In this document: one piece after another, positions 1 through 64,000 of the stretch
Layout: every line of letters starts with the position of its first letter
Numbering within the stretch: position 1 is the first letter of the stretch
Assembly: GCF_000720255.1 (NCBI RefSeq)
Contig: NZ_JOJE01000002.1
Coordinates: forward strand, 62,001 to 126,000
From: Streptomyces griseus subsp. griseus
Lineage (GTDB): Bacteria > Actinomycetota > Actinomycetes > Streptomycetales > Streptomycetaceae
Direction: 5' to 3'
DNA: 64,000 nucleotides
The notes under the pieces: generated by a model
What the model was told of the DNA's origin: nothing
Databases searched by the model: none
The model's input: the letters and a program-made list of their open reading frames with translations, nothing else
Made by a program: the position numbers and the translations under genes

Positions 1-81
1 GACACCCAGAAGCTGAAGCTGGTCGAGCACGAGGCCTACGCCAACGGCCTCCAGAAGCAGGTCTTCGACGTCGTCCGCTGA
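1..81 (+). CDS. C-terminal fragment of an unidentified protein
   Basis: An open frame enters from the left edge and ends at TGA 79-81, giving 26 residues that end in KQVFDVVR. Codon use is typical of a high-GC actinomycete gene and a strong hairpin follows, so this is very probably the end of a real gene. The fragment is too short to assign a family, and no function is proposed. Confidence 0.6.
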   Translation, partial: DTQKLKLVEHEAYANGLQKQVFDVVR

Positions 82-126
82 CGTCCGCCACTACCGGAAG
101 ACAAGCGCAACATTCGCCATCTCACC

Positions 127-183
127 GAGGACGCGGTGCCCTCCGCGGGGGACCGTGCGGCGCACGCCGGGCGCCGCGTCCTC
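127..183 (+). terminator. Long hairpin after the partial gene
   Basis: Bases 127-141 pair with 169-183 (15 pairs, one G-T wobble), and the loop carries a second small hairpin (CGTGCG 154-159 with CGCACG 161-166). It starts 46 bp after the stop of the partial gene. There is no U-tract, as is usual for Streptomyces terminators. It would separate the upstream gene from the xylanase transcript. Confidence 0.6.
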
Positions 184-212
184 CGAGGTGGAACGCCGGA
201 TGATCGATTCGA

Positions 213-239
213 CGAATGTTTCGGATCCGGCACCGAAAC
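213..239. promoter_or_regulatory. Candidate xylanase operator (CGAA-TTCG palindromes)
   Basis: Two overlapping palindromes lie 40-66 bp before the xylanase ATG: CGAAtgtTTCG at 213-223, and GTTTCGG 218-224 paired with CCGAAAC 233-239. Hyphenated CGAA/TTCG palindromes are known upstream of xylanase genes in Streptomyces, where LacI-family repressors act on related sites. A TTGACA at 242-247 directly follows. Assignment to a particular repressor is inference. Confidence 0.5.
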
Positions 240-278
240 TATTGACAGTTGACACGAGCACACCAACACTGCACCACC

Positions 279-953
279 ATGAATCCCACACACCGCTTAC
301 GGCGGTTCCTCGGTCGGGTCTGTGCGGTCGTGCTCGTCGTCGGGGCGACGGTGGCCCTGCCCGGCACGGCGCACGCCGACACGGTCGTCACCACGAACCA
401 GACCGGCACCAACAACGGCTACTACTACTCGTTCTGGACGGACGCGCCGGGGACGGTCTCGATGACCCTGGCGTCCGGCGGGAAGTACAGCACCTCCTGG
501 CGCAACACCGGGAACTTCGTCGCCGGCAAGGGCTGGAACAACGGCGGGCGCAGGAGCGTGACCTACTCGGGCACCTTCAACCCGTCCGGCAACGCCTACC
601 TCGCGCTCTACGGGTGGACGTCGAACCCGCTCGTCGAGTACTACGTCGTCGACAACTGGGGCACCTACCGCCCGACAGGAACGTACAAGGGCACGGTCAC
701 CAGCGACGGCGGCACGTACGACATCTACAAGACGACGCGATACAACGCCCCGTCCGTCGAGGGGCAGCGCACCTTCGACCAGTACTGGAGCGTGCGGCAG
801 CAGAAGCGGACGGGCGGGACCATCACCACCGGCAACCACTTCGACGCCTGGGCTCGCGCGGGCATGCCCCTCGGCAACTTCAAGTACTACATGATCATGG
901 CGACCGAGGGGTACCGAAGCAGCGGCAACTCCACCATCACGGTGCAACCATGA
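279..953 (+). CDS. Secreted GH11 endo-1,4-beta-xylanase
   Basis: A 224-residue protein that cleaves beta-1,4-xylan outside the cell. The N-terminus is a signal peptide (RRFLGR, hydrophobic core, cleavage near AHA-DTVV). The rest is a single GH11 jelly roll with the nucleophile Glu at about 120 ([11 protein letters not shown]) and the acid/base Glu at about 210 (ATEGYRSSG). It ends right after the catalytic domain, so the carbohydrate-binding module found on larger Streptomyces xylanases is absent. The ATG at 279 was chosen because it starts a clean signal peptide; a TTG at 249 is in frame, and neither has a good Shine-Dalgarno. The stop overlaps the next start (ATGA), so it is probably translationally coupled to the esterase. 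Confidence 0.93.
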
Positions 954-1627
954 CCTTGCGCCGCTCACTGTTCGCCCGGCTGGCCGTCCTCGTGACGGCC
1001 GCCGCGGGCACCCTCACCGTGAACACCGCCGCCCCGGCCCAGGCCGCCGCCTGCTCCGGGTACGTCGGGCTCACCTTCGACGACGGCCCCTCCGGCAACA
1101 CGCCCGCCCTGCTCAACGCGCTGCGGCAGAACGGGCTGCGGGCCACCATGTTCAACCAGGGCCAGTACGCCGCCGCGAACCCCTCCCAGGTCCGGGCCCA
1201 GGTGAGCGCCGGCATGTGGGTCGGCAACCACAGCTACACCCATCCGCACCTCACCCGGCTCGGCCAGTCGCAGATCGACTCGGAGCTCTCGCGGACCCAG
1301 CAGGCCGTGGCGAACGCGGGCGGCGGCACCCCGAAACTGTTCCGGCCGCCGTACGGCGAGACCAACTCGACCGTGAAGTCGGTCGCGGCCCGGTACGGCC
1401 TGACCCAGATCATCTGGGACGTCGACTCGCAGGACTGGAACGGCGCGAGCACCGACGCGATCGTGCAGGCCGCCGCCCGGCTGACCAACGGTCAGGTCAT
1501 CCTGATGCACGACTGGTCCGCCAACACGCTCGCGGCGATCCCGCGCGTCGCGCGGGGGTTGGCGGGCCGCGGCCTGTGTGCGGGCATGATCTCGCCGCAG
1601 ACCGGCCGCGCGGTGGCCCCGGGCTGA
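950..1627 (+). CDS. Secreted CE4 polysaccharide deacetylase, probable acetylxylan esterase
   Basis: A 225-residue exported NodB-fold metal-dependent deacetylase. The signal peptide ends near AQAA. Catalytic motifs are complete: LTFDDGP (base Asp44, metal Asp45), NHSYTH (metal His94 and His98), [15 protein letters not shown] and ILMHD. The ATG overlaps the xylanase stop. Adjacency of a GH11 xylanase and a CE4 acetylxylan esterase is known from the S. lividans xlnB-axeA locus, which supports removal of acetyl groups from xylan as the job. Unlike AxeA-type enzymes there is no linker or binding module after the catalytic domain. Chitooligosaccharide deacetylase is the alternative. Confidence 0.88.
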
Positions 1628-1757
1628 GTCCGCCACACATGGGATCCAGTCGGGTTCCCTTCAGTTCGGTTCAACCATTCATCTTGTTTCCGAGAATTGG
1701 TGGCTCCTATCATCAGCACGTCGGAGATCCAGCACCTGCGCCGGACAGGAGTCCCGC

Positions 1758-4700
1758 ATGCGCACCATCCGCCGTGTCCTGATGCCCCTGCTCGTCGCGA
1801 CGGGTCTGGTCCTCGGCGTGCTGGCGGCCGGGCCGCCCGCCGTGGCAGCGGGGAGCGCCCGGCCCTGGACGATTCCCGCCCTGAAGCAGTGGACGTCGTC
1901 CTCGTCGGGCGCGTTCGCCGCCGACGCCTCGACCCGCGTGGTGAGCGCCGAGCCCGCCCTCGCCGCCACCGCCCACACCTTCGCCACCGACCTCGGCGCC
2001 CTGCTCGGCCGCGACATCGATGTCGTCCGGGGCCCCGCCCGGCCGCACGACGTCGTCCTGCGCACCGATCCGTCCGTGCGACCGATGGCCGAGGGTTACC
2101 GCCTGGACGTCGCCACCACCACCGTGATCAGCGGCGCCACCGGCACCGGGGTGTTCTGGGGCACCCGCTCCGTGCTCCAGATGCTCGCGCAGGGCCGTAC
2201 GCTCCCGGCCGGCACCGGCAAGGACTGGCCGGACTACCCGTACCGGGGCATCTCCCTCTGCAACTGCGCGAAGTTCTTCTCGGTGCCCTGGCTGGTCCGG
2301 CTCATCAAGGACATGTCGTACCTCAAGTACAACCAGCTGCACCTGGAGATGCGGATCGCCAGTACGGCGCACCCGGAGAACAACTCCCTTACCGACCCGG
2401 TGTACTCGCCCGCGCAGGTGCGTCAGATCGTCAGCGCCGGGCAGCGCTACCACGTACAGGTCGTCCAACAGGTCGGTACACCCGGCCACATGGACTACTA
2501 CCTCGCCGCCCACCCGGAGCTGCGGGCCGTCGACGCCTCCGGGGCCGCCAACCCGTCGAACCTCGACATGGCCGACCCGGCGGCGCTGCCCTACGTCAGG
2601 TCCCTCCTCGACGAGCAGATGCCGCAGTTCCCGGGCGGCGTCTGGTACGGCGGCGGTGACGAGTACCTGAGCTCCGCGGCCGGTTACGAGCAGTACCCGT
2701 CGCTGGTCAAGTGGGCCCACCAGCAGGCCGGTTCGGACGCTCCGGCCGCCGACTCCTGGGTGCTGTGGCAGAACCGGATCCACGACTACGTCGCGAGCCA
2801 GGGCCGCACCCTGCACGTCTGGAACGACCAGCTGTACGAAGGCATGCCCACCAAGCTCGACCCGGGTGTCGTCGTCGACTACTGGATCCACCAGGACGGC
2901 CGGACCACGCCCGCCGAGATCGCCGCCAACGGCAACGACCTCGTCAACGTCTCCGACTCCCTGTACTACGCCAGCGGCGGGCCGCCCGACGCCCAGTGGA
3001 TCTACGAGACGTTCACGCCCTCCCTGTTCAGCGGCGGCCTCACCCTGCCCGCCGACGACCCCCATCTGCTGGGTTCCGCCATGGGCGTGTGGCCGGCCGC
3101 CTACGGGGACACCCAACACTCCGTCGAGCAGGGCCTGTTCGGGCCGCTGCGTGCCCTCGCCCAGAAGAACTGGGGTGGCACCCCGCTCGTGTCGTCGTAC
3201 GCGGACTTCCAGCCCGTCGAGCAGGCGATCGGCCACGCCCCCGGCTACGACACCGCGGGCACCCTCCCCGGGGACCGCGTGTACACCCTGCGGGCGGGCA
3301 ACGGCTCCTACGCCGTCGCCACCGGGTCCGGGAACCGTACGGGCTCGCTCGTCACCGCGGCCGGCGCGGGTACGGCCGGGGGCTGGCTGCTGAAGGAGGA
3401 CGCCGACGGCGTGTACACCCTGCGCGCGCAGGCGGACGGACGTTGCGCCGAGGTGTCCGGCCAGTCGTACGCGCAGAACGTCCGCATCGTCACGGCGGAC
3501 TGCGTCGCCGACTCGGACGCCCAGAAGTGGCTCGCCGAACCGACTTCCGGCGGGCTGGTCCTGCGCTCCGCCCTCAGCGGGCGCGTGCTCACCGCGCCCT
3601 CCGGCGGGGCGGGAACGGCGCTCGTCCAGCGGTACGACACCGGCGCCGCGGGCCAGCGGTGGACGGTGGCGCCGGCTGCCTCCCAGCTGACGGGTGCTCT
3701 GGCCGTCGGCGCCCCGGTCGTCCCCGCCGGCGGACAGACCGGTGTCACCGTGTCGCTCACCAACCACGGCAGCCGCCCCGTCGCCCTGCCGGACGTCTCG
3801 CTCCACACCCCCGACGGCTGGACGGCCGAGCCCCAGGGCACGCCGCCGGCCCGGCTGGACGCGGGCGCCACCGCCACCCTGAAGTGGACCGCGACGGCCC
3901 CGCGGGACGCCGCCACCGGCTTCGCCCCACTGCGCGCGGTGTCCGCCACGGAGGGCGCCACCGGCTCGGTGATGACCACGGCCGCCGGTCTGAAGGGAGC
4001 CACCGCGTTCGACGCCGACTTCGTCTCCGGCACGGTCACCCCGATCGACCTGGCCACCGGCACCGCGCAGGACGCCGTCACCGTCGGCAAACTGCCCGGC
4101 ACGATCGTGGCCGACCCCTCGGGTACGACCCTGTACGTCGCCAACCAGGGCTCGGCGTCGGTCAGCGTCATCGACACCGCCACCCGCAAGGTCACCGCCA
4201 CCGTGCCGGTGGGCACCACCCCGGCGGGGCTGGCGCTGTCGCCGGACGGCAAGACCCTGTGGGTCTCGGCCTACAGCGACAACGCCGTGCAGCCGGTCGA
4301 CCTGGCCACCCTGACGGCGGGCCCGGAGATCCCCGTCGGCGCCGGACCCGAGAACCTGGCCGTCGGCCCGGACGGCGGCACCCTGTGGGTCGCCTGCCGC
4401 ACCGGCAACCAGGTCGTCCCCGTGGACACCGCCGCCCGTACGGCGGGCACCGCGGTGCCGGTGGCGAACAGCCCCTTCGGCATCGCCGTCAGCCAGGACG
4501 GCGGCACGGTGTACGTGGGCCAGCAGACGGCGAAGACGGTCCTGCCGATCGACACCGCCACGCACACCCCGGGCGCCCCGATCGGCGTCGGCGGATCCCC
4601 CTTCGGGCTGACCGTCAGCCCGGACGGCAGGACCCTCGCCGTGGGCGTGAACGACACCTACACCGCCGCCTTCGTCGACCTCGCGACCGGCAAGGTCCGC

Positions 4701-4877
4701 GGCAGCGTCCTGCTGGGCCAGCAGCCCACCCAGATCGCCTACACCCCGGACGGGACGGTGGCGTACGCGGCCGTGGGCGCCGACGGGACCGTGGTGCCGA
4801 TCCTGACGGCGACCGGTGAGACGGGACCGCCCGTCCGGGTCGGCAGCTATCCGATCGGCGTGGTGGTGGTCCCGTAG
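1758..4877 (+). CDS. Secreted GH20 beta-N-acetylhexosaminidase with ricin-like, NEW3 and beta-propeller domains
   Basis: A 1039-residue exported protein. After a signal peptide (cleavage near AVAAG) come a GH20b-like domain, then a GH20 barrel with the Asp301-Glu302 pair in WYGGGDEYL. Residues about 500-640 resemble a ricin/CBM13 lectin fold (RCAEVSGQ, QKW, QRW). Residues about 645-745 look like an NEW3 immunoglobulin-like domain (GGQTGVTVSLTNHG). The last 290 residues are YVTN-type propeller repeats (LYVANQGSASVSVID, DGKTLWVSAYSDNAV). The family role is release of terminal N-acetylhexosamines. GH20 linked to a propeller is unusual. The ATG has GGACAGGAG upstream. It converges on the next gene with a 13 bp gap. 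Confidence 0.85.
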   Translation: MRTIRRVLMPLLVATGLVLGVLAAGPPAVAAGSARPWTIPALKQWTSSSSGAFAADASTRVVSAEPALAATAHTFATDLGALLGRDIDVVRGPARPHDVVLRTDPSVRPMAEGYRLDVATTTVISGATGTGVFWGTRSVLQMLAQGRTLPAGTGKDWPDYPYRGISLCNCAKFFSVPWLVRLIKDMSYLKYNQLHLEMRIASTAHPENNSLTDPVYSPAQVRQIVSAGQRYHVQVVQQVGTPGHMDYYLAAHPELRAVDASGAANPSNLDMADPAALPYVRSLLDEQMPQFPGGVWYGGGDEYLSSAAGYEQYPSLVKWAHQQAGSDAPAADSWVLWQNRIHDYVASQGRTLHVWNDQLYEGMPTKLDPGVVVDYWIHQDGRTTPAEIAANGNDLVNVSDSLYYASGGPPDAQWIYETFTPSLFSGGLTLPADDPHLLGSAMGVWPAAYGDTQHSVEQGLFGPLRALAQKNWGGTPLVSSYADFQPVEQAIGHAPGYDTAGTLPGDRVYTLRAGNGSYAVATGSGNRTGSLVTAAGAGTAGGWLLKEDADGVYTLRAQADGRCAEVSGQSYAQNVRIVTADCVADSDAQKWLAEPTSGGLVLRSALSGRVLTAPSGGAGTALVQRYDTGAAGQRWTVAPAASQLTGALAVGAPVVPAGGQTGVTVSLTNHGSRPVALPDVSLHTPDGWTAEPQGTPPARLDAGATATLKWTATAPRDAATGFAPLRAVSATEGATGSVMTTAAGLKGATAFDADFVSGTVTPIDLATGTAQDAVTVGKLPGTIVADPSGTTLYVANQGSASVSVIDTATRKVTATVPVGTTPAGLALSPDGKTLWVSAYSDNAVQPVDLATLTAGPEIPVGAGPENLAVGPDGGTLWVACRTGNQVVPVDTAARTAGTAVPVANSPFGIAVSQDGGTVYVGQQTAKTVLPIDTATHTPGAPIGVGGSPFGLTVSPDGRTLAVGVNDTYTAAFVDLATGKVRGSVLLGQQPTQIAYTPDGTVAYAAVGADGTVVPILTATGETGPPVRVGSYPIGVVVVP

Positions 4878-4890
4878 AACCTCGCGGGTC

Positions 4891-6015
4891 TCACTTCTTC
4901 CCGGACGTCAGGTCACGGAGGGGATCGTTCGGGTCGGGCGGGATCGTGTCGTCCGGTACGGCTTCGGGGGCGTCCCGCACGGCCTGGAGTGTCAGGTAGG
5001 TGACGGCGCTGACCAGGTCACCGTCGCCCGGGCCCCCCAGGGTCGTGTTCCTCTCCTCCAGGGGCAGCGCGGTCTTCGGGTCGACGACGAGCCGGCTGCG
5101 GAGGTCCTCACCGTCGTACTCGATCGCCACCCCGGCCCGGCCGGCACTGTCGCGCACGGGGCCGACGAGACGGAGGTAGGGCAGCCCGGCCAGCACGTCG
5201 TAGAGCGCGGAGCGCAGTTCGGGGCTCACGGGGGACCTGAGCAGGGTGATGATGCCGTTGAAGACCGCCTCCTGCTCGGGTGTGTCCGGATTGCCGCTGT
5301 AGAGGTACGCCTTGAGGGCGCGGGGTTCGGTCGGCAGCTCGCGCAGGTCGTCCCAGTCGATCATCATGCCGGCGACCTGCCACCCCATCTGGGCGTCAGG
5401 CCCCTTCCCCGCCGGCGTCAGCGCGTACTGCCCGTTCCAGGCCCGGCTGATCATTCCCTCCCGGCACAGCCAGATCGTGCCCACGTCCGAGCCGTCCTTC
5501 CCGCCCCCCTTCCTCACGGGCACGGGCCTCCCCCAGGGCCGGGGCGAGTCGTCGGCGCCGGAGGTCATCTTCTGGCGCACCTTCCAGTAGGGGGCGTCGG
5601 TGGCCTTCGCGTCGGCGGCGGTGCCCGCGACCTCGTGCAGGAAGGACGCCGCGCCCGCGCTGGCCGCGGGGGGCGTGTCGCCGAACGGGACGGCCGGAAC
5701 GGCCACCGCCCCGGCGACGACGGCCGCGACGGCGACGGAGAGGAGGACGCGGCTGCGGCGGGTACGGCCGAAGGGGCGCCAGGACAGGAGCCGGGTCCTG
5801 GGCGAGGCCCGGTCGGCGCCCACCCGCGCGCCGACCCCCACGCCGGCGCCGGGATCCACGCCCACACCCGCGCTCACGCCCGCACCGTCGGAAGCAGCGG
5901 CCAGCCGTACGGCGGCCAGCGCCGCGGCGACCACGGCGGTGTCGGGCGGGGCGACCTCACCGGCGGCGACCAGACGGTCCGCGCCGGGGAAGCCGAGAAC
6001 CTCGTGCTCGCTCAT
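4891..6015 (-). CDS. CU044_5270-type membrane protein, partner of ECF sigma factor
   Basis: A 374-residue protein with a cytosolic N-terminal segment of about 85 residues, one membrane segment (SRVLLSVAVAAVVAGAV, about 87-110) and an exported C-terminal domain with WKVRQKM and a CREGM motif. This layout matches the CU044_5270 family, which is commonly encoded beside ECF sigma factors in actinomycetes. A sensor or anti-sigma role is inferred from the overlap with the sigma gene, not from a recognisable zinc-binding anti-sigma motif. The ATG at 6013-6015 overlaps the sigma stop. A longer reading frame upstream is only the sigma gene in another frame. Confidence 0.78.
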   Translation of the reverse strand: MSEHEVLGFPGADRLVAAGEVAPPDTAVVAAALAAVRLAAASDGAGVSAGVGVDPGAGVGVGARVGADRASPRTRLLSWRPFGRTRRSRVLLSVAVAAVVAGAVAVPAVPFGDTPPAASAGAASFLHEVAGTAADAKATDAPYWKVRQKMTSGADDSPRPWGRPVPVRKGGGKDGSDVGTIWLCREGMISRAWNGQYALTPAGKGPDAQMGWQVAGMMIDWDDLRELPTEPRALKAYLYSGNPDTPEQEAVFNGIITLLRSPVSPELRSALYDVLAGLPYLRLVGPVRDSAGRAGVAIEYDGEDLRSRLVVDPKTALPLEERNTTLGGPGDGDLVSAVTYLTLQAVRDAPEAVPDDTIPPDPNDPLRDLTSGKK

Positions 6016-6641
6016 GCGAAGTCTCCTGTCGAACGCAGTACGGGGGAGGGCGAGGGCCGTGCGGTGTCGAGCGCCTCGCGCAGACGGCCGCGCGCCCGGT
6101 GCAGTCGGGAGCGCGCGGTGCCGGGGGGTATGCCGAGCACGGCGGCGGCCTCGGTCGGGGTGAGCTGCTCCCAGGCGACGAGCAGCAACAGCTCCCGCTC
6201 CACGTGCGGGAGTTCGGCCAGGGTGCGGCGTACCAGCGGGGCGAGCGCGGCGGCGTCGAGCCGCTGATCCACCGCGTGCCACGGGTCGTTCTCGGCCGGT
6301 CCGCGCCCAGGCGGCTCGGGTTCCGTCCTGGATCGCTCCCGAGCGGTGCGCCGCCAGTGCGTGGCCAGCACGTTTCTGGCCACACCGAACAGCCAGGTGC
6401 GGACGGTGCCGCGGGCCTGGTCGAAGGTGCGGCGGCTCGCGTAGGCCTGGAGCCAGACCTCGGAGAGCAGATCGTCGGCGGCGGTGGGCGCCCGGCGCGT
6501 CAAATACCCGTGCAGCGCCACCGAGTGACGGGTGACCAGCGTCTCGAACGCCGCCGGGTCACGGGCCGAGCGGGCCAGCAGATCGCCCTCGTCCGGCACA
6601 TCGCCGTCCGCCTCCGGCCGCCGTAACGGTTCCTGTGTCAT
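6012..6641 (-). CDS. ECF RNA polymerase sigma factor
   Basis: A 209-residue sigma-70 family protein with only regions 2 and 4. Region 2 covers about residues 27-98 (FETLVTRHS, DDLLSEVWLQAY, TWLFGVARNVL); region 4 covers about 135-190 (ELPHVERELLLLVAWEQLTPTEAAAVLG, ARSRLHRARGRL). It directs RNA polymerase to a small promoter set and usually its own operon. GAAGGGGACTC precedes the ATG. The stop overlaps the start of the membrane partner, so the two are probably made in fixed ratio. GTTTCAC at about 6744 on this strand, followed by CGTC, could be an autoregulated ECF promoter, but this is weak. Confidence 0.92.
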   Translation of the reverse strand: MTQEPLRRPEADGDVPDEGDLLARSARDPAAFETLVTRHSVALHGYLTRRAPTAADDLLSEVWLQAYASRRTFDQARGTVRTWLFGVARNVLATHWRRTARERSRTEPEPPGRGPAENDPWHAVDQRLDAAALAPLVRRTLAELPHVERELLLLVAWEQLTPTEAAAVLGIPPGTARSRLHRARGRLREALDTARPSPSPVLRSTGDFA

Positions 6642-6999
6642 GAGTCCCCTTCAGTCCCCATCCGTGACCGAACGAGACGGCCACACCCTCTACTTGGCGA
6701 CCGGGAGCCCGGGCGTTCGCGACGGGTCGGGGCGAGGGTGTGAAACTGGCCGCCCACAGTCGCGGCGGCGTCACCGCGACCGCCGCGGCCGACGCGCGGC
6801 CACCAACCGCGTACATGCAAGGCGTCGGGCCAGGCCCTGGACACAGGCAGGTTTGTGTCGCAGCCGCCGGCCATGGACCGGGCCGCCGATGACGCTACGG
6901 CGCGCTCCCTTGCGTCCCAGTGCCATGGCACCTCTTCGGCAGGGGGAGGCCGGCGTATGTGCCCCCGTGTCGTTCCGGTTTCCGGGGCGCGATGTCTGG
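6642..6999. other. Intergenic region with no convincing gene
   Basis: These 358 bases lie between the TetR stop and the sigma-factor start. Frames crossing it lack family resemblance and are extensions of neighbouring-gene shadows. It holds a 7-bp inverted repeat (GTCGCGG 6759-6765 with CCGCGAC 6774-6780) that may terminate the TetR transcript, and presumably the sigma-factor promoter. Confidence 0.5.
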
Positions 7000-7653
7000 T
7001 CAGCGGCCCGTCGCCAGCAGGCCGTTGACCACCAGGGACGCCAGGGACTCGGCCGTGGCCGCCTGCTGTTGCGGGGAGGTGGGCTCGGGCCTGCCGAGGC
7101 GGCGGGCCAGGGGCATGTCGAGCATGCCCGAGACAGGGGGGATGACGGCGAAGAACAGGATGTCGACCGGGACGGGGGCCATGCGCCCGTCGGCGACGAG
7201 TGCGTCGATGCAGGTGGCCATGGTCTGCAGGGTGGGGGCGATGTAGTGCTCGTACAGGTACTCCAACCGCTCGGTGTCCCGGTTGAGTTCGCCGACGAGG
7301 AGCCGGGCGACCAGCGGGGCGTCCGCCGCGGTGCGGTAGAAGCCCGTGATGATCTGCCGTAGCCGCTCGGCTTCGTCGAGGGAGGGGTCGACGTAAGGAA
7401 GGCGGGCCAGTTGCGCGCCCAGGGCGTCGTCGACCACCGCGCGCCAGAAGGCGGCCTTGGACCCGTAGCGGTCGTTGATGAAGTTGTGGCTGACACCCAG
7501 GCGGCGGGCCAGCTCGCGCGCGGAGGCGTGGTCGTAGCCCAGCTCGGCGAAGGCCTCAAGGCCGCGCAGCAGGATGCTCTCCTCCTCGGGCACCGCGGGG
7601 GTGCCCGAGCCGGGGCGCCCGGGCCGTCGGGCGGACTCGGTTCGCGCTCCCAT
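7000..7653 (-). CDS. TetR-family repressor of the adjacent DHA2 efflux gene
   Basis: About 217 residues. An N-terminal helix-turn-helix (ELARRLGVSHNFINDRYGSKAAFW) follows a basic RRPGRPGSG stretch; the C-terminal ligand domain is unassigned. Two starts each have a near-perfect Shine-Dalgarno: GTG at 7671 with GAGGAGG five bases upstream, and ATG at 7653 with another GAGGAGG five bases upstream. The second is used here. It is transcribed divergently from an MFS drug transporter, with a double palindrome between them, which is the usual layout for a repressor that controls both genes and responds to a transported compound. Confidence 0.87.
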   Translation of the reverse strand: MGARTESARRPGRPGSGTPAVPEEESILLRGLEAFAELGYDHASARELARRLGVSHNFINDRYGSKAAFWRAVVDDALGAQLARLPYVDPSLDEAERLRQIITGFYRTAADAPLVARLLVGELNRDTERLEYLYEHYIAPTLQTMATCIDALVADGRMAPVPVDILFFAVIPPVSGMLDMPLARRLGRPEPTSPQQQAATAESLASLVVNGLLATGR

Positions 7654-7713
7654 CCCTGCCTCCTCATTCACCGGTGGCCTCCTCGATCGCCGGACACCTG
7701 CCGACCAGCTTAC

Positions 7714-7752
7714 TTGACACCTGTCAGACGACGACTAATCTGACAGGTGTCA
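7714..7752. promoter_or_regulatory. Double TetR operator over the efflux promoter
   Basis: TGACACCTGTCA (7715-7726) and TGACAGGTGTCA (7741-7752) are reverse complements of each other and each is itself near-palindromic (TGACA-NN-TGTCA), with centres 26 bp apart. TTGACA 7714-7719 and TAATCT 7736-7741, separated by 16 bp, form a plausible rightward promoter lying between and within the sites. Binding here would block the MFS promoter and the tetR start region. Confidence 0.75.
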
Positions 7753-7867
7753 GAGGTGCGGCCGACAGCCGCCGGAGAACGTGACGAGCTCCATCGACGC
7801 AGCCGTCCCGGCCCCGTACAGCCCGACCTCACGGATCCCCCCGCCCCACCCCTCAGGAGCCTTCGTC

Positions 7868-9385
7868 ATGCCCACACCCGCAGCCGATCCCTCGGTCGAC
7901 TCCCCCGACACGGAGGTCACGCCCCTGCCGCCCGGCCAGGCGCCGGCCCGCCACCGCTGGTGGATCCTCGCCGTCATCGGCGTGGCCCAGCTCATGGTCG
8001 TGCTGGACGCGACCATCGTGAACATCGCGCTGCCCTCGGCCCAGAAGGACCTCGGCTTCTCCGACGGCGACCGGCAGTGGGTCGTGACCGCCTACGCGCT
8101 CGCCTTCGGCAGCCTGCTCCTCCTCGGCGGACGCACAGCCGACCTGTTCGGCCGCAAGATGACCTTCCTCGTCGGCCTGGTCGGCTTCGCCGGGGCCTCC
8201 GCCGTCGGCGGCGCCGCCACCAGCTTCGAGATGCTCATCGTCGCGCGGGCCGGGCAGGGACTGTTCGGTGCGCTGCTCGCACCGGCCGCCCTCTCCCTGC
8301 TCACCGTGACCTTCACCGACGCCAGGGAACGCGCCAAGGCCTTCGGCGTCTACGGCGCCATCGCCGGCGCCGGCGGCGCGATCGGGCTGCTGCTCGGCGG
8401 TGTACTGACCGAGTACTTCGACTGGCGCTGGACCCTCTTCGTCAACCTCGCCTTCGCCGTGGTCGCCATCGCCGGCGGTGTCCTGCTGCTCCAGCGCAGC
8501 GTCCGGGACAAGTCCGCCACGATCGACATCCCCGGCGCCGTCCTCGTCGGCGGCGGCCTGTTCTGCCTGGTCTACGGCTTCTCCAACGCCGAGAGCCACG
8601 ACTGGGACTCCGTCGCCACCTGGGGTTTCCTGCTCGCCGGCGCCGTCCTGCTCACCGCGTTCACCTGGTGGCAGACCCGCACCACCCATCCCCTCCTGCC
8701 CCTGCGGATCCTGCTCGACCGCAACCGCGGCGCCTCCTACATCGCCATCCTGATCACCGGCGCCGGAATGTTCGGGGTCTTCCTCTTCCTCACCTACTAC
8801 CTGCAGCAGAGCCTCGGCTACACGCCCATCAAGACCGGGCTGGCGTTCCTGCCCATGGTCGCCGGACTCATGCTGGCCTCCACGCTCGCCTCGACCGTAC
8901 TGATCCCCCGCCTCGGCCCCAAGCCGGTCGTCCCGCTGGGCATGGGCCTCGCCGCGGCCGCCATGGTGTGGCTGACCAACCTCGACCTGACCAGCGGCTA
9001 CGCCACCGACATCCTGCCCCCGCTCGTCGCGGCGGGCCTCGGACTCGGCCTGGTGATGGCGCCGGGCATGAGCCTGGCCACCGCCGGCGTGCGCGCCGAG
9101 GACTCCGGTGTCGCCTCCGCCGCCGTCAACACCATGCAACAGGTCGGCGGCTCCCTCGGTACGGCCCTGCTCAACGCCCTCTCCACCAGCGCCGCCGCCG
9201 ACTACCTCGTCGGCAGGAACCCCAAGGACCCCGCCGTCCTCGCCCACGCCGGCCTCGAGGCCTACTCCACCGCCTACTGGTGGTCGGCCGCCTTCTTCGC
9301 CGCCGGCCTCGTCGTCAGCGCCCTCCTCTACCGCCGCGGCGCCCCGGCCACCGACCCGGACGCGGCGCCCGTGGTCCACATGTGA
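7868..9385 (+). CDS. MFS drug efflux transporter, DHA2 (EmrB/QacA) family
   Basis: A 505-residue integral membrane protein with about 14 hydrophobic segments, the size and count of the DHA2 group of proton-coupled multidrug exporters. Signature segments are LDATIVNIALPSAQKDL in helix 1 and GGRTADLFGRKMTF in the helix 2-3 loop. The ATG at 7868 has AGGAG eight bases upstream and fits the family better than an upstream in-frame start at 7781. It is divergent from the TetR gene, with the double operator between them, so it is probably derepressed by a toxic or antibiotic ligand. The substrate cannot be read from the sequence. Confidence 0.9.
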   Translation: MPTPAADPSVDSPDTEVTPLPPGQAPARHRWWILAVIGVAQLMVVLDATIVNIALPSAQKDLGFSDGDRQWVVTAYALAFGSLLLLGGRTADLFGRKMTFLVGLVGFAGASAVGGAATSFEMLIVARAGQGLFGALLAPAALSLLTVTFTDARERAKAFGVYGAIAGAGGAIGLLLGGVLTEYFDWRWTLFVNLAFAVVAIAGGVLLLQRSVRDKSATIDIPGAVLVGGGLFCLVYGFSNAESHDWDSVATWGFLLAGAVLLTAFTWWQTRTTHPLLPLRILLDRNRGASYIAILITGAGMFGVFLFLTYYLQQSLGYTPIKTGLAFLPMVAGLMLASTLASTVLIPRLGPKPVVPLGMGLAAAAMVWLTNLDLTSGYATDILPPLVAAGLGLGLVMAPGMSLATAGVRAEDSGVASAAVNTMQQVGGSLGTALLNALSTSAAADYLVGRNPKDPAVLAHAGLEAYSTAYWWSAAFFAAGLVVSALLYRRGAPATDPDAAPVVHM

Positions 9386-9600
9386 GCCCCCGTCAGCAGC
9401 GGCCCCAGTCCGTGCGGCTCCAGTTCCGGCCCAAGGGCGGCAACACCTACAGCACCGTCAAGACCGTGAAGAGCGACACAACGGGCAAGCTGAAGGCGAA
9501 CTTCACGGCCGCCGCCGACGGTTACTGGCGCTGGCACTTCGCCGGCACCTCCACGACTCCGGCCGTCACGACCGCGGGCGACTTCGTCGACGTGCGCTGA
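9382..9600 (+). pseudogene. 3' remnant of a secreted Ig-fold/calcium-binding-type protein gene
   Basis: The frame after the MFS stop encodes LQFRPKGGNTYSTVKTVKS, later DGYWRWHFAGTSTT and a terminal GDFVDVR. This matches the C-terminal repeat of small secreted proteins common in Streptomyces. The signal peptide and N-terminal two thirds are missing. A GTG at 9382 overlaps the MFS stop and might allow translation of 72 residues, but no export signal remains, so it is called a truncated gene. Family assignment is from memory of the motif. Confidence 0.5.
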
Positions 9601-9681
9601 GTTCACCCACGGCAAGAGCATCGACTCGCCGGGACTCAAAAGTCGACGACCGGTTCGCCGCACGTCTGAAATGCTGGGCGC

Positions 9682-10506
9682 GTGTCCCGTGAGGTGAGTT
9701 TCGAGGCCGGCCTGTACCGGGGCACGGCGGAGTTCTACGACCGCTTCCGACTTCCGTACCCCGACGCCATGACCGCCGACCTCGTCCGCAGGGCAGCGCC
9801 CTCGGGACACGGCTGCCTGCTCGATCTGGCCTGTGGCACGGGCCAGTTGACGTTTCCCCTTCTGGGCCGGTTCACCGAGGTGTGGGCCGTGGACGCCGAA
9901 CCCGACATGACGCAACTGGTCCGCGCCAAGGCGGTGGCCGCCGACGCACCCGGCATCCGGGCGGTCACCGCCGAGGCCGAGGAACTGCGCGCCGAGGCGT
10001 CGGCCTTCGAGCTGATCGTCATCGGCAACGCCTTCCACCGCCTGGACCGCGCCCTGGTCGCCCGACGCGCCTACACATGGCTGGAGCCGGGCGGCCACCT
10101 CGCCCTCTGCTGGTCGAACTCCCCCTGGGTCTGTGACCAGGACTGGCAGCGGGCCCTCGACGCCCTGCTCCGCACCTGGCAGACCCGGCTCGACGCGGCC
10201 ACCCGGGTGCCGGCCGGCTGGAACCGGCCGAGGCGAGAGACCCCCGACCACCAGGTCCTGGCCCAGGCCGGTTTCGAGTTAGCCGGACGGCACGAGTTCT
10301 CCGTGGACCACCACTGGACGATCCCGGAACTGGCAGGCCACATCCGGTCCACGTCCTTCCTCCCACCCCCGGTCCTGGCCGAGCACGCCACCGCCTTCGA
10401 CACCACCCTGACCGCCGAGCTGAGCCGCCACTCCCCTCTCACCGAGACGGTCGGCTTCGCCTACGACCTGTTCCGCAAGCCGACTGCCGAGGCCGCCCAT
10501 GAGTGA
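9682..10506 (+). CDS. Class I SAM-dependent methyltransferase
   Basis: A 274-residue protein with Rossmann motif I LLDLACGTGQL (about residues 46-56), an acidic residue ending strand 2 (VWAVDAEPDM) and a motif IV-like ELIVIGNAFHRLD. LEPGGHLALCW follows. These mark a methyltransferase of the type-11/25 group acting on a small molecule. The N-terminal YDRFRLPYPDAM is typical of that group. It starts at GTG 9682. The neighbouring fragments give no pathway context, and the acceptor is unknown. Confidence 0.85.
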   Translation: MSREVSFEAGLYRGTAEFYDRFRLPYPDAMTADLVRRAAPSGHGCLLDLACGTGQLTFPLLGRFTEVWAVDAEPDMTQLVRAKAVAADAPGIRAVTAEAEELRAEASAFELIVIGNAFHRLDRALVARRAYTWLEPGGHLALCWSNSPWVCDQDWQRALDALLRTWQTRLDAATRVPAGWNRPRRETPDHQVLAQAGFELAGRHEFSVDHHWTIPELAGHIRSTSFLPPPVLAEHATAFDTTLTAELSRHSPLTETVGFAYDLFRKPTAEAAHE

Positions 10507-10640
10507 CGACGGACCGCTGCGAGGACGGCTTGGGGACGCTCGCGGTGAATGTCCCCTGTTGCGGTACGGCGGCCTCGCTGGACGTCCTGGCCACGACTGG
10601 CGCTGTGGCTTCGCGCGCGGCCATGGAGCGGTGCGGGCGG
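10503..10640 (+). pseudogene. Frameshifted fragment of a hypothetical Streptomyces protein
   Basis: Frame one reads EDGLGTLAVNVPCCGTAASLD and then loses sense; from about 10591 another frame continues GHDWRCGFARGH. Joined, they resemble a conserved actinomycete hypothetical protein with a VPCCG...TSLNDL...W..GFAR core. The fragment begins at the methyltransferase stop and ends at the GNAT stop, so both ends of the parent gene are lost. The identification rests on recalled motif similarity. Confidence 0.4.
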
Positions 10641-11165
10641 TCAGGTCGCTGCCGTGGTGAGGCGACGGCGGTAGCGCACGCCAGGGCGGCCGACGAGGGT
10701 GATGTTCTCGACGAAGGTGAACCGGTTGCGTTCGAGTACGGTCCTGGACGCCGGGTTGTCGAGGTGCGCGACCGCGGTGAGCTCGGAGAGCCCGTACACG
10801 TCAGCGGCCAACCGACACACCTCACGCACCGCGGCCGTGGCAACACCCTTGCCCGCGGCACGCTCCCCAATCCGATAGCCGAGCTCGGCGACACCGTCCT
10901 CCACGTCGACGAGATTCACGCGGCCGATGAGGTTCCCCATGTCATCCACGACGACGTGAAAGTGACACACCCCCGCGTCCTGCTCCGCGAGCCGGTCCCG
11001 AAGCTGAGCCCCGAACTCCGCGAAGTAGGCGTCCCCTCGATCTGACACAAAGCCCGCGAAATAAGCCCGGTTCTCCCTCTCAAACCCAAGCAACGCCTCC
11101 TCATGCCCCACCGTAAGCCGCTCCAACAACACCCCAGCCACAATCCATCCCCCTCCCCACATGGT
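10641..11165 (-). CDS. GNAT-family N-acetyltransferase
   Basis: About 174 residues. VCHFHVVVDDMGNLIGRVNL and GVAELGYRIGERAAGKGVATAAV contain the GNAT motif B and A strands, with the acetyl-CoA pyrophosphate-binding R/Q-x-x-G-x-A segment in the degenerate form ERAAGKGVAT. NPASRTVLERNRF is the typical late helix. It resembles RimJ/RimL-type enzymes that acetylate protein N-termini or small amines. The ATG at 11165 is provisional: GTG codons at 11144 and 11135 are closer to the family start VLLERLTVGHE. The substrate is unknown. Confidence 0.78.
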   Translation of the reverse strand, partial: TMWGGGWIVAGVLLERLTVGHEEALLGFERENRAYFAGFVSDRGDAYFAEFGAQLRDRLAEQDAGVCHFHVVVDDMGNLIGRVNLVDVEDGVAELGYRIGERAAGKGVATAAVREVCRLAADVYGLSELTAVAHLDNPASRTVLERNRFTFVENITLVGRPGVRYRRRLTTAAT

Positions 11166-11293
11166 GTCCGCCCGAGGATAGGCATGCCATCCCCGTTCGT
11201 CTCTCCGGATTTTCTCGTTTGGAGAGGTCGGGTGAGTCAGTGTGCCGGGGTGCGGTGGGGTGGTGTTCGGGGGGCTGGGGAGGGAGGTAGGGG

Positions 11294-12022
11294 GTGTGCG
11301 CCGTGACGACACACCGGGTCGGGCGGGGGTTCGGGGTGAGGGGGGCGCCTAGAGTCGGGAATGTGGATGGGCGGCTGGTGGGTGATGTGCTTGCTGTGGG
11401 GGCGCGGTTTTCGCTTGCGCTGTCGGGTGGGGGTGGGATGTGGGCCCATGGGCTGGCGCCGCGGGTGGATCCGGCGGTGGAGGTCGCGACGGACAGTGCG
11501 GTGGGGATGGCGGAGGTCGTCGAGGCGGTTCGGGGTGGGCTCCGTGAGATGGGCTGGCATGTAGGGGTCATGAGTGTCGAGGCGTTGGCCGGGCGGCTGG
11601 CCGTCGGTGAGCCTGCCACCGGTGAGTCGGTCGAGGTGAACCTGCTGAAGGAAGTGCTGTGGCGGGAGCCGGTTCGGACCGGCCGAGGGGTCGCCGTCGC
11701 GCTGGAGGATCTCGTGGGGATCCGGGTGCGGGACCTCGTCGACGGGGGGCTGGCGCGGGAGCTGGTCGACGTGCGGGCCGGTGCCGAGTACTGGACGCGT
11801 CCGGAGCTGGAGGAGCTGGGGCGTCGGCACGCGCGTGACCTCTTCGACCTCGCCGACCTGCAGAGCCGCCTCGTCGCCGTCGAGCTGATCGACGACCGTC
11901 GGTTCGCCGCCCTCGGCCTCGACGAGCCGGAGACCGTCGCACTCCGGCGATGGGCGCAGGAGTGGGCGGACGACATCGCGGAACGGCTCGTCGAGGGTGA
12001 GGCTCCGCCCGAGGACGAGTGA
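11294..12022 (+). CDS. AbiEii/MNT-like nucleotidyltransferase-fold protein with degenerate active site
   Basis: A 242-residue protein. FSLALSGGGGMWAHGLAPRV corresponds to the GGxxxxxHG...R start of AbiEii-type nucleotidyltransferases, and the all-helical C-terminus (DLFDLADLQSRLV, RWAQEWADDI) fits family members. The metal-binding D-x-D that should follow the Arg reads PAVEVATD, so the usual catalytic aspartates seem lost. The GTG start has GGAGG six bases upstream; GTG at 11337 is an alternative. No antitoxin-like partner is adjacent. Role unknown, perhaps a non-catalytic relic of a toxin-type enzyme. Confidence 0.6.
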   Translation: MCAVTTHRVGRGFGVRGAPRVGNVDGRLVGDVLAVGARFSLALSGGGGMWAHGLAPRVDPAVEVATDSAVGMAEVVEAVRGGLREMGWHVGVMSVEALAGRLAVGEPATGESVEVNLLKEVLWREPVRTGRGVAVALEDLVGIRVRDLVDGGLARELVDVRAGAEYWTRPELEELGRRHARDLFDLADLQSRLVAVELIDDRRFAALGLDEPETVALRRWAQEWADDIAERLVEGEAPPEDE

Positions 12023-12043
12023 GGCCCCGGCTGGACGCCCCCG

Positions 12044-13267
12044 TCATTCGGTCAGGTGCTGGGCCGGCACGGACCGTTCGGCGACACGACCCCCCGCCCC
12101 ACCGACCGGCACCCCCCGCCGCCCCACCGCCGTCAGCGTCACGGTCACCGCGATCGACAGCAGCGCCATCACCGTCACCCCCGTCGCCGGTGAGGTGAGT
12201 TGGGCCACCGAACCGGCCAGTGCCGCGCTCACGCCCTGCATGGTCAGCCGGCCGGAGGACTCCAGCCCCAGCGAGTGTCCGCTCAGCTCCGCCGGTGTGA
12301 GGGCCACCAGGCGCTCCTGCTGGACCAGGCTCGCCCCGAAGCCGACCGAGGCCAGCGCGGCACACATCGCGGCCACCGGTGTTTGCGGGTGCAGGGCGAA
12401 GAAGGTGTACGGGGTGGCCAGGAGGAGGAGCAGGGGGACGGTCAGGCGGGAACGGACCGCCGGGGGGAGCAGCCGGCCGACGATCACGTCACCCGTCAGC
12501 ATGCCCAGCGCCGCGCACGCGAAGAGCGTGCCCGCGGCCTCGGGGTCGTACGACACGAAGAGGGATTCACAGCCGACGACCAGGCCGTTGGGGAGCCACA
12601 CACCGAGGTAGACCAGGCGGCGTGGGCGGGAGGACCACAGGAGGGCGTTGGTGCGCCAGGTCGCGGTGACGGAGGGGCGGCCGGTGGCGCGGGGCGGGCG
12701 GGCGGTCAGGCCGAGGCGGAGGCCCGCGGCGGAGGCGGCGTACAGCAGGGCGGCCAGCAGCAGGGCGGCGCGCGGGGAGAGGACGGCGACCAGGGCGCCG
12801 CCGATCGCGTAACCGGTGATCTGGAGAAGGCCGTTCATCATGTTGAACAGCGAACGTCCCGTCAGATAGCCCTCCGGCGGCAGGATCTCGGTCAGCAGGC
12901 CCCAGCGCGCCCCGCCGCCCAGCGCCGCGATCAGGCCCTGGGCCAGGACGACCGCGAACACCGTCCAGAGCGGCAGGCCGGGCAGCGCCAGGACCGCCGT
13001 ACCCGCCGCGAACGCGCAGGCGATGCCCGCCAGTGTCGCCCGCGGGGGCAGCCGGTCGGCCCCCGACAGCAGGAAGGTCGCGCCCAGCACCTGCGCGAGC
13101 GACGGACCGAACATGCTCACCGCCGACAGCAGCGGCGAGTCCGTCGCCCGGTACACGAGCGTGCCGAGCGCCAGCCCGCTCACCGTCTGGGCCGCGGTGT
13201 GGCCGGCGGCGGAGAGGAACAGGGGCGTGAACTCGGGGACATGGAAGAGGTCGCGGTAGCTGCGCAT
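12044..13267 (-). CDS. MFS transporter
   Basis: A 407-residue polytopic membrane protein with about 12 segments, beginning MRSYRDLFHVPEFTPLFL. The MFS pattern is seen in FLLSGADRLPPRATLAG after helix 2 and in the second-half repeat. It resembles actinomycete exporters encoded opposite an ArsR regulator. The ATG at 13267 is used; the longer frame upstream is antisense to the regulator. It is divergent from the ArsR-type gene, with a palindrome between them, so efflux of a regulator ligand is likely. The substrate is unknown. Confidence 0.85.
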   Translation of the reverse strand: MRSYRDLFHVPEFTPLFLSAAGHTAAQTVSGLALGTLVYRATDSPLLSAVSMFGPSLAQVLGATFLLSGADRLPPRATLAGIACAFAAGTAVLALPGLPLWTVFAVVLAQGLIAALGGGARWGLLTEILPPEGYLTGRSLFNMMNGLLQITGYAIGGALVAVLSPRAALLLAALLYAASAAGLRLGLTARPPRATGRPSVTATWRTNALLWSSRPRRLVYLGVWLPNGLVVGCESLFVSYDPEAAGTLFACAALGMLTGDVIVGRLLPPAVRSRLTVPLLLLLATPYTFFALHPQTPVAAMCAALASVGFGASLVQQERLVALTPAELSGHSLGLESSGRLTMQGVSAALAGSVAQLTSPATGVTVMALLSIAVTVTLTAVGRRGVPVGGAGGRVAERSVPAQHLTE

Positions 13268-13303
13268 ACGCGGAGTCTCGGGCGGGTAACCAGCGGTCGT
13301 TAT

Positions 13304-13325
13304 TGTTTCGCGGAGAAGCGAAACA
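13304..13325. promoter_or_regulatory. Palindromic operator between MFS and ArsR genes
   Basis: TGTTTCGC (13304-13311) and GCGAAACA (13318-13325) form a perfect 8-bp inverted repeat with a six-base spacer. The site lies 36 bp from the MFS start and 24 bp from the regulator start, so one bound dimer could repress both. Confidence 0.7.
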
Positions 13326-13348
13326 TCATGTTCCGCAGGAGGAGGGCC

Positions 13349-14353
13349 ATGGGCTGGTGGCAGGTCAACGCCGACACGCTGGCCCGTAGTCGGTTCGTGC
13401 TCTCGCCGCTCGCCGAGACCTTCGCGAGTCTGAAGCTGCTGCACGCCGGTGTGGCGTCCCACCCCGGTGAGCGGGTCTGGCTGCACGCCCATCTGCCCGG
13501 CTATCGCGCGCGGCTGGCCGCCGACCCGGTCACCGCGCTGCTCGTCCGCGCCGGCCTCGGCAGGGACTGGATCGCCGACTTCCTGACACCGGCGCCCCGG
13601 GACGGGGAGAGCTTCGAGGAGGGCGTCGCCCGGGTGCGGGCGGCCCGGCCCGACGAGGCGCGGGCGCATCTGCGGGTCTCCCTCGCCGGGCCGCTGCCCG
13701 CCGCGCTGGACCGCGACGACCTCCCCGAGCGGGCGGCGGCCCTCCTCGCGTACGTGTGGGACGAGACCGTACGGCCGTACTGGGAGCGGCGGCGGCGCGT
13801 CCTGGAGGCCGATGTCGTCGCGCGGACCGCGCAGGTGAGCCGGGGCGGCTGGGCGGCCGTGCTGGACTCGTTGCGGCCGGGGACGCGCTGGCTGGGCGAG
13901 AACCGTTTCCAGGTCAACCTGCACGAGTATCCGCCGCGCGAGATCTCCGGCGCCGAGCTGGTGTTCGTGCCGGTCACCCCCAAGGCCGGCTGGGTGTCGT
14001 GGGAGGAGTGGGACCGGTACGCCGTCGTGTACCCCTGCGCGGGCGCCCTCGCCGAGGACCCCGCCCGCCGTCCGGTCCCGGCGAGCCTGGGCGCGCTCCT
14101 GGGCCCGGCCCGGGCCGCGGTGCTCGTCCTGCTCGGCTCCCCGATGAGCACGACCCAGCTGGTGGCCGTCACCGGTCAGGGTCTCGGCTCAGTCGGGCGG
14201 CATCTGCGGGTCCTGCTGGACGCCGGGCTGGTGGCCAGGCGCCGGGCGGGCCGCTCGGTGCTGTACTCCCGGACGGCGGCGGGCGAGGTCCTGGTGGAGG
14301 CGGCGGGGGGCGCGCCCCTTCCGTCGTCCGGCGGCGTTAGCATCCGCTCATGA
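13349..14353 (+). CDS. ArsR-type winged-helix regulator with long N-terminal domain
   Basis: A 334-residue protein. The first 240 residues are a DUF5937-like sensor region; the C-terminus is a winged helix (STTQLVAVTGQGLGSVGRHLRVLLDAGLVARRRAGRSVLYSRT) of ArsR type. The ATG at 13349 has AGGAGG six bases upstream and is preferred to ATG 13328, which lies almost against the operator. It is divergent from the MFS gene and probably represses it. The stop overlaps the peroxidase ATG, so the two are cotranscribed. Confidence 0.85.
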   Translation: MGWWQVNADTLARSRFVLSPLAETFASLKLLHAGVASHPGERVWLHAHLPGYRARLAADPVTALLVRAGLGRDWIADFLTPAPRDGESFEEGVARVRAARPDEARAHLRVSLAGPLPAALDRDDLPERAAALLAYVWDETVRPYWERRRRVLEADVVARTAQVSRGGWAAVLDSLRPGTRWLGENRFQVNLHEYPPREISGAELVFVPVTPKAGWVSWEEWDRYAVVYPCAGALAEDPARRPVPASLGALLGPARAAVLVLLGSPMSTTQLVAVTGQGLGSVGRHLRVLLDAGLVARRRAGRSVLYSRTAAGEVLVEAAGGAPLPSSGGVSIRS

Positions 14354-14865
14354 CTACTGACGCCACCCCCTCCACTCCCTCCCCCCTGGACATCGAGATA
14401 GGCGCCCTCACGGGCGGCTCCGCCGGGCTCCCGCAGTACGCGGGCAAGGCCGTGCTCATCGTGAACGTGGCCTCCAAGTGCGGTCTGACCCCGCAGTACG
14501 CCGGCCTGGAGCGGCTCCAGGAGCGGTACGCGGCGCAGGGCTTCACCGTGCTCGGCGTGCCGTGCAACCAGTTCCTGGGTCAGGAGCCGGGGACGGCCGA
14601 GGAGATCGCGGAGTTCTGCTCGGCGACGTACGGCGTGTCCTTCCCGATGACCGAGAAGGTCGACGTGAACGGCGAGGACCGGCACGCGCTGTACGAGCGG
14701 CTCGTCGGGTTCGCCGACGCCGAGGGGCACACCGGGGACATCCGGTGGAACTTCGAGAAGTTCCTGATCGGGCGGGACGGCGGTGTGGTCGCCCGGTTCT
14801 CCCCGCAGACCGAGCCGGAGTCCGCGGAGCTGGTGGCCGCCGTCGAGGCACAGCTGGCGGGCTGA
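14350..14865 (+). CDS. Glutathione peroxidase-fold thiol peroxidase
   Basis: A 171-residue cytoplasmic peroxide reductase. Peroxidatic Cys44 lies in ASKCGLT (Cys rather than selenocysteine), with Gln in CNQFLGQ and Trp133-Asn134 in WNFEKF completing the catalytic site. Cys90 in EFC occupies the resolving-Cys position of thioredoxin-dependent members. Actinomycetes lack glutathione, so thioredoxin is the probable reductant. The ATG overlaps the stop of the ArsR-type regulator, placing the gene under the same upstream signals. Confidence 0.93.
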   Translation: MTTDATPSTPSPLDIEIGALTGGSAGLPQYAGKAVLIVNVASKCGLTPQYAGLERLQERYAAQGFTVLGVPCNQFLGQEPGTAEEIAEFCSATYGVSFPMTEKVDVNGEDRHALYERLVGFADAEGHTGDIRWNFEKFLIGRDGGVVARFSPQTEPESAELVAAVEAQLAG

Positions 14866-14912
14866 GCCGCCCGGCTGCGGCCGGTGCGGCGCGCCCGCCC
14901 GGTCGTGGCGGG

Positions 14913-14935
14913 TTGACCTTGCCCCTGGGGCAGGG
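14913..14935 (+). promoter_or_regulatory. MerR-type operator and promoter
   Basis: TTGACC (14913-14918) overlaps CCTTGCCCC (14917-14925), which pairs across one base with GGGGCAGGG (14927-14935) with one mismatch. A dyad starting inside the -35 hexamer and filling a long spacer is the classic arrangement for MerR-family activators that untwist the promoter. It sits just before the MerR gene, implying autoregulation. A small CCCGCC/GGCGGG hairpin (14894-14912) immediately upstream may end the peroxidase transcript. Confidence 0.65.
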
Positions 14936-14989
14936 CGGAGCGTCCTTCTCACCGGGCGAAAGGACCGCCCGGTGACGGAGGATTGCACG

Positions 14990-15841
14990 GTGGACGCTGA
15001 ACTGCTCACCATCGGCGCGTTCGCGGCGCGGGCCCGGCTCTCGGCCAAGGCCCTGCGACTGTACGACCGCCTCGGAGTGCTGGCCCCGGCGCACGTCGAC
15101 GAGGCCAGCGGCTACCGCTACTACCGCTCGGACCAGGTCGAACGAGCCCGCACGGTGGCGCTGCTGCGGCAGCTGGACATGCCGCTCGCGCGGATCGCCG
15201 AGGTGGTCGAGGCGGCCGACGGGGCCGAGGCGGCGCACCGGCTCACCGCCTACTGGGCGGATGTCGAGACGCGGCTGGCGGGGCAGCGGACGCTCGCCGA
15301 GTACCTCCGTGGACGGTTGTCGGGGAGGAGCTCCGAGATGTACGGGAAGTTCGTGGTCGAGACGGTCGACGTACCCGAGCGGGTGGTGATCACCGAGACC
15401 CGGCACACGCTGGCGGACGAGCTTCCGGCGTGGATCGGCGAGTCGCTGGGCCGGCTGGAGGCGGGGGCGCGGGAATGCGGCGGGATCACCGCCCCGCCGT
15501 TCGTCGTCTACCACTCCGAGGTGTCCATGGAGAGCGACGGCCCCGCCGAGGCGTGTGTGCCGGTCGCCGACGAGGTGGCGGCACGGGCCTGGGCGGAGCG
15601 GCGGGGACGGCACTGGCAGACGAGGGTGCGGGTGGAGCCGGCCCGGCGGCTGGCGTACACCCGGATCACCAAGGCGCAGGTCGCCCATCCGCAGATCCTG
15701 GCGGCCTTCGAGGCGGTGGAGGAGTGGCTGAAGGCGGAGGGCGTGACGGTGGACGGCCCCTGCCGGGAGGTGTACTTCGCGGACTGGGACGCGGCGGGGC
15801 CCGAGGACCCGGTGTGCGATGTGGCGTTCCCCGTGAAGTGA
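14990..15841 (+). CDS. MerR-family regulator with GyrI-like effector domain
   Basis: A 283-residue protein. Residues about 1-70 are a MerR winged helix (LLTIGAFAARARLSAKALRLYDRLGVLAP, GYRYYRSDQVERAR); a coiled-coil dimer helix follows; residues about 130-283 form a GyrI/SOUL-like ligand-binding domain (FVVETVDVPERVVIT, CREVYFADW). This is the BmrR/TipAL layout, which responds to hydrophobic drugs. GTG at 14990 has GGAGG eight bases upstream and is preferred to GTG 14972. No target efflux gene is adjacent, so it may act only on itself and distant genes. Confidence 0.88.
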   Translation: MDAELLTIGAFAARARLSAKALRLYDRLGVLAPAHVDEASGYRYYRSDQVERARTVALLRQLDMPLARIAEVVEAADGAEAAHRLTAYWADVETRLAGQRTLAEYLRGRLSGRSSEMYGKFVVETVDVPERVVITETRHTLADELPAWIGESLGRLEAGARECGGITAPPFVVYHSEVSMESDGPAEACVPVADEVAARAWAERRGRHWQTRVRVEPARRLAYTRITKAQVAHPQILAAFEAVEEWLKAEGVTVDGPCREVYFADWDAAGPEDPVCDVAFPVK

Positions 15842-15850
15842 GGTCCGTGC

Positions 15851-15878
15851 GGGGCTCGGCGGGCACGAGCCGAGCCCC
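15851..15878 (+). terminator. Hairpin terminator after merR-type gene
   Basis: GGGGCTCGGC (15851-15860) pairs perfectly with GCCGAGCCCC (15869-15878) around an eight-base loop, starting 9 bp after the stop codon. Confidence 0.8.
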
Positions 15879-15917
15879 CTCGGCAAGGACGGCGGGCTAG
15901 TCGAGAGGGCTCTGTCG

Positions 15918-15996
15918 GTACTGCTTCTGAAGATGTACTGCTTCTGAAGTTGTTCGAACTGCGGGTTCTGCGGGTTCAGCGGGTTCTGCGGGTGTT
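15918..15996. repeat. Two adjacent short tandem repeats
   Basis: GTACTGCTTCTGAAG occurs at 15918-15932 and 15935-15949 (period 17). Four 9-bp units of GCGGGTTCT type run from 15961 to 15996. The second block ends inside the stop codon of the DUF397 gene on the other strand, so it lies in that gene's 3' untranslated region. Confidence 0.8.
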
Positions 15997-16186
15997 ACGG
16001 CTTGACCGAGGCCACGAACGCGCTCCACGCGTCGGCCGGGAAGGCCAGCACGGGACCCTGGGGGTCCTTGGAGTCCCGGACGGCGAGCGCCGAGACGGTG
16101 GGCGACTTGACTTCGACACACTCGCCGTTCCCGACGGAGTACGAGGACTTGGTCCACTCTTGCGTGGCACCGCGAACAATTGCCAT
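15995..16186 (-). CDS. DUF397 small protein
   Basis: A 63-residue protein with the DUF397 core W-x-K-SSYS...CVEV...VRDSKDP...L.F....W..F. GGAGC precedes the ATG by five bases. DUF397 genes lie next to DUF5753 XRE regulators in Streptomyces, as in the whiJ and abaA loci, where the small protein modulates the regulator. Here it follows such a regulator, 190 bp downstream on the same strand. Confidence 0.9.
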   Translation of the reverse strand: MAIVRGATQEWTKSSYSVGNGECVEVKSPTVSALAVRDSKDPQGPVLAFPADAWSAFVASVKP

Positions 16187-16376
16187 TTCTGCTCCGATGA
16201 CTTGCCAGTTGTGAGTGCGGTTTCCGCCAGCGTCGTCGTGTCGCTGGCTTGATCGACGCTACTCGGCAACTCCCTCAGGCGGAGCAGTGATTCACTCGGT
16301 CGGATGGCATATTCCAATGAGTCTTCCCTTGGGGCTGCCCAAGGTGTAATGTCCGGCGCCTTCCGTCGCGATGCGA

Positions 16377-17234
16377 TCAGCGGGCGTACTCTTTCGCCAA
16401 GTCCGCGATGAACTGACGGGTTTGGTCCGCATTCATGGCCTGCGCCCTCAAATGCTCGTACATGACGCTGTAGTTCTGCACATCGGGTGCTTTCTCCAGA
16501 TACAGGTCACTGGTCACACCCTCGATGTAGACGACGCTGGAGTCCGCCGCGTCCGGGAACTCGAGGATCGCGTACTGACCGTTGAGGCCGGGATGCGCGC
16601 CCACGTCGAACGGCAGCACCTGCACGGTGACATGGGGCAGCTGCGAGACCTCGGCGAGGTGCTCCAACTGCTCGCGCATCAGCTGCCGGTTGCCGACGAC
16701 CCGGCGCAGCGCGGCCTCGTCCAGCACCGCCCACAGGCGCAGCGGGTTCTCCACGGCGGAGACACGTTCCTGCCGGCGCACACGCACCTGGACCCGTTTC
16801 TCGATCTCGGTCGTCGGCGTCTCCGGCAGCGCCCCGGTGATGACGGCCTCCGCGTACGCGCGGGTCTGCAACAGGCCCGGCACGACCTGCGGGGCGAACA
16901 CGCGCAGGCTCGCCGCGTCCGTCTCCAGACCGATGTAGACGCTGTACGGGATGTCTCCGAAGGTGTGCCACCAGCCCTGCTGGCGCGAGTCCTTGGCCAT
17001 CTGCATCAGGGACTCGATGATGCGGTGGTCCTCGACCTCGTAGACCCCGCACAGGTCGCGCACATCGCGCTGGCTGATGCTGCGGCGGCCGTTCTCGAGG
17101 CGGCTGATCTTCGACTGGGAGACCAGCAGCCGCTCGGCGACCTCCTCGGCGGTCATGCCCTTGAGCTCACGGAGCCGACGCAGCTCCTGGCCCAGCCGGC
17201 GTCGCCTGACGGTGGGATTGACATTGGACGCCAC
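16377..17234 (-). CDS. XRE-family regulator with DUF5753 sensor domain
   Basis: A 285-residue protein. An N-terminal helix-turn-helix spans about residues 12-70 (LGQELRRLRELKGMTAEEVAERL, SQSKISRLENGRRSIS); a DUF5753 domain fills the rest (PGLLQTRAYAEAVI, RRQERVS, QLPHVTVQVLPFDVGAHPGLNG, YIEGVTSDLYLE). GTG at 17234 matches the conserved family start xASNVNPTVRRRRLG and has GGAGG upstream. The DUF397 partner is downstream, but unlike the locus at 31-33 kb there is no ATP-binding third member. Such regulators influence development and antibiotic production. Confidence 0.9.
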   Translation of the reverse strand: MASNVNPTVRRRRLGQELRRLRELKGMTAEEVAERLLVSQSKISRLENGRRSISQRDVRDLCGVYEVEDHRIIESLMQMAKDSRQQGWWHTFGDIPYSVYIGLETDAASLRVFAPQVVPGLLQTRAYAEAVITGALPETPTTEIEKRVQVRVRRQERVSAVENPLRLWAVLDEAALRRVVGNRQLMREQLEHLAEVSQLPHVTVQVLPFDVGAHPGLNGQYAILEFPDAADSSVVYIEGVTSDLYLEKAPDVQNYSVMYEHLRAQAMNADQTRQFIADLAKEYAR

Positions 17235-17420
17235 GGGACGTGCACCTCCGGCTGCGTTCTCCACTTTGCGTATCTGCTGCTGAGCAGACTGCCACCAAGG
17301 TGCTTTGTACCGCTGGAAAACGGTCGATACGCGGCCGGTCAACGCTAGTTCGGTGCGCGTCGACCGGATATGTGCGGCGATCTTACGGCAGCCGAGGGGT
17401 GGCGGCCCCGAAACATGCGT

Positions 17421-17480
17421 CCGCGCGGGGCGGTGGGACCGGGCACGTCCGAGGACGTGTGGCCCCACCACCCCGCGCGG
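17421..17480 (-). terminator. Sixty-base near-perfect hairpin
   Basis: CCGCGCGGGG (17421-17430) pairs with CCCCGCGCGG (17471-17480); GGTGGG (17432-17437) with CCCACC (17464-17469); CACGTCC (17444-17450) with GGACGTG (17453-17459). Only two single-base mismatches and one small internal loop interrupt the stem. It lies 64-123 bp after the GPP34 stop and ahead of the XRE gene, a suitable place for a strong terminator. The rest of the 309 bp gap shows no gene. Confidence 0.75.
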
Positions 17481-17543
17481 GCCGCGGCGGCTCCCGAACG
17501 GGTCTTGCTGATGTGCGAGCGCCGGTGTGCGCGGAACTGCGGC

Positions 17544-18296
17544 TCAGTGGGCCACGACACGCGCCATGGATCCGCGGTGCGGCTGCACCGGAACACCGCG
17601 CGCGGGTTCCACGACCGCCCTGGCGCCGGGGGCGGCCTGCCGACCGGCCGGTGCCGGGCGGCGTGGCTGGGCCACCGCACCGTTCTGTACGTCCATCACG
17701 GCGTGGGCGACGAGCCCGCCCATGGGGTCGTGCCGGATCAGATCCCGCAACCGGGACCGGGACGAGCGTCCCTCGTTCCCGGGGTACAGGTGTTTGCCGA
17801 GACCGACCGCGTGGGCCAGGGCGGCGAGCGCCGCGGTCCGCGGGTCCGGCGGTACGCCGGTACGGATCGCCGAGTCCAGCCGCGCCCTGATCTCGCGGCT
17901 GATCGCGGTCTCCGTCGCCTGGTACCGGGTCGTCGGCAGCACCCCGCACATCTGGCCCGCCACGGCATGCACCATGCCGCACCGCTCCAGATGCGAGAGG
18001 TAGGTCTGGCGGAGCCCGAGACGCGGCCCGCCGATCCAGTGGACGGCCCGTACGGGAGCGCCACGCCTTCGCAGCAACTCCAACGCGCAGTCCAGTGTTG
18101 GATCTCCAGTCGGCCGTGGGGACACCACGGCGATACGATCCCCGTCTGGGGCTATCCGTCCGGCCAGCGCCAGCTCCACTAGCTGTGCTCCGGCCAGACC
18201 AAGGTCGAGCGACTGCGGCTGTGCAGTGGTACCCGTGGTCGGGTCCAATGCCAGCAGCAGAAGCTCCTCCGGAATGGTTCTGCGGCTCCTGCCCAT
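17544..18296 (-). CDS. GPP34 (GOLPH3/Vps74) family protein
   Basis: A 250-residue protein beginning TIPEELLLLALDPTTG, with LGLAGAQLVELALAGRI and the following RIAV segment, which are hallmarks of the GPP34 fold. The eukaryotic family binds phosphatidylinositol-4-phosphate; Streptomyces carries many copies of unknown function, probably peripheral membrane or lipid-associated. The proline- and arginine-rich C-terminal 60 residues look disordered. It is transcribed away from the carboxypeptidase gene with 237 bp between starts. A longer overlapping frame was rejected as a shadow. Confidence 0.82.
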   Translation of the reverse strand: MGRSRRTIPEELLLLALDPTTGTTAQPQSLDLGLAGAQLVELALAGRIAPDGDRIAVVSPRPTGDPTLDCALELLRRRGAPVRAVHWIGGPRLGLRQTYLSHLERCGMVHAVAGQMCGVLPTTRYQATETAISREIRARLDSAIRTGVPPDPRTAALAALAHAVGLGKHLYPGNEGRSSRSRLRDLIRHDPMGGLVAHAVMDVQNGAVAQPRRPAPAGRQAAPGARAVVEPARGVPVQPHRGSMARVVAH

Positions 18297-18533
18297 CCAT
18301 GCCTCCCCGCGTGGATGAATGACAGGGTGACCCCTCTCACATTGGTCTGTCGAGGGTGCGTGACCTGTTTGTAAGGGAACCGGTAGGTATGTCGTTCTCG
18401 TCTATCGCAGGAGCCAAGTCCTCACACAGGACACTGGTACATGGTTCGGACAGCGCGCTGTGGCGGTGTTCCGGGCGGCGGTTCACGGTTCGGCAGACGC
18501 ACGGAAGCCGTGCGGCACATGGAGGAGGCATCG

Positions 18534-21401
18534 GTGGCGGGCGAGTCCCCCGACAGGTCGAAGCAGCGCGAGTCGTCGGCAGAACCGACGTCGGGGAGCG
18601 CGGGTCCGGTTCCCGAGGCCAGGCCCAAAGCCCGCGACCCACGCCTTCCGGCAACCCGGGAGGGCGGTACGGACTCCACCTCCCGCGGAGGCGTGGACAC
18701 GGCGACACGCGTGTTCTCGGTACGGAGGTCCGAGACCGGGGACGTGGAGGAGGCCGAGGACGCCGGTGACGGCACCGCCGAGGACGCCACGGACTCGGTG
18801 AAGAGTTCGGGACCGACCGACACCCCTTCCGGGTCCGGCACCGACACGTCGGGGAACGCCCGCCTCCGGGCCGCCGTCGCCGCCTGGGTCCAGTCCGCCG
18901 ACGACAAGCCGGCCACCGAGCCCGAGCAGGACACCCCGTCCAGCGAAACGGTTACGCAGGGCACCGGGGAGGCGCAGAGCGAGGACGCCGAGACGGCCGA
19001 GACGGCCGAGGGGGCCGGGCGCGCGGACGTCGAGGCAGACGGGGACGCGCGGGACGCCGAGACGGCTGAAGCGGCTGAGAGGGACGGGCAGGGCGCCGAG
19101 GAGGCCGAGGAGGCCTCTACGGGCGCCCAGGGGGGCGAGTCGGCGTCCGCGGGCACCGGGGAGGCCGAACGGGCCTCTGGGGGCGCTCAGGAGGCCGAGG
19201 GTGGCACCGAGGCGGCCGAGGACCGGGATGCCGAGGATGCCCAAGGCTCTCCGGTAGCGCAGGATACGGACGAAACGGACGCGCCTGCGGACGAGGCCGA
19301 GGAGGTGGCCGACGCCGAGCCGCGCAGCGACGCCGACGCGGACCCCGAGGCTGACGCCGAAGCCGACGCGGGCTCCGACGCCGGCGCCGACGAGGGCACG
19401 GACCCGGACGCGGACTCCGACAGCGGCGACGTCCGGCCGAAGTCCGACGCCGACGCCGAAGCCGAAGCCGAAGCCGACGACACGGAAACCCCCGCGAAGC
19501 CGGACCCCAGGGTCGGCACGAGCGTCTCCAAGGCCGACGCCGACGCCGACGCCAAGCCCGTGGCGGACCCGAAGACGGACGCCGACGAGGGCGGGGACGA
19601 GGACGCCGACGAGTCCGAAGCCGCCGACGGCGAGGAGCGCCCCAGCGGTGACTCCGACGACTCCGAGAAGCCCGGCAAGACCGGCTCGCCCGCCGTCGAC
19701 CAGCCCACCGCCGTCTTCAAGGCGCCGCGGGTCGGTAAGCGGGAGGTTGATCAGCCGACGACCATGCTGAAGCTCGGCGACGCGGCCACCGCCCGCAGGG
19801 GCGGAAAGAAGCCCGACGGCGAGGCCCCCGACAAGGTCGAAGACAAAGTCGAAGACAAGGTCACCGAAGACAAGGCCGTCGAAGACAAGGTCGCCGACAA
19901 GCGCACCCCGGACAAGCCCGCCCCCGGCAGGACTCCTGAGGCCGAAGCCGAGCGGACCAGCAAGTTCGTCGCGCTGAAGCCCTTGGACGACCCGTCGACG
20001 CGCAAGCCACCGCCGCCGCCCGCGGACGCGACGACCGCGTTGCCCAGGGTCAAGCCGGCGGACGCCACCAGCCCCGTCCCGCAGATCGGCCCGGAGCGGA
20101 CGACGCAGCAGCCGCTGCCGCCGAAGCCGCCGCTGGATCTGCTCGCGGAGCTGACGAACACCCCGCCGCCCCCGGAGACCCCGCTCAGGACGACCGTCCG
20201 CCGGGTGAAGGTCTGGACGCCGATCGTCCTGCTGCTCGCCGTCGTCTTTGCGATCGTGCAGGCCGTACGGCCGCTGCCGTCCCCCAGCCTCGTCCTCACC
20301 GCCGAGGAGTCGTACACCTTCAAGGGCGACAAGGTCGCACTGCCGTGGCCGAACGAGGGCCAGGGCTGGATGGACGTCAACGGCATCGGCAACGTCGATG
20401 GCTTCGGCGAGCAGAAGCCGGTCGCCATCGGCTCCGTCGCCAAGGCCATGACGGCCTACGTCGTGCTGAAGGACCACCCGCTGAAGCTGGGCACGGAGGG
20501 CCCGTCCATCACCATCGACGCCCTCGCCGAGAAGGAGGGCGGCTACGACAAGTACGACGAGTCGACCGTCAACACCGTCAAGAAGGGTGACAAGTACACC
20601 CTCAAGCAGGCCCTCTCGGCGGTCATGATCCCCTCGGCGAACAACATCGCCCGGCTCCTCGCCCGCTGGGACGCGGGCAACGAGGCGGCGTTCATCAAGA
20701 AGATGAACGCCACCGCCAAGGAGCTCGGGATGAAGAACACGAAGTACACCGACGCCTCCGGGCTGAAGGAGACCACCGTCTCCACCGCCGAGGACCAGGT
20801 GAAGCTCGGCCACGAGCTGGTGAAGATCCCGGCGCTGATGGACATCACCAAGCAGCCGAACTGGGTCGACCCGACCGGCTTCAAGTGGCGCAACTACAAC
20901 GACCTGGTCCCCTACAACAACGCCATCGGCATCAAGACCGGCTCCACCAGCAAGGCCGGCGGCAACCTGCTGTTCGCCGCCACCAAGGAGGTCGGCGGCG
21001 AGACCGTGACCCTGGTCGGCGCGATCCTCGCCCAGCACAACGCGGTCTCGATCATCGACCAGGTCAACAAGGTCAGCAAGACCGCGATGCTCGCCACCCA
21101 GGACGCCCTGACCTCGGCGCAGATCCTCAAGAAGGGCGACGTGGTCGGGTACGTCGACGACAAGTTCGGCAACCGGACCCCGGTGGTCGTGACGAAGGAC
21201 GTCAGCGCCGTCGGCTGGGCCGGGCTGAAGGTGAAGCTGTCCTTCGCCACCGACGACGTACCCCACACCGCGAAGGCCGGCACGAAGGTGGGCTCGCTCA
21301 CCGTCGGCGACGGTTCCGGTGACGCGGTGAAGGTCCCGGTCGCGCTGCAGAAGGACCTGGCCGAGCCGGGCTTCGCGGACAAGCTGACCCGCGTCGGCTG
21401 A
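18534..21401 (+). CDS. Membrane-anchored D-alanyl-D-alanine carboxypeptidase with long acidic N-terminal region
   Basis: A 955-residue penicillin-binding protein of the S11 type that trims peptidoglycan stem peptides. Residues 1 to about 555 are low-complexity and rich in Asp, Glu, Ala and later Pro/Lys. One membrane segment follows (VWTPIVLLLAVVFAIVQAV). The exported catalytic domain has SVAK (serine nucleophile), SANN and KTGSTSKAGG. The acidic region is N-terminal to the anchor and so predicted to be cytoplasmic. GTG at 18534 has GGAGGAGG five bases upstream and was chosen over upstream starts. The acidic region is several times longer than in ordinary DacA-type enzymes. Confidence 0.88.
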   Translation: MAGESPDRSKQRESSAEPTSGSAGPVPEARPKARDPRLPATREGGTDSTSRGGVDTATRVFSVRRSETGDVEEAEDAGDGTAEDATDSVKSSGPTDTPSGSGTDTSGNARLRAAVAAWVQSADDKPATEPEQDTPSSETVTQGTGEAQSEDAETAETAEGAGRADVEADGDARDAETAEAAERDGQGAEEAEEASTGAQGGESASAGTGEAERASGGAQEAEGGTEAAEDRDAEDAQGSPVAQDTDETDAPADEAEEVADAEPRSDADADPEADAEADAGSDAGADEGTDPDADSDSGDVRPKSDADAEAEAEADDTETPAKPDPRVGTSVSKADADADAKPVADPKTDADEGGDEDADESEAADGEERPSGDSDDSEKPGKTGSPAVDQPTAVFKAPRVGKREVDQPTTMLKLGDAATARRGGKKPDGEAPDKVEDKVEDKVTEDKAVEDKVADKRTPDKPAPGRTPEAEAERTSKFVALKPLDDPSTRKPPPPPADATTALPRVKPADATSPVPQIGPERTTQQPLPPKPPLDLLAELTNTPPPPETPLRTTVRRVKVWTPIVLLLAVVFAIVQAVRPLPSPSLVLTAEESYTFKGDKVALPWPNEGQGWMDVNGIGNVDGFGEQKPVAIGSVAKAMTAYVVLKDHPLKLGTEGPSITIDALAEKEGGYDKYDESTVNTVKKGDKYTLKQALSAVMIPSANNIARLLARWDAGNEAAFIKKMNATAKELGMKNTKYTDASGLKETTVSTAEDQVKLGHELVKIPALMDITKQPNWVDPTGFKWRNYNDLVPYNNAIGIKTGSTSKAGGNLLFAATKEVGGETVTLVGAILAQHNAVSIIDQVNKVSKTAMLATQDALTSAQILKKGDVVGYVDDKFGNRTPVVVTKDVSAVGWAGLKVKLSFATDDVPHTAKAGTKVGSLTVGDGSGDAVKVPVALQKDLAEPGFADKLTRVG
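19445..19480 (+). repeat. GCCGAM hexamer run within the carboxypeptidase gene
   Basis: Tandem GCCGAC/GCCGAA hexamers encode the Asp-Ala/Glu-Ala dipeptide run of the acidic region. Similar imperfect runs occur nearby (about 19330-19400 and 19536-19560). They are part of the coding sequence and are likely to vary in length between strains. Confidence 0.7.
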
Positions 21402-21557
21402 CCCGCGGGTCACGGACGACGGCCGTACCGGCGCGCCCGTCGGTGGAGCACCGTATCGGCGCTCCCCGGCGGGCCGCGTGCTAGCGTCACGAAACGGTAT
21501 CGGCCGCCGGACCGGAAGAGCCGAGAAGAGAAGACGGGACACGGGGAGCGCCTACAG

Positions 21558-23393
21558 GTGGCCACTGCGGAGCCGACACGCACCGACGACACCGGTCCGG
21601 GCCCGGGTACCGGCCCGCGAATACGGCTGCCCGCACCGGCCAAGGGTGACGGCGGGTCGTCCGGGTTCGCGGCCCGCACCGCCGTGCTGCGCGAGTGGGC
21701 CGGCCGGCACCCCGTCCTCGCCGTCACCCTCCTCGCCGGCGCCCTGCACATCGCCTGGTTCTTCACGTTCGCGAACAGCGGGGGCGACCTCGCCGCGCAG
21801 GACGCGTGGGCCGAGTTCGTCGGCCGTTATCCCGACTCCGCGTACAACCTCGCCTGGTACGGCGGCATGCACGCGGTGTCGTACAGCATGGTGTCGCCGT
21901 ATCTGATGTCCGTCCTGGGCGTCCGTACGACGATGATGATCGCGGGAACGGTCTCGGCGACCCTGCTGACGCTGATCATGGTGCGGTGCCGGCCGGTGAA
22001 GAAGCCGATGTGGCCCGTGCTCGCCGGTGTCTTCGCCTTCCTGTGCAACGCCATATCGGGACGGGTGACGTTCGGCCTCGGCACCGCGTTCGCGCTGGGC
22101 GCGGTCGCCGTCACGTTCTGCTGGCCGTACCGCTGGCGCTACAAGCGGTGGGCGAAGGCGCTGTGCGCCGCGCCGCTCGCCGCGCTGGCCACCATGTCCT
22201 CGCCGGTCGCCGGCCTGTTCGTGGGGCTGGTGGCGGCCGCGATGTTCCTGCAGAAGCGAAGGCCCGGTGCCTGGGCGCTGGGGCTGGGACCGACGGCGGT
22301 CGTCGCGGTGTCGGCGCTGGCGTTCCCCTTCTCCGGCACCCAGCCGATGATCTTCGGGTCGACGGTCCTCCCACTGCTGTTCTCCGTGGTCATCTACATG
22401 GTCGTGCCGCGTGACTGGACGACCGTGCGGATCACTGCCGCGATCTACGGTCTGTCGGTGCTCCTCGTCTGGCTGATCAGCTCGCAGATCGGGTCGAACA
22501 TCACCCGGCTGCCGATGCTGTTCGCCGGGGTGGTGCTGATGGCGGCGCTGCCGTTCGCGGTGCCGCGCAGCCGCAAGTGGTACGTGATCGTGCTGACGAT
22601 GGCCACGTTCGTCGGCTGGATCGGCTTCAAGTCGGTCGACGACATCATCCACACGAGCCCGGCCGCGTCCTGGGCGCGTGAGCTCTCGCCGCTCGTGAAC
22701 GAGCTCCAGGAGGTCGGCGCGGAGAAGGGGCGCGTCGAGGTGGTCCCGGCCCGGTCCCACCGCGAGGCCTCCGCCCTGGCGCCCTACGTCAACCTGGCCC
22801 GCGGCTGGAACCGCCAGGCCGACATGGAGCGCAACCCGCTCTTCTACGACGACACGCTCAACTCGGCGAACTACCACGACTGGCTGAAGCGGTGGGCCGT
22901 GCACTTCGTGGTGCTGCCCAAGGACGAGCCGGACCCGGGCGGCGCGGAGCGCGAGCGTGAGCTGGTCCAGCGGGGCATGCCGTATCTGAAGCAGATCTGG
23001 GGCGACGCGAACTGGCAGCTGTTCCGGGTGACCGATCCGACGTCGCTCGCGGAGCCGAACACGGTCGTGGAGCGGGCCGGGCAGACCGAGGTGACGATGA
23101 AGGTGGCCAAGCCGGGCCGCATCCTCATCCGCATCCCGTACTCGCCGTGGCTGAGCATCGTCGACGCCGAGGGCAAGAAGCTCAAGGCGCCGCAGGAGAC
23201 GCAGGAGTCCAAGGACGCTCCCGAGGGCACGCCGAAGAGGTACGACAACCCCAACGGCTGCCTGCTGGAGACCGAGGAGGACACGAAGGGCGACAAGTGG
23301 ACGATGCTGGTCGCCCCGAAGGCGGGCACGTACCGGCTGGCGGCGCCCTACGGCCTGCCGCGGGGCACTCCCTGTCCGGACGAGATGAAGTGA
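21558..23393 (+). CDS. Polytopic membrane protein, GT-C-like topology
   Basis: A 611-residue protein with a Pro/Gly-rich cytoplasmic N-terminus, about 10 membrane segments between residues 55 and 360, and a soluble C-terminal region of about 250 residues that is probably extracellular (VEVVPARSHREASALAPYVNLARGWNRQADMERNPLFY). It is often annotated only as an integral membrane protein; the multi-helix part plus large exterior domain resembles GT-C glycosyltransferases or flippase-like proteins, but no catalytic motif is clear. It starts at GTG 21558 with GGAGCG upstream. It follows the carboxypeptidase by 156 bp, so a cell-wall role is possible. Its 3' end overlaps the convergent gene by 46 bp. 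Confidence 0.8.
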   Translation: MATAEPTRTDDTGPGPGTGPRIRLPAPAKGDGGSSGFAARTAVLREWAGRHPVLAVTLLAGALHIAWFFTFANSGGDLAAQDAWAEFVGRYPDSAYNLAWYGGMHAVSYSMVSPYLMSVLGVRTTMMIAGTVSATLLTLIMVRCRPVKKPMWPVLAGVFAFLCNAISGRVTFGLGTAFALGAVAVTFCWPYRWRYKRWAKALCAAPLAALATMSSPVAGLFVGLVAAAMFLQKRRPGAWALGLGPTAVVAVSALAFPFSGTQPMIFGSTVLPLLFSVVIYMVVPRDWTTVRITAAIYGLSVLLVWLISSQIGSNITRLPMLFAGVVLMAALPFAVPRSRKWYVIVLTMATFVGWIGFKSVDDIIHTSPAASWARELSPLVNELQEVGAEKGRVEVVPARSHREASALAPYVNLARGWNRQADMERNPLFYDDTLNSANYHDWLKRWAVHFVVLPKDEPDPGGAERERELVQRGMPYLKQIWGDANWQLFRVTDPTSLAEPNTVVERAGQTEVTMKVAKPGRILIRIPYSPWLSIVDAEGKKLKAPQETQESKDAPEGTPKRYDNPNGCLLETEEDTKGDKWTMLVAPKAGTYRLAAPYGLPRGTPCPDEMK

Positions 23394-24241
23394 CGCGACT
23401 GGTGGCGTAGCTCGTCCACGTAGCGGTCCGTGCCCGGCACCGTCGGGATGAACGGCGCCACCAGTTCCACCCTCCCGAGCCCCGACTCCGCGACCGCCGT
23501 GTCCAGGTCCGTGAACCTTCCCTCCCAGCACTCCCTCGGGTCGGCCTCCAGGAACCACAGCAGGGTCAGGCGGGTGTCGACGCCCTCGACCTGTTTGACG
23601 TAGCTCATGCGGTCGCCGGGCAGGGGGGTCGGGCGGAAGACCGTCACCAGCGCGGCGGGGGTGCCCTGGAGGCGCCCCGGGAGGTGCCGGGAGCGCAGCC
23701 ACTCCAGGAGTTCCGCCCGCTGCTCGGGCGACTCCGCGTCGATCACCTCGACGACCAGACCGGCGTACGGGTGGTCGAGGGCGTGGAAGTCGCGGGGGCC
23801 CGCGGCACCGTCGCGGTACACCGTCGCCTCGTGGTCCTGGAACGCCGTGAAGACGTGGGTGCGGTCCTGATGGACGCGGGCGTCCCGGTTGAGGCGCTTG
23901 TTGATGGCGACCGTCCAGCGCATGTGGTCGTCGTAGCGGCCGGACGTGATCCAGTACGTCGATATGTAGCAGCCGGCGGTGACGGGCTGGGCGATCGCCG
24001 ACTTCTCCGGGTACCGCAGCAGTTGCAGGTCCCGGGTGGCCACCCAGCGGCGGCCCGCGTACATCCAGGGCATGGCCATCGCGCCGGCGTAGTAGTGGTC
24101 GTCCTCGTACCAGCGGTTGTAGGCGTACTCGTGGCCGGGGTGCGGCTCGACCATCGTGATCAGGGCGTGGCCGGGGTGGACTCCGTAGGGGCCTACGGCG
24201 GCCAGTTCGGCGTACGTCTCGCTGCGGGTCTCCTCGCTCAT
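23348..24241 (-). CDS. EthD-like/dimeric alpha-beta barrel hypothetical protein
   Basis: A 297-residue protein without signal or membrane segments. Repeated YNRWYEDDHYYAGAMAMPWM and FHALDHPYAGLVVEVID segments suggest a dimeric ferredoxin-like barrel of the EthD/ABM sort, often found with ring-cleaving or steroid-type catabolic oxidoreductases. The ATG at 24241 is used. It is divergent from an SDR gene, and a perfect 17-bp palindrome between them is shared with the catabolic operons at 53-59 kb, which links it to that regulon. Function not known. Confidence 0.68.
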   Translation of the reverse strand: MSEETRSETYAELAAVGPYGVHPGHALITMVEPHPGHEYAYNRWYEDDHYYAGAMAMPWMYAGRRWVATRDLQLLRYPEKSAIAQPVTAGCYISTYWITSGRYDDHMRWTVAINKRLNRDARVHQDRTHVFTAFQDHEATVYRDGAAGPRDFHALDHPYAGLVVEVIDAESPEQRAELLEWLRSRHLPGRLQGTPAALVTVFRPTPLPGDRMSYVKQVEGVDTRLTLLWFLEADPRECWEGRFTDLDTAVAESGLGRVELVAPFIPTVPGTDRYVDELRHQSRHFISSGQGVPRGRP

Positions 24242-24273
24242 GGCCTTCCCCTTCCTAGGCGGCTCGCCCATAC

Positions 24274-24290
24274 TCTGACGCTCCGTCAGA
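24274..24290. promoter_or_regulatory. Perfect TetR-type palindrome, site A
   Basis: TCTGACG (24274-24280) and CGTCAGA (24284-24290) flank CTC, forming a perfect 7-3-7 palindrome between the divergent EthD-like and SDR genes. Near-identical sites occur at 53146, 53209, 54034 and 58761. Confidence 0.75.
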
Positions 24291-24318
24291 TAATGCGCCA
24301 GAGCCAGGGAGGCCGCCG

Positions 24319-25107
24319 ATGTCACTGCTCGCCGGAAGGACCGTCGTCGTCTCGGGAGTCGGTGCCGGGCTCGGGCACCAGGTGGCGGCCGCGGTCGTAC
24401 GGGACGGCGGGAACGCCGTGCTCGGGGCGCGGACCGAGGCGAACCTCGCCAAGAGCGCCGCCGAGATCGACCCGGACGGCGCGCACACGGCGTACCGGGC
24501 GACCGACATCACCGACGAGGGCCAGTGCGAGGCGCTGGCGGCGCTGGCGCGGGAGCGGTTCGGGCGGATCGACGCGGTGGTGCAGGTGGCCGCGTGGGAC
24601 AGCTACTTCGGCGGGGTGGAGGACGCGGACTTCGCGACCTGGCGGTCGGTGATCGACGTGAACCTGCTGGGCTCACTGCGCATCACGCGGGCGTGCCTGC
24701 CGGCGCTGAAGGCGGGCGGGGGCGGTGCGGTGGTCTTCATCGGCACCCAGTCGGCCGTCGCCGCTCCGTCCCAGGTGCGGCAGGCGGCGTACGCGGCCTC
24801 GAAAGGGGCGCTGACCAGCGCGATGTACTCGCTGGCGCGGGAGCTCGGGCCGCACCGGATCCGGGTCAACACCGTGCTGCCGGGCTGGATGTGGGGTCCG
24901 CCGGTGCGGGCGTATGTGCAGTTCGCGGCGCAGTCGGAGGGGGTCGCGGAGGCCGACGTACTGGGACGGCTGACGGAGCGGATGGCGCTGCCGGACCTGG
25001 CGACCGACGGGGACGTGGCGGACGCGGCGGTGTTCCTGGCGTCGGACCGGGCGCGGGCGATCACGGGGCAGTCGCTGCTGGTCAACGCGGGGGAACTGAT
25101 GCGCTGA
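24319..25107 (+). CDS. SDR-family oxidoreductase
   Basis: A 262-residue classical short-chain dehydrogenase. NAD(P)-binding GVGAGLG (about residues 13-19), the DIT acidic position, the VNLLGS helix, catalytic Ser in GTQSAV, Tyr/Lys in YAASKGAL, and PGWMWGP after the active site are all present. The usual NNAG reads VQVAAWD, a tolerated variant. GGGAGG precedes the ATG. The shared palindrome upstream suggests co-regulation with the SDR/LLM operon at 50-54 kb. The substrate is unknown, probably a hydroxy- or keto-acyl or ring compound. Confidence 0.88.
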   Translation: MSLLAGRTVVVSGVGAGLGHQVAAAVVRDGGNAVLGARTEANLAKSAAEIDPDGAHTAYRATDITDEGQCEALAALARERFGRIDAVVQVAAWDSYFGGVEDADFATWRSVIDVNLLGSLRITRACLPALKAGGGGAVVFIGTQSAVAAPSQVRQAAYAASKGALTSAMYSLARELGPHRIRVNTVLPGWMWGPPVRAYVQFAAQSEGVAEADVLGRLTERMALPDLATDGDVADAAVFLASDRARAITGQSLLVNAGELMR

Positions 25108-25337
25108 AACGGTCCCTTTCGGCCATCTTCCACCGTTCACAATTGTTCATGTAGATGAACACAGGTCAGTAAGGCGAACATTTTTACTTGCCCTTGACCA
25201 TCCATCAGCTTGTCGTGCCCACATAACCCCACCCAGGATGAGCGGGCACTTCGCCGCCTCCCTCGCCCTTACCCCGCTCACGCGAAGTGCCAACCAGCTG
25301 AGCGGAGTTCACAAGGCGGACCCTGGAAGGGGGCACC

Positions 25338-26912
25338 ATGAACGGTCTCGACTGGGCCGTGCTGATCGGCTACTTCGGCGTGATGGTCGCCATCGGCATC
25401 TGGTCCCACAAGCGCGTGGACAACGTCAGCGACTTCTTCACCGCCGGCGGCAAGATGCCCTGGTGGCTCTCCGGCATCTCCCACCACATGTCGGGCTACA
25501 GCGCGGTGATGTTCACCGGCTACGCCGGCATCGCCTACACCTACGGCGTCACCTCCTTCGTCACCTGGTCCTTCCCGATCGCCCTCGGCATCGCCATCGG
25601 CTCCAAGCTGTTCGCGCCCCGCATCAACCGGCTGCGCTCACGGCTGCACGTGGCGTCTCCGCTGGAGTACCTGAAGAACCGGTACGACCTGAAGACACAG
25701 CAGGCGCTGGCCTGGTCCGGGATGCTGCTGAAGATCGTCGACGTGGGTGCCAAGTGGGCCGCGATCGCGACCCTGTTGTCGGTCTTCACGGGCGTCAGCC
25801 TGAACCAGGGCATCCTCATCACCGGCTGCATCACGGCGGTCTACTGCACCATCGGCGGCCTGTGGGCCGACGCCCTGACCGAACTCGGCCAGTTCGTCAT
25901 CCAGTTGCTCGCCGGCATCGCGATGTTCATCGCGGTGGTCCTGAAACTGAACGACAAGGGCATCGGGTTCTTCGGCGCCTGGGACGAGCCGGAGCTGAAG
26001 GGCCACGGGGAGCCACTGGTGGGGCCGTACGGCACGGTCTTCCTGCTCGCCTTCCTCTTCATCAAGCTCTTCGAGTACAACGGCGGCATGCTCAACCAGG
26101 CCCAGCGCTACATGGCCACGGCCAACGCGTACGAGGCCGAGCGCTCGGCGCGCCTGTCGGCGGTGCTGTGGCTGGTGTGGCCGGTGGTGCTGTTCTTCCC
26201 CATGTGGATGTCACCGCTGCTGGTCGAGTCGCAGAAGACGGACGGATCCGACGCGTACGGCCTGATGACCGAACAGCTGCTGCCGCACGGCCTCCTGGGA
26301 CTGGTCATCGTCGGCTTCTTCTCGCACACCATGGCCATGTGCTCCTCCGACGCCAACGCGATCGCGGCGGTCTTCACCCGGGACTGCGCGCCGGTGGTGT
26401 GGCGCAGGGCGCGCTCGTGGAGCCAGGGGCAGGGGCTGCGCGTCGCCCGGATCACGACGGTCGTCTTCCTCGGCCTGTCCATGGCGGCGGCCACCCAGGT
26501 CAACTCCCCCACGTTCAAGGACATCATCACCGTCGTCATCAAGTGGGTCGCCGGTCTGATGGGCCCCATGGCCATCCCGATGATGCTGGGCCTGCTCCGT
26601 CCGTTCCGCCGCTCGGGACCGACGGCGGCACTGACCAGCTGGTCGATGGGCCTGCTCGCCTTCTGGCTGGTCAACTACCCGATCAACTGGAACGTGGACG
26701 GCGGTGTCCCGCTCCAGTACCAGGTTTCGATCCCGCTCGCGGTGTCGCTGGTCCTCTACATCCTCATCGGCTTCCTCAAGCCCGAGGACACCCCGGAACG
26801 ACTGGCCGTCATCGAGAAGATCAACACCGACGACGACGGAACGGCAGCGGCCGCGATCCCGACACCGGCGGAGCCGGTGGACGACGTGGTGCGGGCGCGG
26901 GCGAAGGAGTGA
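25338..26912 (+). CDS. Sodium:solute symporter (SSS family)
   Basis: A 524-residue membrane transporter with about 13-14 segments. The N-terminal LIGYFGVMVAIGIW, the FFTAGGKMPWWLSGISHHMSGYS loop and the YNGGMLNQAQRYMA segment match the SGLT/vSGLT branch, which moves sugars or inositol with sodium. GGAAGGGGG precedes the ATG. The 230 bp upstream contains an AT-richer stretch (around 25180-25230) that probably holds the promoter. No substrate-processing gene is adjacent, so the cargo is not assigned. Confidence 0.9.
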   Translation: MNGLDWAVLIGYFGVMVAIGIWSHKRVDNVSDFFTAGGKMPWWLSGISHHMSGYSAVMFTGYAGIAYTYGVTSFVTWSFPIALGIAIGSKLFAPRINRLRSRLHVASPLEYLKNRYDLKTQQALAWSGMLLKIVDVGAKWAAIATLLSVFTGVSLNQGILITGCITAVYCTIGGLWADALTELGQFVIQLLAGIAMFIAVVLKLNDKGIGFFGAWDEPELKGHGEPLVGPYGTVFLLAFLFIKLFEYNGGMLNQAQRYMATANAYEAERSARLSAVLWLVWPVVLFFPMWMSPLLVESQKTDGSDAYGLMTEQLLPHGLLGLVIVGFFSHTMAMCSSDANAIAAVFTRDCAPVVWRRARSWSQGQGLRVARITTVVFLGLSMAAATQVNSPTFKDIITVVIKWVAGLMGPMAIPMMLGLLRPFRRSGPTAALTSWSMGLLAFWLVNYPINWNVDGGVPLQYQVSIPLAVSLVLYILIGFLKPEDTPERLAVIEKINTDDDGTAAAAIPTPAEPVDDVVRARAKE

Positions 26913-26927
26913 GGGCGCGGCGCTCGG

Positions 26928-27713
26928 TCAGACCAGCCACGTGAGGCCACCGGTCATGGCGCTGTGCAGGAGCGTCAGGACACGCAGCGGATGGTTCTTG
27001 GCCACCGCGCTGTTCACGACCAGGACATGGTGGAAGACGGTGCGGCCCGACGTGCCCGTCGACCTGAGGGGTGTGACCCAGAAGGTCAGGTCCCCAGCGA
27101 CGACGGGTGCTCCGTCGGCCTCCACCTGGCCCTGGGGGCTCCCGCACGCCTCGCGAAATGCCGCGGTGACCCTGTCCGCGGCACGGCGGTTCTGCTTCGT
27201 GTCCTTCATGAGCTTGTACATGCCGTAGGCGGGAACGTAGACCTGCGGGTTGCGCAGGGTGCGGTGTACGAACCAGTCGGACGGTTCCGTGATGACGCTC
27301 GCGCCGGTCGGCTCGGTGACCCGGGTCAACCGGGGAGGCCTCGGCTCTCCGGCAGCGAGACCGCTGCCGGGTCCGGTGAGCCGGAATTCCTGGTTCTCCC
27401 CGTTGTGCCAGAAGTATCGTGTGCGTTCGGGCTGGTTGCCGTCGATGAGCGTGTTGGTCGCCTCGATGAAATGTGCCGGCCCGCGCACTTCGTCACTCAG
27501 TTCGAGCGGCGTCACCGCGAACCTGAGACCGGCTTCCTCCGTGAGGTACCGGTCGGCGGGAACCCGCCCGTTCTCGTCCAGAACCGCTTGGTGGAACAGC
27601 AATCGCGCTGCCTCGGTCGCCTTGTTGTCACTGAGCCAGTTCTCAACCGTCCGCTGTACCAGAACGGTCCCGACCGTTCCCCCCACGAACTTGGCGATGC
27701 CCAACCAGACCAT
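26928..27713 (-). CDS. Hypothetical protein
   Basis: A 261-residue protein. The first 20 residues (VWLGIAKFVGGTVGTVLVQ) are weakly hydrophobic and may anchor it or form an amphipathic helix. The remainder (SDNKATEAARLLFHQAVLDENG, later FHHVLVVNSAVAKNHPLRVL) shows no family I recognise. The ATG at 27713 was preferred to an upstream start at 27746. It converges on the symporter with 15 bp between stops. Confidence 0.65.
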   Translation of the reverse strand: MVWLGIAKFVGGTVGTVLVQRTVENWLSDNKATEAARLLFHQAVLDENGRVPADRYLTEEAGLRFAVTPLELSDEVRGPAHFIEATNTLIDGNQPERTRYFWHNGENQEFRLTGPGSGLAAGEPRPPRLTRVTEPTGASVITEPSDWFVHRTLRNPQVYVPAYGMYKLMKDTKQNRRAADRVTAAFREACGSPQGQVEADGAPVVAGDLTFWVTPLRSTGTSGRTVFHHVLVVNSAVAKNHPLRVLTLLHSAMTGGLTWLV

Positions 27714-27943
27714 GTGTCCCCCCGAGGATCGAAACCCTGAACCCACGTCCCGCAGTGGAGGCTACGGCGGATCGCGTACACCCAGGCAGGGCGCTGTGGG
27801 GCGCGCGCAAGGGCGTGTGGGATCGCCCAGCGCTCCCGCTGTCCGGATCTGCGCTCCCCTACGCGCTCATGGCCCACGACCAGCCCGCACCCGGAGCTCG
27901 ACGCGGGGCTGACGGCCGGGGTCTCGCCGGGGGCTGAACCGTC

Positions 27944-29062
27944 CTATCCGCCTCTCGGGTATCTCGCGAGCCACCCCGGCGCGGACCCCGCCGGGCCGTG
28001 CAGGGCGGGCCCCTGGGTCATCTCCATGGCGAAGTCGTCGGCCAGCTCCAGCAGCGTGGGACGGCCCTCCAGCTCGGCCAGCCAGGCCGGCGGGAGGGCC
28101 GTTTCGCCGTGCAGGGCGCCGAGGAGACCGCCGGTCAGGGCGGCGGTCGCGGCGGAGGGGCCGACCTGGTTCACGGCGAGGCGCAGACCGTGGCGGACCT
28201 CCTCCGCGACGAGGGAGCAGTACACGGCGGCGGCCAGCACGGTCTCCGCCGTACCGGCACCGGCCAGCTCGGCCACCCGGTCCGGCGTCGGAATCCCCTG
28301 CCGGACCGCGCCGAGGGCGTGTTGCAGGGCGTCCGACACGGGCTGGTGACCGGGCCGCGCGCCGAGCAGGGCGAGCGCCCGCTGTACGGCGCCGTCGAGG
28401 CTGTCGCCGCGGGCGAGGGCGTGCACGATCACCGCGTACGCGCCGGCCGACAGGTAGGCGACGGGGTGACCGTGGGTCTGCGCGGCGCACTCCACGGCGA
28501 GCTGTATCACCAGCTGCGGCTCCCAGCCGACGAGCAGCCCGAAAGGGGCCGACCGGGCGACGACCTCGGGGCCCGCCTCACCGGGGTTCTTGGGCGCGTC
28601 CAGCGTGCCCATCGCCTCGTCGCCGAGCCCGAGCAGCAGCGGACGGGTGGGGCCCCGTCGGGCGTAGAGCCACTCCTCACGGGCCAGCCACCCGTCCTCC
28701 GCCCGCCGCTCGTCGGGCCCCCAGTCCCGCTGCGTCGCGGCCCACCTCAGATACGCCCGGTGCAGGTCGGTCGGCGGATGCCAGGCGCCGGTGTCCCTGC
28801 GTACCTGGGCGCGGATCAGGCCGTCCACGGTGAAGAGGGTGAGCTGAGTGAGGTGACTGACGGCACCGCGCCTCCCGTACGCGGGCGCCAGGTCTACGAC
28901 CCCCTCGGCGCCGTGCGCCTCCCGGATGGCGTCGAGATCCAGCCCGTCGACGGGCGCCCCGAGCGTGTCTCCCAGGGCACCACCCAAGAGGGTGCCCCGC
29001 ACCCGGCTCCGAAAGTCCTGCTGCTCGGTACGGCCCCAGACGGCGCCGTCGGTCGCACCCAC
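27944..29062 (-). CDS. ADP-ribosylglycohydrolase-fold protein
   Basis: A 372-residue all-helical protein. RVRGTLLGGALGDTLGAPV is the family N-terminal motif, and SAATAALTGGLLGALHG is the late segment that carries metal ligands in active enzymes. The family removes ADP-ribose from proteins, including dinitrogenase reductase. The expected early Thr-Asp-Asp reads SHLTQLTLF and the late D-S/T-D is not obvious, so catalysis may be lost. GTG at 29062 has GGGAGG five bases upstream and was chosen over GTG 29104, which has no ribosome site. Confidence 0.75.
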   Translation of the reverse strand: MGATDGAVWGRTEQQDFRSRVRGTLLGGALGDTLGAPVDGLDLDAIREAHGAEGVVDLAPAYGRRGAVSHLTQLTLFTVDGLIRAQVRRDTGAWHPPTDLHRAYLRWAATQRDWGPDERRAEDGWLAREEWLYARRGPTRPLLLGLGDEAMGTLDAPKNPGEAGPEVVARSAPFGLLVGWEPQLVIQLAVECAAQTHGHPVAYLSAGAYAVIVHALARGDSLDGAVQRALALLGARPGHQPVSDALQHALGAVRQGIPTPDRVAELAGAGTAETVLAAAVYCSLVAEEVRHGLRLAVNQVGPSAATAALTGGLLGALHGETALPPAWLAELEGRPTLLELADDFAMEMTQGPALHGPAGSAPGWLARYPRGG

Positions 29063-29325
29063 CAAGACCTCCCAGGCACCGTCCGTATGTACGACGCCCA
29101 GCACTGTAATCGAATGGGAACGCTTGATTCAGAGGAGGACCACGGCCTCGGGACTCCTCTCGTGTCCTGTCCTCCCTAGGTCCACATGCGCGCCGCAGGG
29201 GATTGGTGTAGTTCTCGAAGGAAGAGAAACGCACCACGCTCGGCCCGCCGGCGACGTCCGGACGGCTCGCCCCCGGACTCGTTCACCGTCATGTCCAGCT
29301 TTCGTACGAGACGGAGGCCGCCGCC

Positions 29326-30198
29326 ATGCAACCAATCGTCACCGTGGGCCTCGACGGCTCACCGGAGAGCCTCACCGCCGCCCGCTGGGCCGCCGAAGAG
29401 GCCGAGAAGCGCAAGCTCACCCTGCGGCTGCTGCACGCGTGGCCGATGCTGGTGCCGGAACCGGCCCACGGGCCCTCCGAAGTCGACCAGAACTACTGGG
29501 CGAAGCGTCTGGTCCACACCGCGCAGTCGGAGCTGCAGACACGCCATCCGGGCCTGACGGTCGTGGGCAGCCTGCTCGCCGAGGACGCCCGGGAGGCCCT
29601 GCTGCGGGCGGCATCGGATTCCGAGATGCTCGTGCTCGGTTCCCGGAGGCTGGAGACCTTCTCAAGTTACTTCCTGGGCGACGTCAGCCTCCCGGTCGTG
29701 GCACGAGCCGACCGGCCCGTCGTCGTGGTCCGCACGGCCCCGGGAAAGGAGCACCCGCCTCCGGCAACCGCGAGCCGCGTGGTCGTGGCGGTGGAACCGC
29801 GCGGGTCCAGCGACGAGTTGCTCGACTTCGCCTTCCACACCGCCGCCGCGCGGGGCGTTCCCCTGCTGGCCGTCTTCGGCCGCAGCGTGCCGCTCCACGC
29901 GCGCACCCCCTGGGGTGTGGACCACGACGCCACCGAGGAGATGACGAGGAACGGCCAGAAGGAACTGGGCAAGGCGCTCCGCCCCTGGCAGGAGAAGTAC
30001 CCGGGGGTGGACGTGTCCGACAGTGTCCGTCTCACGAGCCCCGCCAAGGCCGTCGTGCAGGCCACCGCGGACGCCGGGCTGCTGGTCGTCGGCCGGCGCG
30101 TGCACCGGCACACGCACACGGGGCCGCTGCTGAGCCACGTCGCCCACGCCGCCCTCCACCACGGACGCTGCCCCGTGGCTGTCGTCCCCCACGCCTGA
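29326..30198 (+). CDS. Universal stress protein with two UspA domains
   Basis: A 290-residue tandem Usp protein. Domain one (about 1-142) begins IVTVGLDGSPES and ends VVARADRPVVVVR; domain two (about 150-290) begins VVVAVEPRGSSDELL and ends HHGRCPVAVVPH. The ATP-binding Gly-rich loop is present in altered form in both (VLGSRRLETFSSYFLGDVS and VVGRRVHRHTHTGPLLSHVA). Such proteins accumulate in stress and dormancy. It stands alone; the 263 bp before it contain no gene and presumably its promoter. Confidence 0.9.
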   Translation: MQPIVTVGLDGSPESLTAARWAAEEAEKRKLTLRLLHAWPMLVPEPAHGPSEVDQNYWAKRLVHTAQSELQTRHPGLTVVGSLLAEDAREALLRAASDSEMLVLGSRRLETFSSYFLGDVSLPVVARADRPVVVVRTAPGKEHPPPATASRVVVAVEPRGSSDELLDFAFHTAAARGVPLLAVFGRSVPLHARTPWGVDHDATEEMTRNGQKELGKALRPWQEKYPGVDVSDSVRLTSPAKAVVQATADAGLLVVGRRVHRHTHTGPLLSHVAHAALHHGRCPVAVVPHA

Positions 30199-30329
30199 GT
30201 ATCGCTTGCTCAACCGACTCGGCGCGATGCGCGCGACCGCCGCACGCAGGGCGTCCGGCGTGAGCCGAGCATGGGGATCAGCGGTCCGTACGGGCCGTCG
30301 GTCGGGGCGTGGTCTCCCATTCAGCAGTC

Positions 30330-31139
30330 CTACGCCGCCGCGCCAGGTGCACGGCAGTCGCGGCAGCGGCCAGGGTGCGGGGCTCTGAACGCGCGGTCGC
30401 AGCCGTCGCAGGTCTGGAGCGGGTCCGGGCGGAGGGGGCTCGGTGGGGTGGGTGCTTCGGGGAGGGGTGGGGGCAGGAGGGCGGTGAGGCGGTGGGCGAG
30501 GAAGGCGGCCGGGTGCCGCAGAGGCTCCTCGGGCAGGCCGGTGGTCAGGGCTTCGCGTACGGCGGTCGGGGGCACGCCCCGCTCCAACCAGGCGGAGACC
30601 GCCGGCGCCAGACGGCGTACGTCCCGTTCGGTGAGAAGCAGGCGCGGGTCGTGGGCGCGGAGGCCGGAGAGCACGTCGACGGCTGCGTCGTGGCACGGCT
30701 TCGACGGCTGCGGGCCCACCGGGGCCGGGGCCGGGGCTGGGGCTGGGCATGGTTCCGGCGCGGGAGCCTCGACGGGCGGGCCGGACTGCCGTGGCTTGTT
30801 GTACGAGACCGTGCGGGTCACGATCCGGCCCGAGGGCAGTCGCTCTTTCGTGCGTTTCAGGTAGCCGTACTCCTCCAGCTCGCGCAGCGCCGCGGCGATC
30901 CGGATCTCACCCTCGGGGAACTTCGCGGCCAGCGCCTTGATCCCGATCGCCGATCCGGCGGGCAGCGACTGGATGTGGGTGGCCAGGCCGATCGCCGTCA
31001 GGGACAGGTCCGGATGCTGGGCGAGGTGGTTTCCGACCACGGTGAAGCGCTCGTGATGGCGCTCGGTGACGTGCTCGACTCCGGGTCCGCAACGGCCGGA
31101 CCGGGCGCGCGCGGGCGCGCTAGGCTGCTGTGCAGTCAT
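30330..31139 (-). CDS. Helix-turn-helix DNA-binding protein with C-terminal zinc-ribbon-like motif
   Basis: About 269 residues. Residues about 20-110 form a winged helix (TVVGNHLAQHPDLSLTAIGLA, GIKALAAKFPEGEIRIAAALRELEEYGYL), followed by a Pro/Ala linker and a second helical region. The end is CDGCDRAF-x(7)-CRDC, four cysteines suited to one zinc. This belongs to a paralogous family widespread in Streptomyces and of unknown target. The ATG at 31139 is provisional; the frame stays open to 31238. An antisense frame of similar length was rejected. Confidence 0.78.
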   Translation of the reverse strand: MTAQQPSAPARARSGRCGPGVEHVTERHHERFTVVGNHLAQHPDLSLTAIGLATHIQSLPAGSAIGIKALAAKFPEGEIRIAAALRELEEYGYLKRTKERLPSGRIVTRTVSYNKPRQSGPPVEAPAPEPCPAPAPAPAPVGPQPSKPCHDAAVDVLSGLRAHDPRLLLTERDVRRLAPAVSAWLERGVPPTAVREALTTGLPEEPLRHPAAFLAHRLTALLPPPLPEAPTPPSPLRPDPLQTCDGCDRAFRAPHPGRCRDCRAPGAAA

Positions 31140-31361
31140 CTGGAAGGTGTCGACTTCCTCGGTGATCAGGCCCTCGCACTGGGATTGCCGTCCCGGCGGG
31201 GGCCGATTCATGTGCGGTTGTTGGCGCTGACGCTGCACTACGAAGCCCCGCCGCGCCAGCCGAGTTGATGATGTTCACCCCTGCGGGTGAGCGGCGGGGG
31301 CGGTGGGGTGGGGTTGGTCATTTCCCCGGTTCTTATTTCCTTGGCGTCGCGCGCGACCGGG

Positions 31362-31835
31362 TCACAGGGCCACGCGATCCGGCGCCAGTTCGGCCCACAC
31401 CGTCTTGCAGGGGGACGGCCCCTCGTCGACCCCCCAGCGGTCGGCGAACGCGGCGACCAGCAGGAGACCGCGCCCCGATTCCGCGCATCCCTGAGCCGGG
31501 TTCGGGACAACCGGGACGCGGTCGCCCCGTGCGTCGGTCACCTCGACTCGGAGGGTGCGTGCCGTGTCGAGTCGGAGCGTCAGCCGGAAGTCCCGGCCCG
31601 GTACACGTCCGTGCAGGACTGCGTTCGCGGCGAGTTCGGCCACGATGTGCTCGGCGGCGGTGTTCGGCTCACCCCAGTCGGCGAGTTGACGTTCCGTGAG
31701 CAGGCGGGCGAGGCGGGCACCCCTGCGGGTGGAGGAAAGTTGCACGGTGAAGTGCCGTACCGGGGCGGCGGTCTGAGTGATTCCCTGATTCACATCACCC
31801 AGCGTGGTCACTCCTGAATACCCTGACCAGCACAT
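31362..31835 (-). CDS. RsbW-like ATP-binding protein (HATPase_c_2)
   Basis: A protein of about 157 residues with the GHKL fold: AAEHIVAELAANAVLHG is the N-box, VEVTDARGDRVP the D-x-G-x-G-like segment, and ESGRGLLLVAAFADRWG the G2 box. The family includes anti-sigma kinases. In Streptomyces, members sit beside DUF5753 XRE regulators and DUF397 proteins, as here. It is divergent from the XRE gene with 71 bp between starts. The start is uncertain: GTG 31811 is an alternative to 31835. Confidence 0.85.
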   Translation of the reverse strand: MCWSGYSGVTTLGDVNQGITQTAAPVRHFTVQLSSTRRGARLARLLTERQLADWGEPNTAAEHIVAELAANAVLHGRVPGRDFRLTLRLDTARTLRVEVTDARGDRVPVVPNPAQGCAESGRGLLLVAAFADRWGVDEGPSPCKTVWAELAPDRVAL

Positions 31836-31906
31836 CAGTCAGTACGGAGCGCGACTGTCCGGGTACGGTCCGGGGTCGTCCGGCTCGTACACGGGAGGTG
31901 GGCGTT

Positions 31907-32716
31907 GTGGAAGACGATGAGGCCACGGCCGTACTCAAGGCCGTCGGCCGTCAGATCAAGATGTGGCGCGAAGCGGCCGGGATGCGCCAGGCGGAGTTCG
32001 GGTCCGCGATCGGTTACGGCGAGGAGATGGTCTCGTCGGTGGAGCGCGGGCGACGGGTCCCGAAGCCGGAGTTCCTGGACAAGGCGGACGAGGTGCTGCG
32101 TGCGGACGGGAAGATCTCGGCGATGAAGAAGGACGTCGAGGAGGCGCGGTATCCGAAGAACGTGCGGGATCTGGCGAAGCTGGAGGACGAGGCGGTGGAG
32201 TTGGGGGCGTACACCAGCAGCCACATCCACGGCCTGTTGCAAACGCCGGACTATGCCCAAGCGGTGTATGCGCTTCGAAGGCCGGCGTACACAGAGGACG
32301 AGATCGAACGCCATGTCGCCGCACGTATGGCACGAAAAGCCGTCTTCGATCGCGCACCTCGGGCCCTGCTCACCTTCGTCCAGGAAGAGGTGACGCTTCG
32401 GCGCCCGGTCGGGGGCAAAATGGTGCTACGGCAACAGCTGGAACACTTGTTGGAGATCAGCCAGTTGAGGCACGTCTCGATCCAGGTGATGCCCACGGAT
32501 CGTGAGGATCACGCTGGACTGAGCGGGCCGATCCGGCTGCTGAAACTCCAGAACGGAAAGACACTGGGGCACTTGGAGGTCCAGTTGCACAGCCGCCTGA
32601 TCAGTGATCCCCGGGAGGTCCAGATCCTGGAGATGCGCTATGGAATGATCCGGGCGCAGGCTCTCTCACCACGGGAGTCCCTGACCTTCATCGAGAAAGT
32701 TCTGGGAGAGACATGA
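31907..32716 (+). CDS. XRE-family regulator with DUF5753 domain (WhiJ-like)
   Basis: A 269-residue protein. The helix-turn-helix covers about residues 12-65 (VGRQIKMWREAAGMRQAEFGSAIG, MVSSVERGRRVPKPEFL); the DUF5753 domain includes IHGLLQTPDYAQAV, RMARKAVFDR and ISQLRHVSIQVMP. GTG at 31907 has GGAGG eight bases upstream; GTG 31898 lies inside that ribosome site and is unlikely. The stop overlaps the DUF397 ATG. With the divergent ATP-binding gene this makes a complete whiJ/abaA-type trio. Confidence 0.9.
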   Translation: MEDDEATAVLKAVGRQIKMWREAAGMRQAEFGSAIGYGEEMVSSVERGRRVPKPEFLDKADEVLRADGKISAMKKDVEEARYPKNVRDLAKLEDEAVELGAYTSSHIHGLLQTPDYAQAVYALRRPAYTEDEIERHVAARMARKAVFDRAPRALLTFVQEEVTLRRPVGGKMVLRQQLEHLLEISQLRHVSIQVMPTDREDHAGLSGPIRLLKLQNGKTLGHLEVQLHSRLISDPREVQILEMRYGMIRAQALSPRESLTFIEKVLGET

Positions 32717-32895
32717 CCCCCCTTGAGTGGTTCAAGAGCAGCTACAGCAGCGCCGACGGCCCCGACTGCGTCGAGGTGGCCATAACCCCCGCCGACCCCA
32801 CCGTCCACGTACGCGACTCCAAGAACAAGCAGGGCGCACGGCTCGCCCTCTCCCCCGCTGCCTGGGCGGATTTCCTCACGCACATGACGAAGTAG
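32713..32895 (+). CDS. DUF397 small protein
   Basis: A 60-residue DUF397 protein (EWFKSSYSS, DCVEVAI, VHVRDSKNKQGARLALSPAAW). The ATG overlaps the stop of the XRE regulator, so the two are coupled. In whiJ-type loci the small protein relieves or modulates DNA binding by its partner; that role is inferred here. Confidence 0.92.
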   Translation: MTPLEWFKSSYSSADGPDCVEVAITPADPTVHVRDSKNKQGARLALSPAAWADFLTHMTK

Positions 32896-32946
32896 CCGTA
32901 GGGGCGGTCACGGTTCCGGGTGACTCGGGGCGGGAAGGGGGCCGTC

Positions 32947-33456
32947 ATGGTCACCTCAAACTCGCGGGTCATCCCCCTCACCGCGACGCTCCTCACCGGC
33001 ACCGTCGCCCTCTACGTCGCCCTCGTCGCCTTCGGGAACATCACCGACTTCGGCACGAATCAGCAGTTCGTGCGACATGTGCTGGCGATGGACACGACGT
33101 TCAAGGACGACGACCTGATGTGGCGGGCGATAACGAGCAAGGGATTACAGGACGCCGCGTACGTCGCGATCATCGTGTGGGAGACGGCCGCCGCGCTCGT
33201 CCTCGGATACGGGACGTGGCTGTGGGCGCGGCGGGATCACGCGCGGGCCCGGACCGTGTCGACGTACGGGCTGCTGATGCTGATGCTGCTCTTCGGGGCC
33301 GGGTTCATCGCGATCGGCGGTGAGTGGTTCGCGATGTGGCAGTCGAAGAGCTGGAACGGGCTGGACGCGGCGATGCGGGTGTTCCTGCTCAGCGGGATCG
33401 TGCTGGTCGTCAACCACCTGCCCTTCGGGCAGCGGGAGGTCACTTCACGACCCTGA
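32947..33456 (+). CDS. DUF2165-type small integral membrane protein
   Basis: A 169-residue protein with four membrane segments (VIPLTATLLTGTVALYVALVA; AAYVAIIVWETAAALVLGYG; YGLLMLMLLFGAGFIAIG; VFLLSGIVLVVNHLP). VALVAFGNITDFGTNQQFVRHVLAMDTTF and WETAAALVL match the DUF2165 family of unknown function. The ATG has GGAAGGGGG upstream. The last 17 bases overlap the convergent gene. Confidence 0.85.
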   Translation: MVTSNSRVIPLTATLLTGTVALYVALVAFGNITDFGTNQQFVRHVLAMDTTFKDDDLMWRAITSKGLQDAAYVAIIVWETAAALVLGYGTWLWARRDHARARTVSTYGLLMLMLLFGAGFIAIGGEWFAMWQSKSWNGLDAAMRVFLLSGIVLVVNHLPFGQREVTSRP

Positions 33457-34006
33457 CCTTCGTCCCCTCCGTACCGAACGCCCACAGCGCCGCTCCGTCC
33501 GCCTTGGGCATGCGGATGCCGCCCGTCCGCGTGCCCGAGGCGGGCGGCGGTGAGGAGCCGTCGACCGCGTTGGAGAAGGCGATGTTGATGCCGGACTTGG
33601 CGGTGAAGTAGATGATGTGCTCGATCTTGACGCCGTCGGAGCCGGTGGTGGCGTCTCGGCGCGTGTAGACCGAGTAGCTGCCCGGGTCGGGGCTGACCGT
33701 GCCCGCCCAGACGGTGAACGTACGGCGCGGGGTGTCGCTGGCGTCGACCAGCCAGACCCGGTGCTGTGCGAGGGAGTAGACGATACGGCGGCCCGTGCCC
33801 GAGTCGGCAGGGACCGCCGCCGGCCCCGCGTCCTTGTCCTTGGGTGCCGCCGATCCCGTGGCCGCCGGTTTCGACGCGCTGGGGTGGGCCGCCGTGGCCT
33901 TGGGGTGCGGGCCCCCGTCGGCCTGTACGGCAAGGAACACGACCGCGACGATCGCGCCGGCCGTCAGACCGGTGACCCAGGCCCACGAGGGCAGTCGGGC
34001 AGACAC
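33440..34006 (-). CDS. Exported L,D-transpeptidase-fold-like protein lacking the catalytic cysteine
   Basis: A 188-residue protein with an N-terminal membrane anchor (WVTGLTAGAIVAVVFLAVQA), an Ala/Pro/Lys-rich linker, and a C-terminal domain beginning RRIVYSLAQHRVWLVDASDTPRRTFTVWAG. That strand pattern is the start of YkuD-type domains, but the HG...SHGCVRM motif is absent: the end reads GGIRMPKADGAALWAFG. It may be a substrate-binding or structural relative. GTG at 34006 with GAGGAGAGG upstream is preferred over TTG 34042. Confidence 0.62.
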   Translation of the reverse strand: MSARLPSWAWVTGLTAGAIVAVVFLAVQADGGPHPKATAAHPSASKPAATGSAAPKDKDAGPAAVPADSGTGRRIVYSLAQHRVWLVDASDTPRRTFTVWAGTVSPDPGSYSVYTRRDATTGSDGVKIEHIIYFTAKSGINIAFSNAVDGSSPPPASGTRTGGIRMPKADGAALWAFGTEGTKVRVVK

Positions 34007-34094
34007 GGGTGCGCCTCTCCTCAGTCTCCAACCCCCCGGCAAGGGGGTCGGATCATCGTACTGTGGGTCGGCTGGGCCCCGGACTCGATCCAGG

Positions 34095-36680
34095 TCAGTC
34101 CAGTACCGGCAGCAGCTCCGGCAGGTGCCCGTCCGACGCGGTCGCGGCGCGCCGGCGCTCCTCCGAGACCTCCCCGTAGAGCGTCGTGCGGGGCCTCGCC
34201 GGTCGGCCCGCCGCCTCCGCCACCGCGATCAGGTCCTGGACGGACTTGTACGAGCCGTAGGACGAGCCCGCCATCCGGGAGATCGTCTCCTCCATGAGGG
34301 TGCCGCCGAGATCGTTCGCGCCGGAGCGCAGCATCTCCGCCGCCCCCTCCGTGCCCAGCTTCACCCAGCTGGTCTGGATGTTGGGGATGTACGGGTGCAG
34401 GAGCAGGCGCGCCATCGCCGTCACCGCCCGGTTGTCCCGCATGGTCGGGCCGGGCCGGGAGATGCCCGCCAGGTACACCGGCGCGTTGGTGTGGATGAAG
34501 GGGAGGGTCACGAACTCCGTGAAGCCGCCCGTCCGTTGCTGGATACCAGCGAGGGTCCTGAAATGGCCAAGCCAGTGGCGGGGCTGGTCGACGTGGCCGT
34601 ACATCATCGTCGAGGACGAGCGGATGCCGAGTTCATGAGCCGTGGTGACGACCTCGATCCAGGTCGCCGTCGGCAGCTTGCCCTTGGTCAGGATCCAGCG
34701 GACCTCGTCGTCGAGGATCTCGGCGGCGGTGCCGGGGATGGAGTCCAGGCCCGCCTCCTTCGCCGCCGTCAGCCACTCGCGGATCGACATGCCGGTGCGG
34801 GTGGCGCCGTTGACCACCTCCATCGGGGAGAAGGCGTGGACGTGCATGCCGGGGACGCGGGACTTCACGGCCCGGGCGATGTCGAAGTACGCGGTGCCCG
34901 GGAGGTCGGGGTGGATGCCGCCCTGCATGCAGACCTCCACCGCGCCCACCTCCCACGCCTGCTGGGCACGGTCGGCGACCTGGTCGAGGGAGAGCGTGTA
35001 GGCGTCGGCGTCCGTACGGCGCTGGGCGAAGGCGCAGAAGCGGCAGCCGGTGTAGCAGACGTTGGTGAAGTTGATGTTCCGGGTGACGATGTAGGTGACG
35101 TCGTCGCCGACCGCCGACTTGCGGACCTCGTCGGCCACCGCGCACAGCGCGTCCAGCGCCGGGCCGTCCGCGTGCAGCAGCGCCAGCGCCTCCTCGTCCG
35201 TCAGCTTCGTCGGATCGTCGGCCGCCGTGCGCAGCGCCTGGCGTACGTCGGTGTCGATGCGCTCCGGTGCCATGCCGGGGGCGGCCGCCTCACGCAGGGC
35301 GCCCCAGTCGCCGTACACCTCGTCGAAGTCGTCGCGGCGGTCGGACGTACGGCCGTCGGTGTCGATCGTGGTGTGGAGGTCCGTACGGCCGGAGGAGACG
35401 AAGACCTCCTCGGGTTCCTGCCAGGGGTGGCCCTCGACGACCGCGTCCTCGCGGGCCAGGCCGGTCTCCGGGTCGGCGAGGGCCCTGACGTGCGGCAGCA
35501 GCCGCGGGTCCAGCCAGGGTTCGCCGCGCTTGACGAACTCCGGGTACGCGCAGAGCCGTTCCCGCAGCGAGAAACCGGCCGCCTCCGAACGTTCCGCGAG
35601 CTCCTCGATCTGCGGCCACGGGCGCTCGGGGTTGACGTGGTCGATGGTGAGCGGGGAGACCCCGCCCCAGTCGTCGATGCCGGCGTGGATGAGGCGCTCG
35701 TACTCGGAGTCCACGAGGTTGGGCGGGGCCTGGAGGCAGGCGCTCGGGCCCATGATGTGGCGGGCGACGGCCACCGTGGCGACCAGTTCGTCGAGTTCCG
35801 CGTCCGGCATGCCGCGCATGGCGGTGTCCGGCTTGGCGCGGAAGTTCTGGATGATCAGTTCCTGGATGCCGTGGTAGGCACGGGAGACCTTCCGGAGCGC
35901 GAACAGGGAGTCCGCGCGCTCCTCGTAGGTCTCGCCGATGCCGATCAGGATCCCCGAGGTGAAGGGGACGGAGGAGCGGCCGGCGTCCTCCAGGACACGG
36001 AGGCGTACGGCGGGTTCCTTGTCCGGGGAGCCGTAGTGGGGGCCGCCGGGCTCGGACCACAGCCGGGTCGCGGTGGTCTCCAGCATCATGCCCATGGAGG
36101 GGGCGACGGGCTTGAGGCGCTGGAAGTCTGTCCAGCTCATCACGCCCGGGTTGAGGTGCGGCAGCAGGCCCGTCTCCTCCAGGATCCGGATGGAGATGGC
36201 CCGGACGTACGCGATCGTGTCGTCGTAGCCGTGCGCGTCGAGCCACTCGCGCGCCTCCGGCCACCGGTCCTCCGGCTTGTCGCCGAGGGTGATGAGGGCT
36301 TCCTTGCAGCCGAGGGCCGCGCCCTTGCGGGCGATGTCGAGGACCTCGTCCGGGGACATGAACATCCCGTGGCCCTCGCGCCGGAGCTTTCCGGGCACGG
36401 TGACGAAAGTGCAGTAGTGACACTTGTCCCGGCACAACCGGGTCAGGGGGATGAAGACACTCTTCGAGTAGGTGATGACGCCGGGCCGGCCGGCTGCCTC
36501 CAGGCCCGCGTCCCGCACCCGGGCCGCGGAAGCGACGAGGTCCTCGAGGGCCTCGCCGCGTGCCTGGAGCAGCACCGCCGCCTCGGACACGTCCAGGGCG
36601 ACGCCGTCCCGGGCGCGCTTGAGGGCGCGACGCATGGAGTTCTCGGTGGGGCCGGTTCCGGAGGTCGCGGAAGTCGTCAT
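34095..36680 (-). CDS. fbiC: FO synthase FbiC (7,8-didemethyl-8-hydroxy-5-deazariboflavin synthase)
   Basis: An 861-residue fusion of the two radical-SAM enzymes (CofG- and CofH-like) that make FO, the chromophore of coenzyme F420, from tyrosine and a flavin pathway intermediate. Two CxxxCxxC iron-sulfur motifs are visible: CRDKCHYC (Cys83, 87, 90) and CYTGCRFC in the second half. The length matches actinobacterial FbiC. It is monocistronic, with 149 bp to the divergent gene. Its product would supply the F420-type oxidoreductases elsewhere in the window (41.3, 48.3, 52.0 and 56.5 kb are candidates). Confidence 0.96.
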
Positions 36681-36829
36681 CCTTCGAGCATACGATCACG
36701 CGTTCGTGGCGCGGGGCGTGACCAGCGGCGCAGCGGTGCTGCCTGCCGGACGGACTGAGTACGTGTACCCATCTGCCGTGCGCAGCCGCACCGATACGCA
36801 GGGCGCGCCGACCGATCTACGGTCCCCTC

Positions 36830-37528
36830 ATGCCCGAGGAGACGACCACCGCCACCGCGCCCACGCCCGCCCCGACCCGCCCGACCGCCGCGCAGGCCGT
36901 CGGGATCGGCTGCGCGGCGCTGATCGCCGTACCGCTGCTGCTCGTCCTCGGCCTGGTCGTCTGGATCGCCCTGGAGACGAAGGAACCGTCGGACTTTCCC
37001 CGGGTCGCTCCCGAGGAGATGACGAGCCGCGTCCTCGACCGCTCGCAGGAGGCGTACGACGTGCTGGGGTTCACGCGCACCATCAGCCCCGGGGTCGAGA
37101 AGGTGGGCGTCTCCCCGGAGAACACGCTCGACGCGGACTACTGCTACGCGGGCGGGATGAGCGACACGATCGTCCACGGCGTCTACAGCATGAGCCACAG
37201 CTGGGCCCTCGACCACGTGGGCGCCGAGCAGGCGGTCCCCGGCCTGCGCCGGCTGCGCGCGCACCTGGAGGACACCGGCTGGGACATCACCTCGTACCGC
37301 GAGGCCGTGTCCGGCGACTACTGGGACCTGTACGCCTCGCGCTCGGACGGCGAGGAGCGGATGTCCTTCCAGTGGTTCGCGGACCGTGAGTACTTCACCG
37401 GCGGGGCCGCCATGCCCTGCGCCACGGACCCCGGGTGGCAACAGGGCGACGACGAGCCCGCCGGGAACGCGCCGGTGCCGCCCGACTTCGGACCCTCGCT
37501 ACGGGGCGGCACCGCCAAGAAGGGCTAG
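36830..37528 (+). CDS. Membrane-anchored hypothetical protein
   Basis: A 232-residue protein with a Thr/Pro-rich cytoplasmic N-terminus, a single membrane segment (GIGCAALIAVPLLLVLGLVVWIAL, about 25-48) and an exterior domain (CYAGGMSDTIVHGVYSMSHSW, RLRAHLEDTGWDITSYRE, ending in a charged tail). Actinomycetes have many such single-pass proteins without assigned family. The ATG lies 149 bp from the fbiC start, on the opposite strand. No function is proposed. Confidence 0.7.
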   Translation: MPEETTTATAPTPAPTRPTAAQAVGIGCAALIAVPLLLVLGLVVWIALETKEPSDFPRVAPEEMTSRVLDRSQEAYDVLGFTRTISPGVEKVGVSPENTLDADYCYAGGMSDTIVHGVYSMSHSWALDHVGAEQAVPGLRRLRAHLEDTGWDITSYREAVSGDYWDLYASRSDGEERMSFQWFADREYFTGGAAMPCATDPGWQQGDDEPAGNAPVPPDFGPSLRGGTAKKG

Positions 37529-37720
37529 TGCTGTGACCGCGTAGGTTCGCGATCGCTGGAGGCGCGGTGGTCGCGGCTCTTATCGGAAGAACTCGCATCG
37601 GCTGGAATGGATTTCGGTTCCGTCTCTGCATCCACAAGAATCGCACGGAGCGTGTTGGACGCTGCGTAGAAGTCGGCATAGACACGTTGCTACCGCCTCT
37701 TCTTCTCCTGTGAGTGGGCC

Positions 37721-38641
37721 TCAGCTTGGTCGGTCGACGGAGGCCATGAAGTTCAGCATCCTGCGGTTGATCTCCTCCGCGTGGTCAATCTGCGGCCCGT
37801 GGCCCGTGCTGGAGATGATCTCGGCTCGGGCGCCGGGGACCAGTCGCGGCACCCGCTCCGCCTGCCGCTGCGGGTGCACAAGGAGGCTTCGCTTGCCGAG
37901 CACCAGATAGAGCGGAGTCCGGATGCTGGACAGCTCCTCCTCGGACAGAGGAAGCGGCGCCGGGCGGCGTATGCGATAGGCGCGAACCGCCGTTCTGATC
38001 ATCGCGCGCAGTTCCGGCACGACGAGGACCGGCTGTTCCAGCCAGGCCGCCAGCCGCGGGCGGAGCGCTCTGGGCGCGAAGGTCGCGAAGAGGCCGACGA
38101 AGAGCCAGACGAAGAAGCGCAGCCCCACCTTCTCCAGGCCGCCGGGGTCGAGCAAGGTGACCGAGGCGAGGCGACGGGGCCTGCGCTGTGCCTGGTTCAG
38201 GGCAAGCCAGCCACCGTAGGAGGAGCCGACGAGGTGGACGCTGTCGAGCCCGAGTCCCGCGAGCGTCTCATCCAGCCACTGTGCCGCATGTTCGGGCTGG
38301 TGGATCGGTTCGCGCTGCACGCTGCGGCCGGGATCGCCCGGGGTGTCGATCGCGTAGACCGGGCGGTCTGCGCTGAGGGCGGGGGTGTTCGGATACCACA
38401 TGGCGGAGCAGGAGCCCGCCCCATGCACCAGGACGACGGGGGTGCGGGATCCGACAGCCTCGTCCCCCGGGCCATAGCGGTAGACGTGCGTGGTGCCGAA
38501 GGACGTCTCCACGTCCACTTCCGCGTGCGCGGGCGTTCCCAGGGCGTAGACCGCATCGCAGGCCGTGAAGTAGCGCTCCCGCCAGGCGTCGCTCACATAA
38601 CGGCCGACATCGGCGTGAGTTCGGGCAGCGGTCTCAGGCAT
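37721..38641 (-). CDS. Alpha/beta hydrolase
   Basis: A 306-residue soluble hydrolase. The oxyanion segment VVLVHGAGSCSAMW, nucleophile Ser in GSSYGGWLAL, a late LVLGKRSLLV and catalytic His in STGHGPQIDHAEEINRRML are in the standard order. The ATG at 38641 has GGAGG five bases upstream. It is divergent from a TetR gene across a nested palindrome, so expression probably responds to a small-molecule ligand, perhaps its ester substrate. Confidence 0.9.
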   Translation of the reverse strand: MPETAARTHADVGRYVSDAWRERYFTACDAVYALGTPAHAEVDVETSFGTTHVYRYGPGDEAVGSRTPVVLVHGAGSCSAMWYPNTPALSADRPVYAIDTPGDPGRSVQREPIHQPEHAAQWLDETLAGLGLDSVHLVGSSYGGWLALNQAQRRPRRLASVTLLDPGGLEKVGLRFFVWLFVGLFATFAPRALRPRLAAWLEQPVLVVPELRAMIRTAVRAYRIRRPAPLPLSEEELSSIRTPLYLVLGKRSLLVHPQRQAERVPRLVPGARAEIISSTGHGPQIDHAEEINRRMLNFMASVDRPS

Positions 38642-38666
38642 GGCCACCTCCAGCGTCTCGGTTTTG

Positions 38667-38704
38667 TGATACGAACGTACCACGATGTTGGTACAGCTGT
38701 ATCA
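38667..38704. promoter_or_regulatory. Nested 38-bp palindromic operator
   Basis: TGATAC (38667-38672) pairs with GTATCA (38699-38704), and GTACC (38677-38681) pairs with GGTAC (38690-38694); the two intervening 4-base gaps are equal and the centre is 8 bases. It lies 26 bp from the hydrolase start and 52 bp from tetR. The two concentric arms suggest either two dimers or one extended site. Confidence 0.75.
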
Positions 38705-38755
38705 TCATCAGCCCCATGGGAGCCGTAGCAGCGACGACGAGCGGAGAACCGGCCG

Positions 38756-39376
38756 ATGCCCAAGCGCGTGGACCACGCAGAACGGCGCACCGAGATCGCC
38801 GAGGCCCTCCTCCGAGTCGCCCGCCGGCACGGGCTGCATGCCGTCGGGATGCGCGATGTGGCAGCGGAGGCGGGCGTATCGCTGCGGCTGGTGCAGTACT
38901 ACTTCCAGACCAAGGAAAAGTTGCTGCTCTTCGGGCTCGAGCTCCTGGCGGAGAGATTCGGGGAGCGGGTCTCCGCCCGCGTGCGGGCCGCCGGGGACAG
39001 TCCTGGTCCGCGCGTGATGGTCGAGGCGCTGCTGATGGCGGCGCTGCCGACAGACGACGAGAGCCGCACCTTCCACCACCTCTACACGTCATACGCAGTT
39101 CTGTCCGTGAACGACCCGGCGCTCGCAGCCCAGCCCTTCATTAAGCACCCGGATGCCGCCGAAGACGCCTTGACCGAACTCCTCCGGCAGGCGCAAGAGG
39201 CGGGACTGCTTGAGCCCGGTGCGGACGCTCGGTTGGAGGCAGCCGGCCTGCTTGCCATGTCTGCGGGACTCGGCACGAGCATCCTCGTCGGCCAGCGCAG
39301 CCCGGAGTCCGCGACCACAGTCCTGGACCACCATCTGAACCGAATCTTCCGCACTGGCAAGGCGGTCTTGACATGA
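38756..39376 (+). CDS. TetR-family regulator
   Basis: A 206-residue protein. The N-terminal helix-turn-helix is RRTEIAEALLRVARRHG, VGMRDVAAEAGVSLRLVQYYFQTKEKLLLFGLELL; the C-terminal domain resembles TetR_C_6-type ligand domains. It is divergent from the alpha/beta hydrolase with the nested palindrome between, and its stop overlaps the start of a GNAT gene, so it likely controls all three genes. Confidence 0.92.
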   Translation: MPKRVDHAERRTEIAEALLRVARRHGLHAVGMRDVAAEAGVSLRLVQYYFQTKEKLLLFGLELLAERFGERVSARVRAAGDSPGPRVMVEALLMAALPTDDESRTFHHLYTSYAVLSVNDPALAAQPFIKHPDAAEDALTELLRQAQEAGLLEPGADARLEAAGLLAMSAGLGTSILVGQRSPESATTVLDHHLNRIFRTGKAVLT

Positions 39377-39972
39377 CTGATCGGAGTCCAGCAGCCGTCG
39401 AGCTGCGGACCGCCCGGCTGTTGCTGAGACGCCCAACCACAGCCGATGTCGACGCGATCTTCGCCATCCACCGCGATCCTCAGACGTGTACCCACAACCC
39501 GTCCGATGCGCTCGCCCGGTTCGAGGAGGCAGAAGCTCTCTACCAGCGTTGGGACGACCAGTGGCAGCAGCACGGATACGGGTACTGGGTTGTCCGGCAC
39601 CACGGCTCCGCCCAGCAGCTCGGATTCTGCGGAATCAAGCCCATGGCACTGCACGGGGCCCCGGTCCTGAATCTTTTCTACCGTTTCGCCCCCTCAGCCT
39701 GGGGCCAGGGCTTCGCCGGTGAAGCCGCAGCCGCCGTTGCCGGCTGGGCATCCCATCACCTGCCCGACCTCCCGCTGATCGCCCGCGTTCGACCAGCCAA
39801 CGTCGCTTCTCAGCGCGTGGCGATCCGCGCCGGGCTCAGCCGAGCACAGCATCTCGACACCGAGGGATACGACGGCTTCGACTGGATCTACATTGCCCAA
39901 CAAGCGAACAGGGCCACAAACGGGCGCGATCACACACCAGGACCTAAAGATCCAGAGAAGCTCCCGAGTTGA
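39373..39972 (+). CDS. GNAT N-acetyltransferase, RimJ/RimL-like
   Basis: A 199-residue acetyltransferase beginning with the family motif LRTARLLLRRPTTADVDAIF. FYRFAPSAWGQGFAGEAAAAVAGWA is the acetyl-CoA binding motif A (Gln/Gly-x-G-x-A), and ANVASQRVAIRAGL the late helix. The ATG overlaps the tetR stop (ATGA). Being cotranscribed with the regulator suggests it modifies the compound or product sensed there. Confidence 0.88.
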   Translation: MTDRSPAAVELRTARLLLRRPTTADVDAIFAIHRDPQTCTHNPSDALARFEEAEALYQRWDDQWQQHGYGYWVVRHHGSAQQLGFCGIKPMALHGAPVLNLFYRFAPSAWGQGFAGEAAAAVAGWASHHLPDLPLIARVRPANVASQRVAIRAGLSRAQHLDTEGYDGFDWIYIAQQANRATNGRDHTPGPKDPEKLPS

Positions 39973-40115
39973 TGGGCTGCCCACATACCCCCCGTGGAGC
40001 CGATCTCACTGCCAAGGCGTAGCCGGCACGGAAGCGCGGCCACAACTCTCAGTTGGCCCCTCTGAGTGTCACAGTTGACCACGTCCCGTGCCCTCAGCAA
40101 GAAGGAGTGTGCCTG

Positions 40116-40832
40116 GTGAACTCGAGCGTGCAACCGGACGGAACCGCAGGAAAGCGGCCGGATCGAGTAGCCGCCGTACGCCGCCGGCTCGCCAAGCACG
40201 GGCCGCCGCGGAAGCCCGACGGCGGTCCGGACTTCGCCACCGTCACGCTGCCGGAGCGCGACTGTGATCAGGTACGTGATCTCTTGGTGAAAGAGCGAGT
40301 CGGCACGGTCGTCGAAATCGGGCTCGCCTATGCCAGCTCGGCGCTGGCGATCAGCGAGGCGCTGCTGCGCACTGGTTCCCGGAATCCGCGGCATGTGGTG
40401 ATCGACCCATTCCAGTACACGGCGTACGACGGTGTCGGGTGGGAGCTGCTGCGCAGCGCCGGCCTGGACGACATCGCCGAGCTGGTGACCGAACCATCGC
40501 AGCGCTTCCTTGCCCGGTTGGCCGACGCGGGCTTCTCCGCGGACGCGGCGTTCGTCGACGGCAGTCACCACTTCCATAACGTGTTCGTCGACCTCCACTT
40601 CCTGGGCGAGATCGTCCGACCTGGCGGCATCGTGCTGCTCGACGATGTCTGGTGGCCATCGGTCAGCGCTGCCGTGGCGTACTTCGAGACCAATCTGGGG
40701 TGGCGTCCGATACCGGGCGCTCCGGCCGACGGGACGACCGACCCGGCCGGCAGTCGGCCGCGGACCGGCGCCTACCGGCTGCCCGACCCGCGCCCGACGC
40801 CGGACTTCAAAGAGTTCCGACCGTTCTGCTGA
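40116..40832 (+). CDS. Class I SAM methyltransferase (Methyltransf_24-like)
   Basis: A 238-residue protein. VGTVVEIGLAYASSALAISEAL is motif I in a variant without the usual G-x-G-x-G end, VVIDPFQYTAYDG marks strand 2, DAAFVDGSHHFHNVFVDLHFL is the metal- and substrate-side D-G-x-H motif typical of O-methyltransferases of this group, and PGGIVLLDDVWWP follows. GTG at 40116 has AAGGAG eight bases upstream. The isolated position gives no pathway. Confidence 0.82.
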   Translation: MNSSVQPDGTAGKRPDRVAAVRRRLAKHGPPRKPDGGPDFATVTLPERDCDQVRDLLVKERVGTVVEIGLAYASSALAISEALLRTGSRNPRHVVIDPFQYTAYDGVGWELLRSAGLDDIAELVTEPSQRFLARLADAGFSADAAFVDGSHHFHNVFVDLHFLGEIVRPGGIVLLDDVWWPSVSAAVAYFETNLGWRPIPGAPADGTTDPAGSRPRTGAYRLPDPRPTPDFKEFRPFC

Positions 40833-41058
40833 GCCGGATGGGACCCGCGAGGCCCACCCGACTTGGGCGGCCGCGCGTCACTCGCAGCGATGGCACCGCG
40901 TTGAGCTTGGTCGGGGGCGCATCGTGGTGCGGGCAGGCACTGTTTGATCAAAGTGCTACAGAGGGCGGCGAGGCTCTGTGCCCGGCTGTCCCGACACCGG
41001 CTTTGCCGGGACGGTCGTGCGCTCGAAAGCTGGGGTAGTGCTCCAACGTCCACAAGGG

Positions 41059-41285
41059 TTACGGGGTGTCGGCGAGTTCTTCAATCTGGTGGGCGAGGTG
41101 TGAGTCGGGGTGGAAGACCTGGAAGCCCCACTCCTCGACTTCGTCGACCTGGACCGGGAAGCGGCCGGTCTTGCTCGGATTGGACATGACGCAGACGACG
41201 ACCTCGTCGAACAGGAGGGCGGCGCGGCGGAGAACGTCCCGGTGCCCTTGAGTGACCGGGTCGAAGGATCCGGCTAGAGGTAGGG
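41059..41285 (-). pseudogene. CoaD-like nucleotidyltransferase gene fragment
   Basis: Right after the LLM stop, another frame encodes [20 protein letters not shown] and [19 protein letters not shown]. These match the N-terminal G-S-F-D-P-x-T-x-G-H motif and next strand of phosphopantetheine adenylyltransferases. After about 45 residues the similarity stops and the frame ends at 41059 with an unrelated tail ([21 protein letters not shown]). No start codon lies before the motif, which is fused to the end of the LLM gene, so it cannot be a complete gene. Confidence 0.6.
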
Positions 41286-42119
41286 CGCGTAGGCGTCCAG
41301 CACCTTCAGCACCTCCTCCTCCCCCGCCGGCGGCAGCTGCACCACGGTCTCCTCGATGCCCAGCTCGGCGTAGTACGCGAGCTTGCCCGGGGACGGGTGG
41401 ACGGCGTAGGGGACGACCTGGAGGGCGGACGGGTCGCGGCCCGCGTCGGCCCAGGCGGCGCGCAGCTGCGGCAGGGACTCCGACAGGCCCCGCCCGCCGA
41501 TCGGCAGCCAGCCGTCGGCGTACTCGCTGATGTGGGCGAACAGCTTGGGTCCGGCGGCGCCGCCGATGAGGGTGCGCGGTCCGGCGACGGGCCCGCGCGG
41601 CTTCTGTACGGGCTTGGGGTGGGCCTCGCTGGCCCGTACGCTCCCGAACTCGCCGTCGTAGGCGGTGGGTTCTTCGCTCCACAGGGCCCGCATGAGCGCC
41701 ATCCGGTCCCGGACCAGCTCGCGGCGCGTGCGCCACTCCACGCCGTGGTCGGCGGCCTCCTCGACGTTCCAGCCGAAGCCGAGGCCGAGGGTGAGGCGGC
41801 CTCCGGAGAGGTGGTCGACGGTCGCGATCTGCTTGGCGAGGTCGATCGGGTCGTGCTGGGCGACGAGCGTGATGCCGGTGCCGAGACCGAGCCTGTCGGT
41901 TACCGCGGCGGCCTGCCCGAGGGCGACGAAGGGGTCGAGCGTACGGCCGTACTCGCGCGGCAGCTCGCCGCCCGCCGGGTACGGGGTGATCCGCTCGACC
42001 GGGATGTGGGTGTGCTCGGGCAGGTAGAGCCCGGCGAACCCCCGCTGCTCCAGCTCACGGGCGAGGCGGGTCGGGGTGATGGTCTCGTCGGTGAGGAAGA
42101 TGGTCACGGAGATACGCAT
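41274..42119 (-). CDS. LLM-class, probably F420-dependent oxidoreductase
   Basis: A 281-residue luciferase-like barrel protein. [81 protein letters not shown] and [14 protein letters not shown] fit the F420-dependent TIGR03619-like group rather than FMN luciferases. The substrate is unknown. The ATG is used. A TetR-type palindrome lies 35-52 bp upstream. Its stop overlaps the CoaD-like fragment. Confidence 0.85.
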
Positions 42120-42153
42120 GCGTCATCTGTACCGGGCCCGGGGCCGTATGTCC

Positions 42154-42171
42154 ATACCGACCAGTCGGCAT
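42154..42171. promoter_or_regulatory. TetR-type palindrome upstream of the LLM gene
   Basis: CCGAC (42157-42161) and GTCGG (42164-42168) flank CA, and the outer bases AT (42154-42155) and AT (42170-42171) also pair, giving eight of nine pairs. Sites of the form ACCGACnnGTCGGT are common TetR-family operators. No TetR gene is adjacent. Confidence 0.5.
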
Positions 42172-42266
42172 CACGATGGTCGGCGGGAGGTGCGCGTCGG
42201 TCGTGACCGGTGCGGGCGCCACGCGGCCTGAGGGACCAGGGTGCGCGGCGCCCTGCGCGTCCTCCG

Positions 42267-42551
42267 CTACAGGGACGCCACGACCTGGCCGGACATGACC
42301 TGGGGAGGGTTGGGGAGCAGCTCAGCGAGGTTGTCCCGCACGAAGTCGGCGGCCCTCCTGATCGACTCCTCGGCGCCCGCCTCGCTCTCGAAGACGCTGG
42401 TCGAGACCATGACTCCGTTCCCGGCGTCGACCCAGTAGTAGGCCACGAGACCGGGGACCTCACGGATGAGCGGCACGAACCCGTCGTTCACGCGCCGCCC
42501 CGCCTCGGCCGGATCGGTCACTCCCTCGTATCGCCTGACGGCTACGTACAC
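42267..42551 (-). CDS. Small ABM-like (antibiotic biosynthesis monooxygenase fold) protein
   Basis: A 94-residue protein: VYVAVRRYEGVTDPAEAGRR, FVPLIREVPGLVAYYWVDAG, MVSTSVFESEAGAEESIRRAADFVRDNLAEL. The alternating strand/helix order and W/F positions fit the dimeric ferredoxin-like ABM fold; catalytic activity is not implied. GTG at 42551 has AGGAG seven bases upstream and matches the conserved family N-terminus; upstream frame extension to 42695 lacks similarity. Confidence 0.78.
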   Translation of the reverse strand: MYVAVRRYEGVTDPAEAGRRVNDGFVPLIREVPGLVAYYWVDAGNGVMVSTSVFESEAGAEESIRRAADFVRDNLAELLPNPPQVMSGQVVASL

Positions 42552-42672
42552 GGCTGGTCTCCTCACGATTCCGGGCATCTGCTGCGGAGACGCCTTACCC
42601 GTGCGGCGTCTGCGCCGCTCGCGAGTCGTACGGCGATCACTGGAAGGGACCAGCGGATGACTCCCCGCCAGC

Positions 42673-42987
42673 TCAGTCCACAGCCCGTGGATCACGGAGC
42701 GGGGCTTTCCGCACGTGCCGCCTGTCTCCGGTGCGAGCGTCCTCGAGTGCTGTCATGGCCTCGGGCGAGTTCCTGATCATGACCCGGTGCCGGTAAGCCC
42801 GTACCACTGCGGCCGCCGCCTCGAAGTCGTTGGCCGAGGATGCCCCTATGGCCGTCGCCAGCTCCTCCTCGAAGCGCTCCCGGTCACCCGGGAAGCCGTA
42901 GCGGCTGAGCGCGCCGCGCAGGTCGTCCACGGTTCGGATCTCCGGGAGGGGCATCGTGCCCCAGCCGTGCTCGGGCTGTGCGCTCAT
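42673..42987 (-). CDS. Small hypothetical protein (DUF6247-like)
   Basis: A 104-residue soluble protein: PLPEIRTVDDLRGALSRYGFPGDRERFEEELATAIGAS, then a helical segment with RHRVMIR. The N-terminal half resembles DUF6247 proteins of Streptomyces, which are small, antitoxin-like in size and uncharacterised. The ATG at 42987 is preferred to 43011. The similarity call is tentative. Confidence 0.55.
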   Translation of the reverse strand: MSAQPEHGWGTMPLPEIRTVDDLRGALSRYGFPGDRERFEEELATAIGASSANDFEAAAAVVRAYRHRVMIRNSPEAMTALEDARTGDRRHVRKAPLRDPRAVD

Positions 42988-43195
42988 GGTCCGCTCCTGG
43001 TGAAAGGGCATGGCTCCGTCTCCCAGTATGGCGCTGCCCGGTCGCTACGAGCAGCGGACAGTCACCACGCCGGCCAGCGCCGACCCACGCACGCCGTCCT
43101 CACCACCACCCCCGCCACCTTCAACGCCCTGCTCCACACATCGAAGTCTCCCGCGTGACGTACCGTCGGTCGTGTTGCCGGTCGGAGGGGGAGTC

Positions 43196-43720
43196 GTGAC
43201 GCAGCATCTGGGGCCATTGGAGCTGGTCGGGGAGCAGTGGGTGATCGGGGATGCGACGCGGGCTGACGGTCTGTGCGTCGTGCTCACGCCGGAGGGGCTG
43301 GAGCATCGGCGGAACGGGGAGACGGCACCGCTGCTCGCCCTGGAGTGGTCGCAGTTCCTGGAGTTGAAGGTGCGGGCCGCTTACCGGAAGTGGCAGGCCT
43401 CGCCCGCCGCCGGCATCATCGCGGCCGCCGAGCCCCGTGCAGACATGGGGCGCGACGGCTGCTCCCTGCACGGCATCCTGCGCCACCCGTACGAGCTGTG
43501 GTCCGTGCGGTACACGCATCACGAGCGCCGTTACACCGGCGGCCACGTCATCGTGCTGAAGGCGCTGTTCGCCCAGCTCACCGAGGCGAGGCAGCTGCAC
43601 CGCCTCGGTGATCCCGAATGGCTCGGCTCGGCGGTCGCCAAGCTGTCGCCGTTCTCCTCGTGGTTCGAGCCCAAGGGCAACCGTCTGGTGAAGGAGACCC
43701 TGCAGGGGCTCGGCGTCTGA
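43196..43720 (+). CDS. Hypothetical cytoplasmic protein
   Basis: A 174-residue protein (HLGPLELVGEQWVIGDATRADGLCVVLTPEGLEHRR, LEWSQFLELKVRAAYRKWQ, HPYELWSVRYTHHERRYTGGHVIVLKALFAQL). It has a PH-like alternation of strands with one late helix, but I recognise no named family. GTG at 43196 has GGAGGGGG upstream. It converges on ugd with 25 bp between stops. Confidence 0.72.
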   Translation: MTQHLGPLELVGEQWVIGDATRADGLCVVLTPEGLEHRRNGETAPLLALEWSQFLELKVRAAYRKWQASPAAGIIAAAEPRADMGRDGCSLHGILRHPYELWSVRYTHHERRYTGGHVIVLKALFAQLTEARQLHRLGDPEWLGSAVAKLSPFSSWFEPKGNRLVKETLQGLGV

Positions 43721-43745
43721 CCTTCGTCCCTGCCCGTCGCGGAGG

Positions 43746-45059
43746 TCAGGCAGTGTGTTCGGGGCCGGAAGCGCGTCCGACACTGAGGTAGGTGTAACCC
43801 AGGGCCTGCATGGTCGTGAGGTCGAGGACGTTCCGTCCGTCGAAGATGACGGGCGTCTGCATACGGGTGACGTGGGCGCTCCAGTCGGTGTCACGGAGTT
43901 CGGGCCACTCGGTGACGACGACGGCGGCGTCTGCATGGTCGAGGGCCTCGCTGATGCCGGGGTGGCGTTCGGCTGTGTCCCAGGGGGCTCCGGGACCGGG
44001 GCGGGCCATGGGGTCCCAGCAGCGGACGTGGGCGCCTTCGGCCAGCAGGCGGGCGGCGATGATGGTGCTCGGTGCTTCGCGCATGTCGTCGGTGCCGGGT
44101 TTGAAGGTCATGCCGAGCAGGGTGACGGTGCGGCCTTTCAGGGTGCCCAGTTGGGTCTTCAGACGTTGGACGGCGCGGCGGGGCTGGAGCTCGTTGACTT
44201 CGATGACGGCGGTCAGGAGCTGGAAGGGGTAGCCGGTGTTGCTGGCGAGAGCACGCAGGGCGCGGGAGTCCTTGGGGAAACAGCTGCCACCGTAGCCGAG
44301 GCCGGCGTTCATGAAGTGCGGGCCGAGCCGGTGGTCCTGGCCGATGGCGCGGGTGACATGGGTGATGTCGGCGCCGGTGGCCTCGCACAGCGCGGCGATC
44401 TCGTTGGTGAAGGAGATCTTGGTGGCGAGCAGCGCGTTGGCGGCCATCTTGACCATTTCCGCGGAGGCGATGTCCATGACGTCGACCGGGCCGTCGATGC
44501 CGTCGTGGAGGGCGGCCACGAGGTCGGCGGTCTCGGTGTCCGTGGCACCGATGACGATGCGGTCGGGTCGCATGAAGTCGGTGATGGCGCGGCCTTCGGC
44601 GGTGAACTCGGGGTTGGAGGCGTAGCCGACGTGTCCCAGACCGGCCTCGTCCAGAGCCCGGCGGATGCGCTCGCCGGTTCCGACGGGCACGGTGCTCTTG
44701 ACGACGACGGCCTTGAGGTGGCCGGCGGTGCCCAGGGTGTCGATGACGGCCCACACCCGGGAGAGGTCGGCATCGCCGGAGGCGGTGGGCGGGGTGTCGA
44801 CGCAGATGTAGGCGACGTCGGCGTCACGGACGGCTTCGTCGCCGTCCAGGGTGTAGGACAGGCGCTCCTTGTTGCGGGCGAGCATGTCACCCAGGCCGGG
44901 CTCGTAAATGGGCACCTCGCCGGAGTTGAGGATCCGGACGCGTTCGGGCTGGATGTCGCGAATGGTGACGTGGTGGCCCAGCTCGGCGAAGCAGGCGCCG
45001 GCGACCAGGCCGATGTACCCGGCGCCGAAGATGGTGACGCGGTGGGCGGGGCGGCTCAT
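43746..45059 (-). CDS. ugd: UDP-glucose 6-dehydrogenase
   Basis: A 437-residue NAD-dependent enzyme that oxidises UDP-glucose to UDP-glucuronate. The Rossmann motif is FGAGYIGLVAGACFAELGH (about 10-28); CVDTPP, VVKSTVPVGTG, NPEFTAEG and the catalytic Cys in LGYGGSCFPKD follow, and LLGMTFKPGTDDMREAPS marks the C-terminal binding domain. It is the last gene of a leftward set behind a hyaluronan-synthase-like GT2 (204 bp gap). This suggests it feeds glucuronate into that polymer; related enzymes that use UDP-ManNAc are less likely given the motifs. Confidence 0.94.
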   Translation of the reverse strand: MSRPAHRVTIFGAGYIGLVAGACFAELGHHVTIRDIQPERVRILNSGEVPIYEPGLGDMLARNKERLSYTLDGDEAVRDADVAYICVDTPPTASGDADLSRVWAVIDTLGTAGHLKAVVVKSTVPVGTGERIRRALDEAGLGHVGYASNPEFTAEGRAITDFMRPDRIVIGATDTETADLVAALHDGIDGPVDVMDIASAEMVKMAANALLATKISFTNEIAALCEATGADITHVTRAIGQDHRLGPHFMNAGLGYGGSCFPKDSRALRALASNTGYPFQLLTAVIEVNELQPRRAVQRLKTQLGTLKGRTVTLLGMTFKPGTDDMREAPSTIIAARLLAEGAHVRCWDPMARPGPGAPWDTAERHPGISEALDHADAAVVVTEWPELRDTDWSAHVTRMQTPVIFDGRNVLDLTTMQALGYTYLSVGRASGPEHTA

Positions 45060-45263
45060 GACAGGGTCCTTCCCTGTTGAGGCGGACCGCAGCGCACGGC
45101 TGCGGCCCCCGGACAGACGTAAGAGTTGCGCCCATCCTCACCCCTGCGCCGCGCGGCGCGCGGACGTGAAGGGGCAAGGACGGGGTGCAGGGGATGGGAG
45201 CAGGGAAGGTACCGGCAGGCGTCCTGGATCAGCCGGGCGTGGGCGGCACGGCCGATGCGGGAG

Positions 45264-46667
45264 TCAACTGGACGGGGCAGCCGCCGGGGCCGCGCCGGCG
45301 GCGAGAGAAACCTCGGCGCCGTTCTGCCGCGTGCCCCAGCCGGTCTTGGCGCAGGTCAAGATGCCGTACCAGCGCAGACTGCGCAGCAGGGTCCAGGCCA
45401 GCACGATGGCCAGCGGCATGGCCAGCCACGTCATGGCTCGCTGCCGGATCCGCTCGTCGGAACGGATGATGCTCAGGTAACGGAGGCCCTGCGCGTAGCC
45501 GATCAGGAACGGGATGACGAGCATGCTCTTGGGCGGCCAGTCCCGGTAGACGAGCGGCACCACCACCAACAGCCATACGGTGACCATCTGCGTGAGGATC
45601 ATCTGCAGCCAGCGCATGGCGTGCAGCCAGTACGCGGGCCGCGCCGGTGACAGGTACCGCATCCGCCACACCGACCGGATCGTCGATCCCCGCATCCACC
45701 GCAGATACATCCGCGAGAAGTGCCCCCAGTTCTCCGGCATCGCCGTGAAGCAGATCGCTCGCGGCTGCTGCACCGTCAGGCCCCGCTGCTGCGCATACAA
45801 GGTGAGCAGGCTGTCGTCGGAGAACATCACCGGCCGGCCCATGAACGTCTCGTTCAGATAGGAACCGAGGTTGTCGCGGATGACGCCGGCCCGGTAGGCG
45901 GCGAGCGGACCGGAGTTGACCATGACCGCGCCGAGGGAGGACTGTCCCGATCGATCCACCAACTGGCACACCACGAACCACAGATCGGTCACCCGCACCA
46001 ACCAGTTGACCCGGTTGTTCGTGGCGATCACGATGCCGGCCACCGACTGAACCCGCGGCCGCGCGAAGGGAAGCAGCGACTGTTCCACCGCGTTCGGCGC
46101 GAAGCACGAGTCCGAGTCGCACGTGATGTAGATGTCGGCCTCGGGACTGACCCGCACCCCGTGCGCCTGGGCGTGCCGCTTACCGCCGTTGGCCACCCGC
46201 TGCCACGTCGTGGCCAACCCCGCGTCGGCGGCGGCCTGCTCCCACCATGCCCTCACCTCGGCATAGTCGCTCGAAGTGGACCCGTCATCGACGACGTGCA
46301 CCGAATCGGGCAGCCGCGTCTGGCGGAGGAAGCTTTCGAGTCCCAGCTTCAGGTAACCGGGGTCCTCGTTGTAGACGGGCACGAGGATGGACACGTGCAG
46401 GGCGTCGAGCTGTCGCCGCGCCCGCTCGCTCACCCGTGGGACCCGCTCAAGGTGATACATGAAGGTCTGCAGCAGGAAGACCAGGAAGAGGCTGATCCAG
46501 ACGACGGTCAGCCGGCTGCGCATGTCGGGGTCAGCCGTGAAGTTCACCACGGCGTGGTGGGTGGTCCACCCGGCAGCGAGCAACAGGACAAGGATGCCCA
46601 TGGCGACGGTCCAGGACCGGTGCTGATGGGCACTCAGCACCGGTGCTTGGCGATTGCGACGGTTCAC
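45264..46667 (-). CDS. Membrane-embedded GT2 polysaccharide synthase, hyaluronan-synthase-like
   Basis: A 467-residue processive-type glycosyltransferase. Two N-terminal membrane segments (about 17-37 and 50-70) precede the GT-A domain: LVPVYNEDPGYLKLGLESFL, VVDDGSTSSDY, the metal motif YITCDSDSCF, FSDDSLLTLYAQQRG and YLRWMRGSTIRS (in place of the QxxRW of synthases). Four more membrane segments follow. This is the topology of class I hyaluronan synthases, which make and export the polymer. GTG 46667 overlaps the stop of the upstream LAXTG peptide. Ugd downstream supports a glucuronate-containing product; the second sugar is unknown. Confidence 0.85.
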   Translation of the reverse strand: MNRRNRQAPVLSAHQHRSWTVAMGILVLLLAAGWTTHHAVVNFTADPDMRSRLTVVWISLFLVFLLQTFMYHLERVPRVSERARRQLDALHVSILVPVYNEDPGYLKLGLESFLRQTRLPDSVHVVDDGSTSSDYAEVRAWWEQAAADAGLATTWQRVANGGKRHAQAHGVRVSPEADIYITCDSDSCFAPNAVEQSLLPFARPRVQSVAGIVIATNNRVNWLVRVTDLWFVVCQLVDRSGQSSLGAVMVNSGPLAAYRAGVIRDNLGSYLNETFMGRPVMFSDDSLLTLYAQQRGLTVQQPRAICFTAMPENWGHFSRMYLRWMRGSTIRSVWRMRYLSPARPAYWLHAMRWLQMILTQMVTVWLLVVVPLVYRDWPPKSMLVIPFLIGYAQGLRYLSIIRSDERIRQRAMTWLAMPLAIVLAWTLLRSLRWYGILTCAKTGWGTRQNGAEVSLAAGAAPAAAPSS

Positions 46668-46864
46668 TTCTGGTGCTGCGCACCCGTCGTGGTCGCGTTC
46701 TCGCCGATGGCGATCTTGCGTCGGAATCCGAAGCGGACGAGCAGCAGGCCGAGGCAGACCAGGCCGGCTGCCGCCGCGAGCATCCATCCCCCGATGGGAT
46801 AACTGACCCCGCCGATGACAAGAACCGGAGTCCCTGTCTGAGCAAGTTGAGCGTGTCCGGACAT
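46664..46864 (-). CDS. 66-residue peptide consisting mostly of a LAXTG sortase sorting signal
   Basis: MSGHAQ is followed at once by LAQTG (residues 7-11), a hydrophobic stretch of about 30 residues and the basic stop RFGFRRK (44-50), then a 16-residue polar tail. LAXTG-hydrophobic-basic is the recognition signal of class E sortases in Streptomyces, but here no mature domain precedes it and there is no signal peptide. The stop overlaps the GT2 start, so it is translated with the synthase. It may be a small membrane subunit. The ATG at 46864 follows a GGGGGA. Confidence 0.72.
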   Translation of the reverse strand: MSGHAQLAQTGTPVLVIGGVSYPIGGWMLAAAAGLVCLGLLLVRFGFRRKIAIGENATTTGAQHQK

Positions 46865-47361
46865 GACGTGAATCCCCCCATGGGAACGACTGTTGGATAA
46901 AAAAGATGATAGGACCACCGATCAAGCCCACCATGGGCTCTTGAACGTTGAACGAGCCGTCGGAGACACACGGAAGAGTGACGCCGGGCCTGACAGAGAG
47001 TCATGAATGCAGGTCAGATGAGTAGATGGCTCGACCATCTATCGTGATGAAACTGCGACATTCTTTTTTTACGCAGTCCAACTCGACGAATCCCGCTGCT
47101 CGGGTGCCAGCCCGGAGGGACCGAATCGTTGGCCAAAGCTCGAAAGCATTGGCCAATGATTTTGGTCCCCTTGTCTTTCAGAAACGGAATCGTCCCGGAC
47201 CTGACTCAAACAAAACAGGTCGAGCGGCCGGATGACGGTCCGGGAGTCGCCCGATGACCGGGCCGCCACGTCACGCGATTGCCTGGCCACGCTGCCTCCA
47301 GCGTGCGCGCCAGCTGCTGACCAGGTGTCTGCGACGTTGCACCTGCAGCCGCCCGGCGATC
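46865..47361. other. AT-richer intergenic region upstream of the polysaccharide operon
   Basis: About 500 bases of clearly lower GC than the surroundings, with no supportable gene; short frames inside (for example at 47026) lack codon bias. It holds TAGATGG/CCATCTA (47023-47029 with 47035-47041, perfect 7-5-7), a T7 run at about 47062, and two TTGGCCAA palindromes at 47129-47136 and 47149-47156. It probably carries the operon promoter and its operators. Confidence 0.6.
47129..47156. promoter_or_regulatory. Pair of TTGGCCAA palindromes
   Basis: Two identical self-complementary octamers have starts exactly 20 bp apart, about two helical turns, so two dimers could bind on one face of the helix. 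They lie about 265 bp upstream of the LAXTG-peptide start and 206 bp from the stop of the nuclease gene. Confidence 0.45.
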
Positions 47362-48180
47362 TCACGCCTCCTGCAACTCCGCCACCACCGCCGCGTGATC
47401 CGAAGGCCACACCCCGTCCACCGGGCCGTCCCCCGCCCGCCGTACCGCCCGCACCTTCCCGATCCCGTCGGGGCCCGGCCGGCCTACGTGGACGTAGTCG
47501 ATGCGGGCGCTCGGTTCGCCGCCGATCGCCACGTACGGGTTGGAAGCGTCCCAGGTGTTGGAGGGTGCCGTCGGGTCGGCGTACTCCCAGGCGTCGTAGA
47601 GGACCTGGTGGGGCACGGCAGGGGCGGTCCGGTAGCCGCCGAAGAGGCGGATCTCGTCGGAGTCCGGCCAGGCGTTGAAGTCGCCGGTGACGACCGGCGG
47701 GAACGGGGTGTCGCCCCGGTGGCGTGCGACGAACTCCGCGAGCGCGGTCACCTGGCCGCAGCGCACGGCCGAGGCGTGCCGGGGTGAGGTGAGGTGGGCG
47801 GTGAAGAAGGGGATCTGGTGGGAGGGGTGCGCGAGGCGGGCGTAGAAGGCCAGTCGGCCGTCGTCGATGTCGACGGGGGCGGGCAGCCGTAGCGTGCTCT
47901 GCTCCAGCACGGGCCACCGGCTCAGCACCGCGTTCCCGATGCCGACCGTGGCGTCCCCGATCCGCCGCTGCCAGCGTTCCGGCGCCGGAGAGGCCGCCCA
48001 CGCCCAGTGCAGGCCCAGCTCACCGGCCAGCCACCGGGCGAGGTTCTCGCCGCCGGTGGCCCACACCTCCTGCAGGCCGACCACGTCGGGGCCCAGTTCC
48101 CGCAGGGTCTCCAGGATCGCCTTCTGGCGTGTCTCCCAGGGGCCGAAGCGCCACCACAGGTTCCAGGTCACGACCCGCAT
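47362..48180 (-). CDS. Endonuclease/exonuclease/phosphatase family protein
   Basis: A 272-residue metal-dependent phosphoesterase. MRVVTWNLWWRF, VGLQEVWA (metal Glu), FFTAHLTSP, VVTGDFNAWPDSDEIR, RIDYVHVG and WPSDHAAVVAEL are the complete active-site set of the DNase I-like superfamily. There is no signal peptide, so it is cytoplasmic; substrates in the family range from DNA to phosphoinositides and sphingomyelin. It is not obviously part of either neighbouring operon. Confidence 0.9.
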   Translation of the reverse strand: MRVVTWNLWWRFGPWETRQKAILETLRELGPDVVGLQEVWATGGENLARWLAGELGLHWAWAASPAPERWQRRIGDATVGIGNAVLSRWPVLEQSTLRLPAPVDIDDGRLAFYARLAHPSHQIPFFTAHLTSPRHASAVRCGQVTALAEFVARHRGDTPFPPVVTGDFNAWPDSDEIRLFGGYRTAPAVPHQVLYDAWEYADPTAPSNTWDASNPYVAIGGEPSARIDYVHVGRPGPDGIGKVRAVRRAGDGPVDGVWPSDHAAVVAELQEA

Positions 48181-48264
48181 CCGCAGCCACCCGCTCTCGT
48201 TCCGCCGCGTGGGGGACCATTGAAGCAACAGTTCGAGAGTGTTGTGTGAAGGAGTCGTACGGAG

Positions 48265-48657
48265 ATGTCCCGCCTCGCCGATGCCAGATTCCGCGCCACC
48301 ACGACCTTTCAGAGGCGGATCAATCCCCTGCTGCGCCGTCTCCCCCTCCAGACGGTCCTGGAGACCACGGGCCGCGTCTCCGGGCAGCCCCGTCAGACGC
48401 CGGTGGGCGGACGGCGCGTCGGCGACTCCTTCTGGCTGGTCTCGGAATTCGGCGACCGCTCCCAGTACGTGCGCAACATCCGGGCGAACCCGGAGGTGCG
48501 GGTGCGGATCCGGGGCCGCTGGCACACCGGCACCGCCCACCTCCTCCCCGACGACGACCCGGTCGCCCGCCTGCGCGCCCTGCCCCGCCTCAACAGCACG
48601 GCGGTACGGGCACTGGGGACGAACCTGCTGACGGTGCGGGTGGATCTCACCGGGTGA
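48265..48657 (+). CDS. F420-binding nitroreductase/quinone-reductase-like protein (DDN family)
   Basis: A 130-residue split-barrel protein. LETTGRVSGQPRQTPVGGRRVGDSFWLVSEFGDRSQYVRNIRANPEVRVRIRGRWHTGTA matches the DDN/F420H2-dependent reductase family, where the T-G-R-x-S-G and W/Y-x-R-N segments contact the deazaflavin cofactor and its tail. The ATG has GGAG upstream. It converges on the aldehyde dehydrogenase with 10 bp between stops. It fits the F420 machinery implied by fbiC. Confidence 0.82.
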   Translation: MSRLADARFRATTTFQRRINPLLRRLPLQTVLETTGRVSGQPRQTPVGGRRVGDSFWLVSEFGDRSQYVRNIRANPEVRVRIRGRWHTGTAHLLPDDDPVARLRALPRLNSTAVRALGTNLLTVRVDLTG

Positions 48658-48667
48658 TCAGCTCACC

Positions 48668-50158
48668 TCACCCCGGCCACACGATCGCCTGCACCTCGCT
48701 GTAGGCGTGCAGCGCGTACGAGCCCACGTCCCGGCCGACACCGCTCCGCTTGAAGCCCCCGAACGGCGCCTCCATGTTGCGGCCGACGGTGTTGATCCCG
48801 ACGCCGCCGGCCCGCAGCAGGCGCGCGACGCGGAAGGCGCGGGCCACGTCGGCGGTCCAGACGTAGTCGATCAGGCCGTAGTCACCGTCGTTGGCGAGTT
48901 CCACGCCCTCCTCCTCTTCGTCGAAGGGGAGGACCACGACCACCGGGCCGAAGATCTCCTCACGGACCACCCGCATCTCCGGGGAGCAGTCGGCGAGTAG
49001 GGTCGGGGAGACGTAGAACCCGGTGTCGTACGGCGGGCGTTCGCCGCCCGTCACCAGCGTCGCGCCCTCCTTGCGGCCTGCCTCCACGTACGACTCCACC
49101 CGCTCCCGGTGCGCCGCCGAGATCACCGGACCGACCACCGTGTCGCGGGCTCTCGGGTCTCCTACCTTCAACCGGTCTGCGTACGAGGCCAGTTGCGCCA
49201 CCAGCCGGTCGTACACGCCCCGTTGGGCCAGCACCCGGGTCGGTGCCGTGCAGATCTGGCCGCTGTAGAAGGAGAACGTCGTGCCGATCCCGGCGACCGC
49301 CGAGGCGAGGTCCGCGTCGTCGAAGACCAGCGCCGCGCCCTTCCCGCCCAGCTCCATCAGCTGGCGTTTCATCCCGCGCCCGCACACCTGCGCGATGCGC
49401 TGCCCCACCGCCGTGGAGCCGGTGAAGCTCACCATGTCCACGTCCGGGGAGTCCACGGCGGCCTCGCCGACCGCGACCGAACGTCCGGAGACCACGTTCA
49501 CCACACCCGGCGGTGCGCCCGCCGCCTCCAGGGCCTCCGCCATCCGGTACACCGACAGCGGATCCTGCGGCGCCGGCTTCACCACCACCGTGTTGCCCAT
49601 CGCCAGCGCCGGGGCGATCTTGCCCGCCGGATTGGCCCACGGGTTGTTGTACGAGGTGATGCAGGTGACCACACCGACGGGCTGTCGTACGGCCAGCGCG
49701 CCCATCACGCCGGCCCTCCCCATCGGACCGGCCTCGTTGATCTGCGGCGGGATCGCCCACTCGGCGGGCTCCACGCGCGCGTACCGCCGGAAACGGGCGG
49801 CCCCGACACCCACCTGCATGCCCCGGGCCGTCCCGGTCGTCGCGCCCGTCTCGGCCTGAGCCAGCTCGGCGTACGGCACCAGCCGCTCCCGGATCAGGTC
49901 CGCGGCCCGTGCCAGCACCCCCGCCCGTTCCTCGGCGGACGTGCGCGACCACGGCCCGAAGGCGTCGCGGGCCGCGGCGCAGGCCGCGTGCACCTGATCC
50001 CGCGAGGCCTCCGGCGCCCACCCGACGGTGTCCTCGGTCGCCGGGTCGAGGACGGCGTAGTGCCCGGCGTCCGGCTCGACCCACTCACCGCCCACGAACA
50101 GCCGCTGCCCGTCGCCCGCTTCGTGCCCACCGGCCACGACCAGCCGCTGCTCGCTCAC
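48668..50158 (-). CDS. Aldehyde dehydrogenase (NAD(P)-dependent)
   Basis: A 496-residue enzyme. FVGGEWVEP, the NAD-binding SYNNPWANPAGKIAPALAMGNTVVVKPAPQ, FTGSTAVGQRI, catalytic Glu in MELGGKGA, catalytic Cys in GQICTAPTRVL, and EEIFGPVV are all present. GTG at 50158 overlaps the stop of the D-aminoacylase-like gene (GTGA). It is the last member of a leftward catabolic operon, where it would oxidise an aldehyde released upstream in the pathway. Confidence 0.93.
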   Translation of the reverse strand: MSEQRLVVAGGHEAGDGQRLFVGGEWVEPDAGHYAVLDPATEDTVGWAPEASRDQVHAACAAARDAFGPWSRTSAEERAGVLARAADLIRERLVPYAELAQAETGATTGTARGMQVGVGAARFRRYARVEPAEWAIPPQINEAGPMGRAGVMGALAVRQPVGVVTCITSYNNPWANPAGKIAPALAMGNTVVVKPAPQDPLSVYRMAEALEAAGAPPGVVNVVSGRSVAVGEAAVDSPDVDMVSFTGSTAVGQRIAQVCGRGMKRQLMELGGKGAALVFDDADLASAVAGIGTTFSFYSGQICTAPTRVLAQRGVYDRLVAQLASYADRLKVGDPRARDTVVGPVISAAHRERVESYVEAGRKEGATLVTGGERPPYDTGFYVSPTLLADCSPEMRVVREEIFGPVVVVLPFDEEEEGVELANDGDYGLIDYVWTADVARAFRVARLLRAGGVGINTVGRNMEAPFGGFKRSGVGRDVGSYALHAYSEVQAIVWPG

Positions 50159-51885
50159 TTGGTGCTCACCGTCTCGGTGTCCCGCCCGGACCGCAGCACC
50201 CGGCCCGGTACCGCGCCGGTCACCACGTCGTCGCGGATCGCCTCGACCCCGTTGACCCACACGGCCCGTATCCCGATCGCCTTGGAGTCCAGCCGCGGAC
50301 TGTCACCCGGCAGGTCGTGCACCAAAGTGGCCTTGCCCGCGTCGATCCGCTCCGGGTCGAAGAGGACCAGGTCCGCATGCCAGCCCTCCCGCACCCGGCC
50401 CCGCTCCCGCAGACCGAACAGCCGCGCCGGATCGTCCGTCAGCATCCTCACCGCCTGCTCGAGACCGACCAGCTTCCGGCCCCGCAGACAGTCCCCGAGG
50501 AAGCGCGTGGTGTACGGCGCCCCGCACATCCGGTCCAGGTGCGCGCCCGCGTCGGACCCGCCGAGCATGACGTCCTCGTGCTGCCACGTCTGAGCCCGCA
50601 GCGCCCAGGACGCCGGGTCGTTGTCGGTCGGCATGGGCCACAGCACCGTACGCAGCTCGTCGTTGGCGCAGATCTCCACCAGGCACGCGAACGGGTCCTG
50701 CCCGCGTTCCGCCGCGATGTCCCGCACGACCCGGCCGGTCAGCCCACGGTTCGCCTCGCTGTAGGTGTCCCCGATGACGTACCGCCCGAAGTCGGCGAGC
50801 CGCCGGAAGACGCCCGCCTCCTTGGAGTCGGCCCGCCGGAGCATCTCGGCCCGTACGGCCGGGTCGCGCAGCCTCTCGATCCGCTCGGGCACCGGAAGCC
50901 CCAGGATCGGCCCCCACCCCGGGATCAGGTTCAGCGCGCAGAAGGTGCCCAGGGACATGTTCATCGGCGTGAGGATCGGCATGGTCAGCGCCACCACCCG
51001 ACCGCCCGACTTCCGTGCCCGCTCACTCGCCTCCAGCTGCCTGGGCACCCGCGCCGGGACCGCCGCGTCGATGGTCAGGACGTTCCAGTTCAGGGGCCGC
51101 CCCGCCGCCGCACTCATCTCCACGAACAGATCGATCTCGGCATCGCTGAACTGATCCAGGCAGCCGGCCACGATCGCCTCGATCTGCGTCCCCTCGTGCT
51201 CCCCCACGGCCCGCGCGAGCGCCAGCAGCTCCTCGGGCCGCGCATGCCGGGAGGCGACCGGCTGCCCGTCCCCGTCGGAGTGCGTCGACGACTGCGTGGT
51301 GGAGAAACCCCAGGCCCCGGCGTCCATGGCCGCGTGCAGCAGCCGCACGATCTGCGCCAACTGCGCGTCACTCGGCTGCCCGCCGACGGCGTCCGGTCCC
51401 ATCACATACCGCCGCAGCGCGCAATGACCGACCATGAAGCCCGCGTTGACGGCGATCCGCCCTTCGAGGGCGTCCAGATACTCCCCGAAGGAGCTCCAGC
51501 TCCAGGGCGCCCCCTCCTCCAGCGCCACCAGCGACATCCCCTCCACCTTGGACATCATCCGGCGCGTGTAGTCGGCGTCCTCGGGACGGTCCGGGTTCAG
51601 CGGCGCGAGCGTGAAACCGCAGTTGCCGCCGGCGACGGTCGTCACTCCGTGGTTGAGAGAGGGCGTGGCGTACGGGTCCCAGAAGAGCTGGGCGTCGTAG
51701 TGGGTATGGGGGTCGACGAAACCGGGGGCGAGGACGAGCCCGGTGGCGTCCTCACTGGTGCGGGAATCCTCGGTGACGGTACCGATGGCGGTGATGCGCC
51801 CGTCGCGGATACCGACATCGGCGGTGTAGGCAGGCGCACCGGTCCCGTCGACGACGGTGGCGCCCCCGATGACGTGATCGAGCAT
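50155..51885 (-). CDS. N-acyl-D-amino-acid deacylase-like amidohydrolase
   Basis: A 576-residue metal-dependent hydrolase. The N-terminal beta-sandwich strands (VIGGATVVDGTGAPAYTADVGIRDGRI) precede FVDPHTHYDAQLFWDP with metal-binding HTH; GNCGFTLAPL carries the metal-ligand Cys of D-aminoacylases; MLGGSDAGAHLDRMC holds the late Asp. D-aminoacylase homologues in this kind of setting often act on other cyclic or acyl amides, so the true substrate is open. It sits third in the SDR-LLM-hydrolase-ALDH operon. Confidence 0.88.
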   Translation of the reverse strand: MLDHVIGGATVVDGTGAPAYTADVGIRDGRITAIGTVTEDSRTSEDATGLVLAPGFVDPHTHYDAQLFWDPYATPSLNHGVTTVAGGNCGFTLAPLNPDRPEDADYTRRMMSKVEGMSLVALEEGAPWSWSSFGEYLDALEGRIAVNAGFMVGHCALRRYVMGPDAVGGQPSDAQLAQIVRLLHAAMDAGAWGFSTTQSSTHSDGDGQPVASRHARPEELLALARAVGEHEGTQIEAIVAGCLDQFSDAEIDLFVEMSAAAGRPLNWNVLTIDAAVPARVPRQLEASERARKSGGRVVALTMPILTPMNMSLGTFCALNLIPGWGPILGLPVPERIERLRDPAVRAEMLRRADSKEAGVFRRLADFGRYVIGDTYSEANRGLTGRVVRDIAAERGQDPFACLVEICANDELRTVLWPMPTDNDPASWALRAQTWQHEDVMLGGSDAGAHLDRMCGAPYTTRFLGDCLRGRKLVGLEQAVRMLTDDPARLFGLRERGRVREGWHADLVLFDPERIDAGKATLVHDLPGDSPRLDSKAIGIRAVWVNGVEAIRDDVVTGAVPGRVLRSGRDTETVSTK

Positions 51886-52002
51886 GCGGTCCCTCCTGGA
51901 GATGCGGTGAGCATGCCTACCTGGGGGCGCGGGGCTGTTTCGATGTGCGGCTCCGCCGCGTGGGCGCGCAGGCCACCACGAGCCCGCACCCGCCGACGAC
52001 GC

Positions 52003-53121
52003 TCAAGCCCCCTGCCGAAACCGCGTGGTCCGATGCACAGGATCCGTATCGATCTTCGGAATCACGTGCTCCCCGATCAACCGAATCGTCTGCAACGTCT
52101 CCTCCTTCGGCACCCCCACCGGCAACCCGAAGCTCAGCTGGTCCGCCCCCGCCTGCTCCCACCGCTTGCACTGCGTCAGCACCTCCGCCGGATCGCCGCA
52201 GATCAAGAGCTCCTCGGAGATGAGCAGTTCGATGAACTCCTCGTTGTACTCGGGCAGTGTCTCCGGCCAGACGGGGAACCCCTCGGGCCGCGGGAACGTG
52301 TCGTGGTACCGGAACACCAGCGACGGCAGGTAGTGCAGCCCGCCGTTCACCGCGATCCGCACCGCCTCCTCGTGCGTGGGCGCGCAGATCGCCGTCGTCG
52401 TCACCATCACGTTGTCGTTGACGAAGTCCCCGACCGGCTCGGCGTTCACCACGGCCGTCTTGTACTGCTCGAGCACCCACTCCATGTCGGAGACCTTCTG
52501 CACACTGAACCCGAGCACCCCGAGCCCCTTGCGGGCAGCCATCGCGTACGACGGCGGCGACCCGGCCGCGTACCACATCGCCGGGTGGGACTTCCCGTAC
52601 GGCTTGGGCAGCACCTTCCTCGGCGGGAGCTGCCAGTGCTTGCCGCGGAATCCCACGTACTCGTCCTGGAGCCACATCTTGGGGAACTCCGCGATGGTCT
52701 CCTCCCAGATCTCCTTGGTGTAGTTCATATCGGTCACGCCCGGTATGAACCCGAGGATCTCGTGGGACCCCGCGCCCCGCCCGCTGCCGAACTCGAAGCG
52801 GTTGCCGGAGAGGTGGTCGAGCATGGCGACCTTCTCGGCGACCTTCACGGGGTGGTTGACCTGGGCCAGTGGGTTGAAGATCCCGGAGCCGAGGTGGATC
52901 CGTTCCGTGGCGTGCGCCAGGTAGCCGAGGAAGACGTCGTTGGCGGAGAGGTGGGAGTACTCCTCCAGGAAGTGGTGCTCCGACGCCCAGGCGTACTTGA
53001 AGCCCGAGCGGTCCGCCTCGATGACGTACTCGGTCTCCTCCATCAGCGCCTTGTGCTCGGCCAGCGGGTCGGTCTCGGCGCGCTTGCCCACGTATCCCTG
53101 TACAAAGAGCCCGAATTCCAA
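52003..53121 (-). CDS. LLM-class flavin- or F420-dependent monooxygenase/oxidoreductase
   Basis: A 372-residue luciferase-like protein: MEFGLFVQGYVG, FKYAWASEHHFLEEYSHLSANDVFLGYLA, FNPLAQVNHPVKVAEKVAMLDHLSGNRFEFGSGRGAG. This pattern (ASEHH, VAMLDHLS) is nearer the FMN-type luciferase alpha-like group than the TIGR03619 group at 41 and 56 kb. It follows the SDR gene by 98 bp, and two TetR-type palindromes lie in that gap, so it has its own regulated promoter. Confidence 0.87.
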   Translation of the reverse strand: MEFGLFVQGYVGKRAETDPLAEHKALMEETEYVIEADRSGFKYAWASEHHFLEEYSHLSANDVFLGYLAHATERIHLGSGIFNPLAQVNHPVKVAEKVAMLDHLSGNRFEFGSGRGAGSHEILGFIPGVTDMNYTKEIWEETIAEFPKMWLQDEYVGFRGKHWQLPPRKVLPKPYGKSHPAMWYAAGSPPSYAMAARKGLGVLGFSVQKVSDMEWVLEQYKTAVVNAEPVGDFVNDNVMVTTTAICAPTHEEAVRIAVNGGLHYLPSLVFRYHDTFPRPEGFPVWPETLPEYNEEFIELLISEELLICGDPAEVLTQCKRWEQAGADQLSFGLPVGVPKEETLQTIRLIGEHVIPKIDTDPVHRTTRFRQGA

Positions 53122-53145
53122 GGCGGTTCACCGTCCCCAGTTGTT

Positions 53146-53162
53146 TCTGACTGGTCGTCAGA
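53146..53162. promoter_or_regulatory. TetR-type palindrome, site B
   Basis: TCTGAC (53146-53151) and GTCAGA (53157-53162) with a five-base centre, 25-41 bp upstream of the LLM start. Same consensus as sites A, D and E. Confidence 0.65.
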
Positions 53163-53208
53163 TTCGCTTCCCGCCGACTGTGGCACCGGGCCCGTGGACC
53201 GTCAATAG

Positions 53209-53223
53209 CTGACTGCCCGTCAG
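53209..53223. promoter_or_regulatory. TetR-type palindrome, site C
   Basis: CTGAC (53209-53213) and GTCAG (53219-53223) with a five-base centre. It overlaps the stop codon of the SDR gene and lies 63 bp from site B. Confidence 0.5.
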
Positions 53224-53990
53224 ATGACGCTGACCCCCGCCAGCCAGCCCCCGTCGATCACGAAGGGCTGCCCGGTGATGTAGGAGGAGTCGTCGGAGGT
53301 GAGGAAGAGCGCGAGCCTGGCCACCTCCTCCGGCCTGCCGACCCGGCCCAGCGGTACGAGCCCGCGGTACAGCTCGTCCAGGGCCCGCGAGGTCTCCTCG
53401 GTCCCCATGGAAGGGTCGAGCAGTGCCGGGTTGGACATCGCGGTATCGATGGCGCCGGGGCACATGGCGTTGACGCGCACTTCCCGGTGGGCCAACTCCA
53501 GCGCGGCGACCCGGGTGAGGCCGACGATCGCGTGCTTGGTCGCCGCGTAGGCGCCCACGGCCGCCATCCCGGTCATCCCGGTGTACGAGGCGGTGTTGAC
53601 GATCGTGCCGCCGTGCTCCATCTCCGGCGCCACGGTCCTGACACCGAGGAAGCAGCCGACCTGGTTGACCCGTACGACCTCCATGAACTCGTCGAGGGGG
53701 GTGTCGACGAGGGCGTTGAAGCGCAGGATGCCGGCGTTGTTGACGAGTCCGTCGACATGACCGTACGCGTCCTTGGCGGCGGTGACCGCGGCCCGCCAGT
53801 CGCCCTCCTCCCCCACGTCGAGGTGGACGTACAGCGCGCCCAGTTCCTTCGCGAGGGCCTCGCCCTGTTCGTCGAGGACGTCGGCGACGACAACGCGCGC
53901 GCCCTCCGCCGTGAACAGGCGCGCCTCCTGCTCCCCCTGCCCGCGCGCGGCACCGGTGACGATGACGACACGGCCGTCCAGCTTGCCCAT
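53220..53990 (-). CDS. SDR-family oxidoreductase, first gene of the catabolic operon
   Basis: A 256-residue classical SDR: VTGAARGQGEQEARLF (cofactor Gly motif), ADVLDE (NAD preference), VNNAGI, NTASYTGMTG (catalytic Ser), YAATKHAIVG (Tyr, Lys), CPGAIDTAM. It resembles 3-alpha/20-beta-hydroxysteroid dehydrogenase-like enzymes, but substrate cannot be read from sequence. The operator at 54034-54054 lies 44-64 bp upstream of the ATG. Confidence 0.92.
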   Translation of the reverse strand: MGKLDGRVVIVTGAARGQGEQEARLFTAEGARVVVADVLDEQGEALAKELGALYVHLDVGEEGDWRAAVTAAKDAYGHVDGLVNNAGILRFNALVDTPLDEFMEVVRVNQVGCFLGVRTVAPEMEHGGTIVNTASYTGMTGMAAVGAYAATKHAIVGLTRVAALELAHREVRVNAMCPGAIDTAMSNPALLDPSMGTEETSRALDELYRGLVPLGRVGRPEEVARLALFLTSDDSSYITGQPFVIDGGWLAGVSVI

Positions 53991-54033
53991 GCGGGGCCCC
54001 CTTCACATCGGTGGGCACAGCATCGTACCGCCG

Positions 54034-54054
54034 TATCTGACGATGTGTCAGATA
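54034..54054. promoter_or_regulatory. TetR-type palindrome, site D
   Basis: TATCTGAC (54034-54041) and GTCAGATA (54047-54054) form an 8-5-8 perfect palindrome, the longest of the set. It is upstream of the SDR gene, and 130 bp before the rightward secreted-protein genes. Confidence 0.75.
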
Positions 54055-54183
54055 GCGTGCTCCGATTGCACAAGCACACAGCAAGTGACTTGCAGGTAGG
54101 GACATTTGACTCTGTCGGCCCGCCAGGAGGACTCCAATAATCCCCCACGGAGAAGTAAAGCCACCCCCAAGGACGGAGCAGGT

Positions 54184-54918
54184 ATGGCCAAGCGGAGACT
54201 GAAGAACAGGAAGGTCAGGTTCGTTGCGATCGGCGCCGCACTGGCCACCGGCGGAGGGATCGTCGCCCTGCTTCCCTCGGCGAACGCGGCCGACGACAAG
54301 ACGCCCGAGCAGATCATGACGATGTGCGAGAGGTCAGCGGTCGTCAACGGCAAGCAGCGCTCGGTGCGCGACTTCGACGGAGGCTTCGCGGACGGATTCC
54401 AGGCGGACAACTGCGATTTCGTGGAGACGAAGTTCGAGACCTTCGACGGCCCCACCGAGAAGGCGTCGATCGACTTCCCGAACTGCGAGCCGGCCGCCAC
54501 CGACGCGGCGAAGGTGTCCGTCACCTGGTCGTCCACCGCGGCCCAGGGAGAGGGAAAGTACACGGTGACCCAACAGGGCGGCGGCGGAGGTCTGTTCGGG
54601 GCGCTGAGCGGGTCCTGGGTGAAACACAAGGGAACCCTGGACATGACCGTGAAGTCGGCGACCGCGGGCGCGACGGAACAGCGGGAGGTGCCGGTCGGCA
54701 AGGTGCTCCACATGGAGTTCACGCCGAAGATGCAGCGCATGACCGGCGAATGGCGGGTGCGGATCGACGCCCGTGAGGCGACGACCACCACCAACGCCAC
54801 CCCCGAGCGGAACTTCGTCGCGCCGGAGGTCGTCGAGGGACCCGTGGTCCTGCCGGGCGCGGCCGGGGCGCCCGGTGTCGTGGACGGCACGTCCAAGGCG
54901 GTCCTGGAGGACTGCTGA
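54184..54918 (+). CDS. Secreted four-cysteine protein A, possible aerolysin-like fold
   Basis: A 244-residue protein with a signal peptide (KRRLKNRK, hydrophobic core, cleavage near NAADD). Cysteines are at 48, 77, 101 and 244. NCDFVETKF-x(5)-GP and FPNC align with the protein encoded next door, so the two look like diverged paralogues. A long Ser/Thr/Gly-rich amphipathic region (about 109-165) and a VPVGKVLHMEFTPKMQRMTGEW segment recall the ETX/MTX2-aerolysin pore-forming architecture; this is inference. GGAGCAGGT precedes the ATG. It forms an operon with the next gene (61 bp gap). Confidence 0.7.
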   Translation: MAKRRLKNRKVRFVAIGAALATGGGIVALLPSANAADDKTPEQIMTMCERSAVVNGKQRSVRDFDGGFADGFQADNCDFVETKFETFDGPTEKASIDFPNCEPAATDAAKVSVTWSSTAAQGEGKYTVTQQGGGGGLFGALSGSWVKHKGTLDMTVKSATAGATEQREVPVGKVLHMEFTPKMQRMTGEWRVRIDAREATTTTNATPERNFVAPEVVEGPVVLPGAAGAPGVVDGTSKAVLEDC

Positions 54919-54979
54919 CCCGGTGGTGCCACGGCAGCGCACAACCCACTCGACACACGGCCCCATGAAAGAGACCAGG

Positions 54980-55780
54980 ATGACCACCCCCACACCCGCC
55001 CCCCGCCCCAGAAGCCACCGCGGCAAGAAGAAGCGGATCAGCCTCGCCCTGGCCCCGGTGGCCGCCCTCGCGGTGATCGTGCCGCTGATGAACCAGGCCG
55101 GTGCCGCCACCCCGTCCGAGGTCACCTCGGACTGTGCCGCGGACTCCGAGAAGTTGGAGAACTGCGAGTTCGTCGACGTCCAGTTCAAGGCGAACAGCCT
55201 CGGGCCCAACCAGCGCGTTTCCCCTGTGACCGAGAACTGCGGAACGACGACCGCGGCGACGAGCACCTTCAATGTGAGCACGTCCGTCACCAGGACCATT
55301 CAGCTGGAGGACGGATTCACCGCAGGCGCCGACACCAAGCTGGGAAACTCCTTCTTCGAGATCGGCCTGAAGTTCAGCACCTCGGAAATCAACATCACAC
55401 GCGACGACAAGACCACCGGCCTCGCGTTCAGCCGCTCCGACACCGTGCAGCCGGACAGCGTCGGCTTCTTCATGTGGTCGGCCAAGCGCACCGATGTGAG
55501 CGGATTCCTGAAGGCCACCTACAAGGAGGCCCAGGACGGCCAGAAGGTGTTCTTCGCGCCGAGCGAGGGCGGGAAGACGGTCCATGTCTTCTACCCGCAG
55601 ATCCTGCGGAACGGAACTCCGGACGGCCGTCTCTGGCTCCGCAACGTGAAGTGCGGAACTCCCGAGGCCAACGGAATCCAGAACTCGGCGAAGAGCCTGC
55701 GGGCGGAACCGGGATTCGGTGAGGGCGGCGACAAAGTCACCGACGTGGAGATCCCGCAGGCGGACATACCGGCGCCGTAG
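54980..55780 (+). CDS. Secreted four-cysteine protein B, possible aerolysin-like fold
   Basis: A 266-residue protein with a basic N-terminus (RGKKKR), hydrophobic segment and cleavage near AGAAT. Cysteines are at 52, 62, 87 and 225. NCEFVDVQF-x(5)-GP and TENC mirror protein A. TTAATSTFNVSTSVTRTI and the later FSTSEINIT and VQPDSVGFFMWSAKR have the alternating polar/hydrophobic strands of beta-pore-forming stems. ATG 54980 has GAGACCAGG upstream; ATG 54965 is possible. The downstream LuxR gene converges with 4 bp between stops. Function unknown. Confidence 0.7.
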   Translation: MTTPTPAPRPRSHRGKKKRISLALAPVAALAVIVPLMNQAGAATPSEVTSDCAADSEKLENCEFVDVQFKANSLGPNQRVSPVTENCGTTTAATSTFNVSTSVTRTIQLEDGFTAGADTKLGNSFFEIGLKFSTSEINITRDDKTTGLAFSRSDTVQPDSVGFFMWSAKRTDVSGFLKATYKEAQDGQKVFFAPSEGGKTVHVFYPQILRNGTPDGRLWLRNVKCGTPEANGIQNSAKSLRAEPGFGEGGDKVTDVEIPQADIPAP

Positions 55781-55784
55781 GTTC

Positions 55785-56438
55785 TCACATGCGAAGCACG
55801 GGCGCGGCGGGCGTGGCTCCGAGCCAGCGCAGGACCGCGCCCGTGCTGCCGCGGGCGTCGAGTTTGGCGTAGATGTTGCTGAGGTTGTTGCGGACGGTCT
55901 TCTCGCTCAGCCGCAACCGCAGGCTGATCTCCTGCGCCCCCAGGCCGGTCGACAGCAGCTCCATGATCTGGCGTTCGCGCGGTGAGAGCAGCGCGCGCAG
56001 CCGTTCGAGGGCGTCACCGGCCGTGGGCATGCGGCGGGCGCCCTCACGCAGGGCGGCGCAGGCGGTCGGCGAGAGGTAGGTGTGCCCGACGGTGGCCGCC
56101 ATCACGGCCGACGACAGCATGTGGGTGCAGTAGTCGCCCTCGACGAGGTAGCCCGCGCCGCCCCGGAACACCTCGACCACCGCCTCGGTGTCCTCACTGG
56201 GGCTGATGACGATCACCGGGACGCTCCGCTCGCCCAGCGCCTCCAGCAGCTCCGGGACGGACCGCGAGGGCTCCTCGCACAGCAGCAGGACCACATCGAC
56301 GGTCTCGGGGACGCGGAAGGGCGGGGTCAGGTACTCGGCCCGGCCCACGTAACGGTCGTCCGGGGACGGCCAGTCGGCGTGCGGCCACTCGCCGTCGGCG
56401 CAGGCGAGGGCGATGGAGAGTCGTTGGGAGGATCGCAC
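55785..56438 (-). CDS. Orphan NarL/LuxR-type regulator with degenerate receiver
   Basis: A 217-residue protein. The C-terminus is a LuxR helix-turn-helix (LSPRERQIMELLSTGLGAQEISLRLRLSEKTVRNNLSNIYAKL). The N-terminal 125 residues follow a receiver fold (VPVIVISPSEDTEAVVEVFRGGAGYLVEGD), but the phosphoacceptor position reads VDVVLLLCEEP where NarL has an Asp, so classical phosphorylation is unlikely. No histidine kinase gene is adjacent. It converges on the two secreted-protein genes and may or may not control them. Confidence 0.85.
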   Translation of the reverse strand: MRSSQRLSIALACADGEWPHADWPSPDDRYVGRAEYLTPPFRVPETVDVVLLLCEEPSRSVPELLEALGERSVPVIVISPSEDTEAVVEVFRGGAGYLVEGDYCTHMLSSAVMAATVGHTYLSPTACAALREGARRMPTAGDALERLRALLSPRERQIMELLSTGLGAQEISLRLRLSEKTVRNNLSNIYAKLDARGSTGAVLRWLGATPAAPVLRM

Positions 56439-56532
56439 TGCACGTGCCCTTCCGCCGGAACCACCACGTCCGTACGTTCGTACATACGCGGCTCGGCGTG
56501 GACATGTTCAAACGTTCAAGAAGAGCCGTCGC

Positions 56533-57465
56533 TCAGCGGGACGTGTCGAGCAGCGGGCTCACCTCCGCGCCGAACCGGGCCATCTGGTCGGTGAGTTCGG
56601 TACGACTGCGACAGCGGAAGCGCACCTGGATCTGGTCCACGCCCATCGCCGCGTAGGCGCGCAGCGACTCGGCGAGTGCCTCCGGCGGCCCGGAGAGGGT
56701 ACGGCGGCCCACGTCCCAGTCGGGGGTGCCGACGTAGAGCGGCTCGGTGATGGCGCCGATCGTGAACGGCTCGCCCTCGTCACCGCGCAGCCGCCGGATG
56801 GTCTCGATCTGCGCGGGCAGCCGGTCCCTCGGGTCGCCCTGGGGCAGCCAGCCATCCCCCTTGAGCGCGGCCCGGCGCACGGCGGCCGGGGAGGATCCGC
56901 CGACCCACAGGGGCACCCGCGCCTGGGCGGGCCGCGGCCGCTGTCCGAGGTCCTCGAAGTCGTACAGCTTGCCGTGGTGGGAGGGGAACTCCTCCTCTCC
57001 CAGCGCGGCGCGCAGCGCGTCGATCGTCTCGTCGAGTACCGCGCCCCGCCGCTCGAAGTCCACCCCCAGCGTCTCGAACTCCTCCCTCACGTGCCCCGCC
57101 CCCACCCCGAGGATCAGGCGGCCGCTCGCGAGATGGTCGAGGGTGGCGTACTGCTTGGCGGTGACCAGCGGGTGGCGCAGGCCGACGATCGCCACGTGAC
57201 TGAGCAGGCGGACGCGTTCGGTGACGGCCGCGAGGTGGGCCAGGGTGGCCACGGGGTCGTACCAGACCGTACTCATCGCGGGCGCGAGACGGCGCGGAAT
57301 CGCGACGTGGTCGCAGCAGGCGACGTAGGCGAAGCCGGCCCGGTCGGCGGCGCGGGCGAGGGCGACGAGGTCGTCGGGGCCCGCGCCGGCCTCCCAGGGT
57401 TCGGCGTAGATCGTCGACTGGGACTGGACGGGGAGCTGGATGCCGTAGGCGAGGCCGGGGCTCAC
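56533..57465 (-). CDS. LLM-class, probably F420-dependent oxidoreductase
   Basis: A 310-residue luciferase-like protein: YGIQLPVQSQ, ALARAADRAGFAYVACCDHVAIPR, VTERVRLLSHVAIVGLRHPLVTAKQYATLDHLASGRLILGVGAGHVREEFETLGVDFERRG. The VGAGHVREEFEALG-type stretch is typical of TIGR03619/F420 LLM enzymes. GTG at 57465 overlaps the stop of the amidohydrolase, so the two are coupled and likely act on the same substrate. Confidence 0.88.
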   Translation of the reverse strand: MSPGLAYGIQLPVQSQSTIYAEPWEAGAGPDDLVALARAADRAGFAYVACCDHVAIPRRLAPAMSTVWYDPVATLAHLAAVTERVRLLSHVAIVGLRHPLVTAKQYATLDHLASGRLILGVGAGHVREEFETLGVDFERRGAVLDETIDALRAALGEEEFPSHHGKLYDFEDLGQRPRPAQARVPLWVGGSSPAAVRRAALKGDGWLPQGDPRDRLPAQIETIRRLRGDEGEPFTIGAITEPLYVGTPDWDVGRRTLSGPPEALAESLRAYAAMGVDQIQVRFRCRSRTELTDQMARFGAEVSPLLDTSR

Positions 57466-58739
57466 CGGGCACCGCCGCCCGGCCACAGGCCCTCCGGGGT
57501 GAGCCCCAGCAGGCGGATCGCGTTGCCGCGGACGATGCGTTCCACGACCTCGGCGGGCAGATGGCCCATCTGCGCCTCGCCGACCTCGCGCGACTTGGGC
57601 CAGGTGGAGTCGGAGTGGGGGTAGTCGGTCTCGTAGAGGACGTTCCCGACGCCGATGGAGTCGAGGTTCCTGAGCCCGAAGGCGTCGTCGAAGAAGCAGC
57701 CGTAGACGTGCTCGGCGAAGAGTTCGGAGGGCGGCCGGTGCACCTTGTCGGCGACTCCGCCCCAGGCCCGGTTCTCCTCCCACACCACGTCCGCGCGTTC
57801 CAGGATGTACGGGATCCAGCCGATCTGGCCCTCCGCGTACATGACCTTCAGGCCGGGGAAGCGTTCGAACTTGCCGCTCATCAGCCAGTCGACCATCGAG
57901 AAGCAGCAGTTGGCGAAGGTGATGGTGGACCCGACGGCGGGCGGGGCGTCGGCGGAGGTGGAGGGCATACGGCTGCTCGAGCCGATGTGCATGGCGATGA
58001 CGGTGCCGGTCTCGTCGCAGGCGGCGAGGAAGGGGTCCCAGTCGTCGGTGTGGACGGAGGGCAGGCCGAGATGCGGGGGTATCTCGGAGAAGGCGACGGC
58101 GCGTACGCCGCGTTCGGCGTTGCGGCGGACCTCCGCCGCCGCGAGTTCGGCGTCCCACAGAGGGATGAGGGTGAGCGGGACGAGACGCCCGTGGGCGTCC
58201 GGGCCGCACCACTCCTCCACCATCCAGTCGTTGTAGGCCCGGACGCACAGCAGGCCCAGCTCGTGGTCGGCGGCCTCGGTGAAGGTCTGGCCGCAGAAGC
58301 GGGGGAAGGTCGGGAAGCACAGGGCCGACTGGACGTGGTTGACGTCCATGTCGGCGAGGCGCTGCGGGACGTCGTACGACCCCGGGCGCATCTGCTCGTA
58401 GGTGATGACCTCCAGCCGGATCTCGTCCCGGTCGTAACCGACGGCGGTGTCGAGGCGGGTCAGGGGGCGGTGCAGGTCCTCGTAGACCCACCAGTCGCCG
58501 ACCGGTCCGTCGTCGCCGGGGCTGCCCATGACGGGCTTGAAGCGGCCGCCGAGGAAGGTCATCTCCTTCAGCGGGGCGCGCACGATCCGGGGGCCGGTGT
58601 CCCGGTACTTCTTCGGGAGGCGGTCCTGCCAGACGTTCGGTGGCTCAACGGTGTGGTCGTCGACGGAGATGATCTTCGGAAGCGGGGCGGAGATGCTCTC
58701 CGCGAGGGGGGCGCGGGTCTCCGCGGGCTCGGTCTCCAT
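57462..58739 (-). CDS. Amidohydrolase-2 family metal-dependent hydrolase or decarboxylase
   Basis: A 425-residue TIM-barrel protein: IISVDDHTVEPPNVW (first metal motif, H-T variant), CFPTFPRFCGQTF, IAMHIGSSSRMPS (His ligand), YETDYPHSDSTWP (late Asp). It belongs to the ACMSD-like amidohydrolase-2 branch, which hydrolyses or decarboxylates ring-cleavage products. The ATG at 58739 follows a TetR-type palindrome by 22 bp, and the gene is coupled to a downstream LLM enzyme. Confidence 0.88.
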   Translation of the reverse strand: METEPAETRAPLAESISAPLPKIISVDDHTVEPPNVWQDRLPKKYRDTGPRIVRAPLKEMTFLGGRFKPVMGSPGDDGPVGDWWVYEDLHRPLTRLDTAVGYDRDEIRLEVITYEQMRPGSYDVPQRLADMDVNHVQSALCFPTFPRFCGQTFTEAADHELGLLCVRAYNDWMVEEWCGPDAHGRLVPLTLIPLWDAELAAAEVRRNAERGVRAVAFSEIPPHLGLPSVHTDDWDPFLAACDETGTVIAMHIGSSSRMPSTSADAPPAVGSTITFANCCFSMVDWLMSGKFERFPGLKVMYAEGQIGWIPYILERADVVWEENRAWGGVADKVHRPPSELFAEHVYGCFFDDAFGLRNLDSIGVGNVLYETDYPHSDSTWPKSREVGEAQMGHLPAEVVERIVRGNAIRLLGLTPEGLWPGGGAR

Positions 58740-58760
58740 GAAAGTCACGGTAGCGCTGAT

Positions 58761-58775
58761 CTGACGACCCGTCAG
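58761..58775. promoter_or_regulatory. TetR-type palindrome, site E
   Basis: CTGACG (58761-58766) and CGTCAG (58770-58775) flank ACC, matching site A in arms and spacing. It lies 22-36 bp upstream of the amidohydrolase ATG. Confidence 0.7.
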
Positions 58776-58948
58776 GAACCTGGGACTGTTCGGGTCTGTG
58801 CGGACATGTGCGGAGACCGTGTGAGGGGGTTGTGGCATCCCGCGCGTCCGGCTGTGCCCTGCCTGTGATCGGTGTCTCGCCCGGCTGACGGGTCTGCCAT
58901 GGACAAGGCAAACTGGCGTAGTAGTTGAGGATGCCTAGGGGGACCCCG

Positions 58949-61912
58949 ATGGACGACGGTGTACCGCGCGTGCCGGAGCAGAGGCGGCCCGGCTCCTCCG
59001 AGGAGCCGACGGCCCTGCGTTTCGGTCTGCTCGGCCCGGTGCGCGCCTGGCGCGGCGAAACCGCCCTGGCCACCGGCTCCCCCCAACAACGCGCCCTGCT
59101 CGCCGCCCTGCTGTTGCGCGAGGGCCGTACGGCGACAGCCGGCGAACTGATCGACGCCCTGTGGGGCGAGGACCCGCCGTCCCAGGCGCTGGCCGCGCTG
59201 CGCACCTACGCCTCCCGGCTGCGGAAGGTGCTCGACCCGGGCGTCCTCGCGAGCGAGTCCGGCGGCTACGCGGTACGCGGGCTGGGCGACGGCGCCCTGG
59301 ACCTGGCCGTCGCGCAGGAACTCGCCACGGAGGCGGAGAAGGCGCGCGGGACCGGAGACCTGTGCCATGCGCGGGACGCGCTGAACCGGGCGCTGGGCCT
59401 GTGGGACGGCGAGGCGCTGGCCGGCGTCCCCGGCCCGTACGCGGAGGCGCAGCGGGTCCGCCTGGAGGAATGGCGGCTCCAACTCCTCGAATCGCGCCTG
59501 GACATGGACCTGGAGCAGGGCTGCCACGCGGAGGCCGTCTCGGAGCTCACCGCGCTGACCGCGGCCCACCCCCTGCGGGAGCGGCTGCGGGAACTGCTGA
59601 TGCTGGCCCTGTACCGCTCGGGCCGCCAGGCGGAGGCGCTGGCGGTCTACGCCGACACCCGTCGGCTGCTCGCCGACGAACTGGGCGTCGACCCCCGCCC
59701 GGGTCTGCGCGAACTGCAGCAGCGCATCCTCCAGGCCGACCCGGCCCTCGCCGAGCCGTCCGCCCCCGTCGCCGAACCGCCCGCCGTCCTGGTCCGCCCC
59801 GCCCAACTCCCGGCCACCGTCCCCGACTTCACCGGCCGCGCGTCCTTCGTCGCCGAACTCAGAGACGTACTGGCGTCGGCGGACGGCCGCGTGATGGCGG
59901 TGTCGGCGCTCGCGGGCATCGGCGGAGTCGGCAAGACGACCCTGGCCGTGCACGTCGCCCACCAGGCGCGAGGGGCCTTCCCCGACGGGCAGTTGTACGT
60001 CGACCTCCAGGGCGCGGGACAGCGGGCGGCGGAACCGGAGACGGTGCTCGGCGCGTTCCTGCGGGCCCTGGGGACAGCCGACTCGGCCGTACCGGACTCC
60101 CTGGAGGAGCGGTCCGCCCTCTACCGCTCGGTGCTGGACGGCCGCCGGGTCCTCGTCCTGCTGGACAACGCCCGCGACGCGGCCCAGGTACGCCCCCTGC
60201 TCCCCGGCACCGCGGGCTGCGCCGCCCTCGTCACCTCCCGCGTGCGGATGGTGGACCTCGCCGGAGCCCACCTGGTCGACCTGGACGTCATGTCCCCCGA
60301 CGAGGCGCTGTCCCTCTTCACGAAGATCGTCGGCGAGGAGCGGGTCGCCTCCGAGAGGGAGGCCGCCCTGGACGTGGTCGCGGCGTGCGGATTCCTCCCG
60401 CTGGCCATCCGCATCGCCGCCTCCCGCCTCGCCGCCCGCCGCACCTGGACGGTGTCCGTCCTCGCGGCGAAGCTCGCCGACGAGCGGCGCCGGCTGGACG
60501 AGCTCCAGGCGGGCGACCTGGCGGTGAAGGCGACCTTCGAGCTGGGCTACGGGCAGCTGGAGCCCGCCCAGGCACGCGCGTTCCGCCTGCTGGGGCTGGC
60601 CGACGGCCCGGACATCTCGGTGGCCGCGGCGGCCGCGGTGCTCGACCTGGCGCCCGACGACACGGAGGACATGCTGGAGTCCCTCGTGGACACCTCGCTG
60701 CTGGAGTCCGCGGCTCCGGGCCGCTACCGCTTCCACGACCTGGTCCGGCTCTACGCGCGTGCATGCGCGGAACGGGACGAGTGGCCGCCCGGCGAGAGGG
60801 AGACGGCGCTGTCCAGGCTGCTGGACTTCTACCTGGCCACCGCGGCCGGGGTCTACGCCACAGAGCGCCCCGGCGACCGCCTGGTGGACCATCTGGCTCC
60901 GACGGAGTACCCGGGGATCGTCTTCCCCGACCGCCGCGCGGCCCGCGACTGGCTCTACACGGAGGCCAACTGCCTGCTGTCCATGGTCCGCCAGTCCGCG
61001 GCCCGGCCGGACACCCTCCCCCGCGCCATCGACCTGCTGTGGGCCGCGCTGGACCTCTCCGAGTCCGGGGCGAACTCCCGGGAGTACGAGGCCACGGCGA
61101 AGGCGCTGCTGGCGGCCACCCAGCGGTCGGGGGCCGCGCGGGTCGAGGCACGCGCGCTGATGACGCTGGCCCACGCCCACCTCGACGGCGGGCGCTTCGA
61201 GATGGCCGACGAGGAGGCGGAGCGGGTGATCCGCCTCGCCCACGAGGCCGACGACCTGCTGCCCGCCTGCTGGGCCGGCAACGCGCGCGGGGTCATCGCC
61301 CTCTACCAGGGCCGCACCTCCGACGGCGAGGAGCACCTCTCCCGGGCCATCGAGGACTTCCGCGCCCTCGGCGACCGGCCGGGCGAGGCCAGCGCCCTGT
61401 GCAACCTCTCCCGCATCCACCTCGCCACCGGCCGCACCCAGAGCGCCGTCGCGCTCGCCGAACAGGGCATGGAGATCTACGACGCCATGGGCAACTCCAT
61501 GCGGGGTGCCAACGGGCGGTACGCGCTCGGCATGGCGCTCACCCAGAGCGGCCGGCTCACCTCCGCCGCCGACCGCCTCCACGAGGCCCTCGACGTCTTC
61601 CGCGAAAGCCGCCAGCGCCTGTGGGAGGGCATGACCCTCTTCCGTCTCGCCGAGGTCGACATCGCCGGGCACCACTACGCCCAGGCCGCCGCCAACGCGG
61701 AGATGGCCCTGACGGTGCTGCGGGGCATCGGCGGGGAGTGGCGCCGCGGCAACGTCCTGACGGTCCTCGGCCACGCGCTGACGGGGGTCGGGCACACGGG
61801 ACGGGCGCGGGTGTGCTGGGAGGAAGCGATGCGGATCTACGAGGAGTTGGGGGCACCGGAGGCGGTGGGGGTGCGGGCGCTGCTGGGGGAGGCGGAGGTA
61901 CGGGTGGCTTGA
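58949..61912 (+). CDS. AfsR-like SARP-NB-ARC-TPR regulator
   Basis: A 987-residue transcriptional activator, close to the length of AfsR. Residues about 25-110 are an OmpR-type winged helix (LRFGLLGPVRAWRG, ELIDALWGEDPPSQALAALRTYASRLRKVL); about 115-265 a BTAD domain ending DELGVDPRPGLRELQQRIL; about 300-570 an NB-ARC ATPase with P-loop GIGGVGKTTLA near 323 and VLVLLDNARDAAQVRPLLPG; the C-terminal third is TPR repeats. AfsR integrates Ser/Thr kinase signals and activates afsS, and a matching direct repeat and AfsS-like gene follow here. ATG 58949 is preferred to TTG 58925. Confidence 0.9.
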   Translation: MDDGVPRVPEQRRPGSSEEPTALRFGLLGPVRAWRGETALATGSPQQRALLAALLLREGRTATAGELIDALWGEDPPSQALAALRTYASRLRKVLDPGVLASESGGYAVRGLGDGALDLAVAQELATEAEKARGTGDLCHARDALNRALGLWDGEALAGVPGPYAEAQRVRLEEWRLQLLESRLDMDLEQGCHAEAVSELTALTAAHPLRERLRELLMLALYRSGRQAEALAVYADTRRLLADELGVDPRPGLRELQQRILQADPALAEPSAPVAEPPAVLVRPAQLPATVPDFTGRASFVAELRDVLASADGRVMAVSALAGIGGVGKTTLAVHVAHQARGAFPDGQLYVDLQGAGQRAAEPETVLGAFLRALGTADSAVPDSLEERSALYRSVLDGRRVLVLLDNARDAAQVRPLLPGTAGCAALVTSRVRMVDLAGAHLVDLDVMSPDEALSLFTKIVGEERVASEREAALDVVAACGFLPLAIRIAASRLAARRTWTVSVLAAKLADERRRLDELQAGDLAVKATFELGYGQLEPAQARAFRLLGLADGPDISVAAAAAVLDLAPDDTEDMLESLVDTSLLESAAPGRYRFHDLVRLYARACAERDEWPPGERETALSRLLDFYLATAAGVYATERPGDRLVDHLAPTEYPGIVFPDRRAARDWLYTEANCLLSMVRQSAARPDTLPRAIDLLWAALDLSESGANSREYEATAKALLAATQRSGAARVEARALMTLAHAHLDGGRFEMADEEAERVIRLAHEADDLLPACWAGNARGVIALYQGRTSDGEEHLSRAIEDFRALGDRPGEASALCNLSRIHLATGRTQSAVALAEQGMEIYDAMGNSMRGANGRYALGMALTQSGRLTSAADRLHEALDVFRESRQRLWEGMTLFRLAEVDIAGHHYAQAAANAEMALTVLRGIGGEWRRGNVLTVLGHALTGVGHTGRARVCWEEAMRIYEELGAPEAVGVRALLGEAEVRVA

Positions 61913-61938
61913 GGGGGCGCAGGGGCGTCCTGAGGGAC

Positions 61939-61960
61939 GTTCATCATTCGTTTATCGGCG
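61939..61960 (+). promoter_or_regulatory. SARP/PHO-box-like direct repeat before the AfsS-like gene
   Basis: GTTCATC (61939-61945) and GTTTATC (61950-61956) are two 7-bp repeats with an 11-bp period. AfsR and PhoP compete for 11-bp GTTCAnC-type direct repeats in the afsS promoter of S. coelicolor. The position, between the activator gene and the peptide gene, fits. Confidence 0.65.
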
Positions 61961-62149
61961 CCCACCATCCTCAAGGGCAGTCGGTCCGTCGTGTCGGGGG
62001 GCAAACGGGCCGGCGCCGGGGCCGCACACCGGCGAAATAGGGTTGAGCGGCCCGGCGGCCCGTCCGGACATCCACGGGGGAATGCACGGACGGGCCGCCA
62101 CCGACGCAAGCGACGAACACGCCAAGTGCCAAGTGGGGAGCGAACGAAC

Positions 62150-62356
62150 ATGAGCGACGAGCCGGTCGTCAAGCCGCAGGGAGACATCCACGCCACGTCG
62201 GAGCCTCTCAAGACCGCCGAGGCCGCGGACGCCGAGATGACTCCCCAGGGCGACATCCACGCCACCGACGAGCCCACCGAGGCCAAGACCGAGGCCCGGA
62301 TCGAGACGAAGGGCGACATCCACGCGACGTCGGAGCCCTGGAAGCCGACGAAGTAG
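62150..62356 (+). CDS. afsS: AfsS-like small repeat protein
   Basis: A 68-residue hydrophilic protein with three repeats of the type P-Q-G-D-I-H-A-T-S/D-E-P (residues 9-19, 32-42 and 53-63). AfsS is a roughly 63-residue protein with GDxHAT-type repeats encoded directly after afsR and required for AfsR-dependent antibiotic and nutrient-stress responses. Position, size and repeats agree. GGGGAG precedes the ATG. How AfsS acts is unknown; there is no DNA-binding domain. Confidence 0.85.
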   Translation: MSDEPVVKPQGDIHATSEPLKTAEAADAEMTPQGDIHATDEPTEAKTEARIETKGDIHATSEPWKPTK

Positions 62357-62450
62357 TCCGGCGCTGGGGGGGACAGCAGGGGGCAACGCGGGAGCGCCTC
62401 TGAAGCGGCTCGGGGGAGCTGCTTCGGGGGGAGCACCCAGCTCGGGGGAT

Positions 62451-62493
62451 CGGCCGCGGCGGCGCGGAGCACGGAGGGGAGCCGCCGCGGCCG
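62451..62493 (+). terminator. 13-bp perfect hairpin after the AfsS-like gene
   Basis: Bases 62451-62463 (starting CGGCCGCGG) pair perfectly with 62481-62493 around a 17-base loop. A weaker stem with GAAGCGGCTC/GAGCTGCTTC arms (62402-62425) precedes it. The rest of the 301 bp gap to argG shows no gene except the ARG-box region near its end. Confidence 0.75.
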
Positions 62494-62621
62494 CGGTGCG
62501 TTCGGGGCGGCGTTCAGGACAGCCGAGCGGGTGTGAACGGCCGGCGCGTGACAGAGCGCGAGCGCGCCCTCACCCCGCGGGTGCCGTTACGCCGGGCGCC
62601 ACAAGAGAGATGACCTGAGGC

Positions 62622-64000
<1,379 letters not shown>

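Follow-up and report, generated by a model that had tools for sequence, protein, structure and literature searches.

Protein anchoring is the established role of sortases, and polymer extrusion that of processive synthases; how synthase-extruded polymers are held on the Gram-positive wall is, to our knowledge, poorly understood. Some processive family 2 glycosyltransferases (GT2s) are encoded beside a small membrane protein, as with the PgaD and IcaD subunits, which have two helices and no sorting motif. We know of no such partner that hyaluronan synthases need. In Streptomyces, LAxTG is the recognition motif of class E sortases, which attach chaplins (PMC5148588). The PEP-CTERM/EpsH exosortase system links a sorting signal to exopolysaccharide genes (PMC1569441). 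Its motif is another one, its transpeptidase is unrelated, its signals sit on larger proteins and its hosts possess an outer membrane. In the actinobacterium Actinomyces oris, a glycopolymer is joined to the sortase-anchored wall protein GspA with LcpA; this route uses an LCP phosphotransferase and a large protein, and the abstract of the paper describes neither a bare signal nor pairing with a synthase (PMC6381275). 

The window analysed here is a stretch of 64,000 nucleotides from the 9.89 Mb genome of Streptomyces griseus subsp. griseus. On its minus strand, a microprotein gene (46664..46864, stop included) encodes 66 residues that amount to a bare sorting signal. The N-terminus reads MSGHAQ-LAQTG, so that six residues precede the motif (residues 7–11, 46832..46846). 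A hydrophobic part follows (residues 12–43, 46736..46831), which passes the hydropathy filter of our detector and whose second half probably forms a membrane helix, and then a basic end, RFGFRRK (residues 44–50, 46715..46735). The purine-rich GGGGGGA 5′ of the start (46873..46879) is probably the ribosome-binding site. The microprotein stop TGA and the GT2 start GTG overlap by 4 bp in the shared GTGA (46664..46667), and the GT2 gene (45264..46667) encodes 467 residues. A nucleotide-sugar dehydrogenase gene (43746..45059, 437 residues) lies 204 bp downstream on the same strand, without overlap. The sequence-only reading had described the short frame with its motif, hydrophobic stretch, basic end and shared stop and start, followed by a Ugd-type gene, and each of these was found. 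The nearest named relatives of both the microprotein and the GT2 are Streptomyces proteins.

Relatives 80% identical to the window microprotein occur in other Streptomyces, and L-[A/P]-x-T-G is kept in 36 of the 37 microproteins at related GT2 loci, which is why we regard the window frame as a real gene. This set of 37 was anchored on the GT2, except at L092, and the motif counts were anchored on the motif; the variable N-terminus disturbed the ranking of MAFFT columns there. LAxTG is present in 35, as LAQTG (14), LAATG (10), LARTG (3), LATTG (3), LAKTG (2) and LAHTG, LAITG and LALTG (1 each), while one has LPTTG, still a sortase motif, and one has no motif. Over the 36 motif-bearing microproteins, L is kept in 36 with five codons, A in 35 with four codons (one has P), T in 36 with three codons and G in 36 with four codons, and position x takes eight different residues. 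Read at the codon level, the L[A/P]xTG motif is under selection. A protein search with the peptide profile, in which 7,993 candidates were scored, gave LAxTG in 76 of 77 matches, the sole exception (P0153) being similar to the motif-less peptide of L090; pooled distinct peptides carried the motif in 110 of 112, both counts being partly circular in that the profile itself contains the motif.

The gene is very short, and no Pfam or NCBIfam model matched the window microprotein at E values up to 1, a search in which short proteins are easily missed. This could suggest a chance reading frame or an annotation artefact. That explanation was ruled out, its likelihood being practically nil, by conservation with synonymous codon change in 37 loci of several families and by near-zero control rates. 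With the same detector, none of 305 other genes (at least 150 residues, same loci) had a bare signal upstream. Over 1.27 million strand-bases the detector found 40 such frames, one of them (L077, LAETG) away from the GT2. In the 1,264,000 bp of the window genome that were scanned (about 13%), the window microprotein was the single bare signal; the same sequence held four candidates in longer frames, of which three are convincing as C-terminal LAxTG signals, on proteins of 553, 266 and 332 residues.

Members of the family are 48–75 residues long, with 5–21 residues ahead of the motif. Lysine or arginine occurs ahead of the motif in 2 of 37, and at least three such residues lie in the last 30 positions of all 37, a distribution that favours an N-out, C-in topology. 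G19 and R44 (window numbering) are near-invariant, and W27 and R48 are strongly conserved. The microproteins share with class E substrates (LAxTG proteins, e.g. the chaplins ChpA–C) the motif, the hydrophobic segment and basic end that such substrates require after it, and, in the window genome, an SrtE1 orthologue. Of seven long-frame matches to the peptide profiles, three (L058, L193, L195) are genuine sorting signals at the C-terminus of larger proteins, although these matches are weak. In contrast to class E substrates, the microproteins have no signal peptide and no exported mature domain, so few residues preceding the motif that no cargo is evident, and their gene overlaps a synthase gene; the family is therefore not filed with the ordinary substrates. 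The spacing from motif to helix core is longer in the subgroup of the window than in the three genuine signals of the same genome, and the window peptide lacks the Pro-Glu-Pro that marks PEP-CTERM signals before the helix. NCBI gives some relatives the name ‘LPXTG cell wall anchor domain-containing protein’, so automatic annotation already sees the signal. Named sources of relatives include Streptomyces, Kitasatospora, Yinghuangia, Nocardiopsis, Halostreptopolyspora, Haloactinospora, Lipingzhangella, Phytoactinopolyspora and Actinomadura.

The pairing of microprotein and GT2 was surveyed at loci reached through GT2 searches, plus one (G216:C12, L092) reached through the peptide profile alone. 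The 45 locus rows included three contigs recognised as duplicates by their length (L076 = L015, L077 = L013, L078 = L022), leaving 42 unique loci; the GT2 profile was built from peptide-bearing loci, and the survey is thus biased towards such members of the family. A bare L[A/P]xTG microprotein stood upstream of the GT2 in 36 of the 42. The detector, which searched between 450 bp upstream and 120 bp downstream of the estimated GT2 start, found 35 of these by itself (38 of 45 rows), and L098, with its peptide at a greater distance from that start, was added. The overlap with the GT2 start is exactly 4 bp in 26 of the 37 microprotein genes. The earlier proposal, in which a hyaluronan-synthase-like GT2 is coupled to a bare LAXTG peptide, was to be checked by whether peptide or motif is missing at homologous loci, and it survived that comparison in 36 of 42 cases. 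At L090 (genome G250) the microprotein is present without the motif, and no microprotein was found at the other five unique loci (L066, L068, L069, L070, L097). In a GT2 tree, several deep branches of which are long and unsure, these five and the microprotein-bearing L093 make up one divergent, starred group of six, and L090 is nested among motif-bearing loci, so that its motif was probably lost.

Some minor features were seen in the same survey. The GT2s of L070 and L097, both without a microprotein, share a similar long N-terminal extension, which bears a resemblance to a GspE-type N-terminal domain. In L026 and L022 two frames share the GT2 match between them, reflecting frameshifts or sequencing errors. 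Two different copies of the pair occur in genome G094 (L080 with LARTG, L081 with LAHTG) and in genome G187 (G187:C13 and G187:C1, with LARTG and LAATG).

A second survey covered 199 Streptomyces genomes, with eight candidates scored per genome. At an E value of 1e-60, 19 of these genomes had matches to the GT2 profile, at 22 loci in total. The microprotein was present at all 12 GT2 loci scoring about 645 bits or more and at one of the 10 scoring 310–355 bits (G187:C1, L177), the other nine being without it. In the same sample the peptide profile gave 20 matches in 18 genomes. Thirteen stood at the above GT2 loci, and two further peptides (G117, G176) lay between a dehydrogenase gene and a GT2 still more distant in sequence (180 and 199 bits), so that all 15 intact microproteins of the sample adjoin a GT2 of this kind. 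One match, L199 (G047:C1, ~81155), is a decayed pair with the microprotein broken across two frames and nothing of the GT2 remaining but its end, indicating that this genome is losing the system. The remaining four matches, with three from the first survey, are stretches of long frames. Among the 120 GT2 proteins listed, no natural fusion of peptide and GT2 was seen.

The GT2 matches Pfam PF00535/PF13641. By alignment and structure model it has a GT-A domain with DxD, DD and xxRW motifs, channel helices and WGTR, and residues D184, D186, D284, D285, R323, W324, W444, T446 and R447 are invariant in 43 GT2 sequences. The nearest solved structures are those of class I hyaluronan synthases (Chlorella virus HAS and Xenopus HAS1), with which the predicted model shares the closest fold among solved synthases at about 17% identity over the fold. 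A profile search also places the GT2 nearest to hyaluronan synthases, and its WGTR segment aligns with that of CvHAS. It is thus a hyaluronan-synthase-like processive synthase by sequence, with a predicted hyaluronan-synthase fold. As with those enzymes, a UDP-sugar dehydrogenase gene is often nearby; unlike them, it is paired with a microprotein. The best NCBIfam equivalog by E value is the chitooligosaccharide synthase NodC (TIGR04242, 1.6e-37), yet the score of 129.4 bits against a curated cut-off of 550 ruled out that assignment.

The window dehydrogenase scores 400.6 bits against TIGR03026 (cut-off 189.8), placing it in the nucleotide-sugar dehydrogenase family, and its best specific model, TuaD, gives 449 bits, below the cut-off of 700; it is probably a UDP-glucose 6-dehydrogenase. 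Of the 35 unique loci mapped (38 rows), 14 have a nucleotide-sugar dehydrogenase gene in the vicinity of the pair, a lower bound since contig ends cut some loci. Its position varies, on either side of the pair and several genes away in L092. The eight dehydrogenases tested all score above the cut-off of the general family model and some score well with UDP-glucose dehydrogenase models, while those of L024, L079 and L080 have as second match an archaeal UDP-ManNAc dehydrogenase model, far below its cut-off. Being near the pair in only part of the loci, in varied places and of different subfamilies, the dehydrogenase does not belong to a fixed three-gene system, and the core is the pair rather than the trio. 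Of the peptide–GT2–Ugd order first read from the window, the first two members recur together at most loci of the family and the third at fewer. Deducing the polymer product from the dehydrogenase type led nowhere, as the subfamilies vary; the polymer probably contains a uronic acid where the gene is present, and the difference in subfamily suggests that this acid may differ between lineages. The dehydrogenase of L019 is split over two frames, by a frameshift or a sequencing error.

The reading we favour, with a probability of roughly 0.55, is that the microprotein is an N-out, single-pass partner of the synthase, processed by a class E sortase beside the polymer exit. Microprotein and GT2 would form a two-gene synthase module, in which we infer insertion, cleavage, contact and purpose from sequence. 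The microprotein would insert so that the short N-terminus faces outwards and the basic tail stays in the cell, packed beside the synthase, which would bring LAxTG near the exit of the polymer channel. A class E sortase would then cut between T and G and pass the N-terminal tag (10 residues in the window) to a wall amine while the helix stays with the synthase, and export or fixation of the polymer would thus be tied to sites of sortase action and wall synthesis. Counted in favour of sortase processing are the retention of the motif in 36 of 37 with free x and synonymous codons, the LPTTG variant, the profile matches to true signals, the distribution of basic residues, the 4-bp overlap, the strict pairing with the GT2, the SrtE1 orthologue and the HAS-like fold. 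Counted against it are the motif-less peptides of G250 (L090) and P0153, which show that a peptide can persist after loss of the motif, in G250 despite the presence of sortases, the lack of signal peptide and cargo, a sortase not being a recurrent neighbour, and the longer motif–helix spacing in the subgroup of the window.

The main rival is that the microprotein is an unprocessed single-helix subunit needed for stability, gating or assembly of the synthase, with no sortase role, and that LAxTG is kept as helix start and GT2 contact. Obligate pairing and gene overlap are what a subunit would show, as are G19, R44, W27 and R48, which are as conserved as the motif and fit this rival just as well, and small helix subunits are known from other synthases in PgaD and IcaD. 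The G250 and P0153 peptides, kept without the motif, also suit a subunit; sortase absence as the cause in G250 was ruled out by three PF04203 matches in that genome. However, a mere helix cap would not need a pattern that is exactly L-[A/P]-x-T-G with free x, the known class E signal, and that leads, as sorting signals do, into a helix and a basic end; we consider the subunit explanation rather unlikely.

In a stronger version of sortase processing, the micropeptide tag would serve a class E sortase to attach a hyaluronan-like polysaccharide covalently to peptidoglycan. Here the chain would be joined at the synthase exit to the N-terminal tag, and the sortase would then move tag and polymer to the wall. 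A serine, threonine or tyrosine occurs ahead of the motif in all 37 microproteins (in L090, within the first six residues), with tyrosine in 18, which in such short stretches is only suggestive, and we regard covalent fixation as doubtful.

The window genome contains an SrtE1 orthologue, which matches 5cuw at 2.2e-112, and one more sortase similar to it; several sortases per genome were seen. The bare signal, as a cargo-free sortase substrate among several sortases, could also recruit, pace or occupy a sortase as a decoy or docking site, timing or placing the anchoring of other proteins with polymer export. Strict pairing with one synthase family points instead to work for the synthase, and the system is confined to a minority of genomes (GT2 in 19 of 199 at E 1e-60); a decoy is quite improbable, and processing of a synthase partner remains the preferred reading.

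In the open-access literature searched, which covered few subscription papers, we found no description of a bare-signal peptide arranged with a synthase; the parts are of known kinds, and the combination is, as far as could be seen, undescribed. A sortase study in Actinoplanes predicted substrates by motif, helix and basic residues, and the word glycosyltransferase is absent from its main text (PMC13251363). Surveys of sortase substrates that require a signal peptide would miss the whole family. The conserved pair, found in Streptomyces and other actinobacteria, marks a place where wall anchoring and polymer extrusion may meet, hints at an undescribed link between sortases and surface polymers, and frames a simple question, whether a peptide of about 60 residues is cleaved by sortase as its substrate and thereby controls a polysaccharide or anchors it. 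If covalent fixation were true, polysaccharides made by synthases would have a route to the wall by way of a protein tag, unlike that of LCP transfer.

Apart from the dehydrogenase, no neighbour family lies near more than three loci. One other family is near three (L021, L080, L085), and the remainder recur only in near-identical loci. Among the neighbours annotated, no cluster recurring in at least three loci could be assigned to sortase. In G195:C2 the pair has a sortase gene at a distance of about 10 kb (235312–235734 and 245435–246820), which may be coincidence. In L081, a 901-residue repeat protein (DUF11, DUF7507, DUF7933; 5557–8259, plus strand) ends shortly before the bare LAHTG microprotein; it may be a surface protein that has no sorting signal itself. 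Carbohydrate enzymes occur near the pair at single loci, namely a YdjC-like protein (L021, 9092–10129), a GH16-lectin protein (L020, 4037–5407), a GHL10 protein (L018, 8602–9927) and a GH26-like protein (L090, 10547–11557).
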